Positions 1 through 64,000 of a DNA stretch of 64,000 nt are shown here, in pieces (positions within the stretch are counted from its first letter, which is position 1; each line of letters starts with the position of its first letter). Below the pieces are notes generated by a model. It had not been told where the DNA came from, made no database searches, and saw only the letters and a list, made by a program, of their open reading frames with translations. The position numbers and the translations under genes are program-made. Origin of the DNA: Sedimenticola thiotaurini (lineage in GTDB: Bacteria; Pseudomonadota; Gammaproteobacteria; Chromatiales; Chromatiaceae); the NCBI RefSeq assembly GCF_001007875.1, contig NZ_CP011412.1:3038001-3102000 (forward strand). The letters run 5' to 3'.

Positions 1-209
1 CTTTCCAGCAGTTCATGGGCCAAATTGAGCGATGCCATGACTGCGATCCGGTCGGTTCCCAATACTTTGCCACTGGAGCGAATTTCGCGCATTTTCTGAT
101 CCACCAGGCGTGCAGCGGATCTGAGGCTCTCCTCCTCGCTTGGCTGGCAGGCGACTCGATACTCCTTGTCCAGTATGCGCACAATAACGGGGATGCTGTT
201 TTCGGTCAC
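1..209 (-). CDS. zapA: Cell division protein ZapA (3' end outside window)
   Basis: ZapA is a small cytoplasmic protein that binds FtsZ and stabilises the Z-ring. About 69 N-terminal residues are visible. They show the family pattern: a short strand with VRILDKEYRVAC, then SAARLVDQKM, and GTDRIAVMASLNLAHELL leading into the coiled coil. The start is a GTG at 209; no ATG lies nearby and homology begins a few residues in. The gene next to it on the same strand encodes a ZapB-like coiled coil, and ygfB-pepP diverge on the other strand, which is the usual gammaproteobacterial neighbourhood. The C-terminal coiled coil runs off the window edge. Confidence 0.9.
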   Translation of the reverse strand, partial: MTENSIPVIVRILDKEYRVACQPSEEESLRSAARLVDQKMREIRSSGKVLGTDRIAVMASLNLAHELLE

Positions 210-276
210 GATTTGTACCCAGTGTTTACAGGTTTTGTAGTTTCGGATAGGAAGTGCGGCGCTGCCTGAATCCCGG

Positions 277-507
277 TCAACCGGTTTCGATGGCCCGCAA
301 TCGGGAGATCATGGCCTCGACCCGGCTTCTGGCCAGTTCGGTCTTCTCGATCAGTTCTGCCCTCTCCGACATCAACTCCTGCTGCTTACCGCGCAGACTG
401 CTGTTCTCCTGGCGCAGTCGCTCGACAGTCTGGATCAGTTGATCCACCTGGGATTCAAGCCGCTTCAGGTCCAGTTCTGTGGTGGAGTTGGGGTCGTTCG
501 CGTTCAT
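277..507 (-). CDS. TIGR02449-family small coiled-coil protein (ZapB-like)
   Basis: About 76 residues, nearly all one predicted coiled coil with heptad spacing (LDLKRLESQVDQLIQTVERL, then further Leu/Glu/Arg-rich helix). It ends in a basic MISRLRAIE segment, as in TIGR02449 proteins, which resemble the FtsZ-ring accessory ZapB. It lies immediately upstream of zapA on the same strand, supporting a role in division; that role is inferred from context. Starts at 543 (TTG), 531 (ATG) and 507 (ATG) are possible. I chose 507 because a GGA precedes it and the length then fits the family. Confidence 0.8.
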   Translation of the reverse strand: MNANDPNSTTELDLKRLESQVDQLIQTVERLRQENSSLRGKQQELMSERAELIEKTELARSRVEAMISRLRAIETG

Positions 508-656
508 AGGGTCCAATATAGAGTGAGCCATCGTGTCGGTCAACGTTATCCACTGGCATGATACAATGATTAACAGGATATGGAATGAGATATTCCGTGG
601 CGGGTGACGTTGTTCTGATATTTCGATGTGTCAAGATTCCGTGAGGCAGGTTTCCG

Positions 657-1211
657 ATGACTGAAAGCAGTTTAGATTATGAGCGTGTCGAGCGGCAGAT
701 GGCGTCGGCCGATATTGAGAGCAGTGGTGCGGAGGTGCATGGCATTTTATGCGGACTGATCTGCAGTGGTCGGGAGGATGCCCGGGCACGTTGGTTTAGT
801 GAGTTGTTTAATGAGGAGCAGTCGACCGACCTGCTGGTGCGTGAGTGTGCCACGTCACTCGGTGTACTGCATGATGAAACGGTTGCTGCAGTGCAGGGTC
901 CCGGCTTGGGTTTCACTCCATTTCTGCCGGATGATGAGAAGCCGCTCAAGTTGCGTGCCCAGGCGGTGGCGGACTGGTGTCAGGGCTTTCTCTATGGTGT
1001 CGGTGTGGCAGGTTTGACGGCGGGTCATCAGTTTTCCAGCGAGACTCAGGAAGCGTTGACTTCTCTGAGCGAGATCACCCGCATGGACCTGGATCAGTTG
1101 GAGAGTGGTGAAGAAGATGAAGAGGCGTTGATGGAAGTGACAGAATTTATCTGGGTGGCCGCAATGCTGGTCCACGGGGAGATGGTAGCTGATGAGACTG
1201 AACGTTCATGA
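657..1211 (+). CDS. ygfB: UPF0149 family protein (YgfB-like)
   Basis: A 184-residue, acidic, all-helical protein of the YecA/YgfB (UPF0149) family. Supporting features are the N-terminal GAEVHGILCGLICSG stretch, the central WCQGFLYGVG motif, and the acidic GEEDEEALMEVTEFIWVAAMLVHGE C-terminus split here across two helices. The molecular function is poorly defined; in Pseudomonas YgfB has been linked to antibiotic tolerance through AlpA. Its stop codon overlaps the pepP start in an ATGA, so the two are translationally coupled, as is common in gammaproteobacteria. It diverges from zapA and the TIGR02449 gene, with a 149-bp shared upstream region. Confidence 0.9.
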   Translation: MTESSLDYERVERQMASADIESSGAEVHGILCGLICSGREDARARWFSELFNEEQSTDLLVRECATSLGVLHDETVAAVQGPGLGFTPFLPDDEKPLKLRAQAVADWCQGFLYGVGVAGLTAGHQFSSETQEALTSLSEITRMDLDQLESGEEDEEALMEVTEFIWVAAMLVHGEMVADETERS

Positions 1212-2515
1212 CCCGCGCTGAGTTTAAACGGCGGCGCAGCCAGTTAATGCGCATGATGGGACCGGGGAGTATCGCCATACTGCCCGCCGCCCCGGTGGCA
1301 ATCCGTAATCGGGATGCCGATTACCCCTATCGACCGGACAGTGATTTCTACTATCTGACCGGCTTCCCGGAGCCGGAAGCGGTGGCTGTACTGATTCCCG
1401 GACGCAAGCAGGCCGAGTACGTTCTGTTTTGCCGGGAACGGGATCTGGAGAAGGAGACCTGGAACGGCCGTCGGGCCGGGCAGGAGGGTGCCTGTGAACT
1501 CTATGGCGCCGATGACTCCTTCCCCATCGGAGATCTGAACGACATCCTGCCACGGATGATCGAACAGAGTGAGCGGGTCTTCTACGCCATGGGTTGCAAC
1601 CATGAGCTGGACAAGCAGATGTCGGAGTGGATCAGTGCCATCCGGCGCCAGGGACGTGCCGGCGTGCCCGGCCCGATCGAGTTTGTGGCGCTGGACCACT
1701 ATCTGCACGATATGCGCCTCTATAAGAGCCGTTCCGAGATCAAGACCATGCGTACAGCGGCCAAGATTTCGGCCAAGGCACACAAACGCGCCATGCAGTA
1801 TTGCCGACCCGGGCTGATGGAGTGGCAGGTGGAGGCGGAACTGGTGCACGAGTGTGCCCGGCATGGTGGTCGCTTTCAGGCCTACACGCCCATCGTGGGC
1901 GGTGGTGCCAACGGTTGTATTCTGCACTACGTGGAGAACTCCGCCGAGTTGAAATCGGGTGACCTGCTGCTGATCGATGCCGGTTGCGAGTACGACTATT
2001 ACGCCTCTGATATTACCCGCACCTTCCCGGTCAACGGCCGGTTTTCACCGGAACAGCGTGCGCTCTATGAACTGGTACTGAAATCCCAGGCCGCCGCCAT
2101 CGAGCAGGTTCGCCCGGGTAATCACTGGAATGATCCCAATGATGCCGTGGTGAAAGTGATTACCAAGGGACTGGTGGAACTGGGCATACTCAAGGGGCGT
2201 GTCTCCACCCTGATAAAGAATGAAGCCTACAAGCCCTTTTACATGCACCGGGCCGGCCACTGGCTGGGTATGGATGTGCATGATGTGGGGGATTACAAAA
2301 TCGATGGCAAGTGGCGCCAACTGGAGCCGGGCATGGTGTTGACGGTGGAGCCGGGACTCTACATTCCGGCTGGATCCAAAGGCGTGGCCAGGAAGTGGTG
2401 GGACATCGGTATCCGCATCGAGGATGACGTGCTGGTCACCAAGGATGGGCACGACATCCTCTCCAAGGATGTGCCCAAGTCGGTGGAGGAGATCGAGGCC
2501 CTGATGGCGCGTTGA
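1208..2515 (+). CDS. pepP: Xaa-Pro aminopeptidase (PepP)
   Basis: A cytoplasmic dimetal aminopeptidase of the M24B family that removes N-terminal residues linked to proline. The 435-residue length is normal. Residues 1-130 form the AMP_N domain (RRRSQLMRMMGPGSIAILPA, YPYRPDSDFYYLTGF). Residues 170-430 form the pita-bread fold with metal ligands visible in LLIDAGCEYDYYASDITRTF, HRAGHWLGMDVHD, LTVEPGLYI and IGIRIEDDV. The start ATG overlaps the ygfB stop (ATGA). The next gene, fbpC, is convergent and begins only 9 bases downstream. The usual downstream partner ubiH is absent. Confidence 0.96.
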   Translation: MTRAEFKRRRSQLMRMMGPGSIAILPAAPVAIRNRDADYPYRPDSDFYYLTGFPEPEAVAVLIPGRKQAEYVLFCRERDLEKETWNGRRAGQEGACELYGADDSFPIGDLNDILPRMIEQSERVFYAMGCNHELDKQMSEWISAIRRQGRAGVPGPIEFVALDHYLHDMRLYKSRSEIKTMRTAAKISAKAHKRAMQYCRPGLMEWQVEAELVHECARHGGRFQAYTPIVGGGANGCILHYVENSAELKSGDLLLIDAGCEYDYYASDITRTFPVNGRFSPEQRALYELVLKSQAAAIEQVRPGNHWNDPNDAVVKVITKGLVELGILKGRVSTLIKNEAYKPFYMHRAGHWLGMDVHDVGDYKIDGKWRQLEPGMVLTVEPGLYIPAGSKGVARKWWDIGIRIEDDVLVTKDGHDILSKDVPKSVEEIEALMAR

Positions 2516-2524
2516 ATTGCCTGT

Positions 2525-3586
2525 TCAGAGCGCCTCGCCGTCAGCCGTAAACAGTACCAGGTCCTGGATATCCAGTTTCAGGGCGACACTATCCCCGACA
2601 CTGTGCTGCTGATGGCTGGGGGCGAGACACTGGAACCGGTCGCCGCTCTCCAGCTGCAATGTGTAGAGGTAGGCTGCCCCCTGGAACAGCCGCTCGTCGA
2701 TGCGTGCCCGGATACCCTCCTGTTTGGTGGTCAGGTGAATATCGTCGGGCCGTACCAGCAACTGCAGGGTGGTACCGGGGGCGATCCCCTCGGGCAGTTT
2801 GCCGCTCAGGCGTCCAAACGGGGTGTTGATGCTGTTTCTGTCGTTCACGGTGATGTCAAACAGGGCGCCCCGCCCGACAAAATCCGCCACAAAGGTGGTG
2901 GCCGGATGGTGATAGAGGTTGTAACCAGTGTCCCACTGGTGCAGTTCACCCCGGTTCATGACACCGATCCGATCCGCCATGGTGAACGCCTCGGTCTGGT
3001 CGTGGGTTACCAGGATGGCGGTAACTCCATCCTGTTTCAACAGCGCCCTTACCTCGCTGGCCAGTTGACCCCGTAACTCGGGATCCAGGGCAGAAAAGGG
3101 TTCATCCAACAGCAGTACCGTCGGTCTGGGTGCCATGGCCCGGGCCAAGGCAATACGTTGCTGCTGCCCGCCAGATAACTGGTGCGGGTGCTGGCTGGCC
3201 AGATCGGCCAGGCCGACCAGGTCCAGCAGTTCCGCGATCCGCGTCTGCCTCGCCCGGACGCCCTGTCCACGCAGGCCGAAGCCGATATTTTCAGCCACCG
3301 TCAGATGGGGAAACAGGGCGAAGTCCTGAAATACCATGCCGACCCGGCGCCGTTCCGGCGCGACCATGTGCCGGGTGTCGCAGACCACTTTGCCATGCAG
3401 GGCGACGCTGCCGTCGCGCAGTGGCTCAAATCCCGCAATGGCCCGCAGCAGGGTGGTTTTGCCACAGCCGCTGGGACCCAGCAGGCAACCGATGTCCCCT
3501 TCATGCAGCCTGAGGCTGACCCGGTGGACCACTTCGGTTGCACCAAAGCCGATGGATGCCTCATTCAGTTCCAGTTGATAGGTCAT
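2525..3586 (-). CDS. fbpC: Fe(3+) ABC transporter ATP-binding protein (FbpC-like)
   Basis: The ATPase subunit of a binding-protein-dependent ferric iron importer. The protein has 353 residues: an ABC domain with Walker A LLGPSGCGKTTLL (around 35-47), signature LSGGQQQRIALARAM (around 138), Walker B TVLLLDEPFSALD (around 157) and the switch His in ILVTHDQTEAF, followed by a TOBE-like C-terminal domain (about 240-353). It overlaps the end of the permease gene by 26 bases and has a GAGAGAAG ribosome site. It is the last gene of the fbpABC operon, so it should come under the Fur-type promoter upstream of fbpA. Confidence 0.93.
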   Translation of the reverse strand: MTYQLELNEASIGFGATEVVHRVSLRLHEGDIGCLLGPSGCGKTTLLRAIAGFEPLRDGSVALHGKVVCDTRHMVAPERRRVGMVFQDFALFPHLTVAENIGFGLRGQGVRARQTRIAELLDLVGLADLASQHPHQLSGGQQQRIALARAMAPRPTVLLLDEPFSALDPELRGQLASEVRALLKQDGVTAILVTHDQTEAFTMADRIGVMNRGELHQWDTGYNLYHHPATTFVADFVGRGALFDITVNDRNSINTPFGRLSGKLPEGIAPGTTLQLLVRPDDIHLTTKQEGIRARIDERLFQGAAYLYTLQLESGDRFQCLAPSHQQHSVGDSVALKLDIQDLVLFTADGEAL

Positions 3587-5234
3587 GCTTCTCTCTCGAA
3601 TTACGTATGGAGCGGCTCAACAGGATGACCGGGATGATACCCGCCAGCACAATGGTCAGGGCGGCACTGGCGGAATCCTGCAGGCGTTCGTCCGATGCCA
3701 GTTCAAACGCCCGCACCGCCAGGGTATTGAAGTTGAAGGGGCGCAGTACCAGGGTGGCCGGTAACTCCTTCATCACATCCACGAACACCAACAGCAAGGC
3801 CGTGAGCAGGCTCCCCCTCAGCATCGGCAGGTGGACCCGGTGCAGCACCTGGCCCGGTGACGCGCCCAGGGTGCGGGCGCTTTCGTCAATGCTCTGCTTG
3901 ATCTTGCCCAGTCCCGCTTCCACAGTCTGTAATGATACCGCCAGGAAGCGCACCAGGTAGGCCAGTACCAGCGCCACTAAGGTGCCACTCAACAGCAGTC
4001 CGCTGGAGATGTCGAAGTGGGCTCGCAACCAGCTGTCGATGCTGTTGTCCAGCCAAGCCAGCGGCAGCATCACGCCCACTGCGATCACCGTACCGGGAAC
4101 CGCATAGCCCATTCCGGCCACCCGGACCGCCACCACCGTAGCCCGGTCGGGACTGAGGCGGCGGCCATAGCCCATCAGTAGCGCCAGCAACAGGGCCAGC
4201 AGCGCCGTACCGGCAGCCAGTCCCACGGTGTGCAGTATCAGCCGTAAAAACTCCCCGTCGATCATCTCCCGGGTCTCGATGGCCCACCAGAGCAGTTGCC
4301 CCGCCGGTAGCAGGAAACCGAAGAAGAGCGCGGCGGAACAGATCAGCACGGCGCCCAGCTTCTGGCGTCCACGCAGCACAAAGCCGGGCAGGGATTGGTG
4401 GCGCTGGCTGGAGTGGTGGTAGCGCATTTTGCGCCGGGACCAGCGCTCCAGCAGTACCAGGGTAAAAACAAACAGCAATAGGGCGGTGGAGAGTTGGGCG
4501 GCCGCCGCACTGTCATCCATGCCGAACCAGGTGCGGAAGATGCCGGTAGTGAATGTACCGATGCCGAAGTATTGTACAGTGCCGTAATCGGCCAGGGTCT
4601 CCATCAGCGCCAGGCTCAGGCCGGCCACCACGGCCGGACGGGCCAGCGGCAGGGCGACCCGGAAAAACGTTCGCCAGGGACCGTTGCCCAGTGAGCGGCT
4701 CACCTCCAGGACACAGACCGACTGGTCCAGAAAGGCGGCGCGGGAGAGCAGGTAGACATAGGGGTAGAGGGTCAGGGACAACATGCCGCCGGCTCCCCAG
4801 AGGGAACGGATCTCGGGAAACCAGTAGTCACCGTAACGCAGGTCGAACCAGTCCCGCAGAGTGGACTGTACCGGACCGGCCACATCAAACATGCCGGTGT
4901 AAGTATAGGCGATGATATAGGCCGGCATAGCCATGGGCAGCAGCAGTGCCCATTCGAAAAAGCCCCGGCCGGGGAAACGGCACATGGTGGTGAGCCAGGC
5001 GGTGGAGACCCCGATCAGCAGGGTGCCGACGGTCACCTCCAGCATCAGCAGCAGTGAGTTGCTGATATAGTCGGTCAGCACGGTATTGGCCAGGTGTTGC
5101 CACACCTCGCCCGCCGGGATCAGGGCATAACTGGTAACCACCAGCACCGGCATGGCCAGCAGCAGGGCGGTAGCCGTAATGCCGAGTCGCCAGGACAGTG
5201 GCGCGCTCGTTCTCCTGTAGTTATTGGAAGCCAA
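3561..5234 (-). CDS. fbpB: Fe(3+) ABC transporter permease, fused two-domain (FbpB-like)
   Basis: An inner-membrane permease of 557 residues, built as two tandem ABC permease domains of about six helices each, as in FbpB/SfuB/FutB. Each half carries an EAA loop that docks on the ATPase: EVSRSLGNGPWRTFFRVALP in the first half and ESARTLGASPGQVLHRVHLP in the second. The start is a TTG at 5234 with no clear ribosome site; the next in-frame ATG would cut into the first helix. A strong hairpin terminator lies between fbpA and this gene, suggesting that only part of the fbpA transcripts extend into the permease. Confidence 0.92.
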   Translation of the reverse strand: MASNNYRRTSAPLSWRLGITATALLLAMPVLVVTSYALIPAGEVWQHLANTVLTDYISNSLLLMLEVTVGTLLIGVSTAWLTTMCRFPGRGFFEWALLLPMAMPAYIIAYTYTGMFDVAGPVQSTLRDWFDLRYGDYWFPEIRSLWGAGGMLSLTLYPYVYLLSRAAFLDQSVCVLEVSRSLGNGPWRTFFRVALPLARPAVVAGLSLALMETLADYGTVQYFGIGTFTTGIFRTWFGMDDSAAAAQLSTALLLFVFTLVLLERWSRRKMRYHHSSQRHQSLPGFVLRGRQKLGAVLICSAALFFGFLLPAGQLLWWAIETREMIDGEFLRLILHTVGLAAGTALLALLLALLMGYGRRLSPDRATVVAVRVAGMGYAVPGTVIAVGVMLPLAWLDNSIDSWLRAHFDISSGLLLSGTLVALVLAYLVRFLAVSLQTVEAGLGKIKQSIDESARTLGASPGQVLHRVHLPMLRGSLLTALLLVFVDVMKELPATLVLRPFNFNTLAVRAFELASDERLQDSASAALTIVLAGIIPVILLSRSIRNSREKHDLSTGTE

Positions 5235-5263
5235 GGGTTTATTACTACCAGAATGACTGAGAC

Positions 5264-5296
5264 AAAAAACCCGACGCCACCCGTTAGGATGGCGTC
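5264..5296 (-). terminator. Intercistronic intrinsic terminator between fbpA and fbpB
   Basis: On the minus strand, 5290-5296 pairs with 5273-5279 (GACGCCA/TGGCGTC), extended inward by two more pairs past one mismatch, with a TAAC-type loop. GGG and then six T residues follow (plus-strand A run at 5264-5269). This placement is typical of attenuators that give an excess of the binding protein over the membrane subunits. Confidence 0.8.
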
Positions 5297-5362
5297 GAGA
5301 GGGCAGGGCCTATTCTCTGGCTGCCAGCGTGATAGTGCAATAGCAGCCGCCGGGATGTCCGG

Positions 5363-6379
5363 TTACTTCCAGCCGGCCCGATCCATCAGACGGACGGCGG
5401 CCGGGTTGTTTTTGCCCAGTTCGGAGAGGTTGAGGGTATCGCCTTTGAAATTGCCCCACTGTTGCAGGGTGTCAGACCACTCCACACCCGGCCGTACCGG
5501 ATACTCATGGTTGACGCTGGCGTACCAGCCCTGGGCTTTTTCGCTGGTGAGAAACTCCAATAGCTGGATTGCTGCTGCCTTATTCCGGGCAGAGCGGGTT
5601 ACACCGGCGCCACTGACGTTGACATGGGCACCGCGATCGCTCTGGTTGGGCCAGAACAGGGCGACCTTGGCGGCGGCCGCCTTTTCATTCTCATCCTTGC
5701 TGTTGATCATGGCACCCAGATAGTAAGTGTTCACAATGGCCAGATCACAGACGCCGGCCGCAGCCGCCTTGACCTGATCCCGGTCGCCCCCCTTGGGGTT
5801 GCGGGCAAAGTTTTTCACGAAGCTGTCGGCCCACTGCTGGGTGGCGGCCTCACCGTCAGCTGCGATCATGGAGGCCACCAGTGACTGGTTGTAGATGTTC
5901 CCGGAACCGCGGATGCAGATGCGGCCTTTCCACTGTTCGTCCGCCAGTGCCTCGTAGCTGGAGAGCTGCTTGGGATCAACCCGGTCCTTTACATAGGTGA
6001 TGACCCGGGCCCGCACTGACAGGCCGTGCCAGTAGCCTTCCGGGTCCCGGTAGTGAGCAGGTATGGCGCTGGTAAGCTTTTCACTGTTGATCGGTTGCAG
6101 TACATCCGCCTCTTTGGCGCGGTGCAGCCGGCCGGCATCGGTGGTGATAAACAGATCCGCCGGGGAGTTTGCCCCCTCCGACTGCAGCCGTTTCAGTAGG
6201 GCGTCGGCCTTACCGGTGACCAGATTGACCTGGATGCCGCTTTCACTGCTGAACTGATCCAGCAGCGGTTTGATCAATGCCTCCTTACGGGCGGAGTAAA
6301 CATTCACTTCCGCCGCCAGGGCATTGCCACAGAGGGCGATGGCGGTAGAGAAAACGGCGAACTTGAAACGGGAAATCAT
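5363..6379 (-). CDS. fbpA: Fe(3+) ABC transporter periplasmic substrate-binding protein (FbpA-like)
   Basis: A periplasmic ferric-iron-binding protein, 338 residues. The start at 6379 is preceded by GGAGA and opens a Sec signal peptide (ISRFKFAVFSTAIALCGNALA). The mature protein begins EVNVYSARKEALIKPLLDQF, typical of class II iron-binding proteins, and carries later hallmarks such as YWHGLSVRARVITY and NPKGGDRDQVKAAAAG. The tyrosine pair in AIVNTYYLGAMINS fits the iron-ligating tyrosines of this family. A longer reading frame extends 22 codons upstream, but it runs through the promoter and is not used. Expression should be repressed by Fur through the box at 6425-6443. Confidence 0.94.
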   Translation of the reverse strand: MISRFKFAVFSTAIALCGNALAAEVNVYSARKEALIKPLLDQFSSESGIQVNLVTGKADALLKRLQSEGANSPADLFITTDAGRLHRAKEADVLQPINSEKLTSAIPAHYRDPEGYWHGLSVRARVITYVKDRVDPKQLSSYEALADEQWKGRICIRGSGNIYNQSLVASMIAADGEAATQQWADSFVKNFARNPKGGDRDQVKAAAAGVCDLAIVNTYYLGAMINSKDENEKAAAAKVALFWPNQSDRGAHVNVSGAGVTRSARNKAAAIQLLEFLTSEKAQGWYASVNHEYPVRPGVEWSDTLQQWGNFKGDTLNLSELGKNNPAAVRLMDRAGWK

Positions 6380-6416
6380 GGGAATCTGTCTCCAGGTTGG
6401 TTGGTTCTTGATCTGT

Positions 6417-6445
6417 ATTCTATTAAGAATCATTCGCATTATCAA
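6417..6445 (-). promoter_or_regulatory. fbpA promoter (sigma70-type)
   Basis: On the minus strand, TTGATA (-35, plus 6440-6445) and TAGAAT (-10, plus 6417-6422) are separated by exactly 17 bases. Both hexamers match consensus at five of six positions. Transcription would start near 6410, leaving a leader of about 30 bases before the fbpA ATG. Confidence 0.75.
6425..6443. promoter_or_regulatory. Fur box overlapping the fbpA promoter
   Basis: The minus-strand 19-mer at 6443-6425 matches the classical Fur consensus (GATAATGATAATCATTATC) at 14 of 19 positions, including an intact GATAATG half-site. It fills the spacer between the -35 and -10 elements, so ferrous Fur would block polymerase binding. 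The regulated gene is an iron importer, which supports the call. Confidence 0.75.
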
Positions 6446-6550
6446 TCTTTATTATCTCCCCATGCTTTCCACTGCCGGCTATTGTTTGCGACGCATCCGC
6501 CGCTCCCCTTGGCGGCGCTGGGCAGTTGGCAGCGGGCGCTACCGTCGTTA

Positions 6551-6579
6551 TTGGCAAAGCAGAATTCAGCAGGTATAGT
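6551..6579 (+). promoter_or_regulatory. Promoter of the glycine riboswitch-gcv operon
   Basis: TTGGCA at 6551-6556 and TATAGT at 6574-6579 are separated by 17 bases, each five of six to consensus. The predicted transcript starts near 6586, just before the first aptamer. It diverges from the fbpA promoter with about 100 bases between them. Confidence 0.7.
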
Positions 6580-6589
6580 CGACCACTCA

Positions 6590-6783
6590 GTCCAAAACAC
6601 CGCGGGAGAGATCGGCTCAGGCCGACGCCGAAGGCGCAAACCGTCCGGAATCGCTCAGGCAGAAGGACCTCGGTGTGGGGAGAAATTGTTTCTTCCGGAT
6701 TGACTCTGGAGAGCGGCCGTCAGGCCCACCGACGGGGCAGGGACCGGTTTGTCCGGTTTCAAACTCTCAGGTTCAGGACAGAG
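6590..6783 (+). ncRNA. Tandem glycine riboswitch
   Basis: Two consecutive glycine aptamers. Aptamer 1 (about 6597-6676) has closing stem CACCG/CGGTG (6598-6602 with 6671-6675), GGGAGAGATC, the GCCGAAGGCGCAAACC core and CTCAGGCAGAAGGACC. Aptamer 2 (about 6704-6783) has CTCTGGAGAG, ACCGACGGGGCAGG, and AAACTCTCAGGTTCAGGACAGAG, the last in two overlapping motifs, closing CTCT/AGAG. Such double aptamers bind glycine and usually switch on glycine degradation. Here the next gene is gcvT, the expected target, and an intrinsic terminator follows directly as the expression platform. Confidence 0.95.
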
Positions 6784-6823
6784 GGGCGGCGCAGGATTGA
6801 TCCCCTGCGCCGCCCTTTTTTTT
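6784..6823 (+). terminator. Intrinsic terminator of the glycine riboswitch
   Basis: A perfect 12-bp stem (6784-6795 with 6804-6815, GGGCGGCGCAGG/CCTGCGCCGCCC) with an 8-base loop is followed by eight T residues. It abuts the 3' strand of the aptamer-2 closing stem (ends 6783). Glycine-dependent folding of the aptamers would therefore decide whether it forms, with read-through into gcvT when glycine is present. Confidence 0.9.
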
Positions 6824-6924
6824 GTCCTGGAACAGCCGGAAACGGCTCTGTTCAGGGACGCCCCGTTTGCTGTGCTGACCCTGGACGGTCGGCAACGGCT
6901 TGTTTTTGACTGGTGGAGAATCCG

Positions 6925-8016
6925 ATGGGAAACAGAACCATACTTTTCGATATCCATAATCAGATGGGTGCCCGCATCGTCCCGTTTGGTGGCTGGGACA
7001 TGCCGCTGCACTATGGCTCCCAGCTGGAAGAGCATCATGCCGTGCGCCGGGTTGCCGGCATGTTCGATGTCTGTCACATGACGGTGGTGGATCTCTCCGG
7101 TGACCGGGTGCGTGATTTTCTGCGCCACCTGCTGGCCAATGACGTGGCGCGCCTGCAGCAGCCCGGCAAGGCCCTCTACAGCTGCATGCTGAACGAGCAG
7201 GGCGGTGTCATCGACGACCTCATCGTCTACTTTATGAGTGACAGCTGGTTTCGCATGGTGGTCAATGCCGGCACCACTGAGAAGGATGTTGCCTGGCTGA
7301 ACCGGCAGGCGCCGGAGTTTGGCGTTACGGTGACGCCGCGCCGGGACCTGGCCATGATTGCGGTACAGGGGCCCCAGGCGCGCAACAAGGCGCTGCCCCT
7401 GCTGCCTGAAGCGCTGCGCGAGCCAGCGGCCGGACTGAAACCTTTTTTTGCCGCAACTGCGGATGACTGGTTTGTCGGGCGGACCGGCTACACCGGTGAG
7501 GACGGCTTTGAGGTGGTGATGCCGGAGGATCAGGCGGTTGCCTTCTGGCAGGCCCTGGCGGATGCCGGTGTGCAGCCCTGTGGTCTGGGCGCCCGGGATA
7601 CTCTGCGCCTGGAGGCGGGTATGAACCTGTACGGCTCCGACATGGACGAAAACGTGTCGCCGCTGGAAGCGGGTCTGAACTGGACCATTGCCTGGGAGCC
7701 GGCGGATCGGGCATTTATCGGTCGTACAGCCATCGAGGCTCATCGGGACGATCCGGCCAATCGGCAGTTTGTCGGTCTGGTATTGAGTGGTCGTGGCGTA
7801 TTGCGCAATCATCAGAAGCTGTTCGTTGCCGACCAGGAGGTTGGTGAGATCACTTCCGGCGGATTTGCGCCTACACTGGAGAAATCCATCGCCCTGGCAC
7901 GGCTGGCGCCTGAAGTGAGCGGGCAGTGTGAAGTGGAGATTCGCGGCAAGCGGATACCGGCCAGAATCGTACGGCCCCCCTTCGTGCGCAACGGCAAGGC
8001 GCTGGTGGAGCTGTAG
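6925..8016 (+). CDS. gcvT: Glycine cleavage system T protein (aminomethyltransferase)
   Basis: The T protein transfers the aminomethyl carbon from lipoyl-GcvH to tetrahydrofolate, releasing ammonia and methylene-THF. It has 363 residues. Family hallmarks are [24 protein letters not shown] at the N-terminus (broken here by the PFGGW turn), GMFDVCHM, the folate-site [12 protein letters not shown] and the [18 protein letters not shown] motif. The start ATG at 6925 has GGAGAA five bases upstream; an in-frame GTG at 6913 is possible but overlaps that ribosome site. It is the first gene after the glycine riboswitch. Confidence 0.96.
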
Positions 8017-8115
8017 GGCAATTCAGACTAACCCTGGCCGGCAGCGCTCGCCGGATGTTTCAACTTTTATAATTCGCGCTAACAACCTGATTAGCCAAAT
8101 AACGAGGGCCAAGAA

Positions 8116-8511
8116 ATGAGCAATGTACCCAATGATCTGAAATACGCCAAGAGTCACGAGTGGGTGCGGGACGAAGAGGACGGTACGGTGTTTGTCGGCA
8201 TCACCGAGCATGCCCAGGAGATGCTGGGTGATCTGGTTTTTGTTGAGCTGCCCGAACTGGGCGCCACCCTGGAAGCCGGCAGTGAGTGTGCCGTGGTGGA
8301 GTCGGTGAAGGCGGCTTCGGATGTCTACAGTCCGGTATCCGGGGAAGTGATAGCGATCAACGAAGCCCTGGCGGATGCCCCGGAGACGGTCAACCAGGAT
8401 GCGTTCGGTGACGGCTGGCTGTTCCAGGTCAAACTCTCTGCCCCGGCAGAACTGGATGAACTGCTGGATGCCGAGGCCTACACCGAGGTAATGGAAGCGG
8501 AAGCGCACTGA
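8116..8511 (+). CDS. gcvH: Glycine cleavage system H protein
   Basis: The H protein shuttles the methylamine group between P, T and L proteins on a lipoyl arm. The 131-residue length is normal. The lipoylation site is the Lys in [20 protein letters not shown], here around residue 61-65, preceded by the [10 protein letters not shown] and [20 protein letters not shown] strands. It lies 99 bases after gcvT. That gap holds a TATAAT hexamer at 8068-8073 but no convincing -35, so co-transcription from the riboswitch promoter is more likely. Confidence 0.96.
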
Positions 8512-8527
8512 GAGGATTCCTAGAGAG

Positions 8528-9925
<1,398 letters not shown>

Positions 9926-9942
9926 TCGGGAGAATCTGCAGC

Positions 9943-11397
9943 ATGTTAATTTTTGAACAATCCAAGACCGGACGTTATGCGCCGGCGCAATCGCCCCTCA
10001 ATCGGGCTGATGTGAGCGGCTTGCCTGAACAGTTCCGCCGCAAGCGGTCCGCCGCCCTGCCGGAGGTTTCCGAGATGCAGGCGGTACGCCACTACACCCG
10101 TCTGTCCCGTAAGAACTTCTCCATCGACACCCATTTCTACCCGCTGGGCTCCTGCACCATGAAGTACAACCCGCGGGCCTGTAACAGCCTGGCCAGTCTG
10201 CCGGGGCTGGAGTCACGCCACCCGGAGGCGCCGGAGAGCCATAGCCAGGGTTTTATGGCCTGTCTTTATGAGCTGCAGGAGATGCTGCGGGAAGTGACCG
10301 GCATGAAGGCGGTATCGCTCAGTCCGGCGGCGGGTGCACAGGGCGAGTTTGCCGGTGTGGCCATGATCCGTGCCTACCACGATGCGCGGGGTGACAGCGC
10401 CCGTTGTGAAATCCTGGTGCCGGATGCGGCCCACGGCACCAATCCGGCCTCGGCGGTGATGTGCGGTTACAAGGTGCGGGAGATACCCACCGGACCGGCG
10501 GGTGACGTGGACCTGGAAGCACTGCAGGCGGTGGTCGGGCCCCAGACTGCCGGGATCATGCTGACCAACCCCTCCACCCTGGGAGTGTTCGATCGTAATA
10601 TCGAGGCGATTGCCAAAACCGTCCATGATGCGGGCGGTCTGCTCTACTACGATGGCGCCAATCTGAATGCCATCCTGGGCAAGGTGCGGCCCGGTACCAT
10701 GGGCTTCGATGTGATCCATATGAACCTGCACAAAACCTTCTCCACCCCGCACGGTGGTGGCGGACCGGGGGCCGGGCCGGTGGGGGTCAGTGAACGACTG
10801 GTCCCTTACCTGCCAGTACCCATGGTGACCTGGGACGGGGATCAGTATCACTGGCTGACCGAGCGGGAGTGTCCCGAGAGCATCGGCCGTCTGACCGCTT
10901 TTGCCGGTAATGCCGGGGTGCTGTTGCGGGCCTATATCTATGCCCGCATGCTGGGCCGAGAAGGCATGCCCCGGGTGGCCGAGTTCTCCACCCTGAATGC
11001 CAACTACATGATGAAACAGCTGCAGGCGGCCGGCTTCCAGGCTGCCTATCCGGAACGCCGGGCGACCCATGAGTTCATCATTACCCTGAAGCAGCAGGCC
11101 AAGGAGCTGGGCGTCAACACCATGGACTTCGCCAAACGGCTGTTGGATTACGGCTTCCACGCGCCCACCACCTACTTCCCGTTACTGGTGCCGGAGTGTC
11201 TGCTGATCGAGCCGACCGAGACCGAGGACAAGGCGACGCTGGATGCCTTCATCGACGCCATGGGCAGGATTCTGGATGAGGCGAAGGAGAACCCGGAAAT
11301 GGTGAAGGGTGCCCCCTACAGTCTGCCGGTAAAACGGCTGGATGATGTGAAAGCGGCCCGGGAGCTGGATCTGGCCTGGTCGTCGGAGTCTGACTGA
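9943..11397 (+). CDS. gcvPB: Glycine dehydrogenase (decarboxylating) subunit 2
   Basis: The PLP-binding C-terminal half of the glycine decarboxylase. It has 484 residues with the cofactor Lys in [18 protein letters not shown] (around residue 267). It also has [38 protein letters not shown] and the C-terminal [21 protein letters not shown]. It acts with GcvPA, GcvH and GcvT; the fourth component (dihydrolipoamide dehydrogenase) is not in the window. The stop codon is followed without any gap by the dgkA start. Confidence 0.96.
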
Positions 11398-11766
11398 ATG
11401 GCCAACCAGAAGGCCGCCGGCATTCGACGTATTATCAATGCCGGTGGCTACTCCCTGGCGGGATTCGCCGCCTGCTGGCGCCATGAGGCGGCGTTCCGCC
11501 AGGAACTGGCCGGGCTGATCCTGCTGCTGCCGTTGGCCCTCTATCTGGGTCAGACCGGGGTTGAGCGGGCACTGCTGGTGGGCAGCCTGTTACTGGTACC
11601 CTTGGCGGAGTTGTTCAACTCGGCCATCGAGGCCGTGGTGGACCGTTTTGGTGGCGAGCAGCACGAACTCTCGGGGCGGGCCAAGGATATCGGTTCGGCG
11701 GCGGTATTTCTGGCGATTGTTATCGCCATCATCACCTGGCTGTTGGTTCTGTTTCCATACCGCTGA
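11398..11766 (+). CDS. dgkA: Diacylglycerol kinase (DgkA)
   Basis: A small inner-membrane lipid kinase that recycles diacylglycerol to phosphatidic acid. The 122 residues form three membrane helices. The family signature ELFNSAIEAVVDRFG (around residues 70-84) contains the conserved Glu and Asn, and RHEAAFRQEL near the N-terminus matches the DgkA surface helix. The start follows the gcvPB stop directly, so it is probably read with the gcv operon, although it has no functional link to glycine metabolism. Confidence 0.93.
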   Translation: MANQKAAGIRRIINAGGYSLAGFAACWRHEAAFRQELAGLILLLPLALYLGQTGVERALLVGSLLLVPLAELFNSAIEAVVDRFGGEQHELSGRAKDIGSAAVFLAIVIAIITWLLVLFPYR

Positions 11767-11925
11767 AGAACAGAAATCTGCCTTCATTTGGTGCAGATTC
11801 GGCATCCGACATTTCTTCATCTGATCTAAGTCAATGCCATACCCGGTTTCTGCTGGCAGTTTCTATCCATTTCCCTGTTGATCAGAGTAGAATTCGCGGC
11901 CTGATCGATACCCACGGAGGATAGA

Positions 11926-12858
11926 ATGTCTGCACTGATTTGTGGCTCCATGGCCTTTGACACCATTATGGTCTTCCCGGACCAGTTCAAGAACCACATC
12001 TTGCCGGAGCAGGTACATATCCTTAATGTTTCCTTCCTGGTCCCGGAGTTGCGGCGTGAATTTGGCGGCTGTGCCGGCAATATCGCCTACAACCTGAAGC
12101 TGCTGGGGGGTGACGGTAAGCCGATGGCCACCGTCGGTGCCGATTTTGGCGCCTATGCCAGCTGGATGGACGAAGTAGGTGTCAGCCGGGACCATATCAA
12201 GGTGATCGAAGACAGCTACACCGCCCAGGCCTACATCACCACCGACAAAGACGACAACCAGATCAACGCTTTCCATCCGGGTGCCATGAACTTTTCCCAC
12301 CTCAACCGGATTGACGGGACCATCGGCGCCACACTCGGACTGATCTCCCCGGATGGCCGGCAAGGCATGATCGAGCACGCTCAGCAGTTCGTCGAACAGG
12401 GTGTGCCGTTTATTTTCGATCCTGGCCAGGGCCTGCCCATGTTCAATGGCGAGGAGCTGAAACTGTTCGTGGAGCAGGCGGACTGGCTGGCCTTCAACGA
12501 CTACGAAGCCAAGCTGATGGTGGAGCGCACCGGCATGAGCGCCGAGCAGATGGCACAGCAGGTGAAAGCGGTTATCATCACCCGTGGTGGCCAGGGTTCA
12601 CTGATCTATACAGCGGACAAGCAGTACGAAATCCCGGCAGTGCCGGTATCCGGCATCGTTGACCCCACAGGTTGTGGTGATGCTTATCGGGCCGGCCTGT
12701 TGTATGGTTTGATGAACGATATGGATTGGCAGACCACGGGGCGTGTTGCCTCGCTGATGGGTGGTATCAAAATCGAAGAGGCGGGACCGCAGAATCACCG
12801 CTTTGAGCGCGATGAGTTTAACGAGCGCTTCAAGACTGTCTTCGGTTACGCCCTCTGA
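11926..12858 (+). CDS. PfkB-family carbohydrate/nucleoside kinase (adenosine kinase-like)
   Basis: A ribokinase-superfamily sugar or nucleoside kinase of 310 residues. The N-terminus ALICGSMAFDTIMVF and the FGGCAGNIAYNLKLLGG substrate-binding turn (around 43-60) are typical. The C-terminal PfkB signature DPTGCGDAYRAGLLYG holds the anion hole and catalytic Asp (around 247). The overall pattern (IVDPTGCGDAYRAG, GQNxxAF-type HPGAM) is closest to proteins annotated as adenosine kinase in proteobacteria, but the substrate cannot be fixed from sequence. GGAGGATAG is the ribosome site. It stands alone between dgkA and the molybdopterin genes. Confidence 0.82.
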   Translation: MSALICGSMAFDTIMVFPDQFKNHILPEQVHILNVSFLVPELRREFGGCAGNIAYNLKLLGGDGKPMATVGADFGAYASWMDEVGVSRDHIKVIEDSYTAQAYITTDKDDNQINAFHPGAMNFSHLNRIDGTIGATLGLISPDGRQGMIEHAQQFVEQGVPFIFDPGQGLPMFNGEELKLFVEQADWLAFNDYEAKLMVERTGMSAEQMAQQVKAVIITRGGQGSLIYTADKQYEIPAVPVSGIVDPTGCGDAYRAGLLYGLMNDMDWQTTGRVASLMGGIKIEEAGPQNHRFERDEFNERFKTVFGYAL

Positions 12859-12972
12859 GCGGAGCAGACTTGATTCGCCGTGTCCGGCGGGCGCCCTAGT
12901 AGCACGGGCCTGCCAATCTATTGGCTTGAGTGACAGCTTTGATCCCGATCCAAACAACCCAGAGAATGGACC

Positions 12973-13491
12973 ATGACAGGACATTATGACGAATCGGGCT
13001 TCGTGCCCCTGAATATTGCCGTGCTGACCGTATCGGATACCCGTACCGAGGAGACCGACAAGTCGGGCAAGGTGCTCCAGGAGGGCGCTGCGGCTGCCGG
13101 CCACAACGTGGTGGAGAAGGCGATCGTCAAGGATGATATCTACCAGATGCGGGCGATCTTCTCGCGCTGGATCGCCGATCCGGATGTACACGTGATTATC
13201 AGCACCGGCGGCACCGGCATTACCGGCCGTGACAGTACGCCGGAAGCGGTTATGCCGCTGCTGGAGAAGTCCATTGAGGGATTCGGCGAACTGTTCCGGC
13301 ATGTCTCCCTGGAGGAGATTGGCGCTTCGGCCATCCAGTCCAGGGCGATCGCCGGGTTGACCAATCAGACCCTGGTGTTCTGCCTGCCCGGCTCCACCGG
13401 TGCCTGCCGTACCGGCTGGGAGAAAATACTCAATCCGCAACTGGATCATCGTACCCGGCCGTGTAATTTTGCCCAGATGTTTCGGGCCTGA
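12973..13491 (+). CDS. moaB: Molybdenum cofactor biosynthesis protein B (MoaB)
   Basis: MoaB/MogA-type proteins adenylylate molybdopterin before metal insertion. The 172-residue protein has the MoCF fold: NIAVLTVSDTRTEETDKSG near the N-terminus, the nucleotide-binding ISTGGTGITGRDSTPEA (around 76-92), and FCLPGSTGACRTGWEKIL at the C-terminus. A 114-bp gap separates it from the preceding kinase. It opens the moaB-moeA-moaD-moaE cluster; moaA and moaC are not present in the window. Confidence 0.95.
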   Translation: MTGHYDESGFVPLNIAVLTVSDTRTEETDKSGKVLQEGAAAAGHNVVEKAIVKDDIYQMRAIFSRWIADPDVHVIISTGGTGITGRDSTPEAVMPLLEKSIEGFGELFRHVSLEEIGASAIQSRAIAGLTNQTLVFCLPGSTGACRTGWEKILNPQLDHRTRPCNFAQMFRA

Positions 13492-13527
13492 CACCAGGCC
13501 TGCAACAGAACCCGAGAGTAGATACTG

Positions 13528-14778
13528 ATGAGTGATTGTGGTTGTTCTTCCGTCGCCGAGCCGAGCATGAAACCGCTGGAAGAGGCGCTGGCCCTGCTGC
13601 TCTCCCATGCCCAGGCAGTGCCCGAGTACGATACGGTCTCGCTGGCGGAGGCTAATGGCCGTGTTCTGGCTGAACCGGTGATAAGCCAGATCAATATGCC
13701 GCCCTGGGACAACAGTGCAATGGATGGTTACGCGGTGAACACGGCGGATCTTAACGAGACGCCCTGCACCCTGCCTGTCTCCCAGCGTATCCCGGCTGGT
13801 GCTGCGCCGGAGCCGCTGGCAGCGGGTACGGCGGCGCGCATCTTTACCGGTGCCCCGGTGCCTCCTAATGCCGATGCCGTGGTGATTCAGGAGGTGTGTG
13901 AGCAGCAGGGCGATCAGGTCACTATCCGTCAATCTGCTGCTCCGGGAGCCAATATCCGCAATGCCGGTGAGGACACCCGGATCGGCCAGAAGGTGTTGCA
14001 GGCCGGCACCCGTCTGGGTGCCCAGCACATCGGGCTGGCGGCCTCGGTAGGCGTGAGTGAACTGACGGTCTACCGACGCCTGAAGGTGGCGCTGTTCTCC
14101 TCCGGCGACGAACTGATCAGCCCCGGTCAGCCACTCGGGCCGGGTCAGATCTACAACTCCAACGAGTACACCCTGCGGGCGCTGTTACAGGCGCTGGGTT
14201 GTGAAATCATCAGCCTGGGGATTGTAAAAGATACCTTCGAGGCGACTTGTGATGCGCTCTCCCGAGCTGCCGGGCAGGCCGATCTGGTGATGACCTCCGG
14301 TGGGGTCTCGGTGGGGGAAGAGGATCACCTGAAACCGGCCGTCGAGGCGCTCGGCTCCCTGGATCTGTGGAAAATCGCCATTCGCCCGGGCAAGCCACTC
14401 GCGTTTGGTCATATCCAGGGCACCCCTTTCATCGGCACACCCGGTAATCCGGTCTCCCTGTTTGTCACTTTTTGCCTGTTTGCCCGACCCTTTATCCTCA
14501 AACGGCAGGGTGTCCGGGAGGCGGAACAGACGCCGACTCCGATCCTGGCCAGGGCCGATTTTGACTGGCCGAAAGCCGAAAAGCGGCGTGAGTTTGCCCG
14601 CGCCCAGCTCAACCTGGACGCCCAGGGGGAGGCGCAGGTGAGTCTCTACTCCAGCCGCTCTTCCGGCGTACTCAACTCCCTCACCTGGGCCAACGGCCTG
14701 GCGATACTGCCGGAACAGCAGACCCTGGTACGTGGGGACATGGTGCAATTTCTGCCCTTCAGCGAGTTACTCAAATGA
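13528..14778 (+). CDS. moeA: Molybdopterin molybdenumtransferase (MoeA)
   Basis: MoeA inserts molybdate into adenylylated molybdopterin. It has 416 residues with standard domain order. Visible motifs are MPPWDNSAMDGYAVN (around 58-72), RIFTGAPVPPNADAVVIQE, the MoCF domain VALFSSGDELISPGQPLGPGQIYNSNEY and MTSGGVSVGEEDHLK, and GTPGNPVSLFVTFCLFARP. The first residues (SDCGCSS) are cysteine-rich, which is unusual but seen in some relatives. Its last codon overlaps moaD (ATGA), so the two are translationally coupled. Confidence 0.95.
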   Translation: MSDCGCSSVAEPSMKPLEEALALLLSHAQAVPEYDTVSLAEANGRVLAEPVISQINMPPWDNSAMDGYAVNTADLNETPCTLPVSQRIPAGAAPEPLAAGTAARIFTGAPVPPNADAVVIQEVCEQQGDQVTIRQSAAPGANIRNAGEDTRIGQKVLQAGTRLGAQHIGLAASVGVSELTVYRRLKVALFSSGDELISPGQPLGPGQIYNSNEYTLRALLQALGCEIISLGIVKDTFEATCDALSRAAGQADLVMTSGGVSVGEEDHLKPAVEALGSLDLWKIAIRPGKPLAFGHIQGTPFIGTPGNPVSLFVTFCLFARPFILKRQGVREAEQTPTPILARADFDWPKAEKRREFARAQLNLDAQGEAQVSLYSSRSSGVLNSLTWANGLAILPEQQTLVRGDMVQFLPFSELLK

Positions 14779-15029
14779 TCAATCTGCTCTACTTTGCCCG
14801 CTTGCGCGAAGCGCTGCAGACCGGTTCCGAAACTCTGGATCCGCAATCCGATTCCACCACTGTCGCTACAATTGTGGACCAATTGCGGGCCCGCGGCGGT
14901 GTCTGGCAGGATGTGTTTGCCGAGAATCAGACCGTGCTGGTGGCGGTGAACCAGGAGATGTGCGACCTCGAAGCCGCGGTAAAAGATGGTGACGAGGTGG
15001 CCTTTTTCCCGCCCGTGACCGGCGGTTAG
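14775..15029 (+). CDS. moaD: Molybdopterin synthase sulfur carrier subunit (MoaD)
   Basis: A ubiquitin-fold sulfur carrier of 84 residues ending in the obligatory Gly-Gly (FFPPVTGG). It is activated there as a thiocarboxylate and delivers sulfur to precursor Z on MoaE. The N-terminus INLLYFARLREAL is typical. It overlaps the moeA stop. MoaE follows after 238 bases that hold a long palindromic repeat instead of the usual tight coupling. Confidence 0.94.
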   Translation: MINLLYFARLREALQTGSETLDPQSDSTTVATIVDQLRARGGVWQDVFAENQTVLVAVNQEMCDLEAAVKDGDEVAFFPPVTGG

Positions 15030-15095
15030 CCGGGCATCTATACTCTGTAGGGCGGATAAGCCGCGGGCTGCATACCGTCTTACAAGCGACGGATC

Positions 15096-15170
15096 GTAGA
15101 GTGGGTACGCTTGTTGTGCCCACGCGGATGCCGGTAAACAGCGTGGGCACAGAACACATGCCCACCCTAC
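15096..15170. repeat. 75-bp extragenic palindrome between moaD and moaE
   Basis: Two imperfect complementary arms of about 29 bases (starting GTAGAGTGGGTACGC and ending CATGCCCACCCTAC, both with the core GTGCCCACG/CGTGGGCAC) flank a 17-base centre. It resembles dispersed palindromes of the GTAGGGTGGGCA type found between genes in many proteobacterial genomes. Whether it is mobile or regulatory cannot be told from one copy. Confidence 0.65.
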
Positions 15171-15267
15171 CGGCTCTTTTATTTGGGCAGGGGTGATCTT
15201 GCGGGGCCGTTGATAGGCCCGCCAGGCACTCCGACCTCTCAAATCACTGTCTGCACGGTACAACGCC

Positions 15268-15732
15268 ATGAACCAGATTAAAATCCAGACGGAACCGTTC
15301 GATTTGACCGCCATCCAGGAAGAGATGCGCCGACAGAATCCGGCCATCGGCGCCGTGGTGACCTTTCTCGGCCAGATGCGGGATATCAACGAGGGTGATC
15401 AGGTCACTACCATGACCCTGGAACACTACCCGGGCATGACCGAAAAGGCGTTGCAGGCGATTGTGGACGAGGCCAACGAGCGCTGGCAGCTGTTGGGTAT
15501 CCGGGTGGTGCACCGGGTCGGTCCCCTGCAACCCCTGGATCCCATCGTGCTGGTGGCGGTGGCCAGCGCCCACCGGGGTGAGGCGTTCCAGGCCTGTGAA
15601 TTTATTATCGACTACCTGAAGACCCGGGCACCGTTCTGGAAAAAGGAGCAGACGCCGGAGGGAGAGCGCTGGGTCGATGCCCGTCACACCGATGAGCAGG
15701 CGGAACAGCGCTGGAAAAGGGCCGGCTCCTAG
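15268..15732 (+). CDS. moaE: Molybdopterin synthase catalytic subunit (MoaE)
   Basis: MoaE converts cyclic pyranopterin monophosphate to molybdopterin using MoaD thiocarboxylate. The protein has 154 residues. It shows GAVVTFLGQMRDIN (around 29-42), LEHYPGMTEKAL, the HRVGPLQPLDPIVLVAVASAHRGEAFQACEFIIDYLK block given here in two pieces (HRVGPL and AHRGEAF), and the catalytic lysines in KTRAPFWKKE. It is separated from moaD by the palindromic element but is in the same orientation. Confidence 0.95.
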   Translation: MNQIKIQTEPFDLTAIQEEMRRQNPAIGAVVTFLGQMRDINEGDQVTTMTLEHYPGMTEKALQAIVDEANERWQLLGIRVVHRVGPLQPLDPIVLVAVASAHRGEAFQACEFIIDYLKTRAPFWKKEQTPEGERWVDARHTDEQAEQRWKRAGS

Positions 15733-15929
15733 GGAGTCATTTCTATCTCTCCGTCCAACTGGTAGTCTGGTCATCGAACCCCGCGCTGACTACGTACACA
15801 GGGCAGGAAGCAGGGCATGACTAGGTTGCCGGAGCGGGGTTGGTCAACCGCCCGTTGGGCCCGCTTGCTGTTATGCCGGAATATCTGCTAAACCGGTGAC
15901 GGGATTACTCGATTCAACCGACTGGGATC

Positions 15930-16562
15930 ATGAACGCCGTCCTCAATCCAACCCTGCTGGGGGTTTTTATCCCCACCTTCTTTCTGGTCTCCCTGACCCC
16001 CGGTATGTGCATGACGCTCTCCCTGACTCTCGGCATGACCATTGGCGTGCGGCGCACCTTCTGGATGATGGCGGGCGAACTGTTTGGGGTGGGATTGGTG
16101 GCCGCCGCCGCGGTGGTGGGGGTGGCGACCCTGATGCTCCGTTATCCGGTGGCGTTTGAACTGTTCAAATATGTGGGTGGTGGATACCTGGCTTTTCTGG
16201 GCATCCAGATGTGGCGCTCCCGGGGTAAACTGGCCATTAACCTGGAGTGTCCGCAGCAGCAACAGGTGACCGGTATGGCGCTGGCGGTACAGGGCTTTGT
16301 CACTGCGGTGGCCAATCCCAAGGGGTGGGCGTTTTTCATCGCCCTGCTGCCACCCTTTATCAATGACCAGCAACCCATGCTGCCCCAACTGGTGGTGCTG
16401 TTGAGCCTGATTCTGCTGATCGAGTTCTGCTGTCTGGTACTGTATGCCAGCGGCGGGCGCACCCTGAGCCTGTTTCTGCAGCAGCGCGGTAATGTGCGCC
16501 TGCTCAATCGCATCGCCGGCAGTCTGATGATCGGGGTCGGGATCTGGTTGGCCTTTGGTTGA
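15930..16562 (+). CDS. LysE/RhtB-family amino-acid exporter
   Basis: An inner-membrane transporter of 210 residues with about six hydrophobic helices. Family features are the N-terminal TPGMCMTLSLTLGMTIGVRRTFWM segment (the TPGP-like loop, here PGMCM), the KYVGGGYLAFLGIQMWRS loop and the later FVTAVANPKGWAFFIALLPPF motif. Such proteins export lysine, threonine, homoserine lactone or similar solutes; the substrate here is unknown. It ends directly before the E1 gene, with no terminator between them. Confidence 0.88.
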   Translation: MNAVLNPTLLGVFIPTFFLVSLTPGMCMTLSLTLGMTIGVRRTFWMMAGELFGVGLVAAAAVVGVATLMLRYPVAFELFKYVGGGYLAFLGIQMWRSRGKLAINLECPQQQQVTGMALAVQGFVTAVANPKGWAFFIALLPPFINDQQPMLPQLVVLLSLILLIEFCCLVLYASGGRTLSLFLQQRGNVRLLNRIAGSLMIGVGIWLAFG

Positions 16563-16619
16563 ATGGGTCGTCCGCCGGTCGGGACAGGCGATCCGGTACG
16601 TTACACGGGAACGCTTTCA

Positions 16620-18842
16620 ATGAAGAGTCGCGCTGAACTACTGGAATCCCGCTTTCCGCAACAGGTGCTGGAGGGGGCGCTGCCCCCGGCGGTTGTGGAC
16701 CTGACCCCCCAGGCAGTGGGTCTGGCACCGACCGAGCTGGTGGATCTGTTCGAGAGCCAGCTGATGAGCCGGCATCTCGATTATCAATCCCGCCGGCTGC
16801 GGGCCAGAAACGAAAGCTTCTACACCATCGGCAGTGCCGGCCACGAGGGTAACGCGGTACTGGGTAAGCTGTTCCGCATCACCGACATGGCGTTCCTGCA
16901 CTATCGCAGTGGCGCCCTGCTGATCCAGCGCAGCAAACAGCGTCCTGGGGAGACGCCGCTATATGACATGCTGCTCTCTTTTGCCGCCTCCAGTGAAGAC
17001 CCCATCTCCGGTGGCAGGCACAAGGTGCTGGGTAGCCGGACTCTGCTGGTGCCGCCCCAGACCAGCACTATCGCTTCGCACCTGCCGAAGGCGATGGGGG
17101 CGGCCCATGCCCTGGGCCTGGCGCAACGACTGCCACCGGACGGCATGGCCCTGCCGAAGGACAGCGTCATTCTGTGCAACTTCGGCGACGCCTCCGCCAA
17201 CCACTCCACCGCCCAGGGGGCGATCAATACGGCCGGTTGGGCGGCCTACCAGAACTCACCCATGCCGATCGTGTTCGTCTGCGAAGACAATGGTATCGGT
17301 ATCTCCACCCGCACCCCCCGAGGCTGGATTCACGCCAGCTTCTCCGGTCGTGCCGGGCTCCATTATCTCTACTGCGACGGCACCGATCTGCTGGACAGCG
17401 TGCGTGGTGTGCAGGCCGCACTGGCCTATGCGCGTCGCTGGCGCAAGCCGGTGTTTCTGCACATGCGGGTGGTTCGTCTGCTGGGTCACGCTGGCTCCGA
17501 TACCGAGGTGGGGTACCGTACGCTTGAGCAGGTGGAGGCGGACGAGCGCCAGGATCCGCTGCTGCACTCGGCCCGTATCCTGTTGGAGCAGAACATCCTC
17601 ACGGCAGAACAGATCTGCGAACTGAATGCACAGATCGCCCAGCGGGTGTCCCGTATTGCCGAACAGGCGATTCGCCGGCCCAAACTGCAGAGCGCCGCCG
17701 AGGTGATGGCATCCATCGCTCCGTTGCGGAGCGACATCAGACCGGTTCCGCCTGCTGACCATGGGGCCCGGCAGGCACTGCTGGCGCAGGAGCAGCGGCA
17801 ACTGGACAAACCGCAGAATATGGCCCGGCTGATCAATCTGGCCCTGGCCGATATCCTGCTGCAGTATCGCAACTGTGTGGTATGCGGTGAGGATGTGGGC
17901 CGGAAGGGCGGGGTCTACAGCGTCACCACCGGCTTGGTGGACAAGTTCGGCCCGCAGCGGGTGATCAACACCCTGTTGGATGAGCAGAGTATCCTGGGAC
18001 TGGCTATCGGCCTGGGACAGCTCGGTTACCTGCCCATACCGGAGATCCAGTTCCTGGCCTATGTGCACAATGCCGAAGATCAGATCCGGGGCGAGGCGGC
18101 GACCCTGTCGTTCTTTTCCAATGGCCAGTTCAGCAACCCGATGGTGGTGCGGATCGCCGGCCTGGCCTATCAGAAGGGCTTCGGTGGCCATTTTCACAAC
18201 GACAACTCGCTGGCCCTGTTCCGGGATATCCCGGGGTTGGTGATCGCCTGCCCCTCGAACGGGGCAGATGCGGTGGAGATGCTGCGCAGCTGCGTAGCGC
18301 TGGCCCATGAACAGCGCCGGGTGGTGATCTTCATCGAGCCGATCGCCCTCTACATGACCCGGGACCTGCACCAGCCGGGTGATGAAGGCTGGACAGCCAC
18401 CTATGTGGGGCCTGGAGAAAGCACGCCGATTGCACCAGGAGAGTTCGGTTGCCATGGCGATGGAACCGATCTCTGCATTATCAGTTATGGTAACGGTTAC
18501 TATCTCTCCCGCCAGGTGGCCCGGGAGCTGGAACAGGAGCACGGGATCAGCCTGCGGGTGATCGATCTGCGCTGGCTGGCGCCCTTGGATGAGATGGCAC
18601 TGGTGGAGGCTGTTGCCCCCTGTGACGCGGTACTGCTGGTGGATGAGTGTCGTCGTACCGGCTCCATCAGCGAGGCCCTGGTGACCCTGCTGACCGAGCG
18701 GGCCCCCGGGCGCCATCGCATCGCCCGGATCACTGCCGAGGACTGCTTTATCCCGCTGGCGGACGCGGCCCGGCTGGTGTTGCCGGACCGGCAGCAGATC
18801 GTGGCCGCCGCCCTGGGCCTGGTGAGGGGGGAATCGGCATGA
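16620..18842 (+). CDS. Fused alpha/beta 2-oxoacid dehydrogenase E1 component
   Basis: A thiamine-diphosphate enzyme of 740 residues that joins both E1 subunits of a branched-chain-type 2-oxoacid dehydrogenase in one chain. The alpha half (about 40-400) has YTIGSAGHEGNAVLG, HYRSGALL and the ThDP motif GDASANHSTAQGAIN followed by CEDNGIGISTRTP. The beta half (about 415-735) has VVCGEDVGRKGGVYSVTTGL, PIPEIQFLAYVHNAEDQIRG (cofactor-activating Glu region) and DECRRTGSISEALVT. No E2 or E3 gene is adjacent. The next gene, an acyltransferase, overlaps it (ATGA). The start at 16620 was chosen for a weak GGGAA; an ATG at 16563 would add 19 residues. Confidence 0.86.
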   Translation: MKSRAELLESRFPQQVLEGALPPAVVDLTPQAVGLAPTELVDLFESQLMSRHLDYQSRRLRARNESFYTIGSAGHEGNAVLGKLFRITDMAFLHYRSGALLIQRSKQRPGETPLYDMLLSFAASSEDPISGGRHKVLGSRTLLVPPQTSTIASHLPKAMGAAHALGLAQRLPPDGMALPKDSVILCNFGDASANHSTAQGAINTAGWAAYQNSPMPIVFVCEDNGIGISTRTPRGWIHASFSGRAGLHYLYCDGTDLLDSVRGVQAALAYARRWRKPVFLHMRVVRLLGHAGSDTEVGYRTLEQVEADERQDPLLHSARILLEQNILTAEQICELNAQIAQRVSRIAEQAIRRPKLQSAAEVMASIAPLRSDIRPVPPADHGARQALLAQEQRQLDKPQNMARLINLALADILLQYRNCVVCGEDVGRKGGVYSVTTGLVDKFGPQRVINTLLDEQSILGLAIGLGQLGYLPIPEIQFLAYVHNAEDQIRGEAATLSFFSNGQFSNPMVVRIAGLAYQKGFGGHFHNDNSLALFRDIPGLVIACPSNGADAVEMLRSCVALAHEQRRVVIFIEPIALYMTRDLHQPGDEGWTATYVGPGESTPIAPGEFGCHGDGTDLCIISYGNGYYLSRQVARELEQEHGISLRVIDLRWLAPLDEMALVEAVAPCDAVLLVDECRRTGSISEALVTLLTERAPGRHRIARITAEDCFIPLADAARLVLPDRQQIVAAALGLVRGESA

Positions 18843-19879
18843 AACAGACTGCCGTGGTGATCTGTCCGGGGCGCGGCAGTTACAATAGCCAGGAGCTGGG
18901 TTACCTGGCTCGCCATCACGCCGACCAACAGGCTCTCCTTGCCCCCATTGATGCCTATCGGCAACAGCAGGGACAAGCGGCGGTGACCGAGCTGGATCGC
19001 CTGCCCCGCTATGCGCCGGACCGGCATGCAGCGGGGGAGAACGCATCGGCGCTGATCTATGCCTGCGCCCTGGCCGACTTTGCTGCGATTGATCGGGAGC
19101 GCTACGAGATTGTCGCGGTCACCGGTAACTCCATGGGTTGGTACCTGGCCATGGCGGCGGCCGGCGCACTGGAGGCGAGGGCGGCCATCACCCTGGTCAA
19201 CACCATGGGCTCCATGATGCAGGATGGGCTGATCGGTGGGCAGCTGGTCTACCCGGTGGTGGATGAGCAGTGGCGGGCCGATCCGGCCCGGCAGGCGCTG
19301 CTTGATGAACAGCTGGAGCGGGTCAATCAGCGCCCGGATTGTCAGGCCTATCTCTCCATTCAGCTGGGCGGGTTACGGGTGATCGGTGCCAACGCTCCCG
19401 CACTGGCGGCGCTGATGGCCTCCCTGCCGCCCAGCGGGGAACGCTATCCCCTGCAACTGGCCCGGCATGCAGCGTTCCATACCCCCTTGTTGACGCCGGT
19501 GTCCCGGCGGGCCCGAAGCCAGCTGCCGGCCAGCCTGTTCAAGCGGCCCGGGCTGCCCCTGATCGATGGCCGCGGGCATATCTGGCAGCCCCTGGCAACC
19601 GATCTAAAGGCGCTGTGGGATTACACCCTGGGTAAGCAGGTGGTGGAGCCGTTCAATTTCTCCGCTGCCATCGAAGTGGCCATCAAGGAGTTCGCTCCGG
19701 ACCGGCTGATTCTGCTGGGGCCGGGAAGTAATCTTGGGGCTCCCATTGGCCAGGAGCTGATCAGGCAGCGCTGGCTGGGCATGAGCGACAAGACCGACTT
19801 CAAGCAGCGGCAGGCGGATGATCCCTTCCTGCTGGCCATGGGCCTGGATGAGCAGCGTCAGCAGGTGGTCCCGGGGTGA
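18839..19879 (+). CDS. FabD-like acyl-CoA:ACP acyltransferase (divergent)
   Basis: A 346-residue protein aligning end to end with malonyl-CoA:ACP transacylase: CPGRGS at the N-terminus, GNSMGWYLAM with nucleophile Ser98, catalytic His214 in AAFHTPLL, and PFNFSAAIEVA...LLGPGS near the C-terminus. Three conserved positions differ. The oxyanion Gln of PGQG is Arg12. The His before the Ser is Asn97. The Arg that binds the malonyl carboxylate (E. coli R117) is Met123. Malonyl specificity is therefore doubtful, and an uncharged acyl group is more likely (inference). It is translationally coupled to the E1 gene, pointing to a joint pathway for branched acyl chains. Confidence 0.8.
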   Translation: MKQTAVVICPGRGSYNSQELGYLARHHADQQALLAPIDAYRQQQGQAAVTELDRLPRYAPDRHAAGENASALIYACALADFAAIDRERYEIVAVTGNSMGWYLAMAAAGALEARAAITLVNTMGSMMQDGLIGGQLVYPVVDEQWRADPARQALLDEQLERVNQRPDCQAYLSIQLGGLRVIGANAPALAALMASLPPSGERYPLQLARHAAFHTPLLTPVSRRARSQLPASLFKRPGLPLIDGRGHIWQPLATDLKALWDYTLGKQVVEPFNFSAAIEVAIKEFAPDRLILLGPGSNLGAPIGQELIRQRWLGMSDKTDFKQRQADDPFLLAMGLDEQRQQVVPG

Positions 19880-20319
19880 AAGGTTTGAGAAACGCAAAGG
19901 GTTTCGCCCGGCCTGGCGGCCTTCGGCGAGGTACTTTTGTGGCCAAAACTGCCCAAAGCCTTTCCCGGATCAGCCTGCCCTGCGGGTACTCTGCGCTTCT
20001 CGGTCCGAGCGGCGCGTGAAAAAACTCGCCGCGTTGCGGCTCAGACCATTTCATGCTTGATTCCGCTCAGCCCTGCGATGCTCGACAGGCTGAACGGGGA
20101 GGTGCACTGATATACAGCCTGCTAATCGGCTTGTTGATCAGAAAACAGCCCCCCGGGGTTCAGGTTCCGCAAGGTAATCCGACTTCCACGCCACCGAGTA
20201 TCGCAGCCAGGGACGGAAAATGGCGTGCATCTGTCTGAGCGCAGCGAGTTATGCGCGCCCCGTCGCTGGTGAGAAACGCAGGGAACCCCGCAGGGGTGGT
20301 GTGGTGGAGCAGGGGTTTT

Positions 20320-20345
20320 GGTTACTTTTACCCGTAAAAGTAACC
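20320..20345. repeat. Palindrome B of repeat copy 1
   Basis: Perfect hairpin, arms GGTTACTTTTAC and GTAAAAGTAACC with a 2-base centre. The same element recurs at 20848-20873 and 21376-21401, and in degenerate form (three extra bases) at 21810-21836. Confidence 0.85.
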
Positions 20346-20981
20346 CGGCCCAGCGGGCCGGAACCGCTATTTAACAAAGACTTTTGGCAGCTAATAGTTA
20401 AGCAATGCTTGACCTGCCAAAGGCATTTCGCCGGCCTGGCGGCCTTCGGCTAGGTACTTTTGTGGCCAAAAGTATCCAAAAGCCTTTCCCCGGTCAGCCT
20501 GCCCTTCGGGTACTCTGCGCTTCTCGGCCCGAGCGGCGCGTGAAAAAATTCGCCGCGTTGCGGCTCAGACAATTCCACGCTTGTTTCCGCTCAGTCCTGC
20601 GATGCTCGACAGGCTGAACGGGGAGGGTGCACTGTCTCGTCCAGCCTGCAAATCGGCTTGTTCATCAGAAAACAGGCACACCGGGGTTTGGGCTCCGCAG
20701 GATGATCCGACTTCCACGCCACCGAGTATCGCAGCCAGCGACGGAAACAGGCGCGCATTTGTTTGAGCGCAGCGAGTTATGCGCGCCCCGTCGCGGGCGA
20801 GAAACGTAGGGGACCCCGCCGGGGTGGGGTGGTGGAGCGAGGGTTTTGGTTACTTTTACCCGTAAAAGTAACCCGGCCCTATGGGCCGGAACCCCTTTTT
20901 AACAAAGACTCATGGCAGCTAATGGTGAAGAAATAGTTGACCTGCGAAAGGCGTTTCGCCCGGCCTGACGGCCTTCGGCGA

Positions 20982-21005
20982 GGTACTTTTGTGGCCAAAA
21001 GTACC
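20982..21005. repeat. Palindrome A of repeat copy 3
   Basis: Perfect 24-base palindromic hairpin with arms GGTACTTTTG and CAAAAGTACC. Copy 2 has a version at 20455-20474. In copies 1 and 4 the right arm is changed to CAAAACTGCCC, which destroys the palindrome. Confidence 0.8.
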
Positions 21006-21863
21006 CAAAAGCCTTTCCCGGGTCAGCCTGCCCTGCGGGTACTCTGCGCTTCTCGGTCCGAGCGGCGCGTGAAAAAACTCGCCGCTGCGCGGCTCAGACA
21101 ATTTCACGCTTGATTCCGCTCAGCCCTGCGATGCTCGACAGGCTGAACGGGGAGGGTGCACTGTCATACAGCCTGCCAATCCGCTGGTTCTGCGTATAAA
21201 AACTTCTATTGAAGTTTGGGCTTCGTAGGATAGCCCGACTTCCGCGCCACCGAGTATCGCAGCCAGCGACGGAAACAGGCGCGCATTTGTTTGAGCGCAG
21301 CGAGTTATGCGCGCCCCGTCGCGGGCGAGAAACGTAGGGGACCCCGCCGGGGTGGCGTGGTGGAGCGGAGGTTTTGGTTACTTTTACCCGTAAAAGTAAC
21401 CCGGCCCAGCGGGCCGGAACCGCTATTTAACAAAGACTTTTGGCAGCTAATAGTTAAGCAATGCTTGACCTGCCAAAGGCATTTCGCCGGCCTGGCGGCC
21501 TTCGGCGAGGTACTTTTGTGGCCAAAACTGCCCAAAGCCTTTCCCCGGCCAGCCTGCCCTGCGATGCTCGACAGGCTGAACGGGGAGGGTGCACTGTCTC
21601 GTCCAGCCTGCAAATCGGCTTGTTCATCAGAAAACAGGCACACCGGGGTTTGGGCTCCGCAGGATGATCCGACTTCCACGCCACCGAGTATCGCAGCCAG
21701 GGACGGAAACAGGCGCGCATCTGTCTGAGCGCAGCGAGTTATGCGCGCCCCGTCGCGGGCGAGAAACCCAGGGAACCCCGCAGGGGTGGCGTGGTGGAGC
21801 GAGGGTTTTGGTTACTTTTACCCGTAATAAGTAACCCGGCCCAGGGGGACGGGTCCCGGTTTT

Positions 21864-21894
21864 AAAATAAAGAGGCAGGCCCAAGGCCTGCCTC
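21864..21894 (-). terminator. Terminator downstream of the DsrE gene
   Basis: A perfect 10-bp stem (21872-21881 with 21885-21894, GAGGCAGGCC/GGCCTGCCTC) with a CAA loop. Read on the minus strand it is followed by TTTATTTTAAAA. It ends the sigma/anti-sigma/DsrE transcript next to the repeat array. Confidence 0.8.
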
Positions 21895-21917
21895 CCGATC
21901 CAGTCAGAACAAGATGC

Positions 21918-22355
21918 TCAGGGCCTCACGTAGGTGTAGCCCTGCTCATGCAGCTCCACCAGGCGCAGCACACCCGCTTCCACCATGGTAACGCCTTCCA
22001 GCAGTTCGGGCTTCTTGCCGGTCTTGCGCTCGATACCCCGAATGGTGTTCCCGCAGGCGCTGAACTTGATATCCTGCATGGCCAGGCTGGTAACCCGTTT
22101 GCCCTGGCTGGAGTTGCTGGTGAGCAGGCTCAATCCGGGGCCGTAGGCGACCACTTCAATCTCCACGTTGTCCTGTCCCAGGGCCTTTTGCAGGTTGACC
22201 GCGTTATTCAGGGCGGTCTTCTGGGTCTGGGGATCATCGGTACTGACCTGGATCACCACCTTGTGCGGGGAGTCCTCCGCCGCCAGCAGGATCTGGGCAC
22301 TAAACAGGCCGAAACAGAGTAACAATGCCATCAGGCTGTGGTTTATGGTTTTCAT
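21918..22355 (-). CDS. Secreted DsrE-family protein
   Basis: A 145-residue protein with a Sec signal peptide (about 1-26: hydrophobic LMALLLCFGLFSAQILLA, then a cleavage-like AAE). It has a single DsrE-type domain: HKVVIQVSTDD at the start, a conserved Cys101 in FSACGNT, and a hydrophobic VTMVEAGVLRLVELHEQGYTY end. DsrE-fold proteins bind or transfer sulfane sulfur, often on a conserved cysteine, usually in the cytoplasm; this one should be periplasmic. It is clearly paralogous to the C-terminal domain of the adjacent anti-sigma protein (STDD, ACGxT, GxxYV positions match). It is the last gene of the sigma operon, 85 bases after the anti-sigma gene. Confidence 0.85.
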   Translation of the reverse strand: MKTINHSLMALLLCFGLFSAQILLAAEDSPHKVVIQVSTDDPQTQKTALNNAVNLQKALGQDNVEIEVVAYGPGLSLLTSNSSQGKRVTSLAMQDIKFSACGNTIRGIERKTGKKPELLEGVTMVEAGVLRLVELHEQGYTYVRP

Positions 22356-22440
22356 CTTTCATCCTCTCTCTTGGTTTAAATCTGCAGGGTTCGGCTCTAT
22401 TTGGGCGGCCGTTGACTGCAGTGAATGATCTGATGCTAAG

Positions 22441-23160
22441 TCAGACCTTGATATAGGCCCAGCCGGTCTGCTGGCGCCGGGTAACATAGGTGACACCGGA
22501 GCGGATAATCACCGCGTCGGGCAGTATGCGGATCTGCTCGCCGGTCTCTTTGGTCAGGCGCTCCAGGGTGCTGCCACAGGCGGCAAACACCAGGTTCGGG
22601 TAAGTCTCGCTCAACTGGTGGATACGCTCTGGAAAGGGTGAGCGATTCTGCTGCATCAGACGCAGTCCCTCATTGTTGGCTACCACATCCAGGCGCAGCG
22701 GTTTGCCGCTGGCCCGGTGTTCCTGCAGCACCAGCTCCACCTGATCCAGCAGCAGGGCAGCGTCATGCCGGTCATCGGTGCTGATGTGGAATACCACCCG
22801 GGTCTGCGCTTCTGAGGTCTGCTCCAGAGCAGCCAGCGGAGCAGTGGGTGATGGGTTGGCGGTGGTCATCCGGTCAGTCAGGGTGTGGATGGCAAACAGG
22901 GAGAGCGCCCCCAGGGCGGCGGCCGTCAAGTAGCGGGCCAGGCCCTTGCCACGCCAGGCGCGGGGGTGTGGCGTGGTCTGTTTCGGGGTGAGCGGATAGG
23001 CGGCCCGGGTCAGTTCTTTGGTGTACGCCAGTTCCACCAGGCGATCCCGTAGCTGCGTCGAACCGGTGGCTGCCTGTAGAATCTCCAGGCGATCCTGTTG
23101 GGTCAGTTGCCGATCCACAAAGGCATTCAGCTGCTCGTCGCTGTATTGCGCTGCTCTCAT
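22441..23160 (-). CDS. Membrane anti-sigma factor fused to a periplasmic DsrE-like domain
   Basis: A 239-residue protein in three parts. Residues 1-65 are a small helical anti-sigma-type domain (YSDEQLNAFVDRQLTQQDRL) without the HxxxCxxC zinc motif. Residues about 76-94 form one membrane helix (RYLTAAALGALSLFAIHTL). Residues about 118-239 form a DsrE-like domain (VVFHISTDD, Cys195 in FAACGST, GWAYIKV). The start at 23160 overlaps the sigma-factor stop in an ATGA and has GGAG upstream. This is the order expected for a cognate sigma/anti-sigma pair. The fusion suggests that the DsrE domain senses a periplasmic sulfur or redox signal (inference). I know of no named family with this architecture. 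Confidence 0.78.
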   Translation of the reverse strand: MRAAQYSDEQLNAFVDRQLTQQDRLEILQAATGSTQLRDRLVELAYTKELTRAAYPLTPKQTTPHPRAWRGKGLARYLTAAALGALSLFAIHTLTDRMTTANPSPTAPLAALEQTSEAQTRVVFHISTDDRHDAALLLDQVELVLQEHRASGKPLRLDVVANNEGLRLMQQNRSPFPERIHQLSETYPNLVFAACGSTLERLTKETGEQIRILPDAVIIRSGVTYVTRRQQTGWAYIKV

Positions 23161-23702
23161 TTTACACACTCCATAAAAGGGCGCTTGCCGCTGCTGTGTG
23201 TCGGGGCCGTTGCCAGCAGTTGCTTCAGCTTCTGCCGGGCCCGGCTCAACCGACTCATCACGGTGCCGACCGGAATACCCAGAATATCCGCCACCTCGCT
23301 GTAGCTGCAGGACTCCAGGTCCACCAGCATCAGCACCTCGCGCTGCTCCGGTGTCAGCCGGCCGATGGCCTGTCGCACCCGGTCCATGGTCTGTTGTTGG
23401 GCCAACTGTTCATCTGCACTGGCGAGCGAGGGGTCGATGCACTCCTGGAACTGATCAACCGGTTTCTGGCGGCGGCAGTGATCCCGGAAACAGTTGGCCA
23501 GGATAGAGAAGGTCCAGCGCTCCAGGGCCTGATCATCCTTGAGTGCCTCCAGCCGGGCGAGGGCGCGGACCAGTGCTTCCTGGGCCAGGTCATCGGCCAG
23601 GCTCTGTTCGCCGCACCAGGCCAGCGCCAGTCGCCGCAGGCGGGGGGTCAGTGCCGCTAAACGGCGTCGATTTTTATTTGCGGTACGCCATGCGCTGAAC
23701 AT
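23157..23702 (-). CDS. ECF-type RNA polymerase sigma factor
   Basis: A 181-residue sigma-70 family factor with regions 2 and 4 only. Region 2 spans about 25-90 (SLADDLAQEALVRALARLEAL, WTFSILANCFRDHCRR). Region 4 spans about 112-165 (LTPEQREVLMLVDLESCSYSEVADILG given here in part, then IPVGTVMSRLSRARQKLKQLL). It is co-encoded with the anti-sigma/DsrE fusion, overlapping by four bases. A GGAATAAA/CGTCTTA element lies just upstream and may be its own target promoter, giving autoregulation. Confidence 0.93.
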   Translation of the reverse strand: MFSAWRTANKNRRRLAALTPRLRRLALAWCGEQSLADDLAQEALVRALARLEALKDDQALERWTFSILANCFRDHCRRQKPVDQFQECIDPSLASADEQLAQQQTMDRVRQAIGRLTPEQREVLMLVDLESCSYSEVADILGIPVGTVMSRLSRARQKLKQLLATAPTHSSGKRPFMECVK

Positions 23703-23730
23703 GAAGCGGGCCCTTTGCTGTTATTGTGGG

Positions 23731-23759
23731 TAAGACGCACTGGGCGATGGATTTATTCC
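23731..23759 (-). promoter_or_regulatory. Candidate ECF-sigma autoregulated promoter
   Basis: On the minus strand, GGAATAAA is followed after 14 bases by CGTCTTA, about 28 bases before the sigma-factor ATG. The GGAA-type -35 and CGTC-type -10 with this spacing are the form recognised by many ECF sigma factors, which commonly control their own operon. No sigma70 hexamers of similar quality are visible in this gap. Confidence 0.5.
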
Positions 23760-23821
23760 ATGTTTTTTCCGGCCACAGATTTCTGCTGCCAGACCCGCTG
23801 GGGTGTTCACTCCGGAGTTGG

Positions 23822-25942
23822 CTACTCCCGGAAACGCTTGAATGAGCCGACCAGGCCATCGAACTGCTGGCTGCCCTCTCCCGCCGCCACTTCAGCGGGC
23901 GTCAACGCCTGTTCAAAGGCCGCAAAATCCTCGAGGGGTGCCTCGCAGTGGGCGCCGTGGCAGAGATAGGCGACACACGCCCCGCAGGGCTCTCTGAGGG
24001 CCAGGGCCTCCGGCAGATCACTGCTGGAGTCGGTGATGGCGAAGGTCATCCGGCGCGGCGCATAATGCTGGTTGGCCCGCTTCAGCCAGGGTTGCATGGC
24101 TCCGGTATCGCCGCGCAGGATGATCACTTCGGTCGGATTGATCAGTTCATCCAGTGCCTGCAACAGGGCGCAGTGGGCGTGGGGTATCTGCTTCAGTTGG
24201 TCCCAGGCGCATTGCAGGGTGCGTTCCGCCGCCCGCAGGTAGCGGGGTTCTCCCAGCAGGTGCCCGAGGCGGGTCAGCACCGAGGCGGCAACACCGTTGC
24301 CGGCGGGTAGTGAATCATCACCAAACGGCTTGGGGCGGTAGATCAGGCTTTCATGGTCATTGGAGGTAAAGAAGAAACCACCCTGTTCCCGGTCTTCAAA
24401 CCGCTCCAGCATGATCTCAGCCAGTTCGATGGCAAACGTCAGCAACTGGCTGTCCCAGCGGGCCTGCAGCAGTTCCAGCAGAGCATCGATCAGGTTGGCG
24501 TAATCATCCAGGTAGCCGTTCAGGTTGGCCTGGCCATCCTTGTAGGAGACCAGCAGGTGCTGATCGCGCCACAGTTGTTGCCGGATGAAGTCCACCGCCC
24601 GGCGGGCCGAGTGGACCAGTTCCGGCTCATCCAGCAGCCGGCCGGCCCGGGCCATGCCCTTGATCATCAGGGCGTTCCAGGTGGTGAGGATCTTCTCGTC
24701 CCGACCGGGCCGGACCCGTTTGGCGCGCTGCTGCAACAGTTTCTGCCGTGCCTGGGCCAGCAGTTGGCGCGCCTGTTCCGAACTGCTACCCAGTTCCCGG
24801 TTCAGGGTGGCGACGTCGCTGTAGGTATGCAGGTGCCAGCGGCCTTCAAAATTGGGTGCCTGGTCCAGTCCGTAATAGCGGCTGAAGTGGGCGTACTCAT
24901 CCTCGTCCAGCAGCTGCTCTATCTCCTGCTTGTCCCAGGCGTAGAAGCGGCCCTCCTGGCCTTCGCTGTCGGCGTCCAGGGATGAGTAGTAGCCCCCTTC
25001 GGGCGATTGCATCTCCTCCATTACCCAGCGGGCGGTGTTCAGCGCGGTCTCCCGGAACAGGGGCTTGCTGGTGGCCTGCCAGAGATCGGCATAGAGGGCC
25101 AGTAGTGGACCGTTGTCATAGAGCATCTTTTCGAAGTGGGGGATCATCCACTGGTTGTCCACCGAGTAGCGGCAGAAACCGCCGGCCAGCTGGTCGTTGA
25201 TGCCGCCCTGGGCCATCCGGGTCAGGCTGAAGTCCACCATGTAGAGGGAGCGGGGGTCGCTGCTGCCGGTGGCGGCCCAGTGTCTGAGCAGCTGTTCCAG
25301 GCTGCTGGGATGGGGGAACTTGGGCGCGCTGCCGAAGCCCCCGTCGGTTTCATCGAAGCCCGCCGCCAACTGTTGCCGGGCAGTCTCCAGGGGGGCGGAG
25401 TCGATCGCCACCGGCTGCTCACCGGACACCGGGTCGAGCTGGCTGATGGCGCGGATCAGGGCCTTGTTCTGGGTCAGGATGTCGGCCCGCTGCTGCTGAT
25501 AGGCGTTGGCGATGTTCTGCAGGATATCGCAGAAGGCGGGCAGGCCGTGGCGCGGCTCCCGGGGAAAATAGGTGCCGGCGAAGAAAGGTGTCTGGTCGTC
25601 CGGGGTCAGGAACACGGTGAGCGGCCAGCCGCCGGGGCGCTGAGCCAGCAGTTGGTGTGCCGACTGGTAGACCCGGTCCAGATCGGGGCGCTCCTCCCGG
25701 TCCACCTTGATATTGATGAACAGCCGGTTCATCAGTGCCGCGGTGGTTTCGTCTTCGAAGGATTCGTGGGCCATCACATGGCACCAGTGACAGGCAGAGT
25801 AGCCGATGGAGAGCAGGATTGGCTTGTCCTCCTGGCGGGCCTTCTCCAGCGCCTCCTCTCCCCAGGGATACCACGCCACCGGATTGTCGGCATGCTGTTG
25901 CAGGTAGGGGCTGGTGCAGTTGCTCAGGTGGTTGGTTGGCAT
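23822..25942 (-). CDS. Thioredoxin-domain protein of the YyaL/SSP411 (DUF255) family
   Basis: A 706-residue cytoplasmic-looking protein. Residues 1-170 form a thioredoxin-like domain starting [19 protein letters not shown], with a CHWC motif in [18 protein letters not shown] and [17 protein letters not shown]. The rest is an alpha/alpha toroid resembling six-hairpin glycosidases or N-acylglucosamine epimerases ([42 protein letters not shown]). The function of the family is not settled. It lies 120 bases upstream of the ECF sigma gene on the same strand, so a thiol-related link is possible but unproven. Confidence 0.9.
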
Positions 25943-26162
25943 GGAGTTTCCTGTGATTCGGTCAGCGTTGTCAGTCGTCAGCTTGAGTGGTCAGAGTCGG
26001 CCTGTGCAAGTGGGTAACCCCGATCCGGTCAGCCGGGGGGTGTATTCAGCCCCGGCCTTTCGAATCCTGACAGAAACTATAGACGTTTCAACGGGTAGTT
26101 CCCGGTGGAATTGCCGGGAAAACGGACCGGAAGTCGTGCCGGGTTTGCCCGCCCCGGTCGGT

Positions 26163-27245
26163 TCAGCCGGCATCCTGCCACTTGAGATTGAGCGGATTGT
26201 TCGGGTCGACCCCTTCCATAAACGGCAGATGACGCTCCCGATGGGTGACCTGGTAGACCAGACCCATCCAGTTGCCGACGATGCCTTCCGCGGTATCGTG
26301 CCAGGTGTTGTCCAGCTCCGCGCTGATCAGCTGTTCCGGAAACTCCGGCGGCTCCGTCCCCTCCTGCAACGCGCGCTGCAGGTAGAGCTGGTACTCATTG
26401 AATATGGCCTGCACCCGGGGCATGAAGTAGTTGTCCGGGAAGGGTGGGTAGGTGAGCCGTTTGCCGGCGGCAAACTGCATCACCTCGCGCTTGTACTCTT
26501 TAAGCAGGCTGATGGTTTCGTACTCCGGATGACCCTGGAAATAGACCATGCGGAAGCCGTCCTCACTGACCGCCAGGTGGACACCGGCCACTTCGCTCTC
26601 CACCAGAATGTGCAGACCGGCCTCCTCGAACTGCTGGCGCGATATCTCGTTGAAACGGGAGTGGGGCACATCGAAGCGGGTGTTCACATCGTTCACCAGG
26701 GGGTGAACCCGATCCACCACCCGGTGCGGATAGACACCCCAGCGCTTGAAGCCGAGCGGTTTGCGCGGTGTTGCGTGGCGCGCTTCCAGTACCGCATGGG
26801 TGGCCAGGCAGGAGCAGAGGGTCGAGGTGACGTTCTCATGGGCCCAGGCCACCACCCGTTTCAGCGGTTCCCAGAACGGTTCGTCGGCCAGCCGGGGACG
26901 GGTTGGTGTGGCGCCGGTGATGATCAGGGCGTCCAGGCCATCCTGCTGGATCTTCTCCAGCGGCTCGTAGTACTGGTCGATATGCCGGCGTGCCTTGTCG
27001 CCCCGGGGCAACTCGTCCAGAGTGAAGGGGTGGACATAGAACTGGGCGATCGGGTTGCTCTCACCGATCAGCTGGAAGAACTGGCGCTCGGTCGGCTCCA
27101 GTGCCCCGTCCGGCATCATGTTGAGCAGGCCGATATGCAGCTCACGGATATCCTGGTGCCGGGCCCGCTGCGGCTCCAGTACCGTCTGTCCGGCTTTTCG
27201 CAGACGCTCGAAAGTTGGCAGGTTATTGTGTGATACCAGTGGCAT
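26163..27245 (-). CDS. metA: Homoserine O-succinyltransferase (MetA family)
   Basis: This enzyme acylates homoserine at the start of methionine synthesis. It has 360 residues with the class I glutamine-amidotransferase-like fold of MetA: IGLLNMMPDGALEPTERQF near the N-terminus, GLDALIITGATPT, the nucleophile region TLCSCLATHAVLEA, WGVYPH, VAGVHLAVSEDGFRMVYFQGHPEYE with the catalytic His-Glu, and YPPFPDNYF. Acyl donor choice (succinyl or acetyl) is decided by a few residues in this family and is inferred here. A P-loop ATPase gene lies 12 bases upstream and looks co-transcribed. Confidence 0.9.
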   Translation of the reverse strand: MPLVSHNNLPTFERLRKAGQTVLEPQRARHQDIRELHIGLLNMMPDGALEPTERQFFQLIGESNPIAQFYVHPFTLDELPRGDKARRHIDQYYEPLEKIQQDGLDALIITGATPTRPRLADEPFWEPLKRVVAWAHENVTSTLCSCLATHAVLEARHATPRKPLGFKRWGVYPHRVVDRVHPLVNDVNTRFDVPHSRFNEISRQQFEEAGLHILVESEVAGVHLAVSEDGFRMVYFQGHPEYETISLLKEYKREVMQFAAGKRLTYPPFPDNYFMPRVQAIFNEYQLYLQRALQEGTEPPEFPEQLISAELDNTWHDTAEGIVGNWMGLVYQVTHRERHLPFMEGVDPNNPLNLKWQDAG

Positions 27246-27257
27246 GGCGGCTCCGGG

Positions 27258-28112
27258 TCAGTCCCATTGTTTACGTGAAATGGCCAGTTCCAGCAGGTCC
27301 AGGAAATCGTTCTGGTCCCTTACCTGGTTCACCTCCAGGGAGGTGACGGTGTAACCGAGCGGCCTGGCGATCGCTTCATACCGCGGAATGCGGGAGCGGA
27401 ACAGGCGGGGGAACACCCAGCGGGTAAAGTCGTCCGGGTCCATCTGGGCCGCATACTGCAGGCCCTGTTCCGCCAGGTAGGTCTCTACCTGCTGCTGCAG
27501 GAAGGCGGGCCGGAAGTAGAGCGGCTTGGGATCATCCTGGGCGCGCTGGATCAGTTGCGCCTCCTCCTCCACGCCGGTAGCCTGGATGTAGAGGATCAGG
27601 CTGTGCTCCGCCAGCAGTTCGATCACCTCGGGCTGCTCGATGTCACACAGGCTGCCCCCCACGTCGTTGACGAAGTGCTGGTAACCGTAGATCTCCCGCG
27701 CCTTGCGGATGAACTCCGGCACATCCCGCATGGCGTTGATCTCGGCCTGGCAATACTGGGCCTGGCGCTGCTGAAACAGCTCCAGGGGCACGCCGCCCCG
27801 CTCCGGGTTTCCCAGCTTGCCCACGTAACAGAGTACCGGTCCCAGGTCATCCACCTTGATGTTGTTGCGGATGTAGATCCAGTCCTTGCGCAGCAATCCG
27901 CGCAGAAACGGTACCCGCATCGCCTCCTGCTTGATGCTGTCCAGGATCGCTTCGTCCAGATAACGGGTGCCGATGCGGTAGTCACCGGAGTAGTGAAACC
28001 AGTTGTAACGGCGCATGGTCTTGGAGAGGTGGGTTTTGCCCACCCCGGACATACCCAGCAGGGTGATGCTCTTGTTCTTCCAGGCGCGGAACTGTTCCAG
28101 GGTCAACTTCAC
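27258..28112 (-). CDS. P-loop ATPase/kinase-like protein of unknown function
   Basis: A 284-residue soluble protein with a clear Walker A, LLGMSGVGKTHLSK (around residues 18-31), of the shikimate/adenylate kinase type. A likely lid or Walker B region follows in VNDVGGSLCDIE and LILYIQATG. The rest (YNWFHYSGDYRIGTRYLDEAI, WVFPRLFRSRIPRYEAIA) is not a motif I can assign to an enzyme. The tight upstream position to metA suggests a shared transcript. Similar proteins in relatives are usually annotated only as ATPase. Confidence 0.7.
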   Translation of the reverse strand: MKLTLEQFRAWKNKSITLLGMSGVGKTHLSKTMRRYNWFHYSGDYRIGTRYLDEAILDSIKQEAMRVPFLRGLLRKDWIYIRNNIKVDDLGPVLCYVGKLGNPERGGVPLELFQQRQAQYCQAEINAMRDVPEFIRKAREIYGYQHFVNDVGGSLCDIEQPEVIELLAEHSLILYIQATGVEEEAQLIQRAQDDPKPLYFRPAFLQQQVETYLAEQGLQYAAQMDPDDFTRWVFPRLFRSRIPRYEAIARPLGYTVTSLEVNQVRDQNDFLDLLELAISRKQWD

Positions 28113-28170
28113 GATTTGCGGTCTTCTCTATAAGGGTTTGTGATCTACGGACCGCATAATATAACCGAAA

Positions 28171-29328
28171 TCAGCGCCGGGCGTCCCTCCGCTCGCCCAC
28201 GCCGGCCATCAGGGGCAGGATCAGCAGCAGCAGACAGGTCAGCACCACGCCCGGCCAGCCCCACTCGGTATAGGCGAAGCCACTGCTGGTGATGCCGATC
28301 CAGCCACCCACGTAGTAGAACAGCACATAGAGTGCATTGGCCCGGCCCTGGCCACCGGTCAGGCGGCGATTGAGAGAGCCGACGGCGGCGGCATGCACGG
28401 CGAAAAAGCCGGTACAGAGTCCCAGCAGTCCCAGGATGATGGCGTAGATCGAAGGCAGCAGGGTGAGTGCCACCGAGGCGCCCAGCAACAGGGTGCCGCC
28501 GATCAGGGTGTTGCCGCTGCCGATACGGTTGCTGAGACGCCCCGACATGGGGCCCATGAAAATCCCCATCACATAGACCAGGTAGAGCAGGGTGATCAGC
28601 TCGGTGGAGAAGGAGAAGGGAGCCGCCGAGAGTCGGAACGGCAGGAAATTGAACACGGATGAGAAGATAAAGAATCCACCGGCGGCGGCCAGGTAGATAC
28701 GCACCAGATCCCAGCGCCGCAGCAGGGTGGTGAAACGGGGCTGTTCGCCGGTCGGGATCGTTAACTTGGGCTGTTTCGGCAGCTGTTTAAAGGCCAGAAA
28801 AGTGGCCGCCAGGATCAGGGTGGCGGCCGATACAAAGGCGTAGCGCCAGTGCAGCGGCGGATGAATCCAGCCACCCAGCAGACGTCCGCCCAAGCCGCCC
28901 ACCACGGTGGCGGAGACATAGGCGCCCATCACCACATTGAGCCGTTCAATCGGCAGGGTCTTGGCCAGGTAGGCGGCGATGCAGGTGGTCAGGGCCGGTA
29001 TGAACAGGCCCTGCAGGAAGCGGGCACCGATCAGGATCCACAGGTTGTCGGTGATGGCGCAGATCAGGCCACCCAGCGCTACCATGATACCGCCGGTGAG
29101 AATGATGGGCCGGATCGGCAGGCGGTCCACCAGCACGCCAAACGGCAGGTTGGCCAGGGCGATGCCGAGCACCACCGCCGCCACGGTGAAAGAGACCTGG
29201 GGCGTGGTGGCCGCGAACTCCGCCTGCAGCACCGGCAGCACCGGCTGGGTGATGTAGACGTTAGTGAAGGAGGCGGCCACCAGGGCGAAGACCACCAGCT
29301 GCAGACGCAGATGTGCGTATTTACCCAT
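28171..29328 (-). CDS. MFS transporter
   Basis: An inner-membrane carrier of 385 residues with about 12 hydrophobic helices. It begins LVVFALVAASFTNVYITQPVLPVLQ and carries the MFS loop 2-3 motif in LPFGVLVDRLPIRP (around 60-73) and again between helices 8 and 9 in GPMSGRLSNRIGSG. The N-terminal QPVLPVLQAEF pattern resembles the YnfM/AraJ-type drug or sugar efflux branch. The substrate is unknown. Its start abuts the stop of the small protein gene upstream (TGA then ATG), so the two form an operon. Confidence 0.88.
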   Translation of the reverse strand: MGKYAHLRLQLVVFALVAASFTNVYITQPVLPVLQAEFAATTPQVSFTVAAVVLGIALANLPFGVLVDRLPIRPIILTGGIMVALGGLICAITDNLWILIGARFLQGLFIPALTTCIAAYLAKTLPIERLNVVMGAYVSATVVGGLGGRLLGGWIHPPLHWRYAFVSAATLILAATFLAFKQLPKQPKLTIPTGEQPRFTTLLRRWDLVRIYLAAAGGFFIFSSVFNFLPFRLSAAPFSFSTELITLLYLVYVMGIFMGPMSGRLSNRIGSGNTLIGGTLLLGASVALTLLPSIYAIILGLLGLCTGFFAVHAAAVGSLNRRLTGGQGRANALYVLFYYVGGWIGITSSGFAYTEWGWPGVVLTCLLLLILPLMAGVGERRDARR

Positions 29329-29664
29329 TCAGGTGCAGCCGCCGCAGCTGCCGCAGCGCCAGTCGCTGCTGTTCACAGCCTGGTAAAACCAACGGGCGTG
29401 CTGTTCGTCAATCGGGATATCATTGGCGATAAACAGATCAGTGAGCCAGTCGATGTTCTCCAGCATCCAGTCATCCTCTTCCAGTCCCTCTGCAAACTCG
29501 GGATCGTCCGGGTAGAGAAACGAGTAGATCCCGTAGGTGCCCATGTCCTCTTCATTTCTGGGCGCCGGGACCTCCAGTGGCCGGCCCTGATAGCTGATCT
29601 CCCAGCGTCCGAGACAGATCAGGTGACCCTGCTCGCTCCAGGTGGCGGTGAATGGATTGGTCAT
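29329..29664 (-). CDS. Small protein with a C-terminal Cys-rich tail
   Basis: A 111-residue soluble acidic protein I cannot assign to a characterised family. It starts TNPFTATWSEQGHLICLGRWEISYQG, has an acidic central part (EEDMGTYGIYSFLYPDD, EGLEEDDWMLENIDWL), and ends CGSCGGCT. The three close cysteines could bind a metal or form disulfides. Its stop codon adjoins the MFS transporter start, so the two are probably co-expressed. Confidence 0.75.
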   Translation of the reverse strand: MTNPFTATWSEQGHLICLGRWEISYQGRPLEVPAPRNEEDMGTYGIYSFLYPDDPEFAEGLEEDDWMLENIDWLTDLFIANDIPIDEQHARWFYQAVNSSDWRCGSCGGCT

Positions 29665-29736
29665 GGTAATCCGCTATAGATAGTGTCGGACGTTGCTGTC
29701 AGGGTCATCTGCCGAGTGCGGCGGGTGAGACCGTTA

Positions 29737-32700
29737 TTATAGCCGATCGGAGGGGGTGCTTTGTAGTGCCGTGGCGGCTTTTTCAGCGGCCGCCAGGCGT
29801 TGCCGGGTCACCCAGCCGGCACCCATGAACAGCCGGTAGAGCAGCGGTACCACGAACAGGGTTAACACCGTGGAGACCGCCAGGCCCCAGACAATGGCGG
29901 TGGCTACCGGCCCCCACATCAGGGAGGCACCCCCCAGCCCGGTGGCCAGAGAGAAGAGCCCGGCGATTGTGGTCAGCGAGGTGATCAGAATCGGGATTAC
30001 CCGGCGGCGTGCTGCATACAGGGTGGCGTGCAGCACACTCATGCCCCGTTCCAGCCGCTCGTTGGCGGCGGAGATCAGCACAATCGCCGCATTGACCGCG
30101 ATCCCGGCCAGGGCCACCACGCCGTACAGGGTGAACAGGCTCAGCGGGTTGTCGGTAATCATCAGTCCGATCACCACGCCGGTAAAGGCCATGGGGACAG
30201 TGGCCAGGATCATTAGCGGCTGGAAGTAGCTTTTGAACTGGGTGCCGAGAATCAGGTACATCAGGCCAATGCCGAACAGGAACAGCACCGCGATGGCATC
30301 CACGCTCTCCTGGATGTCATCCACCTCACCGGAGAAGTCCAGATCGATGCTGGGGTAGCGTTCGACGATCCGGTCCCACGCCTCCTGAATCTGCCGGTTG
30401 GCGGTCACCGTGTCTGTCTGCTGCTTGTCCAGGTCCGCCTCCACGGTGATAGTGCGGCGGAAGTTGTAGTGGCGGATACTGTTGTTGCTGGGGCCGGTGC
30501 TACTGTGTACCAGCTCCTTGAGGGCGATGCGTCCACCGTCTGGCAGGGGCAAGGTGTAGTTGCCCGGTTCGTCGATCGTGCTGAGGGTGCGCGGCAGGGC
30601 CCGTACCCGCACCTCCAGCTCTTCGCCCTGGTCCTGCATCTGGCTGACGATCTCCCCATCCACCAGCAGCCGCAGGGTGCGGGTCACTTCGGCCGGACTG
30701 ATGCCGGCACGGCGGGCGGCGTCCTGGTTTACCCGCAGCGCCAGTTCCATCTGACCCTGGCTGTCGTCGTCAGTGATGTCCCGCACGGCCGGGTTCTGTT
30801 GCAGGATGGATTTCAACTCCCCGACCGCTGCCCGGATGGTGTCGATGTCGTCGCCGCGCACCTTGACCTGGATCGGTTTCGAGGTGGGCGGACCGCCGGC
30901 CAGGCGCAGGAAGGAGATCTTGTCCGGGCCGGAGGTGGATTCGATATCGGCGCGCATCGACTCGATCATCTCATCCACGCTGCGCAGCTGGTCGGTCTTC
31001 GGGTTGAGCGCCACCAGTATCTGCCCGTAGTGATCGCCGAAGAAGGGGGCGGTCTCGGTGAACAGCTGGCCGGCGTAGCTGAGGATGTTGCGTGTCTCGC
31101 CCGGCTGGATGTGTTGGCGAATCTTCCGCTCCACCTGCAGCACCTTGTCCCGGGTGATATCCAGCGGGGTGCCGGCGGGCATCTCCAGGCTGACATAGAA
31201 GAGCCGGATCGGATCGGTGGCGAAGAAGTCGATCTTCACCAGCCCGCTGGCGGTGGCGCCGAGTGCCGCTGCAAACATCAGCAGCACCGCCAGCAGGATG
31301 GTTTTTGGCCAGTGCAGGGCGCGAATGAGCAACTTGGTGTATTTGATGCGGATCCAGTGCAGTGCCTCGACGCGCCAGCGCTGGATGCGGGACGGGTTTT
31401 CAAAATGCACATTGGCCCCGAGCATATGGGCCGGCAGCATCCAGTAGGCCTCGATCAGGCTGATGGCCAGAGCGATGGTCACCACCAGGGGGATAATCAG
31501 CATGAACTTGCCCAGGATGCCGGGTAGCAGCATCAAAGGCATAAACGCGGCCATGGTGGTGAGGACGGCGGTGGTGACCGGAGCGACCACTTCTCGCAGC
31601 GCATCCAGGGTGGCGGGCAGCACTGCCATGCCCCGCTGCAGCCGGTAGTAGATCGACTCCACCACCACCACGGCGTCATCCACCAGCATGCCCAGGCTGA
31701 TCACCACCCCCAGCAGTACAATGACATTGAGGGTCTGGTCCAGGGCGTTGAGCACCAGGAAAGTGCCGGCCAGGATGAACGGGATACCGATGGTGGTGAG
31801 CAGGGAGATGCGTCCGCCAAGGAACAGCCAGGCCACGAACAGCACCATGATCAGGCCCAGCAGGGCGTTGGTCTGCATGATGTTGAGGGCGTTGCGGGTG
31901 ATCTCGGTCTGGTCGTCGATCAACACCACTTCCACACCGGTCCGGTCCTGGAAGCGGTTGCGCTCGTTGGCGTACTGGGTGATCTCCTGCACCAGTTCCA
32001 GGGTGTTGGCGCTCTCTTTCTTGGTGATCGCCAGCATCACCGCCGGCCGCCCCTGGTAGAACACCGCCTTGTCCTGCTTCTCCCGTCCACGCACCACCTG
32101 GGCCAGGTCACCCAGGGGCACCTCGCCGGTGACACCCGCTACCGGCAGGGCGGCCAGGTAACCGGGATCGCTGTCCTGGCCGATGATCCGTACCAGCCAG
32201 TTCTGGTCGTTCACCCGGGCGCTGCCGGCGGCCAGATCCTGAAAACTGCGGGTGACCGTATCCGCCAGCTGTGTGGGGGTGATACCGGCGGCTTCGAGCC
32301 GTTCCGGATAGAAGTTGATCTGCAGTTCCGGATCCCGCAGGGCGGTGTCCAGTATGCGATCGACCCCCTTGATGCGCTCCAGATCCTTCTTGATGTTCTC
32401 CGCCTGGCGGCGCAGGTTCTCATCATCTGCCGGCCCCACCACGGCCAGAGTGGCGCTGGGGAAGGCGTTGGCGGTGGTGATCTCGAACACAAATGGCGTG
32501 GTGGCGTTTTCCGGCAGTTCATCCTCCGCGTTCTGTACCTCGCGGCGCAGATCGGCGACCCGCTTGTCGAACACCTCGGGTTTGATGTCCTCGAACCGCA
32601 CCAGGATGCTGGAGATACTCTCCCGGCTGACGCTGGAGACGAACTTGATATCCGATATGGTGCGGATCTGTTTCTCCAGCACTTCGGTGACCCGCTTTTC

Positions 32701-32871
32701 CACATCCGCCGCTGCCGCGCCTGGTAGTACGGTGGTGATATCGATCCAGTTGAAATTGATGCTGGGGTCCTGCTCCCGGGGCATCAGGTTGTAGGAGAGA
32801 AAACCGATCACCAGTACCAGCCCGAAGGTCAGGTTGGCCAGTACATGATTATTGAAAAAGCGTCCCAGCAT
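29737..32871 (-). CDS. RND efflux transporter permease (HAE1/AcrB-like)
   Basis: An inner-membrane proton-driven pump of 1044 residues with the full RND layout: an N-terminal helix (NHVLANLTFGLVLVIGFLSY), two large periplasmic loops (about 40-335 and 555-870) and two blocks of helices. MPREQDPSINF, the helix-4 region VVISLGMLVDDAVVVVESIYYRLQRG (carrying the conserved DD proton-relay pair) and VALAGIAVNAAIVLISAANERLERG are visible in part. It forms a tripartite pump with the adaptor encoded upstream; no TolC-type outer-membrane gene is nearby. The substrate range is unknown. Confidence 0.93.
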   Translation of the reverse strand: MLGRFFNNHVLANLTFGLVLVIGFLSYNLMPREQDPSINFNWIDITTVLPGAAAADVEKRVTEVLEKQIRTISDIKFVSSVSRESISSILVRFEDIKPEVFDKRVADLRREVQNAEDELPENATTPFVFEITTANAFPSATLAVVGPADDENLRRQAENIKKDLERIKGVDRILDTALRDPELQINFYPERLEAAGITPTQLADTVTRSFQDLAAGSARVNDQNWLVRIIGQDSDPGYLAALPVAGVTGEVPLGDLAQVVRGREKQDKAVFYQGRPAVMLAITKKESANTLELVQEITQYANERNRFQDRTGVEVVLIDDQTEITRNALNIMQTNALLGLIMVLFVAWLFLGGRISLLTTIGIPFILAGTFLVLNALDQTLNVIVLLGVVISLGMLVDDAVVVVESIYYRLQRGMAVLPATLDALREVVAPVTTAVLTTMAAFMPLMLLPGILGKFMLIIPLVVTIALAISLIEAYWMLPAHMLGANVHFENPSRIQRWRVEALHWIRIKYTKLLIRALHWPKTILLAVLLMFAAALGATASGLVKIDFFATDPIRLFYVSLEMPAGTPLDITRDKVLQVERKIRQHIQPGETRNILSYAGQLFTETAPFFGDHYGQILVALNPKTDQLRSVDEMIESMRADIESTSGPDKISFLRLAGGPPTSKPIQVKVRGDDIDTIRAAVGELKSILQQNPAVRDITDDDSQGQMELALRVNQDAARRAGISPAEVTRTLRLLVDGEIVSQMQDQGEELEVRVRALPRTLSTIDEPGNYTLPLPDGGRIALKELVHSSTGPSNNSIRHYNFRRTITVEADLDKQQTDTVTANRQIQEAWDRIVERYPSIDLDFSGEVDDIQESVDAIAVLFLFGIGLMYLILGTQFKSYFQPLMILATVPMAFTGVVIGLMITDNPLSLFTLYGVVALAGIAVNAAIVLISAANERLERGMSVLHATLYAARRRVIPILITSLTTIAGLFSLATGLGGASLMWGPVATAIVWGLAVSTVLTLFVVPLLYRLFMGAGWVTRQRLAAAEKAATALQSTPSDRL

Positions 32872-32885
32872 GTGCTTGCTTGTTC

Positions 32886-33911
32886 CTAATCGGTCAGTTT
32901 AATGGCACTGCCATCGGACAGCGCCTGGCGTCCCTCGATGACCAGGCGGGTATCCGCCGGCAGATCCACCGGGGTCGGATGGCCCTCCAGGGCTCCCGGT
33001 AAAGGGATGAAGCGGGCTTTGCCCTGCTCCAGGGTAAACAGGCCCAGGGTGTCGCCCCGTCGTACCGGCAGGTCCGCCGGCACATAGGTCTGCTGTGACT
33101 GCCACAGCAGGCGCCCGCTGCTGCCCGGCATGGCCCGTTCTGCAACGAACTGGAGCCGTACCTCCCGGTTGCGACCCAGGGATTCCACCACCGGGACGAC
33201 CCGGCGCAGCTTGACCGGAAAGACCCCCTGGTTGCTCTCCAGCACGATGGATGTGGCCTTTTCCAGGGAGCTGACAAGATCCACAGATACCTGGGCCGAT
33301 ATCTCCAGGCGTTGCAGGTCGATCAGGTGGATCAGCGGCTGTCCCGGGTTGACCCACTCGCCTTCACCGGCTAGCCGCTCCCGGACCACACCGGCGAAGG
33401 GGGCGCGGATCTCACAGCGTTGCCGGTTCAGCCGTGCCTCGGCAATGGCCGTCTGCTGAGCCTGTTGATCCGCCTGTGCGATACGCAGCTCGGCCTCCTG
33501 CTGGTTGAGTCGCTCCTCGGAGATGCTATTGCTTTTATGCAGGGATCGGGTCCGGGTCAGCTGCCTTTGGGCCAGGGTCAGCCGGGCCTGGGCACTGGCC
33601 AGAGCCGCCTCAGCACGCTGCAGTTTGAGTTGGTTGTCACGACAATCCAGTGAGGTCAGCAGCTCACCCTGCTGGACCCGGTCGCCCACCTGTACCGGGA
33701 TTTTTAACAGGGTTCCGCTGGTCTCGGCGCTGATGCGGCTGTCGTTCAGGCTGAGGGTGGTGGCCGGGGCGGAATAGTGCTGGTGGACGGCAATCTCCGC
33801 CAGGGATGCGGTAGTGACCTGCACTGGCCGATCCGCCGCCATGCCGGGCAGGGTGGTAAGGATCAGAAGCGTGCACCACAGGCGGGCGCGGGTTGTGCGG
33901 CTGTTTTGCAT
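32886..33911 (-). CDS. RND efflux periplasmic adaptor (membrane fusion protein)
   Basis: A 341-residue HlyD/AcrA-like adaptor linking the RND pump to an outer-membrane channel. From the chosen ATG at 33911 a signal peptide follows (TRARLWCTLLILTTLPGMA). Next come a beta-barrel/lipoyl half (SAETSGTLLKIPVQVGDRVQQGELL), a coiled-coil hairpin (about 85-150, AALASAQARLTLAQRQL and NQQEAELRIAQADQQAQQ), the second lipoyl half (CEIRAPFAGVVRERLAGEGEWV) and a C-terminal barrel. An earlier GTG/ATG at 33950 would put 13 residues before the signal peptide. Fourteen bases separate it from the pump gene. Confidence 0.9.
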   Translation of the reverse strand: MQNSRTTRARLWCTLLILTTLPGMAADRPVQVTTASLAEIAVHQHYSAPATTLSLNDSRISAETSGTLLKIPVQVGDRVQQGELLTSLDCRDNQLKLQRAEAALASAQARLTLAQRQLTRTRSLHKSNSISEERLNQQEAELRIAQADQQAQQTAIAEARLNRQRCEIRAPFAGVVRERLAGEGEWVNPGQPLIHLIDLQRLEISAQVSVDLVSSLEKATSIVLESNQGVFPVKLRRVVPVVESLGRNREVRLQFVAERAMPGSSGRLLWQSQQTYVPADLPVRRGDTLGLFTLEQGKARFIPLPGALEGHPTPVDLPADTRLVIEGRQALSDGSAIKLTD

Positions 33912-34258
33912 AGTTGATTCGGGTCCTTTGCTGAATCGATGTTCCGCCACTCCGGACTGCTACGGGCCGATGAGCGCCAGTCTATAAACTGTAGCTTGTG
34001 TGGTCTTGTCTGAATGTTACATAGCGCCCTGCACAGACCAACTGATACTGCCGATATATGACCGGCCCCAGCATGCCCAGTGGTGCTGGCCACTACCTAA
34101 CGGTTGCTGGCTCAGCGGTGTGGTGATGGCGTCACCGGGCCGGGCAATATATCCGCTCGTTGCCGGTTGGTACAAACGTTTTTACAGGGCGTCGGTTACG
34201 TAAATCTGTTAATCTTGCCTCCGCTTTCCGCCTACCGATGTTACCAGGATTCCAGGCC
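33912..34258. other. 347-bp intergenic region between the RND adaptor and rlmI
   Basis: Divergent upstream region for the efflux operon (minus) and rlmI (plus). I see no convincing sigma70 hexamer pair, repeat or RNA element. A short GTGATGGCGTCAC palindrome occurs at about 34122-34134. No coding frame with family resemblance is present. Confidence 0.5.
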
Positions 34259-35455
34259 ATGAATTTTGCCCCGCTGCGATTGAAGAAAAACGAAGACCGA
34301 CGTCTGCGTGCCGGCCACTGCTGGATCTACAGCAACGAGATCGATACCGCCATTACACCGTTGAAAAGCCTGCAGCCGGGCCAGCCGGTGGAGGTTTTCA
34401 GTGACCGGGGGAAACTGCTCGGTACCGGCTATGTCAATCCCCACTCCCTGATCAGCGTGCGACTGGTGAGTCGTGATCATCGGCATCCGCTCAGCGGGTC
34501 GCTCATTGTACATCGTTTGAAAGTGGCCCTGAGCCTGCGGGAACGGCTCTATGCCAAACCGTTCTATCGGCTGTTGTTCGGGGAAAGCGACGGGCTGCCG
34601 GGATTGGTGATCGACCGGTTCGATGACTACCTGGTGATCCAGATCACCACCGCGGGTATGGAGCGCCTCAAGGATGAGATTCTGGCGGCGGTTGTAAAGG
34701 TGTTGCGTCCCGCCGGTGTGCTGTTCCGCAATGATTCACCGGCCCGGGAGCTGGAGGGGCTGGATTGTTACGTGGAGGATGCCCTGGGTGGGTGGCCGGA
34801 GATGCTCACCCTGGAGGAGCACGGCGTGCGCTTCAATCTGCCCGGCGAGGCGGGCCAGAAGACCGGCTGGTTTTTCGATCAGGCGGCCAATCGGGGGCGC
34901 ATGATCCCCTATATAAAAGACAAGCGAGTACTGGATGTGTGCAGTTATGTCGGTGCCTGGGGAGTGCAGGCGGCCGTCAAGGGGGCCTCGGAGGTGATCT
35001 GCGTGGATGCTTCCAGTGCCGCACTGGATACGGTGGATCTGAATGCCCGGGAGAACGGGGTGACGGAACAGGTGGCCGGGTTGCACGGGGATGCGTTTGA
35101 AGCCCTCAAGGAGTTGCGCCAGGCCCACGAGCGGTTTGATGTGGTGCTGGTGGATCCGCCCGCCTTTATCAAGCGCAAGAAGGATACCAAGGAGGGGGTG
35201 CTTGCCTATCGGCGTCTGAATCAACTGGCACTGCAGGTGTTGAACAGGGACGGTATCCTGGTCTCATCCTCCTGTTCGCACCATATGGGTGCAGAAGCGT
35301 TGCTACATGAGATTCAGCAGGCTGCTCGTCATACAGACCGGTCACTCCAATTGCTGGAGCGGGGCTTCCAGGCGCCGGATCATCCGGTTCATCCGGCGAT
35401 TCCCGAAACTGCTTACCTGAAGGCTTTCTATCTGCGGGTGTTGCCCAGTTTCTAG
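34259..35455 (+). CDS. rlmI: 23S rRNA (cytosine) methyltransferase RlmI-like
   Basis: A SAM-dependent rRNA methyltransferase that makes m5C in 23S rRNA. It has 398 residues: an N-terminal PUA domain (LKKNEDRRLRAGHCWIYSNEID, split here around the RAGHCW turn), a central EEHGVRFNLPGEAGQKTGWFFDQ-type linker (shown by GQKTGWFFDQAANR), and a Rossmann domain with SAM motif VLDVCSYVGAWGVQAA (around 225) and motif IV VDPPAFIKRKKD (around 299). SCSHHMG follows. The start at 34259 matches the family N-terminus; a longer frame opens at 34160 without support. The gene is followed by a 13-bp hairpin. Confidence 0.9.
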   Translation: MNFAPLRLKKNEDRRLRAGHCWIYSNEIDTAITPLKSLQPGQPVEVFSDRGKLLGTGYVNPHSLISVRLVSRDHRHPLSGSLIVHRLKVALSLRERLYAKPFYRLLFGESDGLPGLVIDRFDDYLVIQITTAGMERLKDEILAAVVKVLRPAGVLFRNDSPARELEGLDCYVEDALGGWPEMLTLEEHGVRFNLPGEAGQKTGWFFDQAANRGRMIPYIKDKRVLDVCSYVGAWGVQAAVKGASEVICVDASSAALDTVDLNARENGVTEQVAGLHGDAFEALKELRQAHERFDVVLVDPPAFIKRKKDTKEGVLAYRRLNQLALQVLNRDGILVSSSCSHHMGAEALLHEIQQAARHTDRSLQLLERGFQAPDHPVHPAIPETAYLKAFYLRVLPSF

Positions 35456-35470
35456 GGGTGGCGGGACAGG

Positions 35471-35504
35471 CACATCCCGGTGTTCTGCAGTACACCGGGA
35501 TGTG
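35471..35504. terminator. Hairpin between convergent rlmI and XRE genes
   Basis: A perfect 13-bp stem (35471-35483 with 35492-35504, CACATCCCGGTGT/ACACCGGGATGTG) with an 8-base loop. There is no proper T tract on either side, but the position between two convergent genes suggests a shared terminator. Confidence 0.5.
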
Positions 35505-35512
35505 CAACTCTT

Positions 35513-35851
35513 TCACCCCTTCGGGGCATTCTCCAGGATTTCCCGTTGAATCCGCGATTTGTGGGGCTCGGGCATGGCGTGCCATGCCTCGGCAACCGCT
35601 ATCGCATCAGGTGGAAGTGATGCTGCCAGCTCATCACCAAACATAAGCCATGCCGGATTGACATCCAGTACGGCTGCAATCTGATCTATCTTGCGGGGAC
35701 GGAGGCTCTTGCCGTTTTCAATCTTTTGAATCACGGCCTGATTTGTCCCGGCCCGTACCGCTAGCTGTTCTTGTGTCCAGCCTTTTTCCTGGCGTCTGAA
35801 GCGCATCCGTTGACCCAGATTCCCGGGGTTTTGGGGATTCTCATTAGTCAT
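35513..35851 (-). CDS. XRE-family HTH transcriptional regulator
   Basis: A 112-residue cytoplasmic DNA-binding protein. The Cro/C1-type helix-turn-helix is clear at about 15-70: GQRMRFRRQEKGWTQEQLAV, RAGTNQAVIQKIENGKSLRP and KIDQIAAVLDVNPAWLMFGD. The C-terminal 30 residues are helical with no known domain. The ATG at 35851 has AGG nine bases upstream; a TTG three codons earlier is less likely. Its long 413-bp upstream region could hold its operator. The target is unknown. Confidence 0.88.
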   Translation of the reverse strand: MTNENPQNPGNLGQRMRFRRQEKGWTQEQLAVRAGTNQAVIQKIENGKSLRPRKIDQIAAVLDVNPAWLMFGDELAASLPPDAIAVAEAWHAMPEPHKSRIQREILENAPKG

Positions 35852-36264
35852 TTTCTTCAACCTGTCGTTAGTCCAAATTTGAGTATAGCTCCCGATCGGG
35901 TGGCCGATTGAAATTCTTGGGTCTTTTTTTCAGACCCCGTCATTTCTTCGCAGCCATGCCGGGGTGCAGGGGCATGGCCGACCAACAGATCAATTACTGC
36001 AGAATTGTCTTGTGCTACTGGGAACAATCCTGAGTATTCAGGAGCACCAGTTACAAATGCGTGTAGTCCTGGCACATCGATGAAATATCAACGAATACAG
36101 TTACTGACACTAAGGATCATCTTTCTCTATGAGAAAAATCATCCTTGGCGTAAGCATACCCATTTTTCCTAAAGCTGTCCCCGTGTCAGAAGAAGAAAAT
36201 TTTACTTTTTCCAGGTAACTGTGCCACTGGTTTGTGTAACCCTTGATTCGGTTCGCAGTTCCCG
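35852..36264. other. 413-bp intergenic region upstream of the XRE gene
   Basis: AT-richer than its surroundings. The only structure I see is the imperfect hairpin at 36112-36146. A 72-codon minus-strand frame (35857-36075) has no ribosome site or family likeness and overlaps the XRE start region, so I do not call it. Confidence 0.5.
36112..36146. repeat. Imperfect hairpin in the XRE upstream region
   Basis: 14 of 16 positions pair (36112-36127 with 36131-36146) around a TAT loop: inner stem TTTCTC/GAGAAA, outer stem AAGGAT/ATCCTT. No T tract follows, so it may be an operator or structured RNA rather than a terminator. Confidence 0.45.
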
Positions 36265-36624
36265 TCATGGATGGAGCTGTAATTTGAATCGCTGTTTGGC
36301 AATGCCGTGTTTGAGGTCTTGCGCCTCAATCTCGACCTGGGAGATGCCGCTCGGGATGGCCAGGGTGAGTCCGCGGGTGAAGGGTTGTTCGTTAACATGG
36401 GGATGGTACAGTGTGCGCTCACCCAGCAGGGTGCCGTCGGGGGCGAATACCCGCCAGGCGTTGGCATAGTGGTCCCAGCCGGTGTCGTTATGACGCAGTG
36501 TGACCTGGATATGGTAGCGGTTTCCATCGACCCGGTTGGCAGTGGCGTTGATAATCTCCACATCACCGGCGATTGATATAACCGGTAATAACCAGAGTGA
36601 CACGAGTATCAGGATTTGACGCAT
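36265..36624 (-). CDS. Small secreted protein of unknown function
   Basis: A 119-residue protein with a signal peptide (MRQILILVSLWLLPVISIAG). A beta-rich domain follows: VEIINATANRVDGNRYHIQV, TLRHNDTGWDHYANAWRVF, LGERTLYHPHVNEQPFTRGL, and a closing VEIEAQDLKHGIAKQRFKL. The pattern is an immunoglobulin-like beta sandwich by appearance. No enzyme motif is visible, and no characterised family is recognised. The start at 36624 is the ATG that gives the signal peptide. The gene diverges from lgt. Confidence 0.78.
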   Translation of the reverse strand: MRQILILVSLWLLPVISIAGDVEIINATANRVDGNRYHIQVTLRHNDTGWDHYANAWRVFAPDGTLLGERTLYHPHVNEQPFTRGLTLAIPSGISQVEIEAQDLKHGIAKQRFKLQLHP

Positions 36625-36739
36625 ATCTGTTGACTCCATAAAGGTGATGGCAGGGTTGCTGCTGTAAGTAGCTGGACCCCGGCCGCCGCGGAAAATTCCC
36701 TTTTGCTCTGACTCCAACTACTCACTAAGATAGCGCCCT

Positions 36740-37582
36740 ATGTTGACTTACCCAAATATTGATCCGGTTCTGGTGTCATTCGGACCGGTGGCGGTGCACT
36801 GGTACGGGGTCATGTATCTGATCGGTTTCTCGGCCGGCTGGTGGCTGGGCCGGTTGCGTGCTGCCCGACCCGGGTCCGGCTGGCGTGTGGAGCAGGTGGA
36901 TGATCTGGTGTTCTATATCGCGCTGGGTGTGGTACTGGGTGGTCGGATCGGTTACACCCTGTTTTATGGCTTCGACGAATTCCTGCGGGACCCGCTTTCG
37001 CTGCTGCGCATCTGGCAGGGCGGCATGTCGTTCCATGGCGGTCTGCTGGGGGTGCTGGTGGCCATGGGGCTGTTCGGACGCCGTCACGACAAGGGCTTTT
37101 TCCAGAGCACCGATTTTATCGCACCGCTGATTCCCATCGGCCTGGGAGCGGGGCGTGTCGGTAACTTTATCAATGGCGAGTTGTGGGGTGCGCCGACCTC
37201 GGTACCCTGGGCCATGCAGGTCTCCTGCGAGCGCTTCGTGTCCCTCTGTGCAGACAAGTTGCAGTTGCCGCCGGGCACCCTGATGACACCACCACTGCAT
37301 CCCAATCAGCTCTACGAAGCGCTGCTGGAGGGGGTGGTGATGTTCACCATTCTGTGGCTGTTCTCCGCCCGGCCGCGACCCGCCATGGCGGTATCCGGTC
37401 TGTTCCTGGTCTGTTACGGTGTGTTCCGCTTCGGCATCGAGTTCGTTCGCATGCCGGATGTTCAGCTGGGCTACCTGGCGTTTGGATGGGTAACCATGGG
37501 TCAGTTGTTGACCTTGCCCATGTTGCTGGCCGGCGCCATTCTGATCTGGCTGGCCTATCGCCGCCGCACAACAACGGGTTGA
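36740..37582 (+). CDS. lgt: Prolipoprotein diacylglyceryl transferase (Lgt)
   Basis: An inner-membrane enzyme that adds diacylglycerol to the lipobox Cys of prolipoproteins. It has 280 residues and about seven membrane helices. Family motifs are [15 protein letters not shown] (with the essential His/Tyr region), [24 protein letters not shown] and the Lgt signature [13 protein letters not shown] (around 139-151), then [12 protein letters not shown] and FRFGIEFVR. It is followed after three bases by thyA, an order conserved in many gammaproteobacteria. Confidence 0.96.
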
Positions 37583-37585
37583 ATT

Positions 37586-38380
37586 ATGCGTCAATATCTC
37601 GATCTCATGGGCCATGTTCTGGAGAACGGCACCCGCAAGGAGGACCGCACCGGCACCGGTACACTGAGTGTGTTCGGCTACCAGATGCGCTTTGACCTGG
37701 CGGACGGTTTTCCCCTGGTCACCACCAAAAAACTCCACCTGCGCTCGATCATCCATGAGCTGCTCTGGTTCCTTAAGGGGGAGACCAATATCCGTTATCT
37801 GAAGGAGAACGGGGTCAGCATCTGGGATGAGTGGGCCGATGAGAACGGTGACCTGGGGCCGGTCTACGGTGCCCAGTGGCGCTCCTGGCCGACCCCCGAC
37901 GGCGGGCATATCGACCAGATCGCCCAGCTGGTGGAGCAGATCCGTAACAATCCCGATTCCCGGCGTCTGCTGGTGAGCGCCTGGAACCCGGCCGAGGTGG
38001 AGCAGATGGCACTGCCGCCCTGTCACTGCCTGTTCCAGTTCTACGTGGCGGAGGGCCGGCTCTCCTGTCAGCTCTACCAGCGCAGTGCGGATATTTTTCT
38101 CGGTGTACCCTTCAATATCGCCTCCTACGCCCTGCTGACCCTGATGATGGCCCAGGTGACCGGGCTGCAACCGGGCGAGTTTATCCACACCTTTGGTGAC
38201 GCCCATCTCTACTCCAATCACCTGGAGCAGGTGGCGACCCAGCTGGCCCGCACACCCTATCCACTGCCCCGCATGCAGCTCAACCCGGAGGTCAGTTCGC
38301 TGTTCGATTTTGTCTACGACGATTTCACCCTGCAGCAGTACGAGTGCCATCCCCACATCAAGGCGCCGGTGGCGGTGTGA
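37586..38380 (+). CDS. thyA: Thymidylate synthase
   Basis: Methylates dUMP with methylene-THF to give dTMP and dihydrofolate. The 264-residue length equals E. coli ThyA. Motifs are [20 protein letters not shown], the active-site Cys in [13 protein letters not shown] (around 146), [23 protein letters not shown] in two parts ([15 protein letters not shown]), and [12 protein letters not shown]. It sits between lgt and folA, whose product regenerates the folate oxidised by this reaction. A short non-coding gap of 84 bases follows. Confidence 0.97.
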
Positions 38381-38464
38381 GGCGATGATCCGGGTACAAC
38401 TGCCGGGATTTTTGCAGATGGCTGAACTAAAGCCCGGGACCTGGACGTGGTATGCTCCTCCGCC

Positions 38465-38965
38465 ATGAAGCAGCAACCAACCCTTTCCCTCATCGCCGCC
38501 ATGGACGAGAATCGGGTGATCGGTAGTGACAACCGGTTACCCTGGCGCCTGCCGGCGGATCTGCAACACTTCAAGCGCCTGACCATGGGCAAGCCCATGG
38601 TGATGGGGCGCAAGACCTGGGAGTCCCTGCCCGGCCTGTTACCGGGCCGCACCCATATCGTGATCACGGCCAACCCGACCTACCAGGCGGCGGGCTGTCT
38701 GCTGGTGCACTCCATTGAGCAGGCACTGGCGGCGGCCGGTGAGGTGGATGAGATCATGGTGGTAGGTGGCGCCAATCTCTATCGCCAACTGCTGCCCCGG
38801 GCGGATCGCCTCTACCTGACCCTGGTGCATACCCGGGTGTCCGGGGATGCCTGGTTTCCGGATTATCAGGCCGATGAATGGCGTGAAACCGCCCGGGAGG
38901 ACCATGCCGCCGATGAGCGCAATCCGTTCGCCTACAGCTTTCTGACCCTGCAGCGGGTGCGCTGA
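38465..38965 (+). CDS. folA: Dihydrofolate reductase
   Basis: Reduces dihydrofolate to tetrahydrofolate with NADPH. It has 166 residues with SLIAAMDENRVIGSDNRLPWRLPADLQHFK (the Met20-type loop and catalytic acid, here DLQHFK), MVMGRKTWESL, and IMVVGGANLYRQLLPRADRLYLT split over two strands. The ATG at 38465 is preferred over an in-frame GTG at 38447, because homology begins at SLIAAMD. It works with thyA immediately upstream and lies beside apaH, as in E. coli. Confidence 0.95.
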   Translation: MKQQPTLSLIAAMDENRVIGSDNRLPWRLPADLQHFKRLTMGKPMVMGRKTWESLPGLLPGRTHIVITANPTYQAAGCLLVHSIEQALAAAGEVDEIMVVGGANLYRQLLPRADRLYLTLVHTRVSGDAWFPDYQADEWRETAREDHAADERNPFAYSFLTLQRVR

Positions 38966-38987
38966 GGCCCCCGCCCGGGGTGGTGCA

Positions 38988-39776
38988 TCAACGGCCGTCC
39001 AGCAGGCGGCCGATGCCGCCCAGAGCTGAGCCTTCACCCCGGTCGCTGCCGCCAGCGGAGGGGGCGTGGGAGAGAATCCGGTCGGCCATGCGGGAGAAGG
39101 GCAGGCTCTGCAGCCAGACGGTGCCCCGGCCGCGCAGGGTGGCCAGGAACAGTCCTTCACCACCGAATACCATGGATTTCAGGTTGCCGGCACGTTCGAT
39201 GTCGTAGTCGATCTGACCACTGAACCCCACCAGGCAGCCGCTGTCCACCCGCAAGGTTTCGCCGTTCAGCTGTTTCTCTATGATAGTGCCGCCGGCCTGG
39301 ATAAAGGCCATGCCATCGCCCTCCAGGGTCTGCAGAATGAATCCTTCGCCGCCGAACAGGCCGACACCGATCTTGCGATTGAAGGTGATATCGATCTTGG
39401 TGCCCAGGGCAGCGCAGAGAAAGGCGTCCTTCTGACAGGTCACTTTTTCCCCATGGGCCGCCATGTCGAGGGGGATGATATTGCCCGGGTAGGGGGCAGA
39501 GAAAGCGACGCGCCGTTTACCCACGCCCTGATTGGAGAAGTGGGTGGTGAAGAGCGACTCGCCGCTGACCATCCGTTTGCCGGCGGTGAAGAGCTTGCCC
39601 ATGAAGCCCTGTTCCGGTTCGGAACCGTCGCCCATGCGGGTCTCAAAGGTGATGCCATCTTCCATGTAGGTCATGGCGCCGGCTTCCGCCACCACGATCT
39701 CACCCGGATCAAGCTCCACCTCCACCAGCTGCATCTCGGATCCGATAATTTCATAATCAATTTCATGACAGCGCAT
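38988..39776 (-). CDS. AIM24/TIGR00266-family protein
   Basis: A 262-residue soluble beta-rich protein of the TIGR00266 (AIM24-like) family. It starts [20 protein letters not shown] and has the family pattern [43 protein letters not shown] and [18 protein letters not shown], with Gly-rich turns between repeated strands. The biochemical function is unknown; relatives include the yeast mitochondrial Aim24. An AAGGAG ribosome site precedes the ATG at 39776; the frame extends to a TTG two codons earlier. It is convergent with folA and downstream of apaH. Confidence 0.87.
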
Positions 39777-39825
39777 GACCAACTCCTTGATTGTGTCGGG
39801 TTGTTTTTGTCAGTCCGGTAAGTTT

Positions 39826-40659
39826 TCAGGGTTTCTTGTAGCCACTGCAGTTGATCTGCACAGGGCGTGGCGGCTTCTCCCGGCGAACCTGCAGTGCAGT
39901 CAGTTTGCCACCCCACAGGCAACCGCTGTCCAGGCACCAGCAGTTGTCACTGGTGTAGTAACCGAGCGTCGACCAGTGGCCGAACAGGATACGGTCTTTA
40001 CGGGTGGCCCGTCCGGGGACGGCAAACCAGGGGTAGAGGTCCGATGCCTGGTGGCCAGGGGAGCGCTTCTCTTTCAGTGCAAGATTGCCCTGGCTGTCGC
40101 AGAAACGGAGGCGGGTAAAGCAGTTGATGATGAAGCGGTAACGCTCCATCTTTTGCAGATCGTCCGACCAACGGCGGGGCTCATTGCCGTACATCTGCAG
40201 GCAGAGGTCCCGGAATCCGTCCCCCCGCAGTGCGGCTTCCACCTCGGCCGCCCGTTGTAGCGCCGTGGCCAGGTCCCACTGGGGTGGCAAGCCGGCGTGA
40301 ACCATGCTGTATCCCCGGTCGTCACAGTGGTACATCAGGGGGCGGTGACGCAGCCACTCCAGCAGTTCGTCCCGATCCTTCGCCTTCAGGACCTCCCCCA
40401 GGGTGTGATCTTTCTCGGCATGTTTCATGTTGCCCTGGGACATGGCCAGCAGGTGCAGGTCGTGGTTGCCCAGCACCACCCGGGCGCCATCGCCCAGCTT
40501 CATGACGAAGCGCAGAGTCTTCAGAGAGTCGGGGCCGCGGTTGACCAGGTCGCCGGCGAACCAGAGGGTATCCCGGTCCGGGTTATACTTGATCTCTTTC
40601 AGCAGCTGCATCAGCTCTCGGTAGCAGCCTTGTACATCACCAATGGCATACAGCGCCAT
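39826..40659 (-). CDS. apaH: Symmetrical bis(5'-nucleosyl)-tetraphosphatase (ApaH)
   Basis: Hydrolyses Ap4A to two ADP and can decap Np4-capped RNA. It has 277 residues and is a metallophosphatase with motifs YAIGDVQGCYRELMQLL, LWFAGDLVNRGPDSL, VLGNHDLHLLAM and a later MVHAGLPPQW and FGHWSTLGY. The ATG at 40659 has GGTGGA upstream and gives the normal MALYAIGD start; a GTG four codons before is also open. It belongs to the apaG-yjdF-apaH stretch, with a DUF2238 gene between apaG and apaH, unlike the direct pair in E. coli. Confidence 0.95.
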   Translation of the reverse strand: MALYAIGDVQGCYRELMQLLKEIKYNPDRDTLWFAGDLVNRGPDSLKTLRFVMKLGDGARVVLGNHDLHLLAMSQGNMKHAEKDHTLGEVLKAKDRDELLEWLRHRPLMYHCDDRGYSMVHAGLPPQWDLATALQRAAEVEAALRGDGFRDLCLQMYGNEPRRWSDDLQKMERYRFIINCFTRLRFCDSQGNLALKEKRSPGHQASDLYPWFAVPGRATRKDRILFGHWSTLGYYTSDNCWCLDSGCLWGGKLTALQVRREKPPRPVQINCSGYKKP

Positions 40660-40674
40660 ATCAGAATCCACCGT

Positions 40675-41316
40675 TTATTGAAGTTCAGCCAGTTGTCGAT
40701 CGTGCAGCCTCCCCAGCAGCAGTTGGGAAAGCAGCGCGCCGGTAAGTGCCAGGAACATGTCCCACTGGGTATCCCAGACATCGCCCTGGGTGCCGAGAAA
40801 GGCCGATGAGGCCTGCTCGCTGATCAGGGCGGTCCACCATTCGATCATTTCATAAAAGGCGGAGAAGGCCAGACAGATACTGGTCACTGTCAGCAGCAAC
40901 CAACCATCCCGCACCAGCGGCGAGCATCGTAGCAAAATCTCCCGGGCCAGTATGGCGGGGATAAAGCCCTGGGCCAGATGGCCAACCCGGTCATAGTGGT
41001 TGCGTGACAGCTCAAGCGTATCACGTAACCAGTTGAACAGGGGAACCTCGGCGTAAGTGTAGTAGCCACCGATAATCAGAATCACCCCATGCAGCGCCAG
41101 CAAACGGTAGAGCAGTGGTGTCAGGGGGAATGTGCGACGGGTGCCTATGACCAGGGCAACTCCCAGCATCACCGGTACGGTCTCCAGGAACCAGGTGAGC
41201 CTGTCGGCTACCGGGTCGATGGCACTGAACAGCAGGAACAGGATAACCAGGGCCAGCAGTATGGCCGGTTCATTCGGGGTGGCTCGCTTCATCCAGACAA
41301 CCCGGGTGCGGGCCAC
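40675..41316 (-). CDS. DUF2238 (YjdF-like) membrane protein
   Basis: A 213-residue inner-membrane protein with about six hydrophobic helices. It is recognised by the DUF2238 pattern: GGYYTYAEVPLFNWLRD (around 86-102), RNHYDRVGHLAQGFIPAI, ICLAFSAFYEMIEWW and LGTQGDVWDTQWDMFLALTGA, here in separate segments. The conserved His, Asp and Glu residues inside membrane-facing motifs suggest an enzymatic or metal site, but no function is known. It overlaps the end of apaG by one base and precedes apaH. Confidence 0.88.
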   Translation of the reverse strand: MARTRVVWMKRATPNEPAILLALVILFLLFSAIDPVADRLTWFLETVPVMLGVALVIGTRRTFPLTPLLYRLLALHGVILIIGGYYTYAEVPLFNWLRDTLELSRNHYDRVGHLAQGFIPAILAREILLRCSPLVRDGWLLLTVTSICLAFSAFYEMIEWWTALISEQASSAFLGTQGDVWDTQWDMFLALTGALLSQLLLGRLHDRQLAELQ

Positions 41317-41699
41317 TAGTGCAGCATGTGGGGTAGCGCCAGGGAGAAGGGGGCGATGATGGCTTCGAACTGTTCGCCGGAATCCGTCTCCATCTGGTAG
41401 CTGCCCTGCATGGTGCCTACCGGCGTGGGTAAGGTGGTGCCACTGGTGTAGCTGAAATCCTCGCCGGGACGCAGTAGTGGTTGTTGTCCCACCACTCCCT
41501 CGCCGAACACCTCCTGCACGCCGCCGTTGGCATCGGTGATCAACCAGTGACGGCTGATCAGTCGGGCCGTGCTCTGACCGGTGTTGCGTATGGTGATACT
41601 GTAGGCGAATACGTAGTGAGACTCGGCCGGTTTGGACTGCTCTTCGACATAGGCTGTACGCACATCCACTTCAATACTGTTTTGTGCTGGCTTGCTCAT
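41316..41699 (-). CDS. apaG: ApaG protein
   Basis: A 127-residue fibronectin type III-like beta sandwich. Family motifs are HYVFAYSITIRNTGQSTARL, SRHWLITDANGGVQEVFGEG, VVGQQPLLRPGEDFSYTSGT and GTMQGSYQMETDSGEQF. In eukaryotes the same domain occurs in F-box proteins. The bacterial role is unclear; it is named after its place before apaH and has been tied to Co/Mg resistance. The normally preceding rsmA (ksgA) is missing here. Confidence 0.94.
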   Translation of the reverse strand: MSKPAQNSIEVDVRTAYVEEQSKPAESHYVFAYSITIRNTGQSTARLISRHWLITDANGGVQEVFGEGVVGQQPLLRPGEDFSYTSGTTLPTPVGTMQGSYQMETDSGEQFEAIIAPFSLALPHMLH

Positions 41700-41854
41700 G
41701 GGCTGGTATGTGGCTCGATTGCGGGTATGGTTTGATTTTATCTGAAAAGCGCAGAGTGTGGGATAATTATGACCGCTTCAGATAATAGTGGGTCGGTCGC
41801 TGAATAGATTATTCCGGATACTGTCCAGTGAGCTGAAACCAGAGGATGGCGTGC

Positions 41855-42310
41855 ATGAACAAACGATCTCTATTCCTACTGCTGTGGCTGTTGAGTCTGA
41901 CGGCCTGGGCGGCGGATGCCGATCAGTTGCTGCTGGCGGCCGCCGGGCTCGGTCAGGTTCAGCAGGTGCAGGCGTTGCTGGCCCAGGGAGCGGATGCCAA
42001 TGCCAGGAACGGAGCCGGACGGCCGGCGCTGGTGCTGGCAGCGTTTAATGGCAACGTCCGTACTCTCAAGGCATTGCTGGCGGCTGGCGCTGATGTCAAC
42101 GCGGTGGACAGTGCCGGCAACAGCGCCCTGATGGAGGCGGCCGCCTTCGGCCATGTGGAGGCGGTGACACTGCTGCTGCAAGCGGGCGCCGATGCCACTC
42201 TGAAGAACAAGTCAGGCATGGGGGCGCAGCAGCGGGCTGCGCTGGGCAAATATTCCGAAGTGACCCGTCTGCTGGAGGAGGCATCCAGTGCCGCAGAGGA
42301 TGATGATTGA
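41855..42310 (+). CDS. Secreted ankyrin-repeat protein
   Basis: A 151-residue protein with a signal peptide (KRSLFLLLWLLSLTAWAADA) and three to four ankyrin repeats: LLLAAAGLGQVQQVQALLAQ, GADANARNGAGRPALVLAAF, GNVRTLKALLAAGADVNAVD, and SALMEAAAFGHVEAVTLLLQ. The tail is acidic (SAAEDDD). Ankyrin repeats bind other proteins; the partner is unknown. The ATG at 41855 has GAGG about ten bases upstream; an earlier ATG at 41846 adds three residues. It diverges from apaG. Confidence 0.85.
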   Translation: MNKRSLFLLLWLLSLTAWAADADQLLLAAAGLGQVQQVQALLAQGADANARNGAGRPALVLAAFNGNVRTLKALLAAGADVNAVDSAGNSALMEAAAFGHVEAVTLLLQAGADATLKNKSGMGAQQRAALGKYSEVTRLLEEASSAAEDDD

Positions 42311-42515
42311 GGCCAGTCCTGACAGTTACCATCCGATAAGTCAGTTTTTTTCAGCTGATTGATTCGCCCTGCCTGATCAGGGTCACTCCCAGGGCGATCT
42401 GCCCCGCCTGGTTGCCCTGAAAGATGCCATGGCTTGCCCAGATGGTTTAGAATTGGCCGGGTTTTTGGTTCGCGGCCTCATGCCGGGACTGTTCTGGATT
42501 CAATCTGGGTGATCA

Positions 42516-43463
42516 ATGAGCAAAAAATTACGTGTGGGCGTCGTTGGAGTTGGCTATCTGGGGCGTTTCCACGCCCTGATCTATTCCAGGATGGACAATG
42601 TGGAGCTGGTCGGTGTGGTGGACATCGATGCGGAGGCCGCTGCCCGGGTGGCTGACGAGTGTGGCTGCCCCGCCTTTGCAAACAGCAGTGATCTGCTGGG
42701 GAAGGTGGATGCGGTCAGTATCGTGGTACCCACCACGGCCCATCTGGAAGAGGCGCGGCAGTTCCTGCAGGCCGGTGTGCACATGCTGCTGGAGAAGCCC
42801 ATCGCCTCCACGGTCAAGGAGGGCGCGGAAATCGTCCGGTTGGCGGAGGAGGCCGGTGTTATACTGCAGATCGGTCACCTGGAACGCTTCAATGCCGGCG
42901 TAATGGCGCTGGCGGAACGGATCAACCGCCCCCGCTTTATTGAAGCCCACCGCATGGGTGGCTTTGTAGAGCGTGCCACCGACGTGGATGTGGTGTCGGA
43001 TCTGATGATCCACGATATCGATATCATTCTCTCCCTGGTGAAATCGGAAATCACCGCCATCTCCGCAGTCGGGACACCGGTCCTCACTCCCCATGTGGAT
43101 ATCGCCAATGCACGACTTGAGTTCGCCAACGGTACCGTGGCCAATGTGATCGCCAGCCGGGTATCGGAGAAGCGCATGCGACGTATCCGGGTGTTCGAGG
43201 AGAACCGCTACGAATCGCTCGATTTTATTGATCAGCGTATCGAGACCGCCTACCCCAAACCCCGTCCCGGTGAAGCCTGGCCGGAAGTGGTGGTTGAGCG
43301 TCTGGATATCGAACCGGTCAAACCGCTGGATGCGGAACTGGCGGCTTTCGCCGACAGCGTACTGACCGGCAAGGCACCCCTGGTGGATGGCCGTGTGGGG
43401 CTGGAGGCGCTGGAAGTGGCCATGCGGGTCAAGAATGAAATCATGGGACGCCTCGCCAACTGA
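42516..43463 (+). CDS. gnnA: Gfo/Idh/MocA oxidoreductase, probable UDP-GlcNAc 3-dehydrogenase (GnnA-like)
   Basis: An NAD-dependent sugar dehydrogenase of 315 residues. The Rossmann start is VGVVGVGYLGRFHALIYSRM. The family EKPI motif is in MLLEKPIAS (around 97), and GHLERFNAGV and VVSDLMIHDIDIIL (catalytic-region DxxxH) follow. The GYLGRFHA and HLERFN patterns match the dehydrogenase that occurs in lpx clusters and, with GnnB, makes UDP-2,3-diamino-GlcNAc. An aminotransferase gene 80 bases downstream supports this. The substrate is inferred, not shown. Confidence 0.75.
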   Translation: MSKKLRVGVVGVGYLGRFHALIYSRMDNVELVGVVDIDAEAAARVADECGCPAFANSSDLLGKVDAVSIVVPTTAHLEEARQFLQAGVHMLLEKPIASTVKEGAEIVRLAEEAGVILQIGHLERFNAGVMALAERINRPRFIEAHRMGGFVERATDVDVVSDLMIHDIDIILSLVKSEITAISAVGTPVLTPHVDIANARLEFANGTVANVIASRVSEKRMRRIRVFEENRYESLDFIDQRIETAYPKPRPGEAWPEVVVERLDIEPVKPLDAELAAFADSVLTGKAPLVDGRVGLEALEVAMRVKNEIMGRLAN

Positions 43464-43543
43464 TCCGGCTGCCCCATTGACAACAGCTGGGCCAGCGGTG
43501 GCTACACTCACTCTTTATTTCGCTACAGAAATCGGAAACCACA

Positions 43544-44659
43544 ATGACACAACAAGCAACCCCCCAGGGAGTACCCTACCTTAGTCTGCAGCAGGAATTC
43601 AGTTCGCTGCAGGAGGAGTGGTTCAGTCGCATCGAATCGATTGGTGCCAGCGGGGCCTTCATCCTCGGTCCCAATGTGCGCGCTTTCGAGCAGGAGGCGG
43701 CGGCCTATGTGGGGAGCGAATTTGCCGTGGCGGTGGCCAACGGTACCGATGCGCTGGTGCTTTCACTGCGTGCCCTGGATATCGGTCCCGGTGATGAGGT
43801 GATCACTTCACCGTTCACCTTCTTCGCCACTGCCGAGGCGATCTCGGTAGTGGGTGCCACGCCGGTGTTTGCTGACATCGATGAGGCAAGTTTCAATCTC
43901 GATCCGGCCAGCGTGGCAGCCAGAATCAATGGCCATACCAAGGCCATTCTGCCGGTACATATTTTTGGTAACCCGGCGGACATGGCGGCTCTGCGGCAGT
44001 TGGCAGAGCAGCATGGCCTGAAACTTATCGAAGATGCCGCCCAGGCCTTTGGTGCCCGCTCTGGAACGGCCACCGTGGGCAGCCTGGGTGATACCGGCTG
44101 TTTCAGCTTCTATCCCACCAAGGTGCTGGGTTGCTATGGTGACGGTGGGCTGATCACCACCCGTGATGAGACCGTTCGGGATCGCCTGCTGAAGTTGCGC
44201 AACCACGGTGCTACGGCGCCCTTTACCCATGATGAGCTGGGCTACAATTCGCGGCTGGATGAAGTACAGGCCGCGCTGTTGCGTATCAAACTGGAGAAGC
44301 TGGAACAGGATATCGCTGCCCGTTCCCAGGTGGCGGATTGGTATGATGCGCGACTTTCCAGCCTGGATCTGGTCACACCCCGGCGTCCCGCCGACGGGCG
44401 TCACGCCTTCAATCTGTATACCATTCGCCATCCCCGGCGTGACGCCCTGCGGGCGCACCTGAATGAGCACAAGATCGGCAATAGTCAATGCTATCCGCTG
44501 GGGCTGCATCTGCAGCAGATCTATGCCGAACTCGGTTATCGTCCCGGGGATCTGCCGGTGGTGGATCGAGTGTGTGGTGAGACGCTCTCCTTACCTATTT
44601 TTCCGGCCATGACCGAGGAACAGGTGGATACGGTTTGTCAGCGGGTGGCGGAGATCTGA
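43544..44659 (+). CDS. gnnB: DegT/DnrJ/EryC1/StrS aminotransferase, probable GnnB-like
   Basis: A PLP-dependent sugar aminotransferase of 371 residues. Motifs are FILGPNVRAFEQEAAAYVG, VANGTDALVLSLRAL, DEVITSPFTFFATAEAI, IEDAAQAFGA, and the cofactor Lys in CFSFYPTKVLGCYGDGG (around 185). GYNSRLDEVQAALL follows. It lies directly after the GnnA-like dehydrogenase. Together they could turn UDP-GlcNAc into the 3-amino sugar that gives lipid A amide-linked primary chains, as in Acidithiobacillus and Leptospira. Other 3-amino or 4-amino sugars are possible. Confidence 0.78.
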   Translation: MTQQATPQGVPYLSLQQEFSSLQEEWFSRIESIGASGAFILGPNVRAFEQEAAAYVGSEFAVAVANGTDALVLSLRALDIGPGDEVITSPFTFFATAEAISVVGATPVFADIDEASFNLDPASVAARINGHTKAILPVHIFGNPADMAALRQLAEQHGLKLIEDAAQAFGARSGTATVGSLGDTGCFSFYPTKVLGCYGDGGLITTRDETVRDRLLKLRNHGATAPFTHDELGYNSRLDEVQAALLRIKLEKLEQDIAARSQVADWYDARLSSLDLVTPRRPADGRHAFNLYTIRHPRRDALRAHLNEHKIGNSQCYPLGLHLQQIYAELGYRPGDLPVVDRVCGETLSLPIFPAMTEEQVDTVCQRVAEI

Positions 44660-44670
44660 AGCCGGAGCAG

Positions 44671-44693
44671 GCCGGCCGCAGCCTGCGGCCGGC
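44671..44693. terminator. Hairpin between convergent gnnB-like and small acidic protein genes
   Basis: A perfect 10-bp stem (44671-44680 with 44684-44693, GCCGGCCGCA/TGCGGCCGGC) with a GCC loop. It lies in the 60-base gap between two convergent genes, without a T run. Confidence 0.5.
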
Positions 44694-44719
44694 TATGTGG
44701 TCTGTATGGACGGGTGAGC

Positions 44720-45109
44720 TTAATCGTCATCCACGTCGATATCGATATCCAGGTCGTCATCCAGAACCGCATCATCAATCCCATCTTCCAGTTCCGGTTT
44801 GACGCTATCGGCGGTGGCCTGTGGGGTCAGTTCCACCTGCTTGAGGCGCATGGAGGCGCGCGGCGTGAACTCCTTTTTGGCCTTCTTGTAGCCGGCATTC
44901 AGGGAACTGATCAGGTCCGATTCATGTTCACCGAGATCCCGCAACTTCTTTTCCACAATAGCGGCCTGGAATTCCAGGATCTTGTCCCGGTTGAGCGAGT
45001 AGAGGTAAACGGTATTCGCATTGCCTGTTTCCAAGCTCGGGTCCCGCAGGACCGGTGAGCTTTTTTTACCCGCTTCCAGATAGCCGTGCCAATAGTTCGT
45101 TTTACTCAT
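44720..45109 (-). CDS. Small acidic-tailed protein of unknown function
   Basis: A 129-residue soluble protein. The N-terminal part is basic and polar (SKTNYWHGYLEAGKKSSPVL, NTVYLYSLNRDKILEFQAAI). The middle is helical (VEKKLRDLGEHESDLISSLN). The last 25 residues are almost only Asp, Ile, Val and Leu (VLDDDLDIDIDVDDD). I recognise no characterised family. The highly charged tail may be disordered or bind cations. It stands alone between the convergent gnnB-like gene and cysB. Confidence 0.75.
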   Translation of the reverse strand: MSKTNYWHGYLEAGKKSSPVLRDPSLETGNANTVYLYSLNRDKILEFQAAIVEKKLRDLGEHESDLISSLNAGYKKAKKEFTPRASMRLKQVELTPQATADSVKPELEDGIDDAVLDDDLDIDIDVDDD

Positions 45110-45333
45110 GTATTCCCCGCATTATCTGATCGCGTTCCTTCCGGAATCGCCTGATTACCGACAATGATCCTCCGGCCAGCCAGGGCTCTGGGGGACCGGA
45201 AACGGCCTGATATTATTTTAAAAGCGGGGTTTCGACAATAGTTTCCACGGGCAAAATTGGCCACGCCTGAACGGTCCCGGATTGTCTCCTGAAGGGGGCT
45301 CCGGAAACCCGCCCGGGCAGTTGCCAGGGAGGG

Positions 45334-46308
45334 CTAATACTCCTGCAGAACCAGGTCGCTGAAGAGTGCGTTTCGTTCCTGATCAGAGGCGGCTTCCACT
45401 GCGCTATCCACCACTTCCCGGGTCAGGTGAGCGGCGAACAGCTGGATGAAATCATAGTGGTATGAGCGCAGAAACAGGCCGGGGCGGAAACCGAGCCGGG
45501 TGGTGCTGGGGGGAAACAGTGCGGTGGCGTCCAGGGAACAGAGATCCTGGTCCTGATCAGGATCGTAGGCCATTCTGGCCAGGATGCCGATGCCGATACC
45601 CAGGCGGACGTAGGTCTTGATCACATCCGCATCTGTTGCGGTAAACACCACCTTCGGCTCCAGATCCTGCTTACGGAATGCCTTGTCCAGTTGGGAACGC
45701 CCGGTGAAGCCGAACACATAGGTGACGATGGGGAACTGTGCGACCGCCTCCAGGGTCAGCGGTGCCACTGCTCTTAACGGATGGTCACTGGGGGTGATGA
45801 TGGTGCGATTCCAGTGATAGCAGGGCATCATGATCAGGTTGCCAAAATCCGCTGTTGCTTCCGTGGCGATGGCGAAGTCAGCGCCGCCGCCGGCGGCCAA
45901 CTCCGAAATCTGTTCCGGGTTGCCCTGGTGCATCTGCAGATCCACCTCCGGGTAGCGTTCCCGGAACGCCTTGATCACCGGCGGCAGGACATAACGGGCC
46001 TGAGTGTGGGTGGTGGCGATGGAGAGACTGCCGGAACGGGGATCACTGAACTCACTGGCCACATCGCGTATCGCATCCACCTCCCCCAGCACCGCCTCGG
46101 CATGGCTGATAATCGCCTTGCCCGCATCGGTTATACCGGTCAGCTGGCGGCCGGTGCGCTCGAAAATGGTCACGCCCAGCTCCTCTTCCAGCAGGCGGAT
46201 CTGTTTGCTGATGCCGGGTTGGGACGTGAACAGACGCTCGGCCGCCGCGGTGATGTTCAGATCGTTCTGGGCCACTGCCAGCAGAAAACGGAGCTGTTGT
46301 AGTTTCAT
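45334..46308 (-). CDS. cysB: LysR-type regulator CysB
   Basis: A LysR-family activator of sulfur assimilation that senses N-acetylserine. The chosen start gives 324 residues, the same length as E. coli CysB, and the identical opening KLQQLRF. The winged HTH is in TAAAERLFTSQPGISKQIRL (around 19-38). The effector domain has SIATTHTQARYVLPPVIKAF, the HQGNPEQI loop, ADFAIATEA and MPCYHWNRTIITPSDHPL, all CysB-specific. It diverges from a DsrC-like gene across an unusually AT-rich 180-bp gap, which could hold CysB sites for both genes. Confidence 0.94.
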   Translation of the reverse strand: MKLQQLRFLLAVAQNDLNITAAAERLFTSQPGISKQIRLLEEELGVTIFERTGRQLTGITDAGKAIISHAEAVLGEVDAIRDVASEFSDPRSGSLSIATTHTQARYVLPPVIKAFRERYPEVDLQMHQGNPEQISELAAGGGADFAIATEATADFGNLIMMPCYHWNRTIITPSDHPLRAVAPLTLEAVAQFPIVTYVFGFTGRSQLDKAFRKQDLEPKVVFTATDADVIKTYVRLGIGIGILARMAYDPDQDQDLCSLDATALFPPSTTRLGFRPGLFLRSYHYDFIQLFAAHLTREVVDSAVEAASDQERNALFSDLVLQEY

Positions 46309-46382
46309 AGTGGGCCTAATATATAGAGTGATTCCTATTACTGTTATATTAATCAACTATTTCTATAGACGTAAAAGTTATT

Positions 46383-46410
46383 TTGATGTATTGTCTCGCC
46401 GCGCTATAGT
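46383..46410 (+). promoter_or_regulatory. Candidate promoter of the DsrC-like gene
   Basis: TTGATG (46383-46388) and TATAGT (46405-46410) are 16 bases apart, about 80 bases before the ATG. They lie in an AT-rich stretch shared with the divergent cysB start, with a TGATT...AATCA inverted pair at about 46329-46354 as a possible LysR-type site. Confidence 0.45.
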
Positions 46411-46488
46411 TTTTTGCAAGCAGGACCGGGTGAAACAGACGTTTTCCCCCGATCCCGGAAACTACTTACCTTGCAGGAAACAGGATCA

Positions 46489-46842
46489 ATGGGCGCATTA
46501 CCAATTGTTAAGGATTCCGACAGTGTGGGTTCGCCACTCGCCGGACTCGTTTTTGATGAGAATGGTTATCTGTGTGATTCCGCATACTGGGATAACCGGG
46601 TGGCAGAGCAACTTGCGCTGCAGGAAGGGATCGGTTTCCTGAGTGCGGCCCACTGGCGGGTGATCCGCTTTGTGCGTGACCGCTATTTGCGCCTTGGAGC
46701 CATACCGCCCATGCGGCGGATCTGCCGCAGCAGTGAACTCTCCAGGAGCGAGGTGAAGCGGTTGTTCGGTGGTTGTCTGCAGGTCTGGCGTATTGCCGGA
46801 CTGCCCAATCCCGGCGAAGAAGCCAGGGCTTACCTGGGATAG
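46489..46842 (+). CDS. DsrC/TusE-superfamily protein lacking the signature cysteines
   Basis: A 117-residue protein of the DsrC/TusE fold: VFDENGYLCDSAYWDNRVAE, EGIGFLSAAHWRVIRFVRDR, and the C-terminal LFGGCLQVWRIAGLPNPGEE. In true DsrC two cysteines (CysB just before KIAGLPKP and CysA second from the end) carry sulfur. Here the CysB position is Trp100 and the CysA position Glu111, and the tail is five residues longer. It therefore cannot act as a classical sulfur-trisulfide carrier. Cysteine-less members of this superfamily have been proposed to be regulatory. AGGA precedes the ATG at 46489. It is divergent from cysB and ends at a strong terminator. Confidence 0.85.
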   Translation: MGALPIVKDSDSVGSPLAGLVFDENGYLCDSAYWDNRVAEQLALQEGIGFLSAAHWRVIRFVRDRYLRLGAIPPMRRICRSSELSRSEVKRLFGGCLQVWRIAGLPNPGEEARAYLG

Positions 46843-46854
46843 TCCATAATTCTC

Positions 46855-46892
46855 TGGCCGGTTGCACACCGGCCACGCCGCTATGTGGCGGC
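46855..46892 (+). repeat. Two adjacent hairpins after the DsrC-like gene
   Basis: Stem 1 is 46855-46862 with 46868-46875 (TGGCCGGT/ACCGGCCA). Stem 2 is 46877-46881 with 46888-46892 (GCCGC/GCGGC). They lie in the 3' untranslated region, before the true terminator. Confidence 0.5.
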
Positions 46893-46937
46893 CTCAGTTT
46901 TAAGGGTGCGCCCTTTTACCGAGTTATACCTCCCTTA

Positions 46938-46961
46938 GCCCGGTTCGCCGGGCCTTTTTTT
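46938..46961 (+). terminator. Intrinsic terminator of the DsrC-like gene
   Basis: Stem GCCCGG (46938-46943) with CCGGGC (46948-46953) closed by a TTCG tetraloop, then C and seven T residues. It lies between this gene and the convergent pdxA. Confidence 0.9.
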
Positions 46962-46995
46962 GTCCACTGGAATCAGGGCGCGCCGGCCCCTGGGG

Positions 46996-47982
46996 TCAAT
47001 TCACCGCGGCAGTGGTCAGTTCCAGGGCGGCTTTGATGGCCGCCTGCAGGCTGCCGATGTCAGCCTTGCCGGTGCCGGCCAGGTCAAGGGCGGTGCCGTG
47101 ATCCACCGAGGTGCGGATGATCGGCAGACCGAGGGTGATGTTGACCGCGTTGCCGAATCCCAGGTGTTTCAGTACCGGCAAGCCCTGATCGTGGTACATC
47201 GCCAGCACAGCGTCGGCCCGCTCCAGGTAGGGCGGTGTGAAGAGCGTATCGGCCGGTAACGGACCCTCCAGGCGCATCCCGGTCTGACGGAGTTGTTCCA
47301 GCACCGGGCTGATGATCTCAATCTCCTCTCTACCAAGATGCCCGCCCTCGCCGGCGTGGGGATTGAGTCCGCAGACCAGTATGTTGGGATCGGGAATGCC
47401 AAAACGCCGAGCCAGGTCCCGGTGCAGGATGGTGATTACCTGCTCCAGTAAGGTGGTATTTATGGCCGCGCTGACATCCTTCAGCGGCAGGTGGGTGGTG
47501 GCCAGGGCAACCCGCAGGCCAGGGCAGGCCAGCATCATGACCGGGTAGGCGTCGGTAAGTTGGGCCAGAAACTCGGTATGGCCAGAGAAAGGGATGCCCG
47601 CGTCATTGATCACTCCCTTGTGGATCGGGCCGGTGACCAGGCCGCTGAACGTCCCCTCCAGGCAACCCCGGGTGGCCAGGGTGAGGGTCTCCAGCACATA
47701 GGTGGCATTGGCCGGATTCAGAACGCCCGCCTGGGCAGCTGCGCCCAGTTCCACCGGCAGTACACTCAGGTGTCCCGCATCCCGGCTTGCCGAAGTTCCG
47801 GGTTCATAGTGCTCGATTTTGATCGGTAGTGACAGTCGTGCCGCACGCTCTGTCAGCAGTTCCGGTGAGCCCACCGCTACAACGGAATAGTCCCGCGCCT
47901 GCTGTGCCAGCTGGATGCAGATATCAGGGCCGATTCCGCCGGGCTCCCCCGGTGTGAGTGCGAGTGGGCGCGGTATATCCAA
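46996..47982 (-). CDS. pdxA: 4-hydroxythreonine-4-phosphate dehydrogenase (PdxA)
   Basis: An NAD-dependent, metal-requiring enzyme of pyridoxal phosphate synthesis. The 328-residue length is normal. Motifs are [20 protein letters not shown] at the start, [16 protein letters not shown] (around 108-123), [11 protein letters not shown], the metal-binding His of [26 protein letters not shown] and [16 protein letters not shown]. It follows surA in the conserved lptD-surA-pdxA order. The gene that usually comes next, rsmA, is absent; the DsrC-like gene is there instead. Confidence 0.96.
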
Positions 47983-47994
47983 TCGGGTTACTCC

Positions 47995-49314
47995 TCAGGA
48001 GTCGCTGATACGGATGTCGATGAAGGCTTCATCCCGGAGACGGCGCAGATAGAGCTCACTCTCTTCAGCGGCCTTGCGGTCGCTGATCGCCTTGCGGGCC
48101 TCGGCTTTCTGGACCTCGGTGGTACTGTCATGCTGGCGCCGTTCCAGTAGTTGGGCCAGATGCCAGCCGAACTCGGTGCGGAACGGCTGGGTCAGCTCTC
48201 CTGGGGAGAGCTTGGCAATCTCTTCCTCAAAGCGGGGCAGCAGCGCGCCTGGAGTGATCCAGCCCAGGTCACCGCCCTTGATGGCGGAGGATTTGTCATC
48301 CGAGTGGGAGCGGGCCAGGGCGCTGAAGTCATCACCACCCAGGATGCGCAGACGCAGTTGCTCCAGGCGCGTGCGGGCATCTTCATTGGAGGTGATCTCG
48401 TTGGTGCTGATCAGGATATGCCGGACATGGCTCTGGGTGACAATCTTGCGATCACCTCCCTTGTAGTCCTGCAGCTTGATGATATGAAAGCCACTGGCGG
48501 TGCGGATCGGGTCACTGATTTCGCCCCGTTCCATGTTGATCACCAGGTCGACAAAGATGGTGGGCAGCTGATCGGCCGGTCGCCAGCCCAGATCACCCCC
48601 CTCCAGGGCCTGACGACCGTCGGACTTGGTGATAGCCATGTCGGCAAAGTCTGCACCTTCACGCAAGGATTGGACGATCGACTCGGCCTGCTGACGGGCG
48701 CGCTCAAGTTGGTCGGGCGAAGCCGCTTCCGGAGTGGCAATCAGGATATGTTGCAGGTGGTAGGCGGAGCGATCTCCCAGGTTGCTGGCCTGGCGCGCGA
48801 GATAGGTCTCCACCTCCTGGTCGGTCACCCGGATACGCCGGCGTACCTCCTGCTCCAACAGCCGTTGCAGGGTGATCTCCTCCTTGATGTTCTTGCGGAA
48901 ACTGCGGAAGCTGAGGCCACTCTCTTCCAGTGTTTGCCGGAATTCAGACAGGTTCAGGTTGTTGCGCCTGGCAATGTTATTAATGGCCTGGGCCACAATA
49001 TCTTCGCTGACATTGATCCCCGCCCGGCTGGCGGCTTCCAGCTGCAGCTTTTTCAGAATCAGCCGTCCAAGTACCTGTCTTTCAATATCGGACTGGGGAG
49101 GGAGGCGCTGTCCCTGCTGGCGTAACTGGGTGACTATTTTTCTGATCTCGTCGTCCAGTTCGCTGCGGACGATGATGTCATCGTTGACCACGGCGACGAT
49201 TTCATCGACCGGCTCTATCTGCTGGCTTTGGGCAACGAGGGGAGATCCCAGTGAAATGATCAGGCCGAGGAGTAGCACTCCCAGACGGTTCGGAAAGTTT
49301 AGTCTAGTGGTCAT
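47995..49314 (-). CDS. surA: Periplasmic chaperone and peptidyl-prolyl isomerase SurA
   Basis: Escorts outer-membrane proteins to the BAM complex. It has 439 residues with a signal peptide (RLGVLLLGLIISLGSPLVAQ). The N-terminal chaperone part (EIVAVVNDDIIVRSELDDEI and a helical NLSEFRQTLEESGLSFRSFR) is followed by two parvulin domains, at about 175-275 (HLQHILIATPEAAS, GGDLGWRPADQLP) and 285-385 (HVRHILISTNEITS, GGDLGWITPGALL). The C-terminal helix completes the chaperone module. LptD, encoded 11 bases upstream, is one of its best-known clients. Confidence 0.96.
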   Translation of the reverse strand: MTTRLNFPNRLGVLLLGLIISLGSPLVAQSQQIEPVDEIVAVVNDDIIVRSELDDEIRKIVTQLRQQGQRLPPQSDIERQVLGRLILKKLQLEAASRAGINVSEDIVAQAINNIARRNNLNLSEFRQTLEESGLSFRSFRKNIKEEITLQRLLEQEVRRRIRVTDQEVETYLARQASNLGDRSAYHLQHILIATPEAASPDQLERARQQAESIVQSLREGADFADMAITKSDGRQALEGGDLGWRPADQLPTIFVDLVINMERGEISDPIRTASGFHIIKLQDYKGGDRKIVTQSHVRHILISTNEITSNEDARTRLEQLRLRILGGDDFSALARSHSDDKSSAIKGGDLGWITPGALLPRFEEEIAKLSPGELTQPFRTEFGWHLAQLLERRQHDSTTEVQKAEARKAISDRKAAEESELYLRRLRDEAFIDIRISDS

Positions 49315-49325
49315 GTATGTATTAG

Positions 49326-52136
49326 TCAGTTGTAAGTGCGGTAACCGAGGATGCCCCGTTCCAGGAATTCATCAATTCTATCACCCAGACTGGTCAGACC
49401 CTTCAGTTCCAGTTGCAGGAACAGGGCGAGATTGCCCTCAGCGTTGGCATCGGAACGGTAGTCACGCACGATAAAGCGACTGATCCAGCAGCAGTTTTCA
49501 TATTCGATACCGGCAAAGGTTTCCATACTCTGTTTGTACAGCAGTGAGTAGTTCCAGCGGCCCACCGCGTGCAGTTTGTGGGTGATCGGCCAACGGCCGG
49601 AGAGATCGGTCTGTTCAATGGAGCCGTCGGTGAAGCGGTAGGTCAGATTCAGGGCACGTTGCCTGTCGTCCTGGTAATGGAGCCCAAAGGCCTTTTTCTC
49701 TGTGGCGTTGACATCCGCATGGGGGTTCCATTGAATCCCTGCCTTGGCCCGCCAGTTACGACTCAGCTTGCCGGCAACCTCCGCCACAATGGATGAACTG
49801 TCGTCACTGTAGGTGGTGGTGCTGGAAGTGAGTCCTACTTCCCGGTCCCTGAAGTAGAATATCTGACCGATACTGGCGCGGAAGAGTTCCTCGCCGGTCT
49901 CAGCGCTCAGGCCCCGGGTGGTGATGGCGGTGGTCAGCTGGTTGGCATCCCCCACCTTATCGACACCGCTGAAACGGTTCTCCCGGAACAGGTTGGCGAA
50001 ACTGAAATCCAGCTCTGCGGTATCGAAATCGGGTAGCGCGCTCTGATCCTCTTCCGGGGTGTAGAGGTAGAACAGGCGGGGTTCCAGGGTGTGGGTGATG
50101 GCGTTGCCAAACCAGCTGCTGCTGCGATCGAAATAGAGTCCGCCATCCAGACTGAAGGTCGGCAAGGTGCGATCGGGGCTATCACTCAATCCGGCTGTCT
50201 GGTTCTCCAGGTTGTAGCGGGTGTAGCGGAGCGCGGCCTTGGGCGTCAGGAAGCCCCAGGGGCGCCGCAGGGGCAGGCTGACTGCGGGTCGCAGATCGAT
50301 TCGCTCCCCCTTAACGACAGTATCCGAGCTGTGGCCGAAGCTGACATACTCACTGCGCAGGTGGTAAGTGAGTCCCAGCGCCTGGTTCGGTTTCTCCAGG
50401 TTGAGCAGCAGTTGCGGCAGCCGGCTGTAGGGACGGTTGTTAACGGCGATGGTATCGTCGATAGTCTGGTAATACTGAACGCGGCCAAGCAGGTTCCAGC
50501 CGTTGCCATAGTAGCGCAGATCCCCGCGCCGCTCCTGGTGTTTGGCGCTGGTGGTGGCCAGGCTGTCACCCAGGTCATCGATATAGTCGTTGTCCGACAC
50601 GTAATTGAGATCGATATCGTAACTCCAGCGTGGCGCCGGTGTTCCGTTCAGGAGCATGTTGACGGCGCCCCGGGTGTCGTTTTCCCCCACCTCCCGCTCG
50701 CTGTCGCTGGGCAACAGTTCCGCGCGGATCTCCCCCTGGTGTCCCTCTGTCAGATAGCGGAATTCCCCGCCCAGCAGAATGCCCCGTTTGCTCAGGATGC
50801 GCGGGGTAAAGGTGGCATCCATATTGGGGGAGATATTGAAATAGTAGGGTATCGACAGGTCGGCCCCGGAGTTTTCAGAGCTGCCGATGGTGGGGGGCAG
50901 GAAGCCGGATTTACGCCGGTCATCGATCGGGAAGCTGACGTAAGGAAAATAGATAAAAGGTACGCCCTTGAAGCGCAACTTGGCGTTGCGGGCCACACCG
51001 ACTCCGGTCGATCGATCAAGTTCAAGCTCTTCGGACTCCACCTGCCAGCCGTTGTTCCCCGGTGGACAGGTGGTGTAACGGACATCCTGATAGTGGGATT
51101 GATCTTCGTTTAAAATCTCGACGCTGCTGGCGGTACCCCGTGCCACCGGCTCGGTCAGGCGAAACTCGGTCTGTTTTGCCGCCCCCTGTTTGGAGAGCAG
51201 GTTGTAGTGCAGGCTGTCGCCCATGACCCGCAGCCCGGGCTGCTCCAGATAGACATTACCCATGGCGTCCAGCGAGTTGGCGTCTTTCAGGTAAATGGCA
51301 CGATCCGCTTCCAGACGGGAACTGCCCTGTTCAATCAGCACATTGCCGTAAAATTCGGCACGGTTATTACGACGGTAAAGGTCGGCCCCATCCGCCACGA
51401 TGCGGGTATCTTCATTCGTAACCGGCCTGGGCGCGTCGTCGTCACTGCGGTCGATTGTGCCGCACTGGTTCCAGTTCAGACCCTGGTCAATACGTGCCAT
51501 TTCCGGTTGATGGGCGGCAGCCTGGCTGTCGCGGGACTGGTCGGTAACGGCTGGTTCGGCCATCGGCTCGGGTTCGGCCATCGGCTCGGGTTCAGCCATT
51601 GGTTCGGGTTCAGCCATTGGTTCGGGTTCAGCCATCGGCTCGGGTTCGGCCATCGGCTCGGGTTCGGCCATCGGCTCGGGTTCAGCCATTGGCTCGGGTT
51701 CAGCCATTGGCTCGGGTTCAGCCATTGGCTCGGGTTCAGCCATCGGCTCGGGCTCGGGCTCGGCCATCGGCTCGGGCTCGGCCATCGGCTCGGGCTCGGC
51801 CATCGGCTCGGGCTCGGCCATCGGCTCGGCTTCAGTAGTGGCTTCCGGGTCGCTCTCCGCCGCAGGTGTAACTGCCGTGGCGGGTTCTGCAGCGGGCTCT
51901 TCCAGTGCCTGCGTAACTGCCCCATCAGGGCTGGTTTCGGATTTGGTGACGGCCCCCGTGCCGGGTGTCTGGGGTTCGGCTTTCTTCTGGATAACCGGTT
52001 CGGTCGGAACCGGCTGGCCATCCTGAAAACACTCCCAGCCGCCGTCCCTGCTGATACGACAGTCCCATTTCGAAGCGGCTTGGGCGGCTGGAGCCAACAG
52101 CAATCCACTGATGGCTAGCGGTAGCATCCTTCTCAT
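49326..52136 (-). CDS. lptD: LPS-assembly protein LptD with a repetitive periplasmic linker
   Basis: The outer-membrane barrel that inserts lipopolysaccharide with LptE. The 936-residue product is longer than E. coli LptD (784). From the ATG at 52136: signal peptide ([19 protein letters not shown]), a short Cys-containing part ([20 protein letters not shown]), a low-complexity linker (about 100-195) of 15 EPMAEP hexapeptides, then the OstA/LptA-like jellyroll ([20 protein letters not shown]) and the C-terminal barrel. Conserved barrel features include [20 protein letters not shown] in two parts (TTCPPGN, with its Cys) and the CCW motif near the end ([10 protein letters not shown]). The extra frame upstream to 52325 is not used. 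Confidence 0.93.
51553..51832 (-). repeat. 18-bp microsatellite inside lptD
   Basis: Fifteen copies of an 18-base unit (plus-strand form GGTTCGGCCATCGGCTCG with C/T variants), with one 6-base extra between copies 11 and 12 on the plus strand. All lengths are multiples of three and keep the reading frame. The unit encodes EPMAEP. Copy-specific variants (TTCAGCCATTGG, CTCGGCCATCGG) cluster, showing stepwise local duplication. Confidence 0.95.
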
Positions 52137-52383
52137 TCCAGGCACGGCAACACTCTGATTGTTCTTAAGATTGGTCGGGTTGGCACGGGCGCTGTCCGCC
52201 TGATCGTACCCTGTACCGCTCCCTGGCGGCCCGCTTCGGCCTCTGTTGTGCGAGAAGCCATGGCAACGACCGCATAAAATCGCATAGAATCGCCTATTCT
52301 TCAATGGCCGCAACCGCCTCAACATGGCGCCCGATGCATCGGGCTGGATGGGATGGAGGGCCTGCAGCAGTATGGAACCGGTA

Positions 52384-53367
52384 ATGCCGAAAAGAGAACA
52401 GGCCCTGACCCAGTGGCTGACGGGAGAGGTTGGACTTCAGAATATCCATGTGGAACCGGCCTCGGATGATGCCAGCTTTCGGCGCTATTTTCGCGTCACC
52501 CTGAGCGATGGCAGTACCCGGATTGCCATGGATGCCCCACCTGAACGGGAGGATTGCGGGCCGTTTCTGCGTATCGCTGAACAGTTGGGTGCAATCGGTC
52601 TGCATGTGCCCACTATCCACGCCGCTGACCCGCAGCAGGGTTTTGTCCTGCTGGAGGATCTGGGTTCAGTCCATTATCTTGATCAGTTGAATGACGCCAG
52701 TGCTGACCGGCTCTACGGGGATGCATTGGGGGCCCTGGCGATCATTCAGTCGGTGGGGCCTTGTGAGGGCCTGCCGCTCTACGACGAAGCGTTGCTGCGG
52801 CAGGAGATGGCACTGTTTCCGGATTGGCTGCTGACCCGGCATCTCGGCCTGGATCTGGATGCCGCTGAGCGGGCCATGTTGACCGGCTGCTTTGACCGGT
52901 TGGTGGAGAACGCCCTGGAGCAGCCCCGGGTCTGTGTTCACCGGGACTACCACAGCCGCAATCTGCTGGTCAGCCCGTCACCAACACCGGGGATTATCGA
53001 TTTCCAGGATGCGGTGGTGGGGCCGGTCACCTATGACCTGGTGTCGCTGCTGAAGGACTGTTATATCGCCTGGCCGGTGTCGCAGGTCCAGGCCTGGGCC
53101 ATGGGTTACTTTGAACTGGCGGTGCAGTCGGGGATCCTGCGGGCCGAGCATGAGGCGCGGTTTCTGCGCTGGTTTGACCTGATGGGGGTGCAGCGCCATC
53201 TCAAGGCGAGCGGCATATTTGCCCGACTCAATCACCGTGATGGCAAGTCTGGGTACCTGGTGGAGATCCCCCGGACCCTGGGCTATATCGTGGAAGTGGC
53301 CGGTCGCTACCCGGAGCTGGCCGGCCTGGGTGAGCTGATCGGGCAGCGGGTGCTGCCGCGGCTCTAG
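52384..53367 (+). CDS. amgK: Aminoglycoside-phosphotransferase-fold sugar kinase (AmgK-like)
   Basis: A cytoplasmic kinase of 327 residues (331 if ATG 52372 is used). It has the APH fold: [13 protein letters not shown] (phosphate loop), VLLEDLG hinge, and catalytic [11 protein letters not shown] (around 178-188), with the metal-binding [20 protein letters not shown]. In pseudomonads AmgK phosphorylates MurNAc/GlcNAc at C1 for peptidoglycan recycling and is encoded divergently from lptD, as here. Its usual partner murU is not next; purD follows on the other strand. Confidence 0.88.
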
Positions 53368-53388
53368 CTGAACCCGACGGTTGTCGGC

Positions 53389-53409
53389 TGGGCACGACTT
53401 CCGTGCCCA
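53389..53409. terminator. Hairpin between convergent amgK and purD
   Basis: An 8-bp stem (TGGGCACG with CGTGCCCA) and a 5-base loop ACTTC lie in the 70-bp gap between the two gene ends. There is no T run on either strand, so terminator function is tentative. Confidence 0.4.
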
Positions 53410-53437
53410 ACCTGCCGGGAACCATCCGGGTTGAAGA

Positions 53438-54724
53438 TCACTCCTGTTCCCGGGCCACTGCCCGATAACCGATATCAGTACGGTAGTAGACCTTGTCCCA
53501 ATCAATCCGTCTGGCCAGCGAGTAAGCCCGGGCCTGGGCTTCCGCCACACTCTCGCCCAGGGCGGTTGCGCAGAGCACCCGGCCGCCGGCGGTGACTATC
53601 TCGCCATCTTTTTCCGCCGTGCCGGCATGGAATACCTTTTCACCCTCGGTGGGCTGGCTCGGCAGGCCGCTGATCACATCGCCTTTTTTATAGCTGTCGG
53701 GATAACCACCGGCAGCCAGCACCACCCCCAGGGCGGCACGCTCATCCCAGACGGTCTTTTGGGTATCGAGCTTGCCCTCCAGGGCGGCCAGGCAGTGTTC
53801 CACCAGATCCGATTTCATCCGCAACATGATGGGCTGGGTCTCCGGATCACCGAAGCGACAGTTGTACTCCAGCACCTTGGGGGTGCCGTTGGCGTCGATC
53901 ATGACGCCGGCGTAGAGGAAGCCGGTATAGGGGAGTCCCTCGGCCGCCATACCTGCGACGGTTGGTCGGATCACCTGCTCCATGATCCGTTCATGCATCA
54001 GTGGGGTAACCACCGGTGCCGGGGAGTAGGCGCCCATGCCACCGGTATTGGGGCCCCGGTCGCCGTTATCCCGCGCTTTGTGGTCCTGGGAGCTGGCCAT
54101 GGGCAGAATGTGCTGGCCATCCACCATCACGATGAAGCTGGCCTCCTCCCCACTCAGGAACTCCTCGATCACCACCCGGTGTCCCGCCTCGCCAAAGCTG
54201 TTGCCCGCCAGCATGTCGCGCACGGTCTCCTCGGCCATGCCCATCTCGTGGGCTATGATCACGCCCTTGCCGGCCGCCAGGCCATCCGCCTTGATCACAA
54301 TCGGCACGCCTACCTGGTGCAGGTACTCCAGGGCCTGGTCCACGTCGGTGAAGTTGCCGTAGGCAGCGGTGGGAATCTGGTGGCGCGCCAGGAAGTCCTT
54401 GGTGAAGGCCTTGGAGCCCTCCAGCTGGGCGGCGCCCTGGGTCGGGCCAAAACACTTCAGGCCGGCGGCGTTGAATGCGTCCACCACCCCCAGCACCAGG
54501 GGGGCTTCCGGGCCGACGATAGTCAGGCCGACGCGGTTTTCCCGGGCGAACTGGACCAGCTTGTCGATCTCTTCGACACCGATCGGTACATTCTCCATGG
54601 ACGGCTCCAGTGCGGTGCCCGCGTTACCCGGTGCCAGGAAAATCTTATCCGCCAGGGGAGATTGGGCAGCCTTCCATGCCAGTGCATGTTCGCGACCACC
54701 GCCGCCGATAATCAGGATGTTCAT
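53438..54724 (-). CDS. purD: Phosphoribosylamine-glycine ligase (PurD)
   Basis: The ATP-grasp enzyme for the second step of purine synthesis. The 428-residue length is normal. Motifs are MNILIIGGGGREHALAWKAA (given in part), GPEAPLVLGVVDAF, FGPTQGAAQLEGSKAF, VIKADGLAAGKGVIIA, GDRGPNTGGMGAYSPAP and NCRFGDPETQPIM. It is downstream of purH, as in E. coli purHD, but an lpxA gene lies between the two. Confidence 0.96.
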   Translation of the reverse strand: MNILIIGGGGREHALAWKAAQSPLADKIFLAPGNAGTALEPSMENVPIGVEEIDKLVQFARENRVGLTIVGPEAPLVLGVVDAFNAAGLKCFGPTQGAAQLEGSKAFTKDFLARHQIPTAAYGNFTDVDQALEYLHQVGVPIVIKADGLAAGKGVIIAHEMGMAEETVRDMLAGNSFGEAGHRVVIEEFLSGEEASFIVMVDGQHILPMASSQDHKARDNGDRGPNTGGMGAYSPAPVVTPLMHERIMEQVIRPTVAGMAAEGLPYTGFLYAGVMIDANGTPKVLEYNCRFGDPETQPIMLRMKSDLVEHCLAALEGKLDTQKTVWDERAALGVVLAAGGYPDSYKKGDVISGLPSQPTEGEKVFHAGTAEKDGEIVTAGGRVLCATALGESVAEAQARAYSLARRIDWDKVYYRTDIGYRAVAREQE

Positions 54725-54780
54725 GTGCGTTTAACCTGCCTGCTAACTAAATGGGTAGAGATGGGTGCGTCTGCCGGCGT

Positions 54781-55557
54781 TCAGCGGTGCGCCGTCACGC
54801 CCCGGTCGCTCTGTTCAAAAAAATGCATTATGGCTTCGCTCTCCGGGCTGTTAGCCTGCTGTTTCAGCTCCGCCAGCGCCTGGCTGGTGTTCAGCCCCGA
54901 GTGGTAGAGGAGCTTGTAGGCCTGCTTGATGGCGCTGCGATTGGCCGCCGGCACGCCTGCGCGGCGTAATCCCACCGAATTGAGCCCGACAACACGGGCC
55001 GGATTGCCATCACAGGTGACATAGGGGGGGATGTCTTTTACCACTTTGGCGCAGCCGGCGATCATGACGTAGTCACCGACGAAGCAGAACTGGTGGATGG
55101 CCACCAGCCCGGAGATGAAAATGTGTTCCCCCAACTCCACGTGGCCGGCCAGGGTGCTGTTGGAACCGAAGATGTTGTGACTGCCAAGTCGGCAATCATG
55201 CCCGGCGTGAAAGCCACTCATGAAGTAGTTGTGATCGCCGATCCGGGTGCCGCCGTCGGTTTTCACGCCGCGGCTGATGTTGACCCCCTCACGAAACTGA
55301 TTGTGGTCGCCGATCAGCAGCGGGCGGCTCTTCTCCGGCACGAATCCCAGGTCCTGGGGTTCACATCCGAGCGCGGCGCCGTGACATACCCGGTTTTCCC
55401 TTCCCATACGGGTCCCTTGATAGATACGCACGGCGCTCTCGATACGGCACCCTGCGCCGATCTCCACATCGGCCTCGATAATGGAGTAGGGGCCCACCTG
55501 AACCGATTCATGCAGGCGGGCGCTGTCATGGATGATGGCGGTTGGATGTATGTTCAT
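54781..55557 (-). CDS. lpxA: UDP-N-acetylglucosamine acyltransferase (LpxA)
   Basis: A left-handed beta-helix acyltransferase starting lipid A synthesis. The 258-residue length is close to E. coli (262). Hexapeptide repeats run from about 5 to 185 (ARLHESVQVGPYSIIEADVE, VEIGAGCRI). Catalytic His sits in FHAGHDCRLGSHN (E. coli H125 position). HQFCFVGDYVMIAGCAKVVKDIPPYV and GLNSVGLRRAGV follow. Its place is odd: not in lpxD-fabZ-lpxA-lpxB but between purH and purD. It may be the only copy or a second, specialised one; the gnnAB-like genes in the same window raise the question whether it prefers a 3-amino sugar. Confidence 0.9.
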   Translation of the reverse strand: MNIHPTAIIHDSARLHESVQVGPYSIIEADVEIGAGCRIESAVRIYQGTRMGRENRVCHGAALGCEPQDLGFVPEKSRPLLIGDHNQFREGVNISRGVKTDGGTRIGDHNYFMSGFHAGHDCRLGSHNIFGSNSTLAGHVELGEHIFISGLVAIHQFCFVGDYVMIAGCAKVVKDIPPYVTCDGNPARVVGLNSVGLRRAGVPAANRSAIKQAYKLLYHSGLNTSQALAELKQQANSPESEAIMHFFEQSDRGVTAHR

Positions 55558-55569
55558 AACGCTCTGTCC

Positions 55570-55601
55570 GGGGCGGGCAACAGAACAGCGCCGCCCGCCC
55601 C
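55570..55601. repeat. GC-rich hairpin between purH and lpxA
   Basis: A perfect 9-bp stem GGGGCGGGC (55570-55578) with GCCCGCCCC (55593-55601). There is no T run on the minus strand, so it is more likely an mRNA-processing or stability element, or a weak terminator, than a strong stop. Confidence 0.4.
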
Positions 55602-55607
55602 AGGCGA

Positions 55608-57167
55608 TCAGTGACGGAAGTGGCGCATGCCGGTGAAGACCATGGCGATGTCGTGCTCATCGGCGGCAGCAATCACTTCGTCATCACGCATGGAACCTCC
55701 CGGCTGTATCACCGCGCGAATACCGGCGGCAGCCGCGTTGTCCAGTCCGTCCCGGAACGGGAAGAAGGCGTCCGAGGCCATTACGGAACCCGGAACTTCC
55801 AGCCCGGCCTGTTCCGCCTTGATGCCGGCGATGCGGGCCGAGTTGACCCGGCTCATCTGCCCGGCGCCGACGCCGATGGTCATGCCGTCACGGCAGTAGA
55901 CAATGGCGTTGGATTTGACGAACTTGGCCACCCGCCAGCTGAATAGCAGCGCTTCCATCTCGGTCTCGCTGGGTGCCCGTTTGGTTACCACTTTCAGTTC
56001 GTTGTACAGCTGCAGGTCAGCATCCTGTACCAGCATGCCGCCGTTGACCCGCTTCATCTCCAGGCGGTGGGTCGACTCCTTGTTCCATTCACCACAGGCG
56101 AGCAGTCGCACATTCTTCTTGGCGGCCACCACCGCCACCGCCTCGTCGGCCACCTGTGGGGCGATGATCACCTCGACAAACTGCTGGTCCACAATGGCCT
56201 GGGCGGTCTTGGCGTCCAGTGTCTGGTTGAAGGCAATGATACCGCCGAAGGCCGATTCCGGATCGGTACTGAAAGCGCGCTGATAGGCTTCAGTCAGGTC
56301 ACTGCCGAAGGCGACGCCACAGGGGTTGGCGTGTTTCACAATCACGCAGGCGGGGGCTTCATGGAACTGTTTGACGCACTCCAGCGCGGCATCGGTATCG
56401 GCGATATTGTTGTAAGAGAGCTCTTTGCCCTGCAGTTGCCGGGCGGTGGCGATGCACGCTTCGGCCGGCTCGCGCTCCACAAAGAAGGCCGCCTTCTGAT
56501 GGGGGTTCTCGCCATAGCGCATGGTCTGGACCTGCTGATACTGCAGGTTGATGGTACGGGGGAAGTCGGCGGTTTCGCCGCTGACCCGGGCGCCCAGGTA
56601 GTTGGCAATGGCGCCATCATAGTTGGAGGTGTGCTCGAAGGTCTTGACCGCCAGATCGAAACGGGTAGCGTCGCTGACGCTGCCGTTGTTGGCGTCCATC
56701 TCCTGCAGCACCCGGTCGTAGTCGGCGGCGTCCACGATGACGGTGACGTCTTTGTGGTTCTTGGCGGCGGCACGCAACATGGTGGGTCCGCCAATATCGA
56801 TATTTTCGATAGCGGTCGGCAGGTCGCAGTCAGGATTGGCTACGGTCTGCTCGAACGGGTAGAGGTTGACCACAATCATGTCGATGGGGGCGATGCCGTT
56901 GTCCGCCATGACGGCGTCATCAATACCCCGTCGGCCAAGGATGCCGCCATGGATCTTGGGGTGCAGGGTCTTGACCCGGCCGTCCATCATCTCCGGGAAT
57001 CCGGTGTGGGCCGAAACCTCGGTAACCGGGATGTTCTGCTGGGCCAACAGGTTGGCCGTGCCACCGGTGGAGAGGATCTCTACACCACGCTGATGAAGTG
57101 CCCGGGCGAACTCCACGATACCGGATTTGTCGGAGACACTGATAAGGGCTCGGCTGATTGCTGTCAT
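55608..57167 (-). CDS. purH: Bifunctional AICAR transformylase/IMP cyclohydrolase (PurH)
   Basis: Catalyses the last two steps of IMP synthesis. It has 519 residues. The N-terminal IMP cyclohydrolase domain (about 1-195) has [46 protein letters not shown] and [17 protein letters not shown]. The C-terminal transformylase (about 200-519) has [26 protein letters not shown] (with the catalytic Lys-His), [12 protein letters not shown] and [13 protein letters not shown]. It follows fis after a hairpin. Confidence 0.97.
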
Positions 57168-57202
57168 TATCCTGAACCTGCTTCTGCTGGATGATTAATG
57201 GA

Positions 57203-57224
57203 AACGCGGCCGGCGGGCCGCGTT
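57203..57224 (-). terminator. Hairpin terminator between fis and purH
   Basis: A perfect 9-bp stem (AACGCGGCC 57203-57211 with GGCCGCGTT 57216-57224). On the minus strand it is followed by TTTCCATTAATC, a weak T tract. It may separate the dusB-fis and purH transcripts. Confidence 0.5.
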
Positions 57225-57255
57225 GTAGTTAATTCGTTTCATACCTGGACCGGGC

Positions 57256-57552
57256 TCAGTCGAGATCGTAGAGCGCCAGTTTTTTTCTGAGCGTGCTGCG
57301 ACTGATACCCAGCATTTCTGCCGCCCGGGTCTGGTTGCCCTCGGTGTGGGTCATGACCGTTTCCAGCAGTGGTTGCTCTACTTCGGCCAGCACCATCTGG
57401 TAAATGTTGGCCGCCGTATGGCCACCCAGCTGCTTCAAATATCCGGTCATGGCATCCCTGACACATTCCCGCAGGGGGGCTGTAGTCTTGTTTTTGGCCA
57501 CTGAAAAGTGAGTTTTGTTGGGTTCCTGCACCAGTAATGCATCCATTGTCAT
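57256..57552 (-). CDS. fis: DNA-binding protein Fis
   Basis: A nucleoid-associated, growth-phase DNA-bending protein. The 98-residue length is standard. The C-terminal HTH is nearly universal: ETVMTHTEGNQTRAAEMLGI then SRSTLRKKLALYDLD. The preceding part has the dimer helix GHTAANIYQMVLAEVEQPLL. It overlaps the dusB stop by four bases (ATGA), the classical dusB-fis operon, in which fis expression depends on the dusB promoter. Confidence 0.96.
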   Translation of the reverse strand: MTMDALLVQEPNKTHFSVAKNKTTAPLRECVRDAMTGYLKQLGGHTAANIYQMVLAEVEQPLLETVMTHTEGNQTRAAEMLGISRSTLRKKLALYDLD

Positions 57553-58538
57553 GCTGCCCGCTCCTTATTATTTATGGCCAGCTGATCAAAAAATTCCATG
57601 ACCAGGGCTTGTTGTTTTTCCGTTGAGTCGGTCGTGTTCACGCGCTGTCTGAAGAGCGCCCCCCCAGGCTGGGTCTTGCTGTACCAGGCGATATGTTTAC
57701 GTGCAATGCGCACCCCCTGAAACTCGCCGTAAAACTGGTACAGATTCTCCAGGTGTTGCAACAGGATATCGCGAATCCACCCCGGTTCAGGGGGGGCAAG
57801 CGTTACCCCGTTTTCCAGGTAGTGGGTGATTTCGCGAAAAATCCAGGGCCGCCCCTGGGCAGCCCTGCCGATCATAATAGCATCGGCACCGGTCTGTTCC
57901 AGTACCTTTTTTGCTTTTTCCGGCGAATCGATGTCGCCATTGGCGATCACCGGAATGGAGACGGCCTGTTTGATCGAGCGAATGGTGTCGTACTCGGCCT
58001 GTCCGGAAAAGCCGCAGGCCCGGGTCCGCCCATGTACCGCCAGGGCCTGGACACCGCTGCCCTCGGCAATGCGGGCGATCTCCACTCCATTGCGGTGCTG
58101 CGGGTCCCAGCCGGTGCGGATTTTCAGGGTTACCGGTACCTCCACCGCCCGGACCACCGCATCCAGAATGCGCCCCACCAGGGGGGGATCCATCAGCAGT
58201 GCCGACCCGGCTGCCACCTTGCACACCTTCTTCGCCGGGCAACCCATGTTGATATCGATGATCTGGGCGCCATGCGCCACGTTGACACGGGCCGCTTCCG
58301 CCATGGCGACCGGGTCGGCCCCCAGGATCTGCACCGCTATGGGGCCGGGTTCGCCGGCGAAATCGAGGCGGCGCACGGTCTTGCGGCTGCCCCGCAATGC
58401 GGCGTTGGATGAGATCATCTCGGAGACTGCCATGCCGGCGCCGAGACGGCGGCAGAGCTGGCGAAACGGGCGGTCCGTGACCCCGGCCATGGGGGCAACC
58501 AGCAGGTTATTGTCGAGTTGGTAGGGACCAATGCGCAT
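57549..58538 (-). CDS. dusB: tRNA-dihydrouridine synthase B
   Basis: A flavin-dependent enzyme reducing uridine in the tRNA D-loop. It has 329 residues with a TIM barrel: LLVAPMAGVTDRPFRQLCRR (around 12-31), ISSNAALRG, VQILGADPVAMAEAA, DINMGCPAKKVCKVAAGSAL (catalytic Cys), HGRTRACGFSGQAEYD, ANGDIDSPEKA and MIGRAAQGRPWIF. Translationally coupled to fis downstream. Confidence 0.96.
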   Translation of the reverse strand: MRIGPYQLDNNLLVAPMAGVTDRPFRQLCRRLGAGMAVSEMISSNAALRGSRKTVRRLDFAGEPGPIAVQILGADPVAMAEAARVNVAHGAQIIDINMGCPAKKVCKVAAGSALLMDPPLVGRILDAVVRAVEVPVTLKIRTGWDPQHRNGVEIARIAEGSGVQALAVHGRTRACGFSGQAEYDTIRSIKQAVSIPVIANGDIDSPEKAKKVLEQTGADAIMIGRAAQGRPWIFREITHYLENGVTLAPPEPGWIRDILLQHLENLYQFYGEFQGVRIARKHIAWYSKTQPGGALFRQRVNTTDSTEKQQALVMEFFDQLAINNKERAA

Positions 58539-58666
58539 TGTGTCGTTACAAAGTCGAGTGATTCAGGAGTGGCCGCAAAGAGAGTCGGCTATGGTACGAC
58601 GATCGGCGGGGGTGGACAAGCGCTAACCCGGCGGGCCGTCTGGTTGGCGGCAGTGGCGGGGGGGCG

Positions 58667-59794
58667 TTAACGGAAGTCGAACTGAAAGCCGGCCACCCGG
58701 CTGCCCGGGTCCACCAGTTCCAGGCGCAGGTTGTGGGGGATGCCGGGCTGCAGTAATTCGGTGGCCCGGTGCTGGTATTCGGTCGGCCCGAAGCTGCGTC
58801 GGGCGACCAGGTTGCCACCCCGGTCCAGCAGGCTCAGTTCCAGCTGCGGCCAGGCCTGGGGGAACTCACTGTTGTTGCGCAGGGTCAGGGTTACCAGCAG
58901 GGCGTTGTCCCGGGTCGGATGACTGGTCATGGCGCGGGTGATGACCTGGAGCTTTTCCGGTTCATGGCGGGGTGGCAGCTGGCAGGGCAGCAGGTTGCAG
59001 GTCGCCTCCAGCAGCTCCCGACCGGCCGGGTAACGGAGCAGGTGATCGCGTCCGAACCAGGCCAGCTGGCCCAGGGCTGTCACCAACAACAGCAGAATGA
59101 GCAGGGACCAGCCAAACAGATGCTTGCCGCTGTGCGCCTGTTCTGACAGGCTCTCATCCAGGGAGAGCGGGTCGGTTTCAGTGGGCGGAAGCTCCGGCAG
59201 GTTTGGCGGGATAGGGAACGGTGTCGATGAGTCCGAATGGTGTTCCTGCGGCACGATGGGGATACCCGCTGAAACACAGTAATCATCCAGGGGTTTGATG
59301 GCTGCCGTCTCGGATGGCTCATCAGTGGTCGGTGTCGGCGCATTGCTGTCGGTGAGTTGGGAATCGAGTCCGATCTGTACACTATCCAGCTCCGGTTCGT
59401 CCACCACAAAGGGGGGTTCGAACGGATCACGCTCATCATCCATCGCCAGTTGATCATCCGCCGTGGATCGATCTGCGGTGTCAACCGGTTGGTCAGGGGT
59501 GATTTTCAGTGCCTGCATCAGTTCCGACAGGTCGCTGGGCTGCTCAAACCGTTCCGGTTCGGCGGGCGGGGCGTCAAAGGGCAGTTCCAGGTTCTGCTGT
59601 TCGGTAGTGGTATCGGCATCGGCCAGATCCCGCTCCGACCACGTCTCATCCGGCTCCGGTTCCCGAAGATTGGCCACGGCGCTGAATATCCGGTCGCAAC
59701 GGCAGCAGTGCGCCTGGCCGCCGGCCGCCTGCAGCTGCTCGGCGCTGATACGAAACAGGGTCTGGCAGTGTGGACACTGGGTATACACGCTCAA
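58667..59794 (-). CDS. Zinc-ribbon DUF3426 membrane protein
   Basis: A 375-residue protein. The N-terminus is an MJ0042-type zinc ribbon (YTQCPHCQTLFRISAEQL, then HCCRCDRIF). A long acidic, low-complexity region (about 55-225) follows, then one membrane helix (about 235-255, SLLILLLLVTALGQLAWF) and a periplasmic DUF3426 domain (NALLVTLTLRNNSEFPQAWP, LELSLLDRGGNLVARRSF). The function is unknown. The start is a TTG at 59794 with GGAGCGGG just upstream, ten bases after the prmA stop. A longer frame running into prmA is not needed. It commonly neighbours prmA. Confidence 0.87.
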   Translation of the reverse strand: MSVYTQCPHCQTLFRISAEQLQAAGGQAHCCRCDRIFSAVANLREPEPDETWSERDLADADTTTEQQNLELPFDAPPAEPERFEQPSDLSELMQALKITPDQPVDTADRSTADDQLAMDDERDPFEPPFVVDEPELDSVQIGLDSQLTDSNAPTPTTDEPSETAAIKPLDDYCVSAGIPIVPQEHHSDSSTPFPIPPNLPELPPTETDPLSLDESLSEQAHSGKHLFGWSLLILLLLVTALGQLAWFGRDHLLRYPAGRELLEATCNLLPCQLPPRHEPEKLQVITRAMTSHPTRDNALLVTLTLRNNSEFPQAWPQLELSLLDRGGNLVARRSFGPTEYQHRATELLQPGIPHNLRLELVDPGSRVAGFQFDFR

Positions 59795-59804
59795 CCCGCT
59801 CCGT

Positions 59805-60677
59805 TCATTTTCGCCGTCCCTCCAGCAGCACCCACTCCTCCTGTTGCCTTGGCGGCTGCATGTGGAAGGCGTCGGCATAGGCGTCACTTACCCGCTCGGC
59901 CTGTTCACTCAGGATGCCGGAAAGAATGATCCGACCGCCAGGACGGGTCAGTCCGGCCAGCAGATCCCGCAGCTCGATCAGGGTGCCGGCCAGGATATTG
60001 GCCATGACCAGATCCACCGGTTGTAACTCCCCGCTGTCACACAGCTGCAGCCGTCCCAGTACCTGGTTCTTTTCCGCATTGGCCCGGGTAGCCTGCAGTG
60101 CCTGGGGGTCGTGATCAGTGGCGTACACCCGCCGGGCCCCCAGTTTGAGTGCCGCCACCGCCAGGATGCCGGAGCCGCAGCCGAAGTCGATCGCTTCCAG
60201 CTGCTCCGGTGGTGTCCGGTCCAGCCACTGCAGGCAGAGTGCGGTAGTGGGGTGGGTGCCGGTGCCGAAGGCGAGTCCCGGATCCAACTCCACGATCACC
60301 GCATCGGGCTGCTCCGGACGCTTGCCCTGGGGGGCGACCCAGAGGCGCTGGCCGAAGGACATGGCGTGAAAATTGTCCAGCCAGGCCCGTTCCCAGGCCT
60401 GATCCTCCAGCACTTCCAGTTGCAGGGTCAGGGTAACGTCACTGTTGAGTGTCTGGTTGATGCGATGGCGCAGATCATCGCTGTCGATGTCGCCTTCAAA
60501 CAGGCCGGTGACCCGGGTCCGCTGCCAGATCGGCAGCTCGCCCGGCCCGGGTTCCAGCAGCGGTTCGTCCTCCGCATCCTCCAGGGTGGTGGAGAGGGCA
60601 CCCAGGTTTTCGAACAGCAGTTCGATCAGCGGGGCCTGCTCCTTGCCGGTGGTGAGATGGGCTTGTATCCAGGGCAC
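59805..60677 (-). CDS. prmA: Ribosomal protein L11 methyltransferase
   Basis: A SAM-dependent enzyme that trimethylates L11. It has 290 residues. The family start PWIQAHL follows a GTG at 60677 with GGAG six bases ahead; a TTG two codons earlier lies too close to that site. The N-terminal L11-binding domain is followed by SAM motifs AFGTGTHPTTALCLQWLD, IDFGCGSGILAVAALKLGA, VYATDHDPQAL and LVMANILAGTLIEL. It lies in the accB-accC-prmA order conserved in gammaproteobacteria. Confidence 0.95.
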   Translation of the reverse strand: MPWIQAHLTTGKEQAPLIELLFENLGALSTTLEDAEDEPLLEPGPGELPIWQRTRVTGLFEGDIDSDDLRHRINQTLNSDVTLTLQLEVLEDQAWERAWLDNFHAMSFGQRLWVAPQGKRPEQPDAVIVELDPGLAFGTGTHPTTALCLQWLDRTPPEQLEAIDFGCGSGILAVAALKLGARRVYATDHDPQALQATRANAEKNQVLGRLQLCDSGELQPVDLVMANILAGTLIELRDLLAGLTRPGGRIILSGILSEQAERVSDAYADAFHMQPPRQQEEWVLLEGRRK

Positions 60678-60729
60678 GATCAACTCCAGTCGGCAGGGAT
60701 GTCAGACCCAGTGCCGTGATACGCGGTTG

Positions 60730-62070
60730 TTAGAGACCCAGTTTCTTTTCCAGGTAGTGAATGTTGGCACCACCCCGGGCAAACGCTTCGTCCTGCATGA
60801 TGCGCTGCTGCAACGGAATGTTGGTCTTGATTCCGTCCACCACCATCTCCGACAGGGCGGTGCGCATGCGGGCAATGGCGGAAGCCCGGTTTTCACCATG
60901 GGCGATCAGCTTGCCGATCATGGAGTCGTAATGGGGTGGCACCCGGTAGCCGTCGTAGATGTGGGTGTCGACCCGAATGCCGGGACCGCCCGGAATATGC
61001 AGGTGGGTGATATCCCCCGGGCTGGGCATGAAGCTCTCCGGGTCTTCGGCGTTGATACGGCACTCCACGGCGTGACCACGGATCTGGATGTCGGACTGGC
61101 GATAGGCCAGCTCCTCACCTGCCGCGATACGCAACTGCTCCTTGACGATGTCCACCCCGGTGATCATCTCAGTAACCGGGTGTTCAACCTGAATCCGGGT
61201 GTTCATTTCGATGAAATAGAACTCGCCGTTTTCATACAGGAACTCGAACGTGCCGGCACCCCGGTAGCCGATCCTGCGGCACGCCTCGGCGCAGCGCTCC
61301 CCCAGCCGGTTGCGCAGCTCTTCGGAGATCCCTGGTGCCGGCGCTTCCTCCACCACTTTCTGGTGTCGGCGCTGCATAGAGCAGTCCCGTTCCCCCAGGT
61401 GAATGGCGTTGCCGTGGGTGTCGGCCAGAACCTGGAACTCCACGTGGCGTGGATTCTCCAGGTACTTTTCCATGTAGACCGTGTCATTGCCGAAAGCGGC
61501 GCCCGCCTCGGCCTTGGTCAGGGAGATGGCATTGAGCAGGTTGGCTTCGGCGTGGACCACGCGCATGCCCCGTCCACCGCCGCCACCGGCCGCCTTGATA
61601 ATGACCGGATAACCGATCTCGCTGGCCATTTTCAGGGTTTTGCGCTCGTCGCTGTCGAGCGGCCCGTCGGAGCCCGGTACACAGGGGACGCCGGCCTCTT
61701 TCATCGCTTCGATGGCGGTGATCTTGTCACCCATCATGCGGATGGTTTCCGGCCTCGGGCCGATAAAGATGAAGCCGCTCTCCTCGACGCGTTCGGCGAA
61801 ATCGGCGTTTTCCGACAGGAAGCCATAGCCGGGATGGATGGCCATGGCGTCGGTCACCTCGGCGGCGCTGATAATGGAGTGGACCTGCAGGTAGCTGCCG
61901 GCGGAGGGGGCGGGACCGATGCAGACAGTCTCATCCGCCAGCCGGACATGCTTCAGCTCCCGGTCGGCCTCCGAATGCACGGCCACGGTCTTGATGCCCA
62001 GTTCCCGGCAGGCCCGCAGAATGCGCAGGGCGATTTCGCCCCGATTGGCGATGACGATTTTTTCAATCAT
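60730..62070 (-). CDS. accC: Acetyl-CoA carboxylase, biotin carboxylase subunit
   Basis: The ATP-grasp subunit that carboxylates biotin on AccB, the first step of fatty acid synthesis. The 446-residue length matches E. coli AccC (449). Motifs are [35 protein letters not shown], the Gly-rich loop [14 protein letters not shown] (around 159), [34 protein letters not shown] and [14 protein letters not shown]. It starts 15 bases after the accB stop, so the two subunits share a transcript. Confidence 0.97.
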
Positions 62071-62084
62071 AGCGACAGGGGCCT

Positions 62085-62539
62085 TTATTCAATAATAAAC
62101 AGGGGCTCGTTGTATTCCACTGGCTGGCCGTTTTCCACCAGAATCTTGGCGATTACACCGGACTTGTCACACTCGATCTGATTGAGGATTTTCATCGCCT
62201 CGATGATGCAGAGCGTCTCGCCCACGTTGACCTGCTGTCCCACTTCAACAAAGGGTTTGGAGGTGGGGGTCGGGGAGCGATAGAAGGTGCCTACCATGGG
62301 GGAGCGGATGGCGTGACCGGTCAGTTCCGGTTTTGCCTCGCCGGCGGCTTCGGCCGCCGGAGCGGCGGCGGGGGCGCGGCGGGTGCCATTTGGGGTTGCG
62401 GTGCGCTCATGGCGACGGGCGGCATGGTCGAACTGACCCGACTGATGCGTACCGACTCTTCGCCTTCGTGAATTTCGATCTCGGCAACATCCGACTCTTC
62501 GATGAGCTCGATCAGTTTTTTTACTTTGCGGATATCCAT
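62085..62539 (-). CDS. accB: Acetyl-CoA carboxylase biotin carrier protein, with an apparent frameshift
   Basis: The biotin carrier of acetyl-CoA carboxylase. The N-terminal frame begins [20 protein letters not shown] and reads into the Ala/Pro linker ([13 protein letters not shown]), then turns to unfamiliar residues and stops at 62321. The C-terminal frame carries the rest of the linker, [20 protein letters not shown], and the biotinyl motif [13 protein letters not shown]. Inserting one C at the five-C run (plus-strand G run 62370-62374) joins them into a normal protein of about 152 residues. AccB is essential in relatives, so a sequencing or assembly error is the most likely explanation. 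Confidence 0.9.
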
Positions 62540-62566
62540 GGTGGTTGTAAATCCCGGTTCGGTTGC

Positions 62567-63007
62567 TTAGGTGCTGAGACGCTTGAGGGCGGCGGCCAGT
62601 GCGAGCTCGTAACTCTGCACTCCCAGGCCGCTGATGACGCCTTCAGCAATATCGGAAAAATAGGAGTGCTTGCGGAACGGCTCCCGTGCATGAACGTTCG
62701 AGAGGTGCACTTCTATGAAGGGTATGTTCACCCCAAGCAGGGCGTCGCGCAGGGCCACGCTGGTGTGGGTGAAGGCTGCCGGATTGAAAATGATATAGGC
62801 GATCTGCTCATCCCGGGCGCGGTGGATCCGCTCGATCAGCTCGTGCTCCGCGTTGCTCTGGGTGAAGGTGAGGCTGTGGCCGGCGCCCTGGGTGAGATGG
62901 GTCAGGTGCTCCTCGATGTCGGCCAGTGTCTCCTGGCCATACAGTTCCGGTTCACGGGTTCCCAGTAGATTCAGGTTGGGGCCGTTCAGTACCAGAATGG
63001 TCGCCAT
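62567..63007 (-). CDS. aroQ: 3-dehydroquinate dehydratase, type II
   Basis: The shikimate-pathway dehydratase in its dodecameric type II form. It has 146 residues: [21 protein letters not shown] (with the catalytic Tyr loop), [37 protein letters not shown] (His and Asn region) and [20 protein letters not shown]. The ATG at 63007 matches the family start; a longer frame upstream adds 13 unlikely residues. The aroQ-accB-accC order is conserved in gammaproteobacteria, and this is the first gene of the run. Confidence 0.96.
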
Positions 63008-63086
63008 GATAGTTTTCCCGACAGATGGTGTTTCGCCCCGTTGCACGCCTGAAGCGGCTGGGGATGTAAGATCAATCTAGGGGTAA

Positions 63087-63115
63087 ATTCTGACGGAGTG
63101 GAGTTAGTTTGTCCA
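63087..63115 (-). promoter_or_regulatory. Candidate promoter of aroQ-accB-accC
   Basis: On the minus strand, TGGACA (plus 63110-63115, five of six) and CAGAAT (plus 63087-63092, four of six) are 17 bases apart. They lie about 80 bases before the aroQ ATG, downstream of the tlpA-like terminator. Confidence 0.35.
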
Positions 63116-63164
63116 GATTTTAGCGAAGATCACGCCAAGATCGGCGAAAATAAATCAGGAATTA

Positions 63165-63220
63165 AACAATTAAAATGGGCCCGGCCGTGATTCATGACAC
63201 ATTTGTCAGGGGCCGGGCCC
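63165..63220 (-). terminator. Terminator of the dsbD-tlpA-like operon
   Basis: A 10-bp GC stem (63211-63220 with 63177-63186, GGGCCCGGCC/GGCCGGGCCC) encloses an inner TGACA/TGTCA pairing. On the minus strand it runs into ATTTTAATTGTTTAATT. Confidence 0.75.
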
Positions 63221-63230
63221 ACATTTCTAA

Positions 63231-63755
63231 CTAAAGTACCGCGTTCAGCTCCTTCTCCAGCACTTCACGCTTCATCTCGCCGGACTGGATGTACCGGGTC
63301 TTCCCCTGGCGATCGAATATGACGGTGAAAGGGAGTGAGTCGAACCGGTTCCCCATGCGGTTGGAGAGCTCGATCGCTTTGGTGCTGCCGATCAGGATGG
63401 GAAAACCGATATCGTAGACATCGACAAAATCCTGCACCATGTCCGGATCATCAATAGCGATGCCGACGAACTGAACGCCCCGGTCCTGGTAGTTCTGCTG
63501 GGTCTCGATAAACAGCGGCATCTCCTTGCGACAGGGTGGGCACCAGGTGGCCCAGTAGTTCACCACCAGGACCTTGCCGGCCCACTGGTCGCTGGACTGC
63601 TGCTGGCCATCCAGATCCGGGAAACTGAAAGCCGGCATTTGGCTTTCGGCATTCCCGGTCAGGTTTGGCTTGGCCGGCGTCGGCTCCTGCTCACAACCGG
63701 CCAGGAATCCCAGGCTCACTAACAGGGGGAGCATCAGTACATAACGCATTCTCAT
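63231..63755 (-). CDS. TlpA-like thioredoxin lipoprotein
   Basis: A periplasmic thiol:disulfide protein of 174 residues. It has a lipoprotein signal (LMLPLLVSLGFLAGC, lipobox LAGC around residue 18-21) and a TlpA/ResA-type thioredoxin fold with FSFPDLDGQQQSSDQWAGKV, the active site YWATWCPPCRKEMPLF (CPPC), and FVGIAIDDPDMVQDFVD. The cis-Pro region is LPFTVIFDRQGKTR. Its ATG overlaps the dsbD stop (ATGA), so DsbD very likely keeps it reduced. It may serve cytochrome c maturation or another reductive path. Confidence 0.92.
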   Translation of the reverse strand: MRMRYVLMLPLLVSLGFLAGCEQEPTPAKPNLTGNAESQMPAFSFPDLDGQQQSSDQWAGKVLVVNYWATWCPPCRKEMPLFIETQQNYQDRGVQFVGIAIDDPDMVQDFVDVYDIGFPILIGSTKAIELSNRMGNRFDSLPFTVIFDRQGKTRYIQSGEMKREVLEKELNAVL

Positions 63756-64000
63756 TGCAGGGCGCTCCTTACGTGGTTGGCGAACTCCTCAGCTGCTTTG
63801 AAACCGACTACGCGGTAACCTTTCCGTTCCTGGCCATCCCGGCCATAGAACATGATGCTGGGAGGTCCAGGCAGGCCGAAGTGTCCCTGTAACAGGGCCA
63901 CATCCTGTTCATCATTGGCGGTGACGTCCGCCTGCAGCAGAACGGCATCCGAGAGTGCGGCCATTACCTGCGGATCGCTGAAGGTGTAGCGTTCCATCTC
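63752..64000 (-). CDS. dsbD: Thiol:disulfide interchange protein DsbD, C-terminal end (5' part outside window)
   Basis: The last 82 codons of DsbD, the membrane protein that passes electrons from thioredoxin to periplasmic thiol proteins. The visible part is the end of the C-terminal thioredoxin domain: ERYTFSDPQVMAALSDAVLL, QADVTANDEQDVALLQGHFG, the cis-Pro LPGPPSIMFYGRDGQE, and RVVGFKAAEEFANHV. This aligns along its length with E. coli DsbD. The active-site CxxC would lie just outside the window. The coding frame continues past base 64000. Confidence 0.92.
   Translation of the reverse strand, partial: EMERYTFSDPQVMAALSDAVLLQADVTANDEQDVALLQGHFGLPGPPSIMFYGRDGQERKGYRVVGFKAAEEFANHVRSALQ

Follow-up and report, generated by a model that had tools for sequence, protein, structure and literature searches.

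The closest described systems are ECF sigma/anti-sigma pairs that respond to sulfite, taurine or tetrathionate and control sulfite-oxidising enzymes, as reported for RpoE4-EcfR4 and RpoE1-EcfR1 of Sinorhizobium meliloti and for SigE and RpoE1 of Starkeya novella (PMC3511301, PMC6180224, PMC6527743). The mapped S. meliloti ECF26 promoters read GGAATAAATCC...TGTCTTA for rpoE1 and GGAATAAG...CGTCTC for rpoE4 (PMC6180224, Table 1). The consensus given for the sorT/sorA/rpoE4 promoters is GGAAT / CGTC with sulfite as the signal, and the sigma factor is described as released ‘by an as yet unknown mechanism’ (PMC6527743). In Hyphomicrobium denitrificans, SoxR is a transcriptional repressor whose signal transduction unit is the YeeE-like membrane protein SoxT1B, and the same source calls the sensing of external sulfur by the regulators of sulfur oxidisers poorly understood (PMC11582611). 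ECF factors also affect sox genes in Arcobacter butzleri, where the available part of the text does not mention DsrE (PMC3445524).

Here we describe a locus in the sulfur oxidiser Sedimenticola (genome size 3.96 Mb) that probably encodes an autoregulated, ECF26-like sigma/anti-sigma switch reading periplasmic sulfur chemistry through a single cysteine, Cys195. The window, a 64,000-nucleotide stretch of this genome, had been given a preliminary description that placed three same-strand genes here, and all three lie on the minus strand. The first encodes an ECF26-like sigma factor (23157..23702, minus strand; 181 aa, Pfam Sigma70_r2 and r4_2 above cut-off) and overlaps by 4 bp, the ATGA noticed earlier, the anti-sigma/DsrE fusion gene (22441..23160, minus strand; 239 aa from its ATG), followed by the gene for a secreted DsrE paralogue (21918..22355, minus strand; 145 aa). 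The interval first assigned to the locus, up to 23760, also contains the sigma promoter (23759 to 23731), which went unmentioned. The upstream neighbour (23822..25942, minus strand; 706 aa, PF03190) is a DUF255/DsbH thioredoxin-domain gene, for which 12 loci of the first fusion set described below have a homologue; it accompanies the locus in part of the family and lies outside the core.

The second protein had been read as an anti-sigma region, one membrane helix and a DsrE domain, and an AlphaFold2 model built on an alignment of 41 sequences bears out this order. The N-terminal anti-sigma domain (about residues 1–55; 22996..23160, minus strand) has predicted helices at residues 8–15, 21–32 and 35–54, and aligns to S. 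meliloti EcfR6 with an HHalign probability of 94.9 over profile columns 4–47. A long helix at residues 75–95 (22876..22938, minus strand) forms the predicted membrane span, and the putative periplasmic domain (residues 119–239; 22441..22806, minus strand) adopts a DsrE fold at 120–238 with a block pLDDT of 95–98. The best PDB match of this domain is 1l1s (Z 18.6, rmsd 1.6, 110 residues aligned), and in structure comparison the fold is that of DsrE, not RsiW-like. Foldseek with the whole fusion model was informative for the DsrE half, the window’s anti-sigma protein had no match in Pfam or NCBIfam, and a fused relative scored 22.0 bits on PF02635 (cut-off 22.7). A hydrophobic segment separates the two domains in all 42 fusions and 39 of 42 show positive-inside charge; the N terminus is thus predicted to be inside and, as first proposed, the DsrE domain is predicted to lie outside the cell membrane.

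Cys195 (codon 22576..22578, minus strand) is the sole cysteine of the DsrE domain and is invariant (41 of 41). In a comparison that collapsed sequences with the same last 135 residues into one, 111 of 111 fused domains contained a single cysteine, located at the active site of the DsrE fold. Cys101 of the secreted partner (codon 22053..22055, minus strand) falls in the same alignment column, so that the active-site cysteine of the DsrE/DsrF-like family is present in both proteins and both residue numbers first reported are correct. The motifs said to match between the two proteins stand apart from GxxYV, which does not apply to the anti-sigma protein, whose C-terminal motif is GWAYIKV with I instead of V. 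Free-standing DsrE proteins also have a single conserved cysteine as a rule (15 of 16, with one gap), hence the cysteine alone is no proof of sensing. DsrE-family proteins are sulfur carriers, a role which favours reading the fused domain as a membrane-tethered part of a sulfur-transfer enzyme and no sensor at all, with the anti-sigma domain answering something else. We regard this as very improbable, as the fused domains group in a separate clade whose branch is long (1.01 changes per column, support 100/100), apart from free DsrE proteins, and DsrE is the sole folded part predicted across the membrane helix.

The third gene product, earlier described as an exported DsrE protein, indeed has an N-terminal hydrophobic helix followed by a DsrE fold (Z 20.3 against 1l1s). 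It scores 21.0 bits on PF02635, just below the 22.7 cut-off, a threshold that some of its relatives exceed (48.1 and 47.4 bits). Among 49 downstream partners, five lack the active-site cysteine or have an X there, and five have no cysteine beyond residue 30. A dsrE gene stands in the expected place beside 59 of 81 fusions and is itself a predicted sigma target. The partners are polyphyletic, with origins in several DsrE lineages, whereas the sensors form a single clade, hence the pairing seems to be kept by selection. These observations would suit a receptor for a protein ligand, in which the DsrE domain serves for docking, the secreted partner acts as the signal through its amount, oligomeric state or redox state, and Cys195 itself takes part in no chemistry. 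RseB, which modulates RseA, offers a parallel, and the structure titles of the DsrE relatives DsrEFH and TusBCD describe multi-subunit complexes. However, docking alone would not need the cysteine that is invariant in all 111 domains, and a partner is missing from the expected place in 22 of the 81 fusions (in five of these a contig end truncates one side of the locus), so we consider this reading unlikely.

The fusion is not a peculiarity of one genome, since it was found in 42 of 190 relatives’ genomes (the window’s own included) and recurs in gamma- and betaproteobacteria. The idea that it is common across the phylum was also rejected, with near full-length matches in three of 398 sampled genomes (again including its own); the other matches listed there cover either the anti-sigma or the DsrE part. 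A plasmid search with the fusion gave 16 records, all matching the DsrE part only. The preliminary description had made linkage to an ECF gene in other genomes its own test, and an ECF gene immediately precedes 79 of 79 testable fusions in a named set (79 loci kept out of 149 candidates) and 38 of 41 fusions in the first set, of which 36 are full and two are cut by contig ends. Both sets overlap in genomes, hence the counts are not additive. In the named set, 78 fusions passed by a distance rule and one (L157) was added after trimming of its frame, having been missed because the frame was called too long; two more (L109, L120), with fusions starting at a contig edge, were excluded from the test. 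In the three fusions without an ECF gene directly upstream (L043, L046, L055), the promoter precedes the anti-sigma gene. As dozens of genomes have the fusion next to an ECF gene, the layout is beyond chance.

The operon promoter GGAATAAATCCATCGCCCAGTGCGTCTTA (23731..23759, minus strand) consists of a −35 element and a −10 element in the form GGAATAAA-N14-CGTCTTA. It is the best-scoring site in the window (PWM 33.0) and the only place in the 3.96-Mb genome that fits the extended motif without a mismatch. By sequence it matches the mapped promoters of the Sinorhizobium sulfite-responsive ECF26 factors RpoE1 and RpoE4. GGAATA-N16-CGTC occurs in 75 of 105 upstream regions of homologous sigma genes (the top count in shuffled sequence was 6), and of 27 divergent loci, 24 have the same promoter on the side of the dsrE gene, compared with five of 300 random windows. 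This promoter and its recurrence in homologous regions are new here.

A scan of 43 other fusion genomes yielded 37 sites, compared with seven for a reversed-pattern control. Twenty are at sigma genes, as expected because the pattern was derived from sigma promoters, six at an adjacent dsrE or porin gene, three at dsrE genes elsewhere, four at sox genes and four at other positions. Predicted targets in some relatives include a Porin_O_P porin, soxX and the genes following it, soxC, soxY, soxB and a YeeE-type transporter; the promoter also occurs at soxC of Cupriavidus sp. BIS7, the only case of soxC among the loci examined, and at a DsrE-SoxB run. The scan of the loci themselves gave 159 sites, omitting nine first-set loci also in the named set. 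Eight were assigned to the anti-sigma gene, three of them genuinely (the loci lacking an upstream ECF gene) and five being sigma promoters masked by an overlapping frame; of 13 unassigned sites, five were individually named, two belong to DsrE genes in a shadow frame and six look like chance. The window genome’s own sox and dsr regions contain no good site and were rejected as targets, hence Sedimenticola itself is not predicted to place Sox under this switch. Apart from the operon promoter, a single GGAATAAA-type site came up, which lies within a gene; the predicted Sedimenticola regulon is the operon itself only.

The link to sulfur first suggested for this locus is supported by the ECF26-type promoter, by its sites at dsrE and, in relatives, at sox genes, and by the presence of soxB in 38 of 42 fusion genomes compared with 72 of 148 others (Fisher 3.8e-7, uncorrected for kinship). 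Three genomes with a fusion cut by contig ends (G005, G007, G032) and one with the fusion in two unmended frames (G114) lie outside the 42 fused reading frames and were counted as fusion genomes in this comparison. The association with dsrA is weaker (p 0.004). Other ECF/anti-sigma pairs respond to oxidants, and with a DUF255 thioredoxin-domain neighbour in part of the family, Cys195 could instead answer oxidants (peroxide, hypochlorite), metals or electrophiles as a general thiol-stress sensor, the sox link being indirect. The predicted targets that can be named, however, are dsrE, sox, a porin gene and a member of a sulfur-transport family, with no oxidant-defence gene among them, and the promoter class is that of sulfite-responsive sigma factors; together with the soxB association, this makes a general stress sensor improbable in our view.

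At the level of sequence, the locus combines its gene layout and domain order with a lone active-site cysteine and a promoter motif common to the sigma operon, divergent dsrE genes and the sox genes of several relatives. In the switch we propose, the cytoplasmic anti-sigma domain would retain the sigma factor when there is no signal. A periplasmic sulfur species, perhaps sulfane sulfur such as persulfide, or sulfite, thiosulfate or tetrathionate, would then modify or load Cys195, possibly being handed over by the secreted DsrE partner, maybe within a mixed DsrE oligomer. This change would free the sigma factor, directly or via regulated proteolysis, and the sigma factor would raise expression of the operon that encodes it, secreted DsrE included; in some relatives the porin, the soxX run, soxC, soxY, soxB or the YeeE-type transporter would be raised as well. 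By capturing sulfur or passing it on, the secreted DsrE would also provide feedback to the sensor.

A more specific version, which we put forward tentatively and hold to be less probable than the switch as such, is that the DsrE half serves, outside the cytoplasm, as a direct receptor of sulfane sulfur or sulfite. The single cysteine of this half would undergo persulfidation or thiosulfonation in the periplasm, either independently or through transfer from the partner within a mixed oligomer, switching an ECF26-like sigma factor that may drive Sox thiosulfate-oxidation genes in several lineages. If true, this would be a transmembrane sulfur receptor with no need of sulfur import. As relatives of the switch precede thiosulfate-oxidation genes, it may be a route by which extracellular sulfur is sensed, and it would explain what some secreted DsrE proteins encoded beside sulfur-oxidation genes do. 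A sensor with a single cysteine, a promoter readable by eye and predicted sox targets in relatives make external-sulfur sensing and sigma release plainly testable.

No description of a DsrE/anti-sigma fusion was found in print, in agreement with the earlier view that the layout has no described precedent. Two ECF26 traits are present, namely the promoter (−35 GGAAT(AAA), −10 CGTC) and a downstream gene for a cognate one-helix anti-sigma factor. The window’s sigma factor shares 42% identity over 168 aa with S. meliloti RpoE6 (ECF26), identified through its published promoter and found among the best 60 of 838 plasmid matches listed; a poorly resolving sigma tree of 38 rows did not group these sigmas with RpoE6, which pairs with RpoE5 (ECF15). 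No gene for a sulfite-oxidising enzyme was seen among the reading frames at 17–29 kb of the window, inspected by eye and partly with Pfam. Among free-standing proteins, MTH1491, ST0148, YchN and DsrE/TusD share the fold of sensor and partner, whereas here it is fused to an anti-sigma domain. Plasmid pRUNSL04 of Runella slithyformis likewise has a DsrE family gene beside a metallophosphatase/5'-nucleotidase-family gene (SoxB-like by position) and genes for a c-type cytochrome, a porin and YeeE/YedE, but the part examined of this sox-type operon with a secreted DsrE has no sigma/anti-sigma pair. As reported for H. denitrificans SoxR/SoxT1B, sulfur compounds would control transcription of sulfur oxidation, with the difference that the sensor domain itself is here predicted beyond the membrane (PMC11582611). 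Our results are largely in agreement with accounts of the RpoE4, RpoE1 and SigE systems in promoter class, small regulon, link to sulfur oxidation and the order of a sigma gene and a one-helix anti-sigma gene, and in the autoregulation reported for rpoE1 and rpoE4. The likely target operon of S. novella RpoE1 is described as encoding a beta-propeller protein, as do the Acidiferrobacter-type loci without DsrE in the present family. The described systems differ from the one proposed here in that the periplasmic domain of EcfR is reported to have some similarity to RsiW (PMC6180224), its place being taken here by DsrE, and in that the main targets of RpoE4/SigE-type systems are given as sorT/sorAB, whereas those predicted here are secreted DsrE or sox genes.

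The preliminary description of a minus-strand trio, in which an ECF sigma factor is followed by an anti-sigma factor fused to a DsrE domain and by a secreted DsrE protein, holds with small corrections only, based on Pfam, AlphaFold2 and the fold matches of the fusion and its partner. The ECF sigma gene (23702–23157, minus strand) is clear in Pfam and overlaps by ATGA with the fusion gene (23160–22441, minus strand), whose 239-residue product has no Pfam match. The 145-residue secreted DsrE partner (22355–21918, minus strand) falls just below the Pfam DsrE cut-off. Upstream of the sigma gene is a GGAATA-N16-CGTC-type promoter motif (23759–23731, minus strand). Ahead of this promoter in Sedimenticola, on the same strand, lies a DUF255/DsbH thioredoxin-domain gene (23822–25942); homologues were seen in 12 loci, which include members of several further genera with this family. 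Between dsrE and the gene ending at 19879, a tandem tract (19895–21880) contains about four copies of a unit of ~528 bases, 69–94% alike.

The AlphaFold2 model of the fusion (41 sequences) comprises three N-terminal helices and one long helix (residues 75–95), after which a DsrE fold, starting at residue 120, is predicted with very high confidence. In structure comparison this fold matches MTH1491 (1l1s), ST0148, YchN, TusD and DsrE, and the partner's fold matches the same set. The single membrane helix proposed before the DsrE domain is supported by 42 fused frames from relatives' genomes, all of which possess a hydrophobic segment (19-residue mean of at least 1.2), with a Lys + Arg distribution favouring an N-terminus inside in 39. 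A signal-like hydrophobic stretch was detected within the first 50 residues of 85 of 91 partners. Cys195 is invariant (41/41 fusions), and exactly one Cys occurs in the last 135 residues of all 111 distinct fused domains, always in the DsrE active-site column. This column also holds Cys in all 42 divergent partners, 15 of 16 solitary DsrE proteins (the remaining one has a gap) and 44 of 49 downstream partners; against this pattern, five downstream partners have no Cys reading there.

The closest named relatives are the Sedimenticola species S. selenatireducens DSM 17993 (72% identity) and S. hydrogenitrophicus (67%), whose contigs the genome search likewise rates as "same genus". Matches were present in 58 of 190 relatives' genomes, part of them to the DsrE half only, and 42 fused reading frames were taken out with their flanks. 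Of these, 36 have a full ECF gene immediately upstream in the same orientation (4-bp overlap in 33), two more have an ECF gene cut by the contig end, one is untestable and three have no ECF gene directly upstream. A scan of named genomes, which shares organisms with the first set, reduced 149 candidates to 79 loci holding 81 fusions, ranging over Sedimenticola, Thioalkalivibrio, Acidiferrobacter-type organisms, Gallionellaceae, Sulfuritalea, Rhodocyclaceae and Cupriavidus sp. BIS7. Two of these fusions begin at contig edges; the 79 testable ones all have an ECF gene directly upstream, 78 by the distance rule and one after trimming an over-long frame. The co-occurrence with an ECF gene, which the preliminary description proposed to check in other genomes, is thus seen in 79/79 testable named-genome fusions and, with 36 full and two contig-cut genes, in 38 of 41 testable frames from relatives. 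Few genomes of the phylum as a whole have the complete fusion: 3 of 398 sampled, counting that of the window.

The secreted dsrE gene is placed downstream in the same direction at 32 of the 81 fusions, divergently upstream at 27, and elsewhere or not seen at 22, of which five loci are cut on one side. A Porin_O_P-like gene was found at 14 of the 27 divergent loci (Pfam for three, our own profile for the rest). Counting against the proposed switch, sequence clustering revealed a beta-propeller gene without dsrE in nine loci of some lineages, the one tested (L167) being a Lactonase (PF10282). This secreted beta-propeller-like gene is common to the dsrE-less loci L127, L135, L140–L142, L163, L167, L173 and L180, and in L167 it overlaps the end of the fusion. 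Two loci (L121, 3757–7199; L154, 3831–7217) carry a tandem of two complete ECF/anti-sigma-DsrE pairs; a divergent dsrE and porin-like gene accompany one pair, and a downstream dsrE the other. In several genera the dsrE partner is followed, in the same orientation, by a second, distant ECF gene (L041, 9404–10692; L042, L043, L048), after which L041 encodes a DUF3379 protein. Sulfuritalea-type loci (L145, L158, L162, L174, L175, L177, L178) have genes of a single sequence cluster near the pair; the one tested, in L145, is TauE/SafE sulfite-exporter-like.

In a tree of 73 DsrE domains, with few columns and many forks without resolution, all 26 fused domains sampled formed one clade (100/100), and the partners were split over several lineages, with starred branches forcing at least four changes for downstream and at least three for divergent placement. 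This suggests the sensor domain probably arose once and was later paired with secreted DsrE proteins of differing origin, a pairing which speaks for a working link.

Word-pair counting detected GGAATA-N16-CGTC in 75 of 105 regions upstream of sigma genes, which come from related genomes and hence are not independent; in three shuffled sets any pair occurred at most six times. The looser GGAAT-N16-18-CGT was present in 90 of the 105. In the three fusions that lack an ECF gene directly upstream, the promoter stands immediately before the anti-sigma gene. With a weight matrix built from 76 sites, a dsrE-side site of at least 12 bits was detected in 24 of 27 divergent loci versus 5 of 300 windows of 320 bases drawn at random from these loci, some of which may contain true sites. 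Among 31 downstream dsrE genes, 4 are likewise preceded by a separate strong site. At 15 bits, 112 loci yielded 159 sites (97 sigma, 41 dsrE, 8 anti-sigma frame, 13 not assigned to these; shuffled control, one site in 1.29 Mb, one strand). Among the 13 unassigned, single sites precede SoxY in the relative's genome G096, a DsrE-like gene that is followed by SoxB and another DsrE, a gene of YeeE type (Sulf_transp), and a porin gene. In Cupriavidus sp. BIS7 one more of them precedes soxC of the run soxC, c-type cytochrome, soxY, soxA, soxX.

A search for GGAATAAW-N13-14-CGTCTW in 43 other fusion genomes gave 37 sites in 26 genomes (reversed control, 7): 20 sigma sites, expected by construction of the pattern, six at an adjacent dsrE or porin, three at dsrE elsewhere in the genome, four sox and four other. 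The sox sites precede soxX in G088 and G114, with soxA 3' of it (and soxZ, tested in G114), soxB in G115 and soxY in G096. The others lie inside a reading frame, at a contig end, before a TPR protein and before a DUF302 protein. A DUF302 gene with a sigma promoter site (L284, 4549–5016; 17.7) occurs in a genome holding several DsrE genes. Before solitary dsrE genes, sites of at least 12 bits occurred in two of four loci from fusion genomes (L075, 17.5; L087, 14.5; not L082 or L084) and in none of 11 from genomes where no fusion was found.

The window's genome encodes SoxB and two DsrA-type genes above family cut-offs and two neighbouring DsrE-family genes, on which basis we take the organism as a sulfur oxidiser. 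The extended motif occurs there once with zero mismatches, at the operon; two-mismatch sites numbered three versus five control sites, and nothing convincing was found in its sox and dsr regions, where the top score was 12.3 bits and the -35 box was missing, leading us to predict a regulon of one operon in Sedimenticola. Uncorrected for kinship, soxB was found in 38 of 42 fusion genomes versus 72 of 148 others, and dsrA in 34 of 42 versus 84 of 148.

In the mechanism we propose as probable, the anti-sigma domain would keep the sigma factor at the membrane until a periplasmic sulfur species modifies or loads Cys195; the released sigma factor would then drive its own operon, including the secreted DsrE, and in relatives sox genes. 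Everything between signal and release is inferred. As each domain has one Cys, an intradomain disulfide is impossible, so Cys195 would carry a persulfide or a sulfite adduct, or else the chemistry would link the sensor to its partner, as a bond or a transfer.

The promoter has close counterparts in S. meliloti. ECF26 promoters in Table 1 of PMC6180224 (rpoE1 operon, GGAATAAATCCATAGCCCTCCGTGTCTTA; rpoE4, GGAATAAGCG...CGTCTC; sorT, GGAATTTT...CGTCTC) are nearly identical to the motif found here. For sorT, sorA and rpoE4 the consensus in PMC6527743 is GGAAT / CGTC, with sulfite as signal. RpoE6 (ECF26), its gene recognised through its published promoter, is among the plasmid-borne matches listed for the window's sigma factor (42% identity over 168 residues), and its anti-sigma protein aligns with the fusion-family profile over columns 4–47. 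A sigma tree of 38 rows, including six reference sigma factors, left group placement without resolution, hence we call the window's sigma factor ECF26-like. The beta-propeller gene of dsrE-less loci resembles the YVTN propeller in a likely SnRpoE1 target operon (PMC6527743). The preliminary description knew of no system with this layout; likewise, no description of an anti-sigma/DsrE fusion was found in open-licence papers (main texts, in part among the best matches of longer lists). The ECF/anti-sigma pair is already known, and what is new here is the sensor domain.
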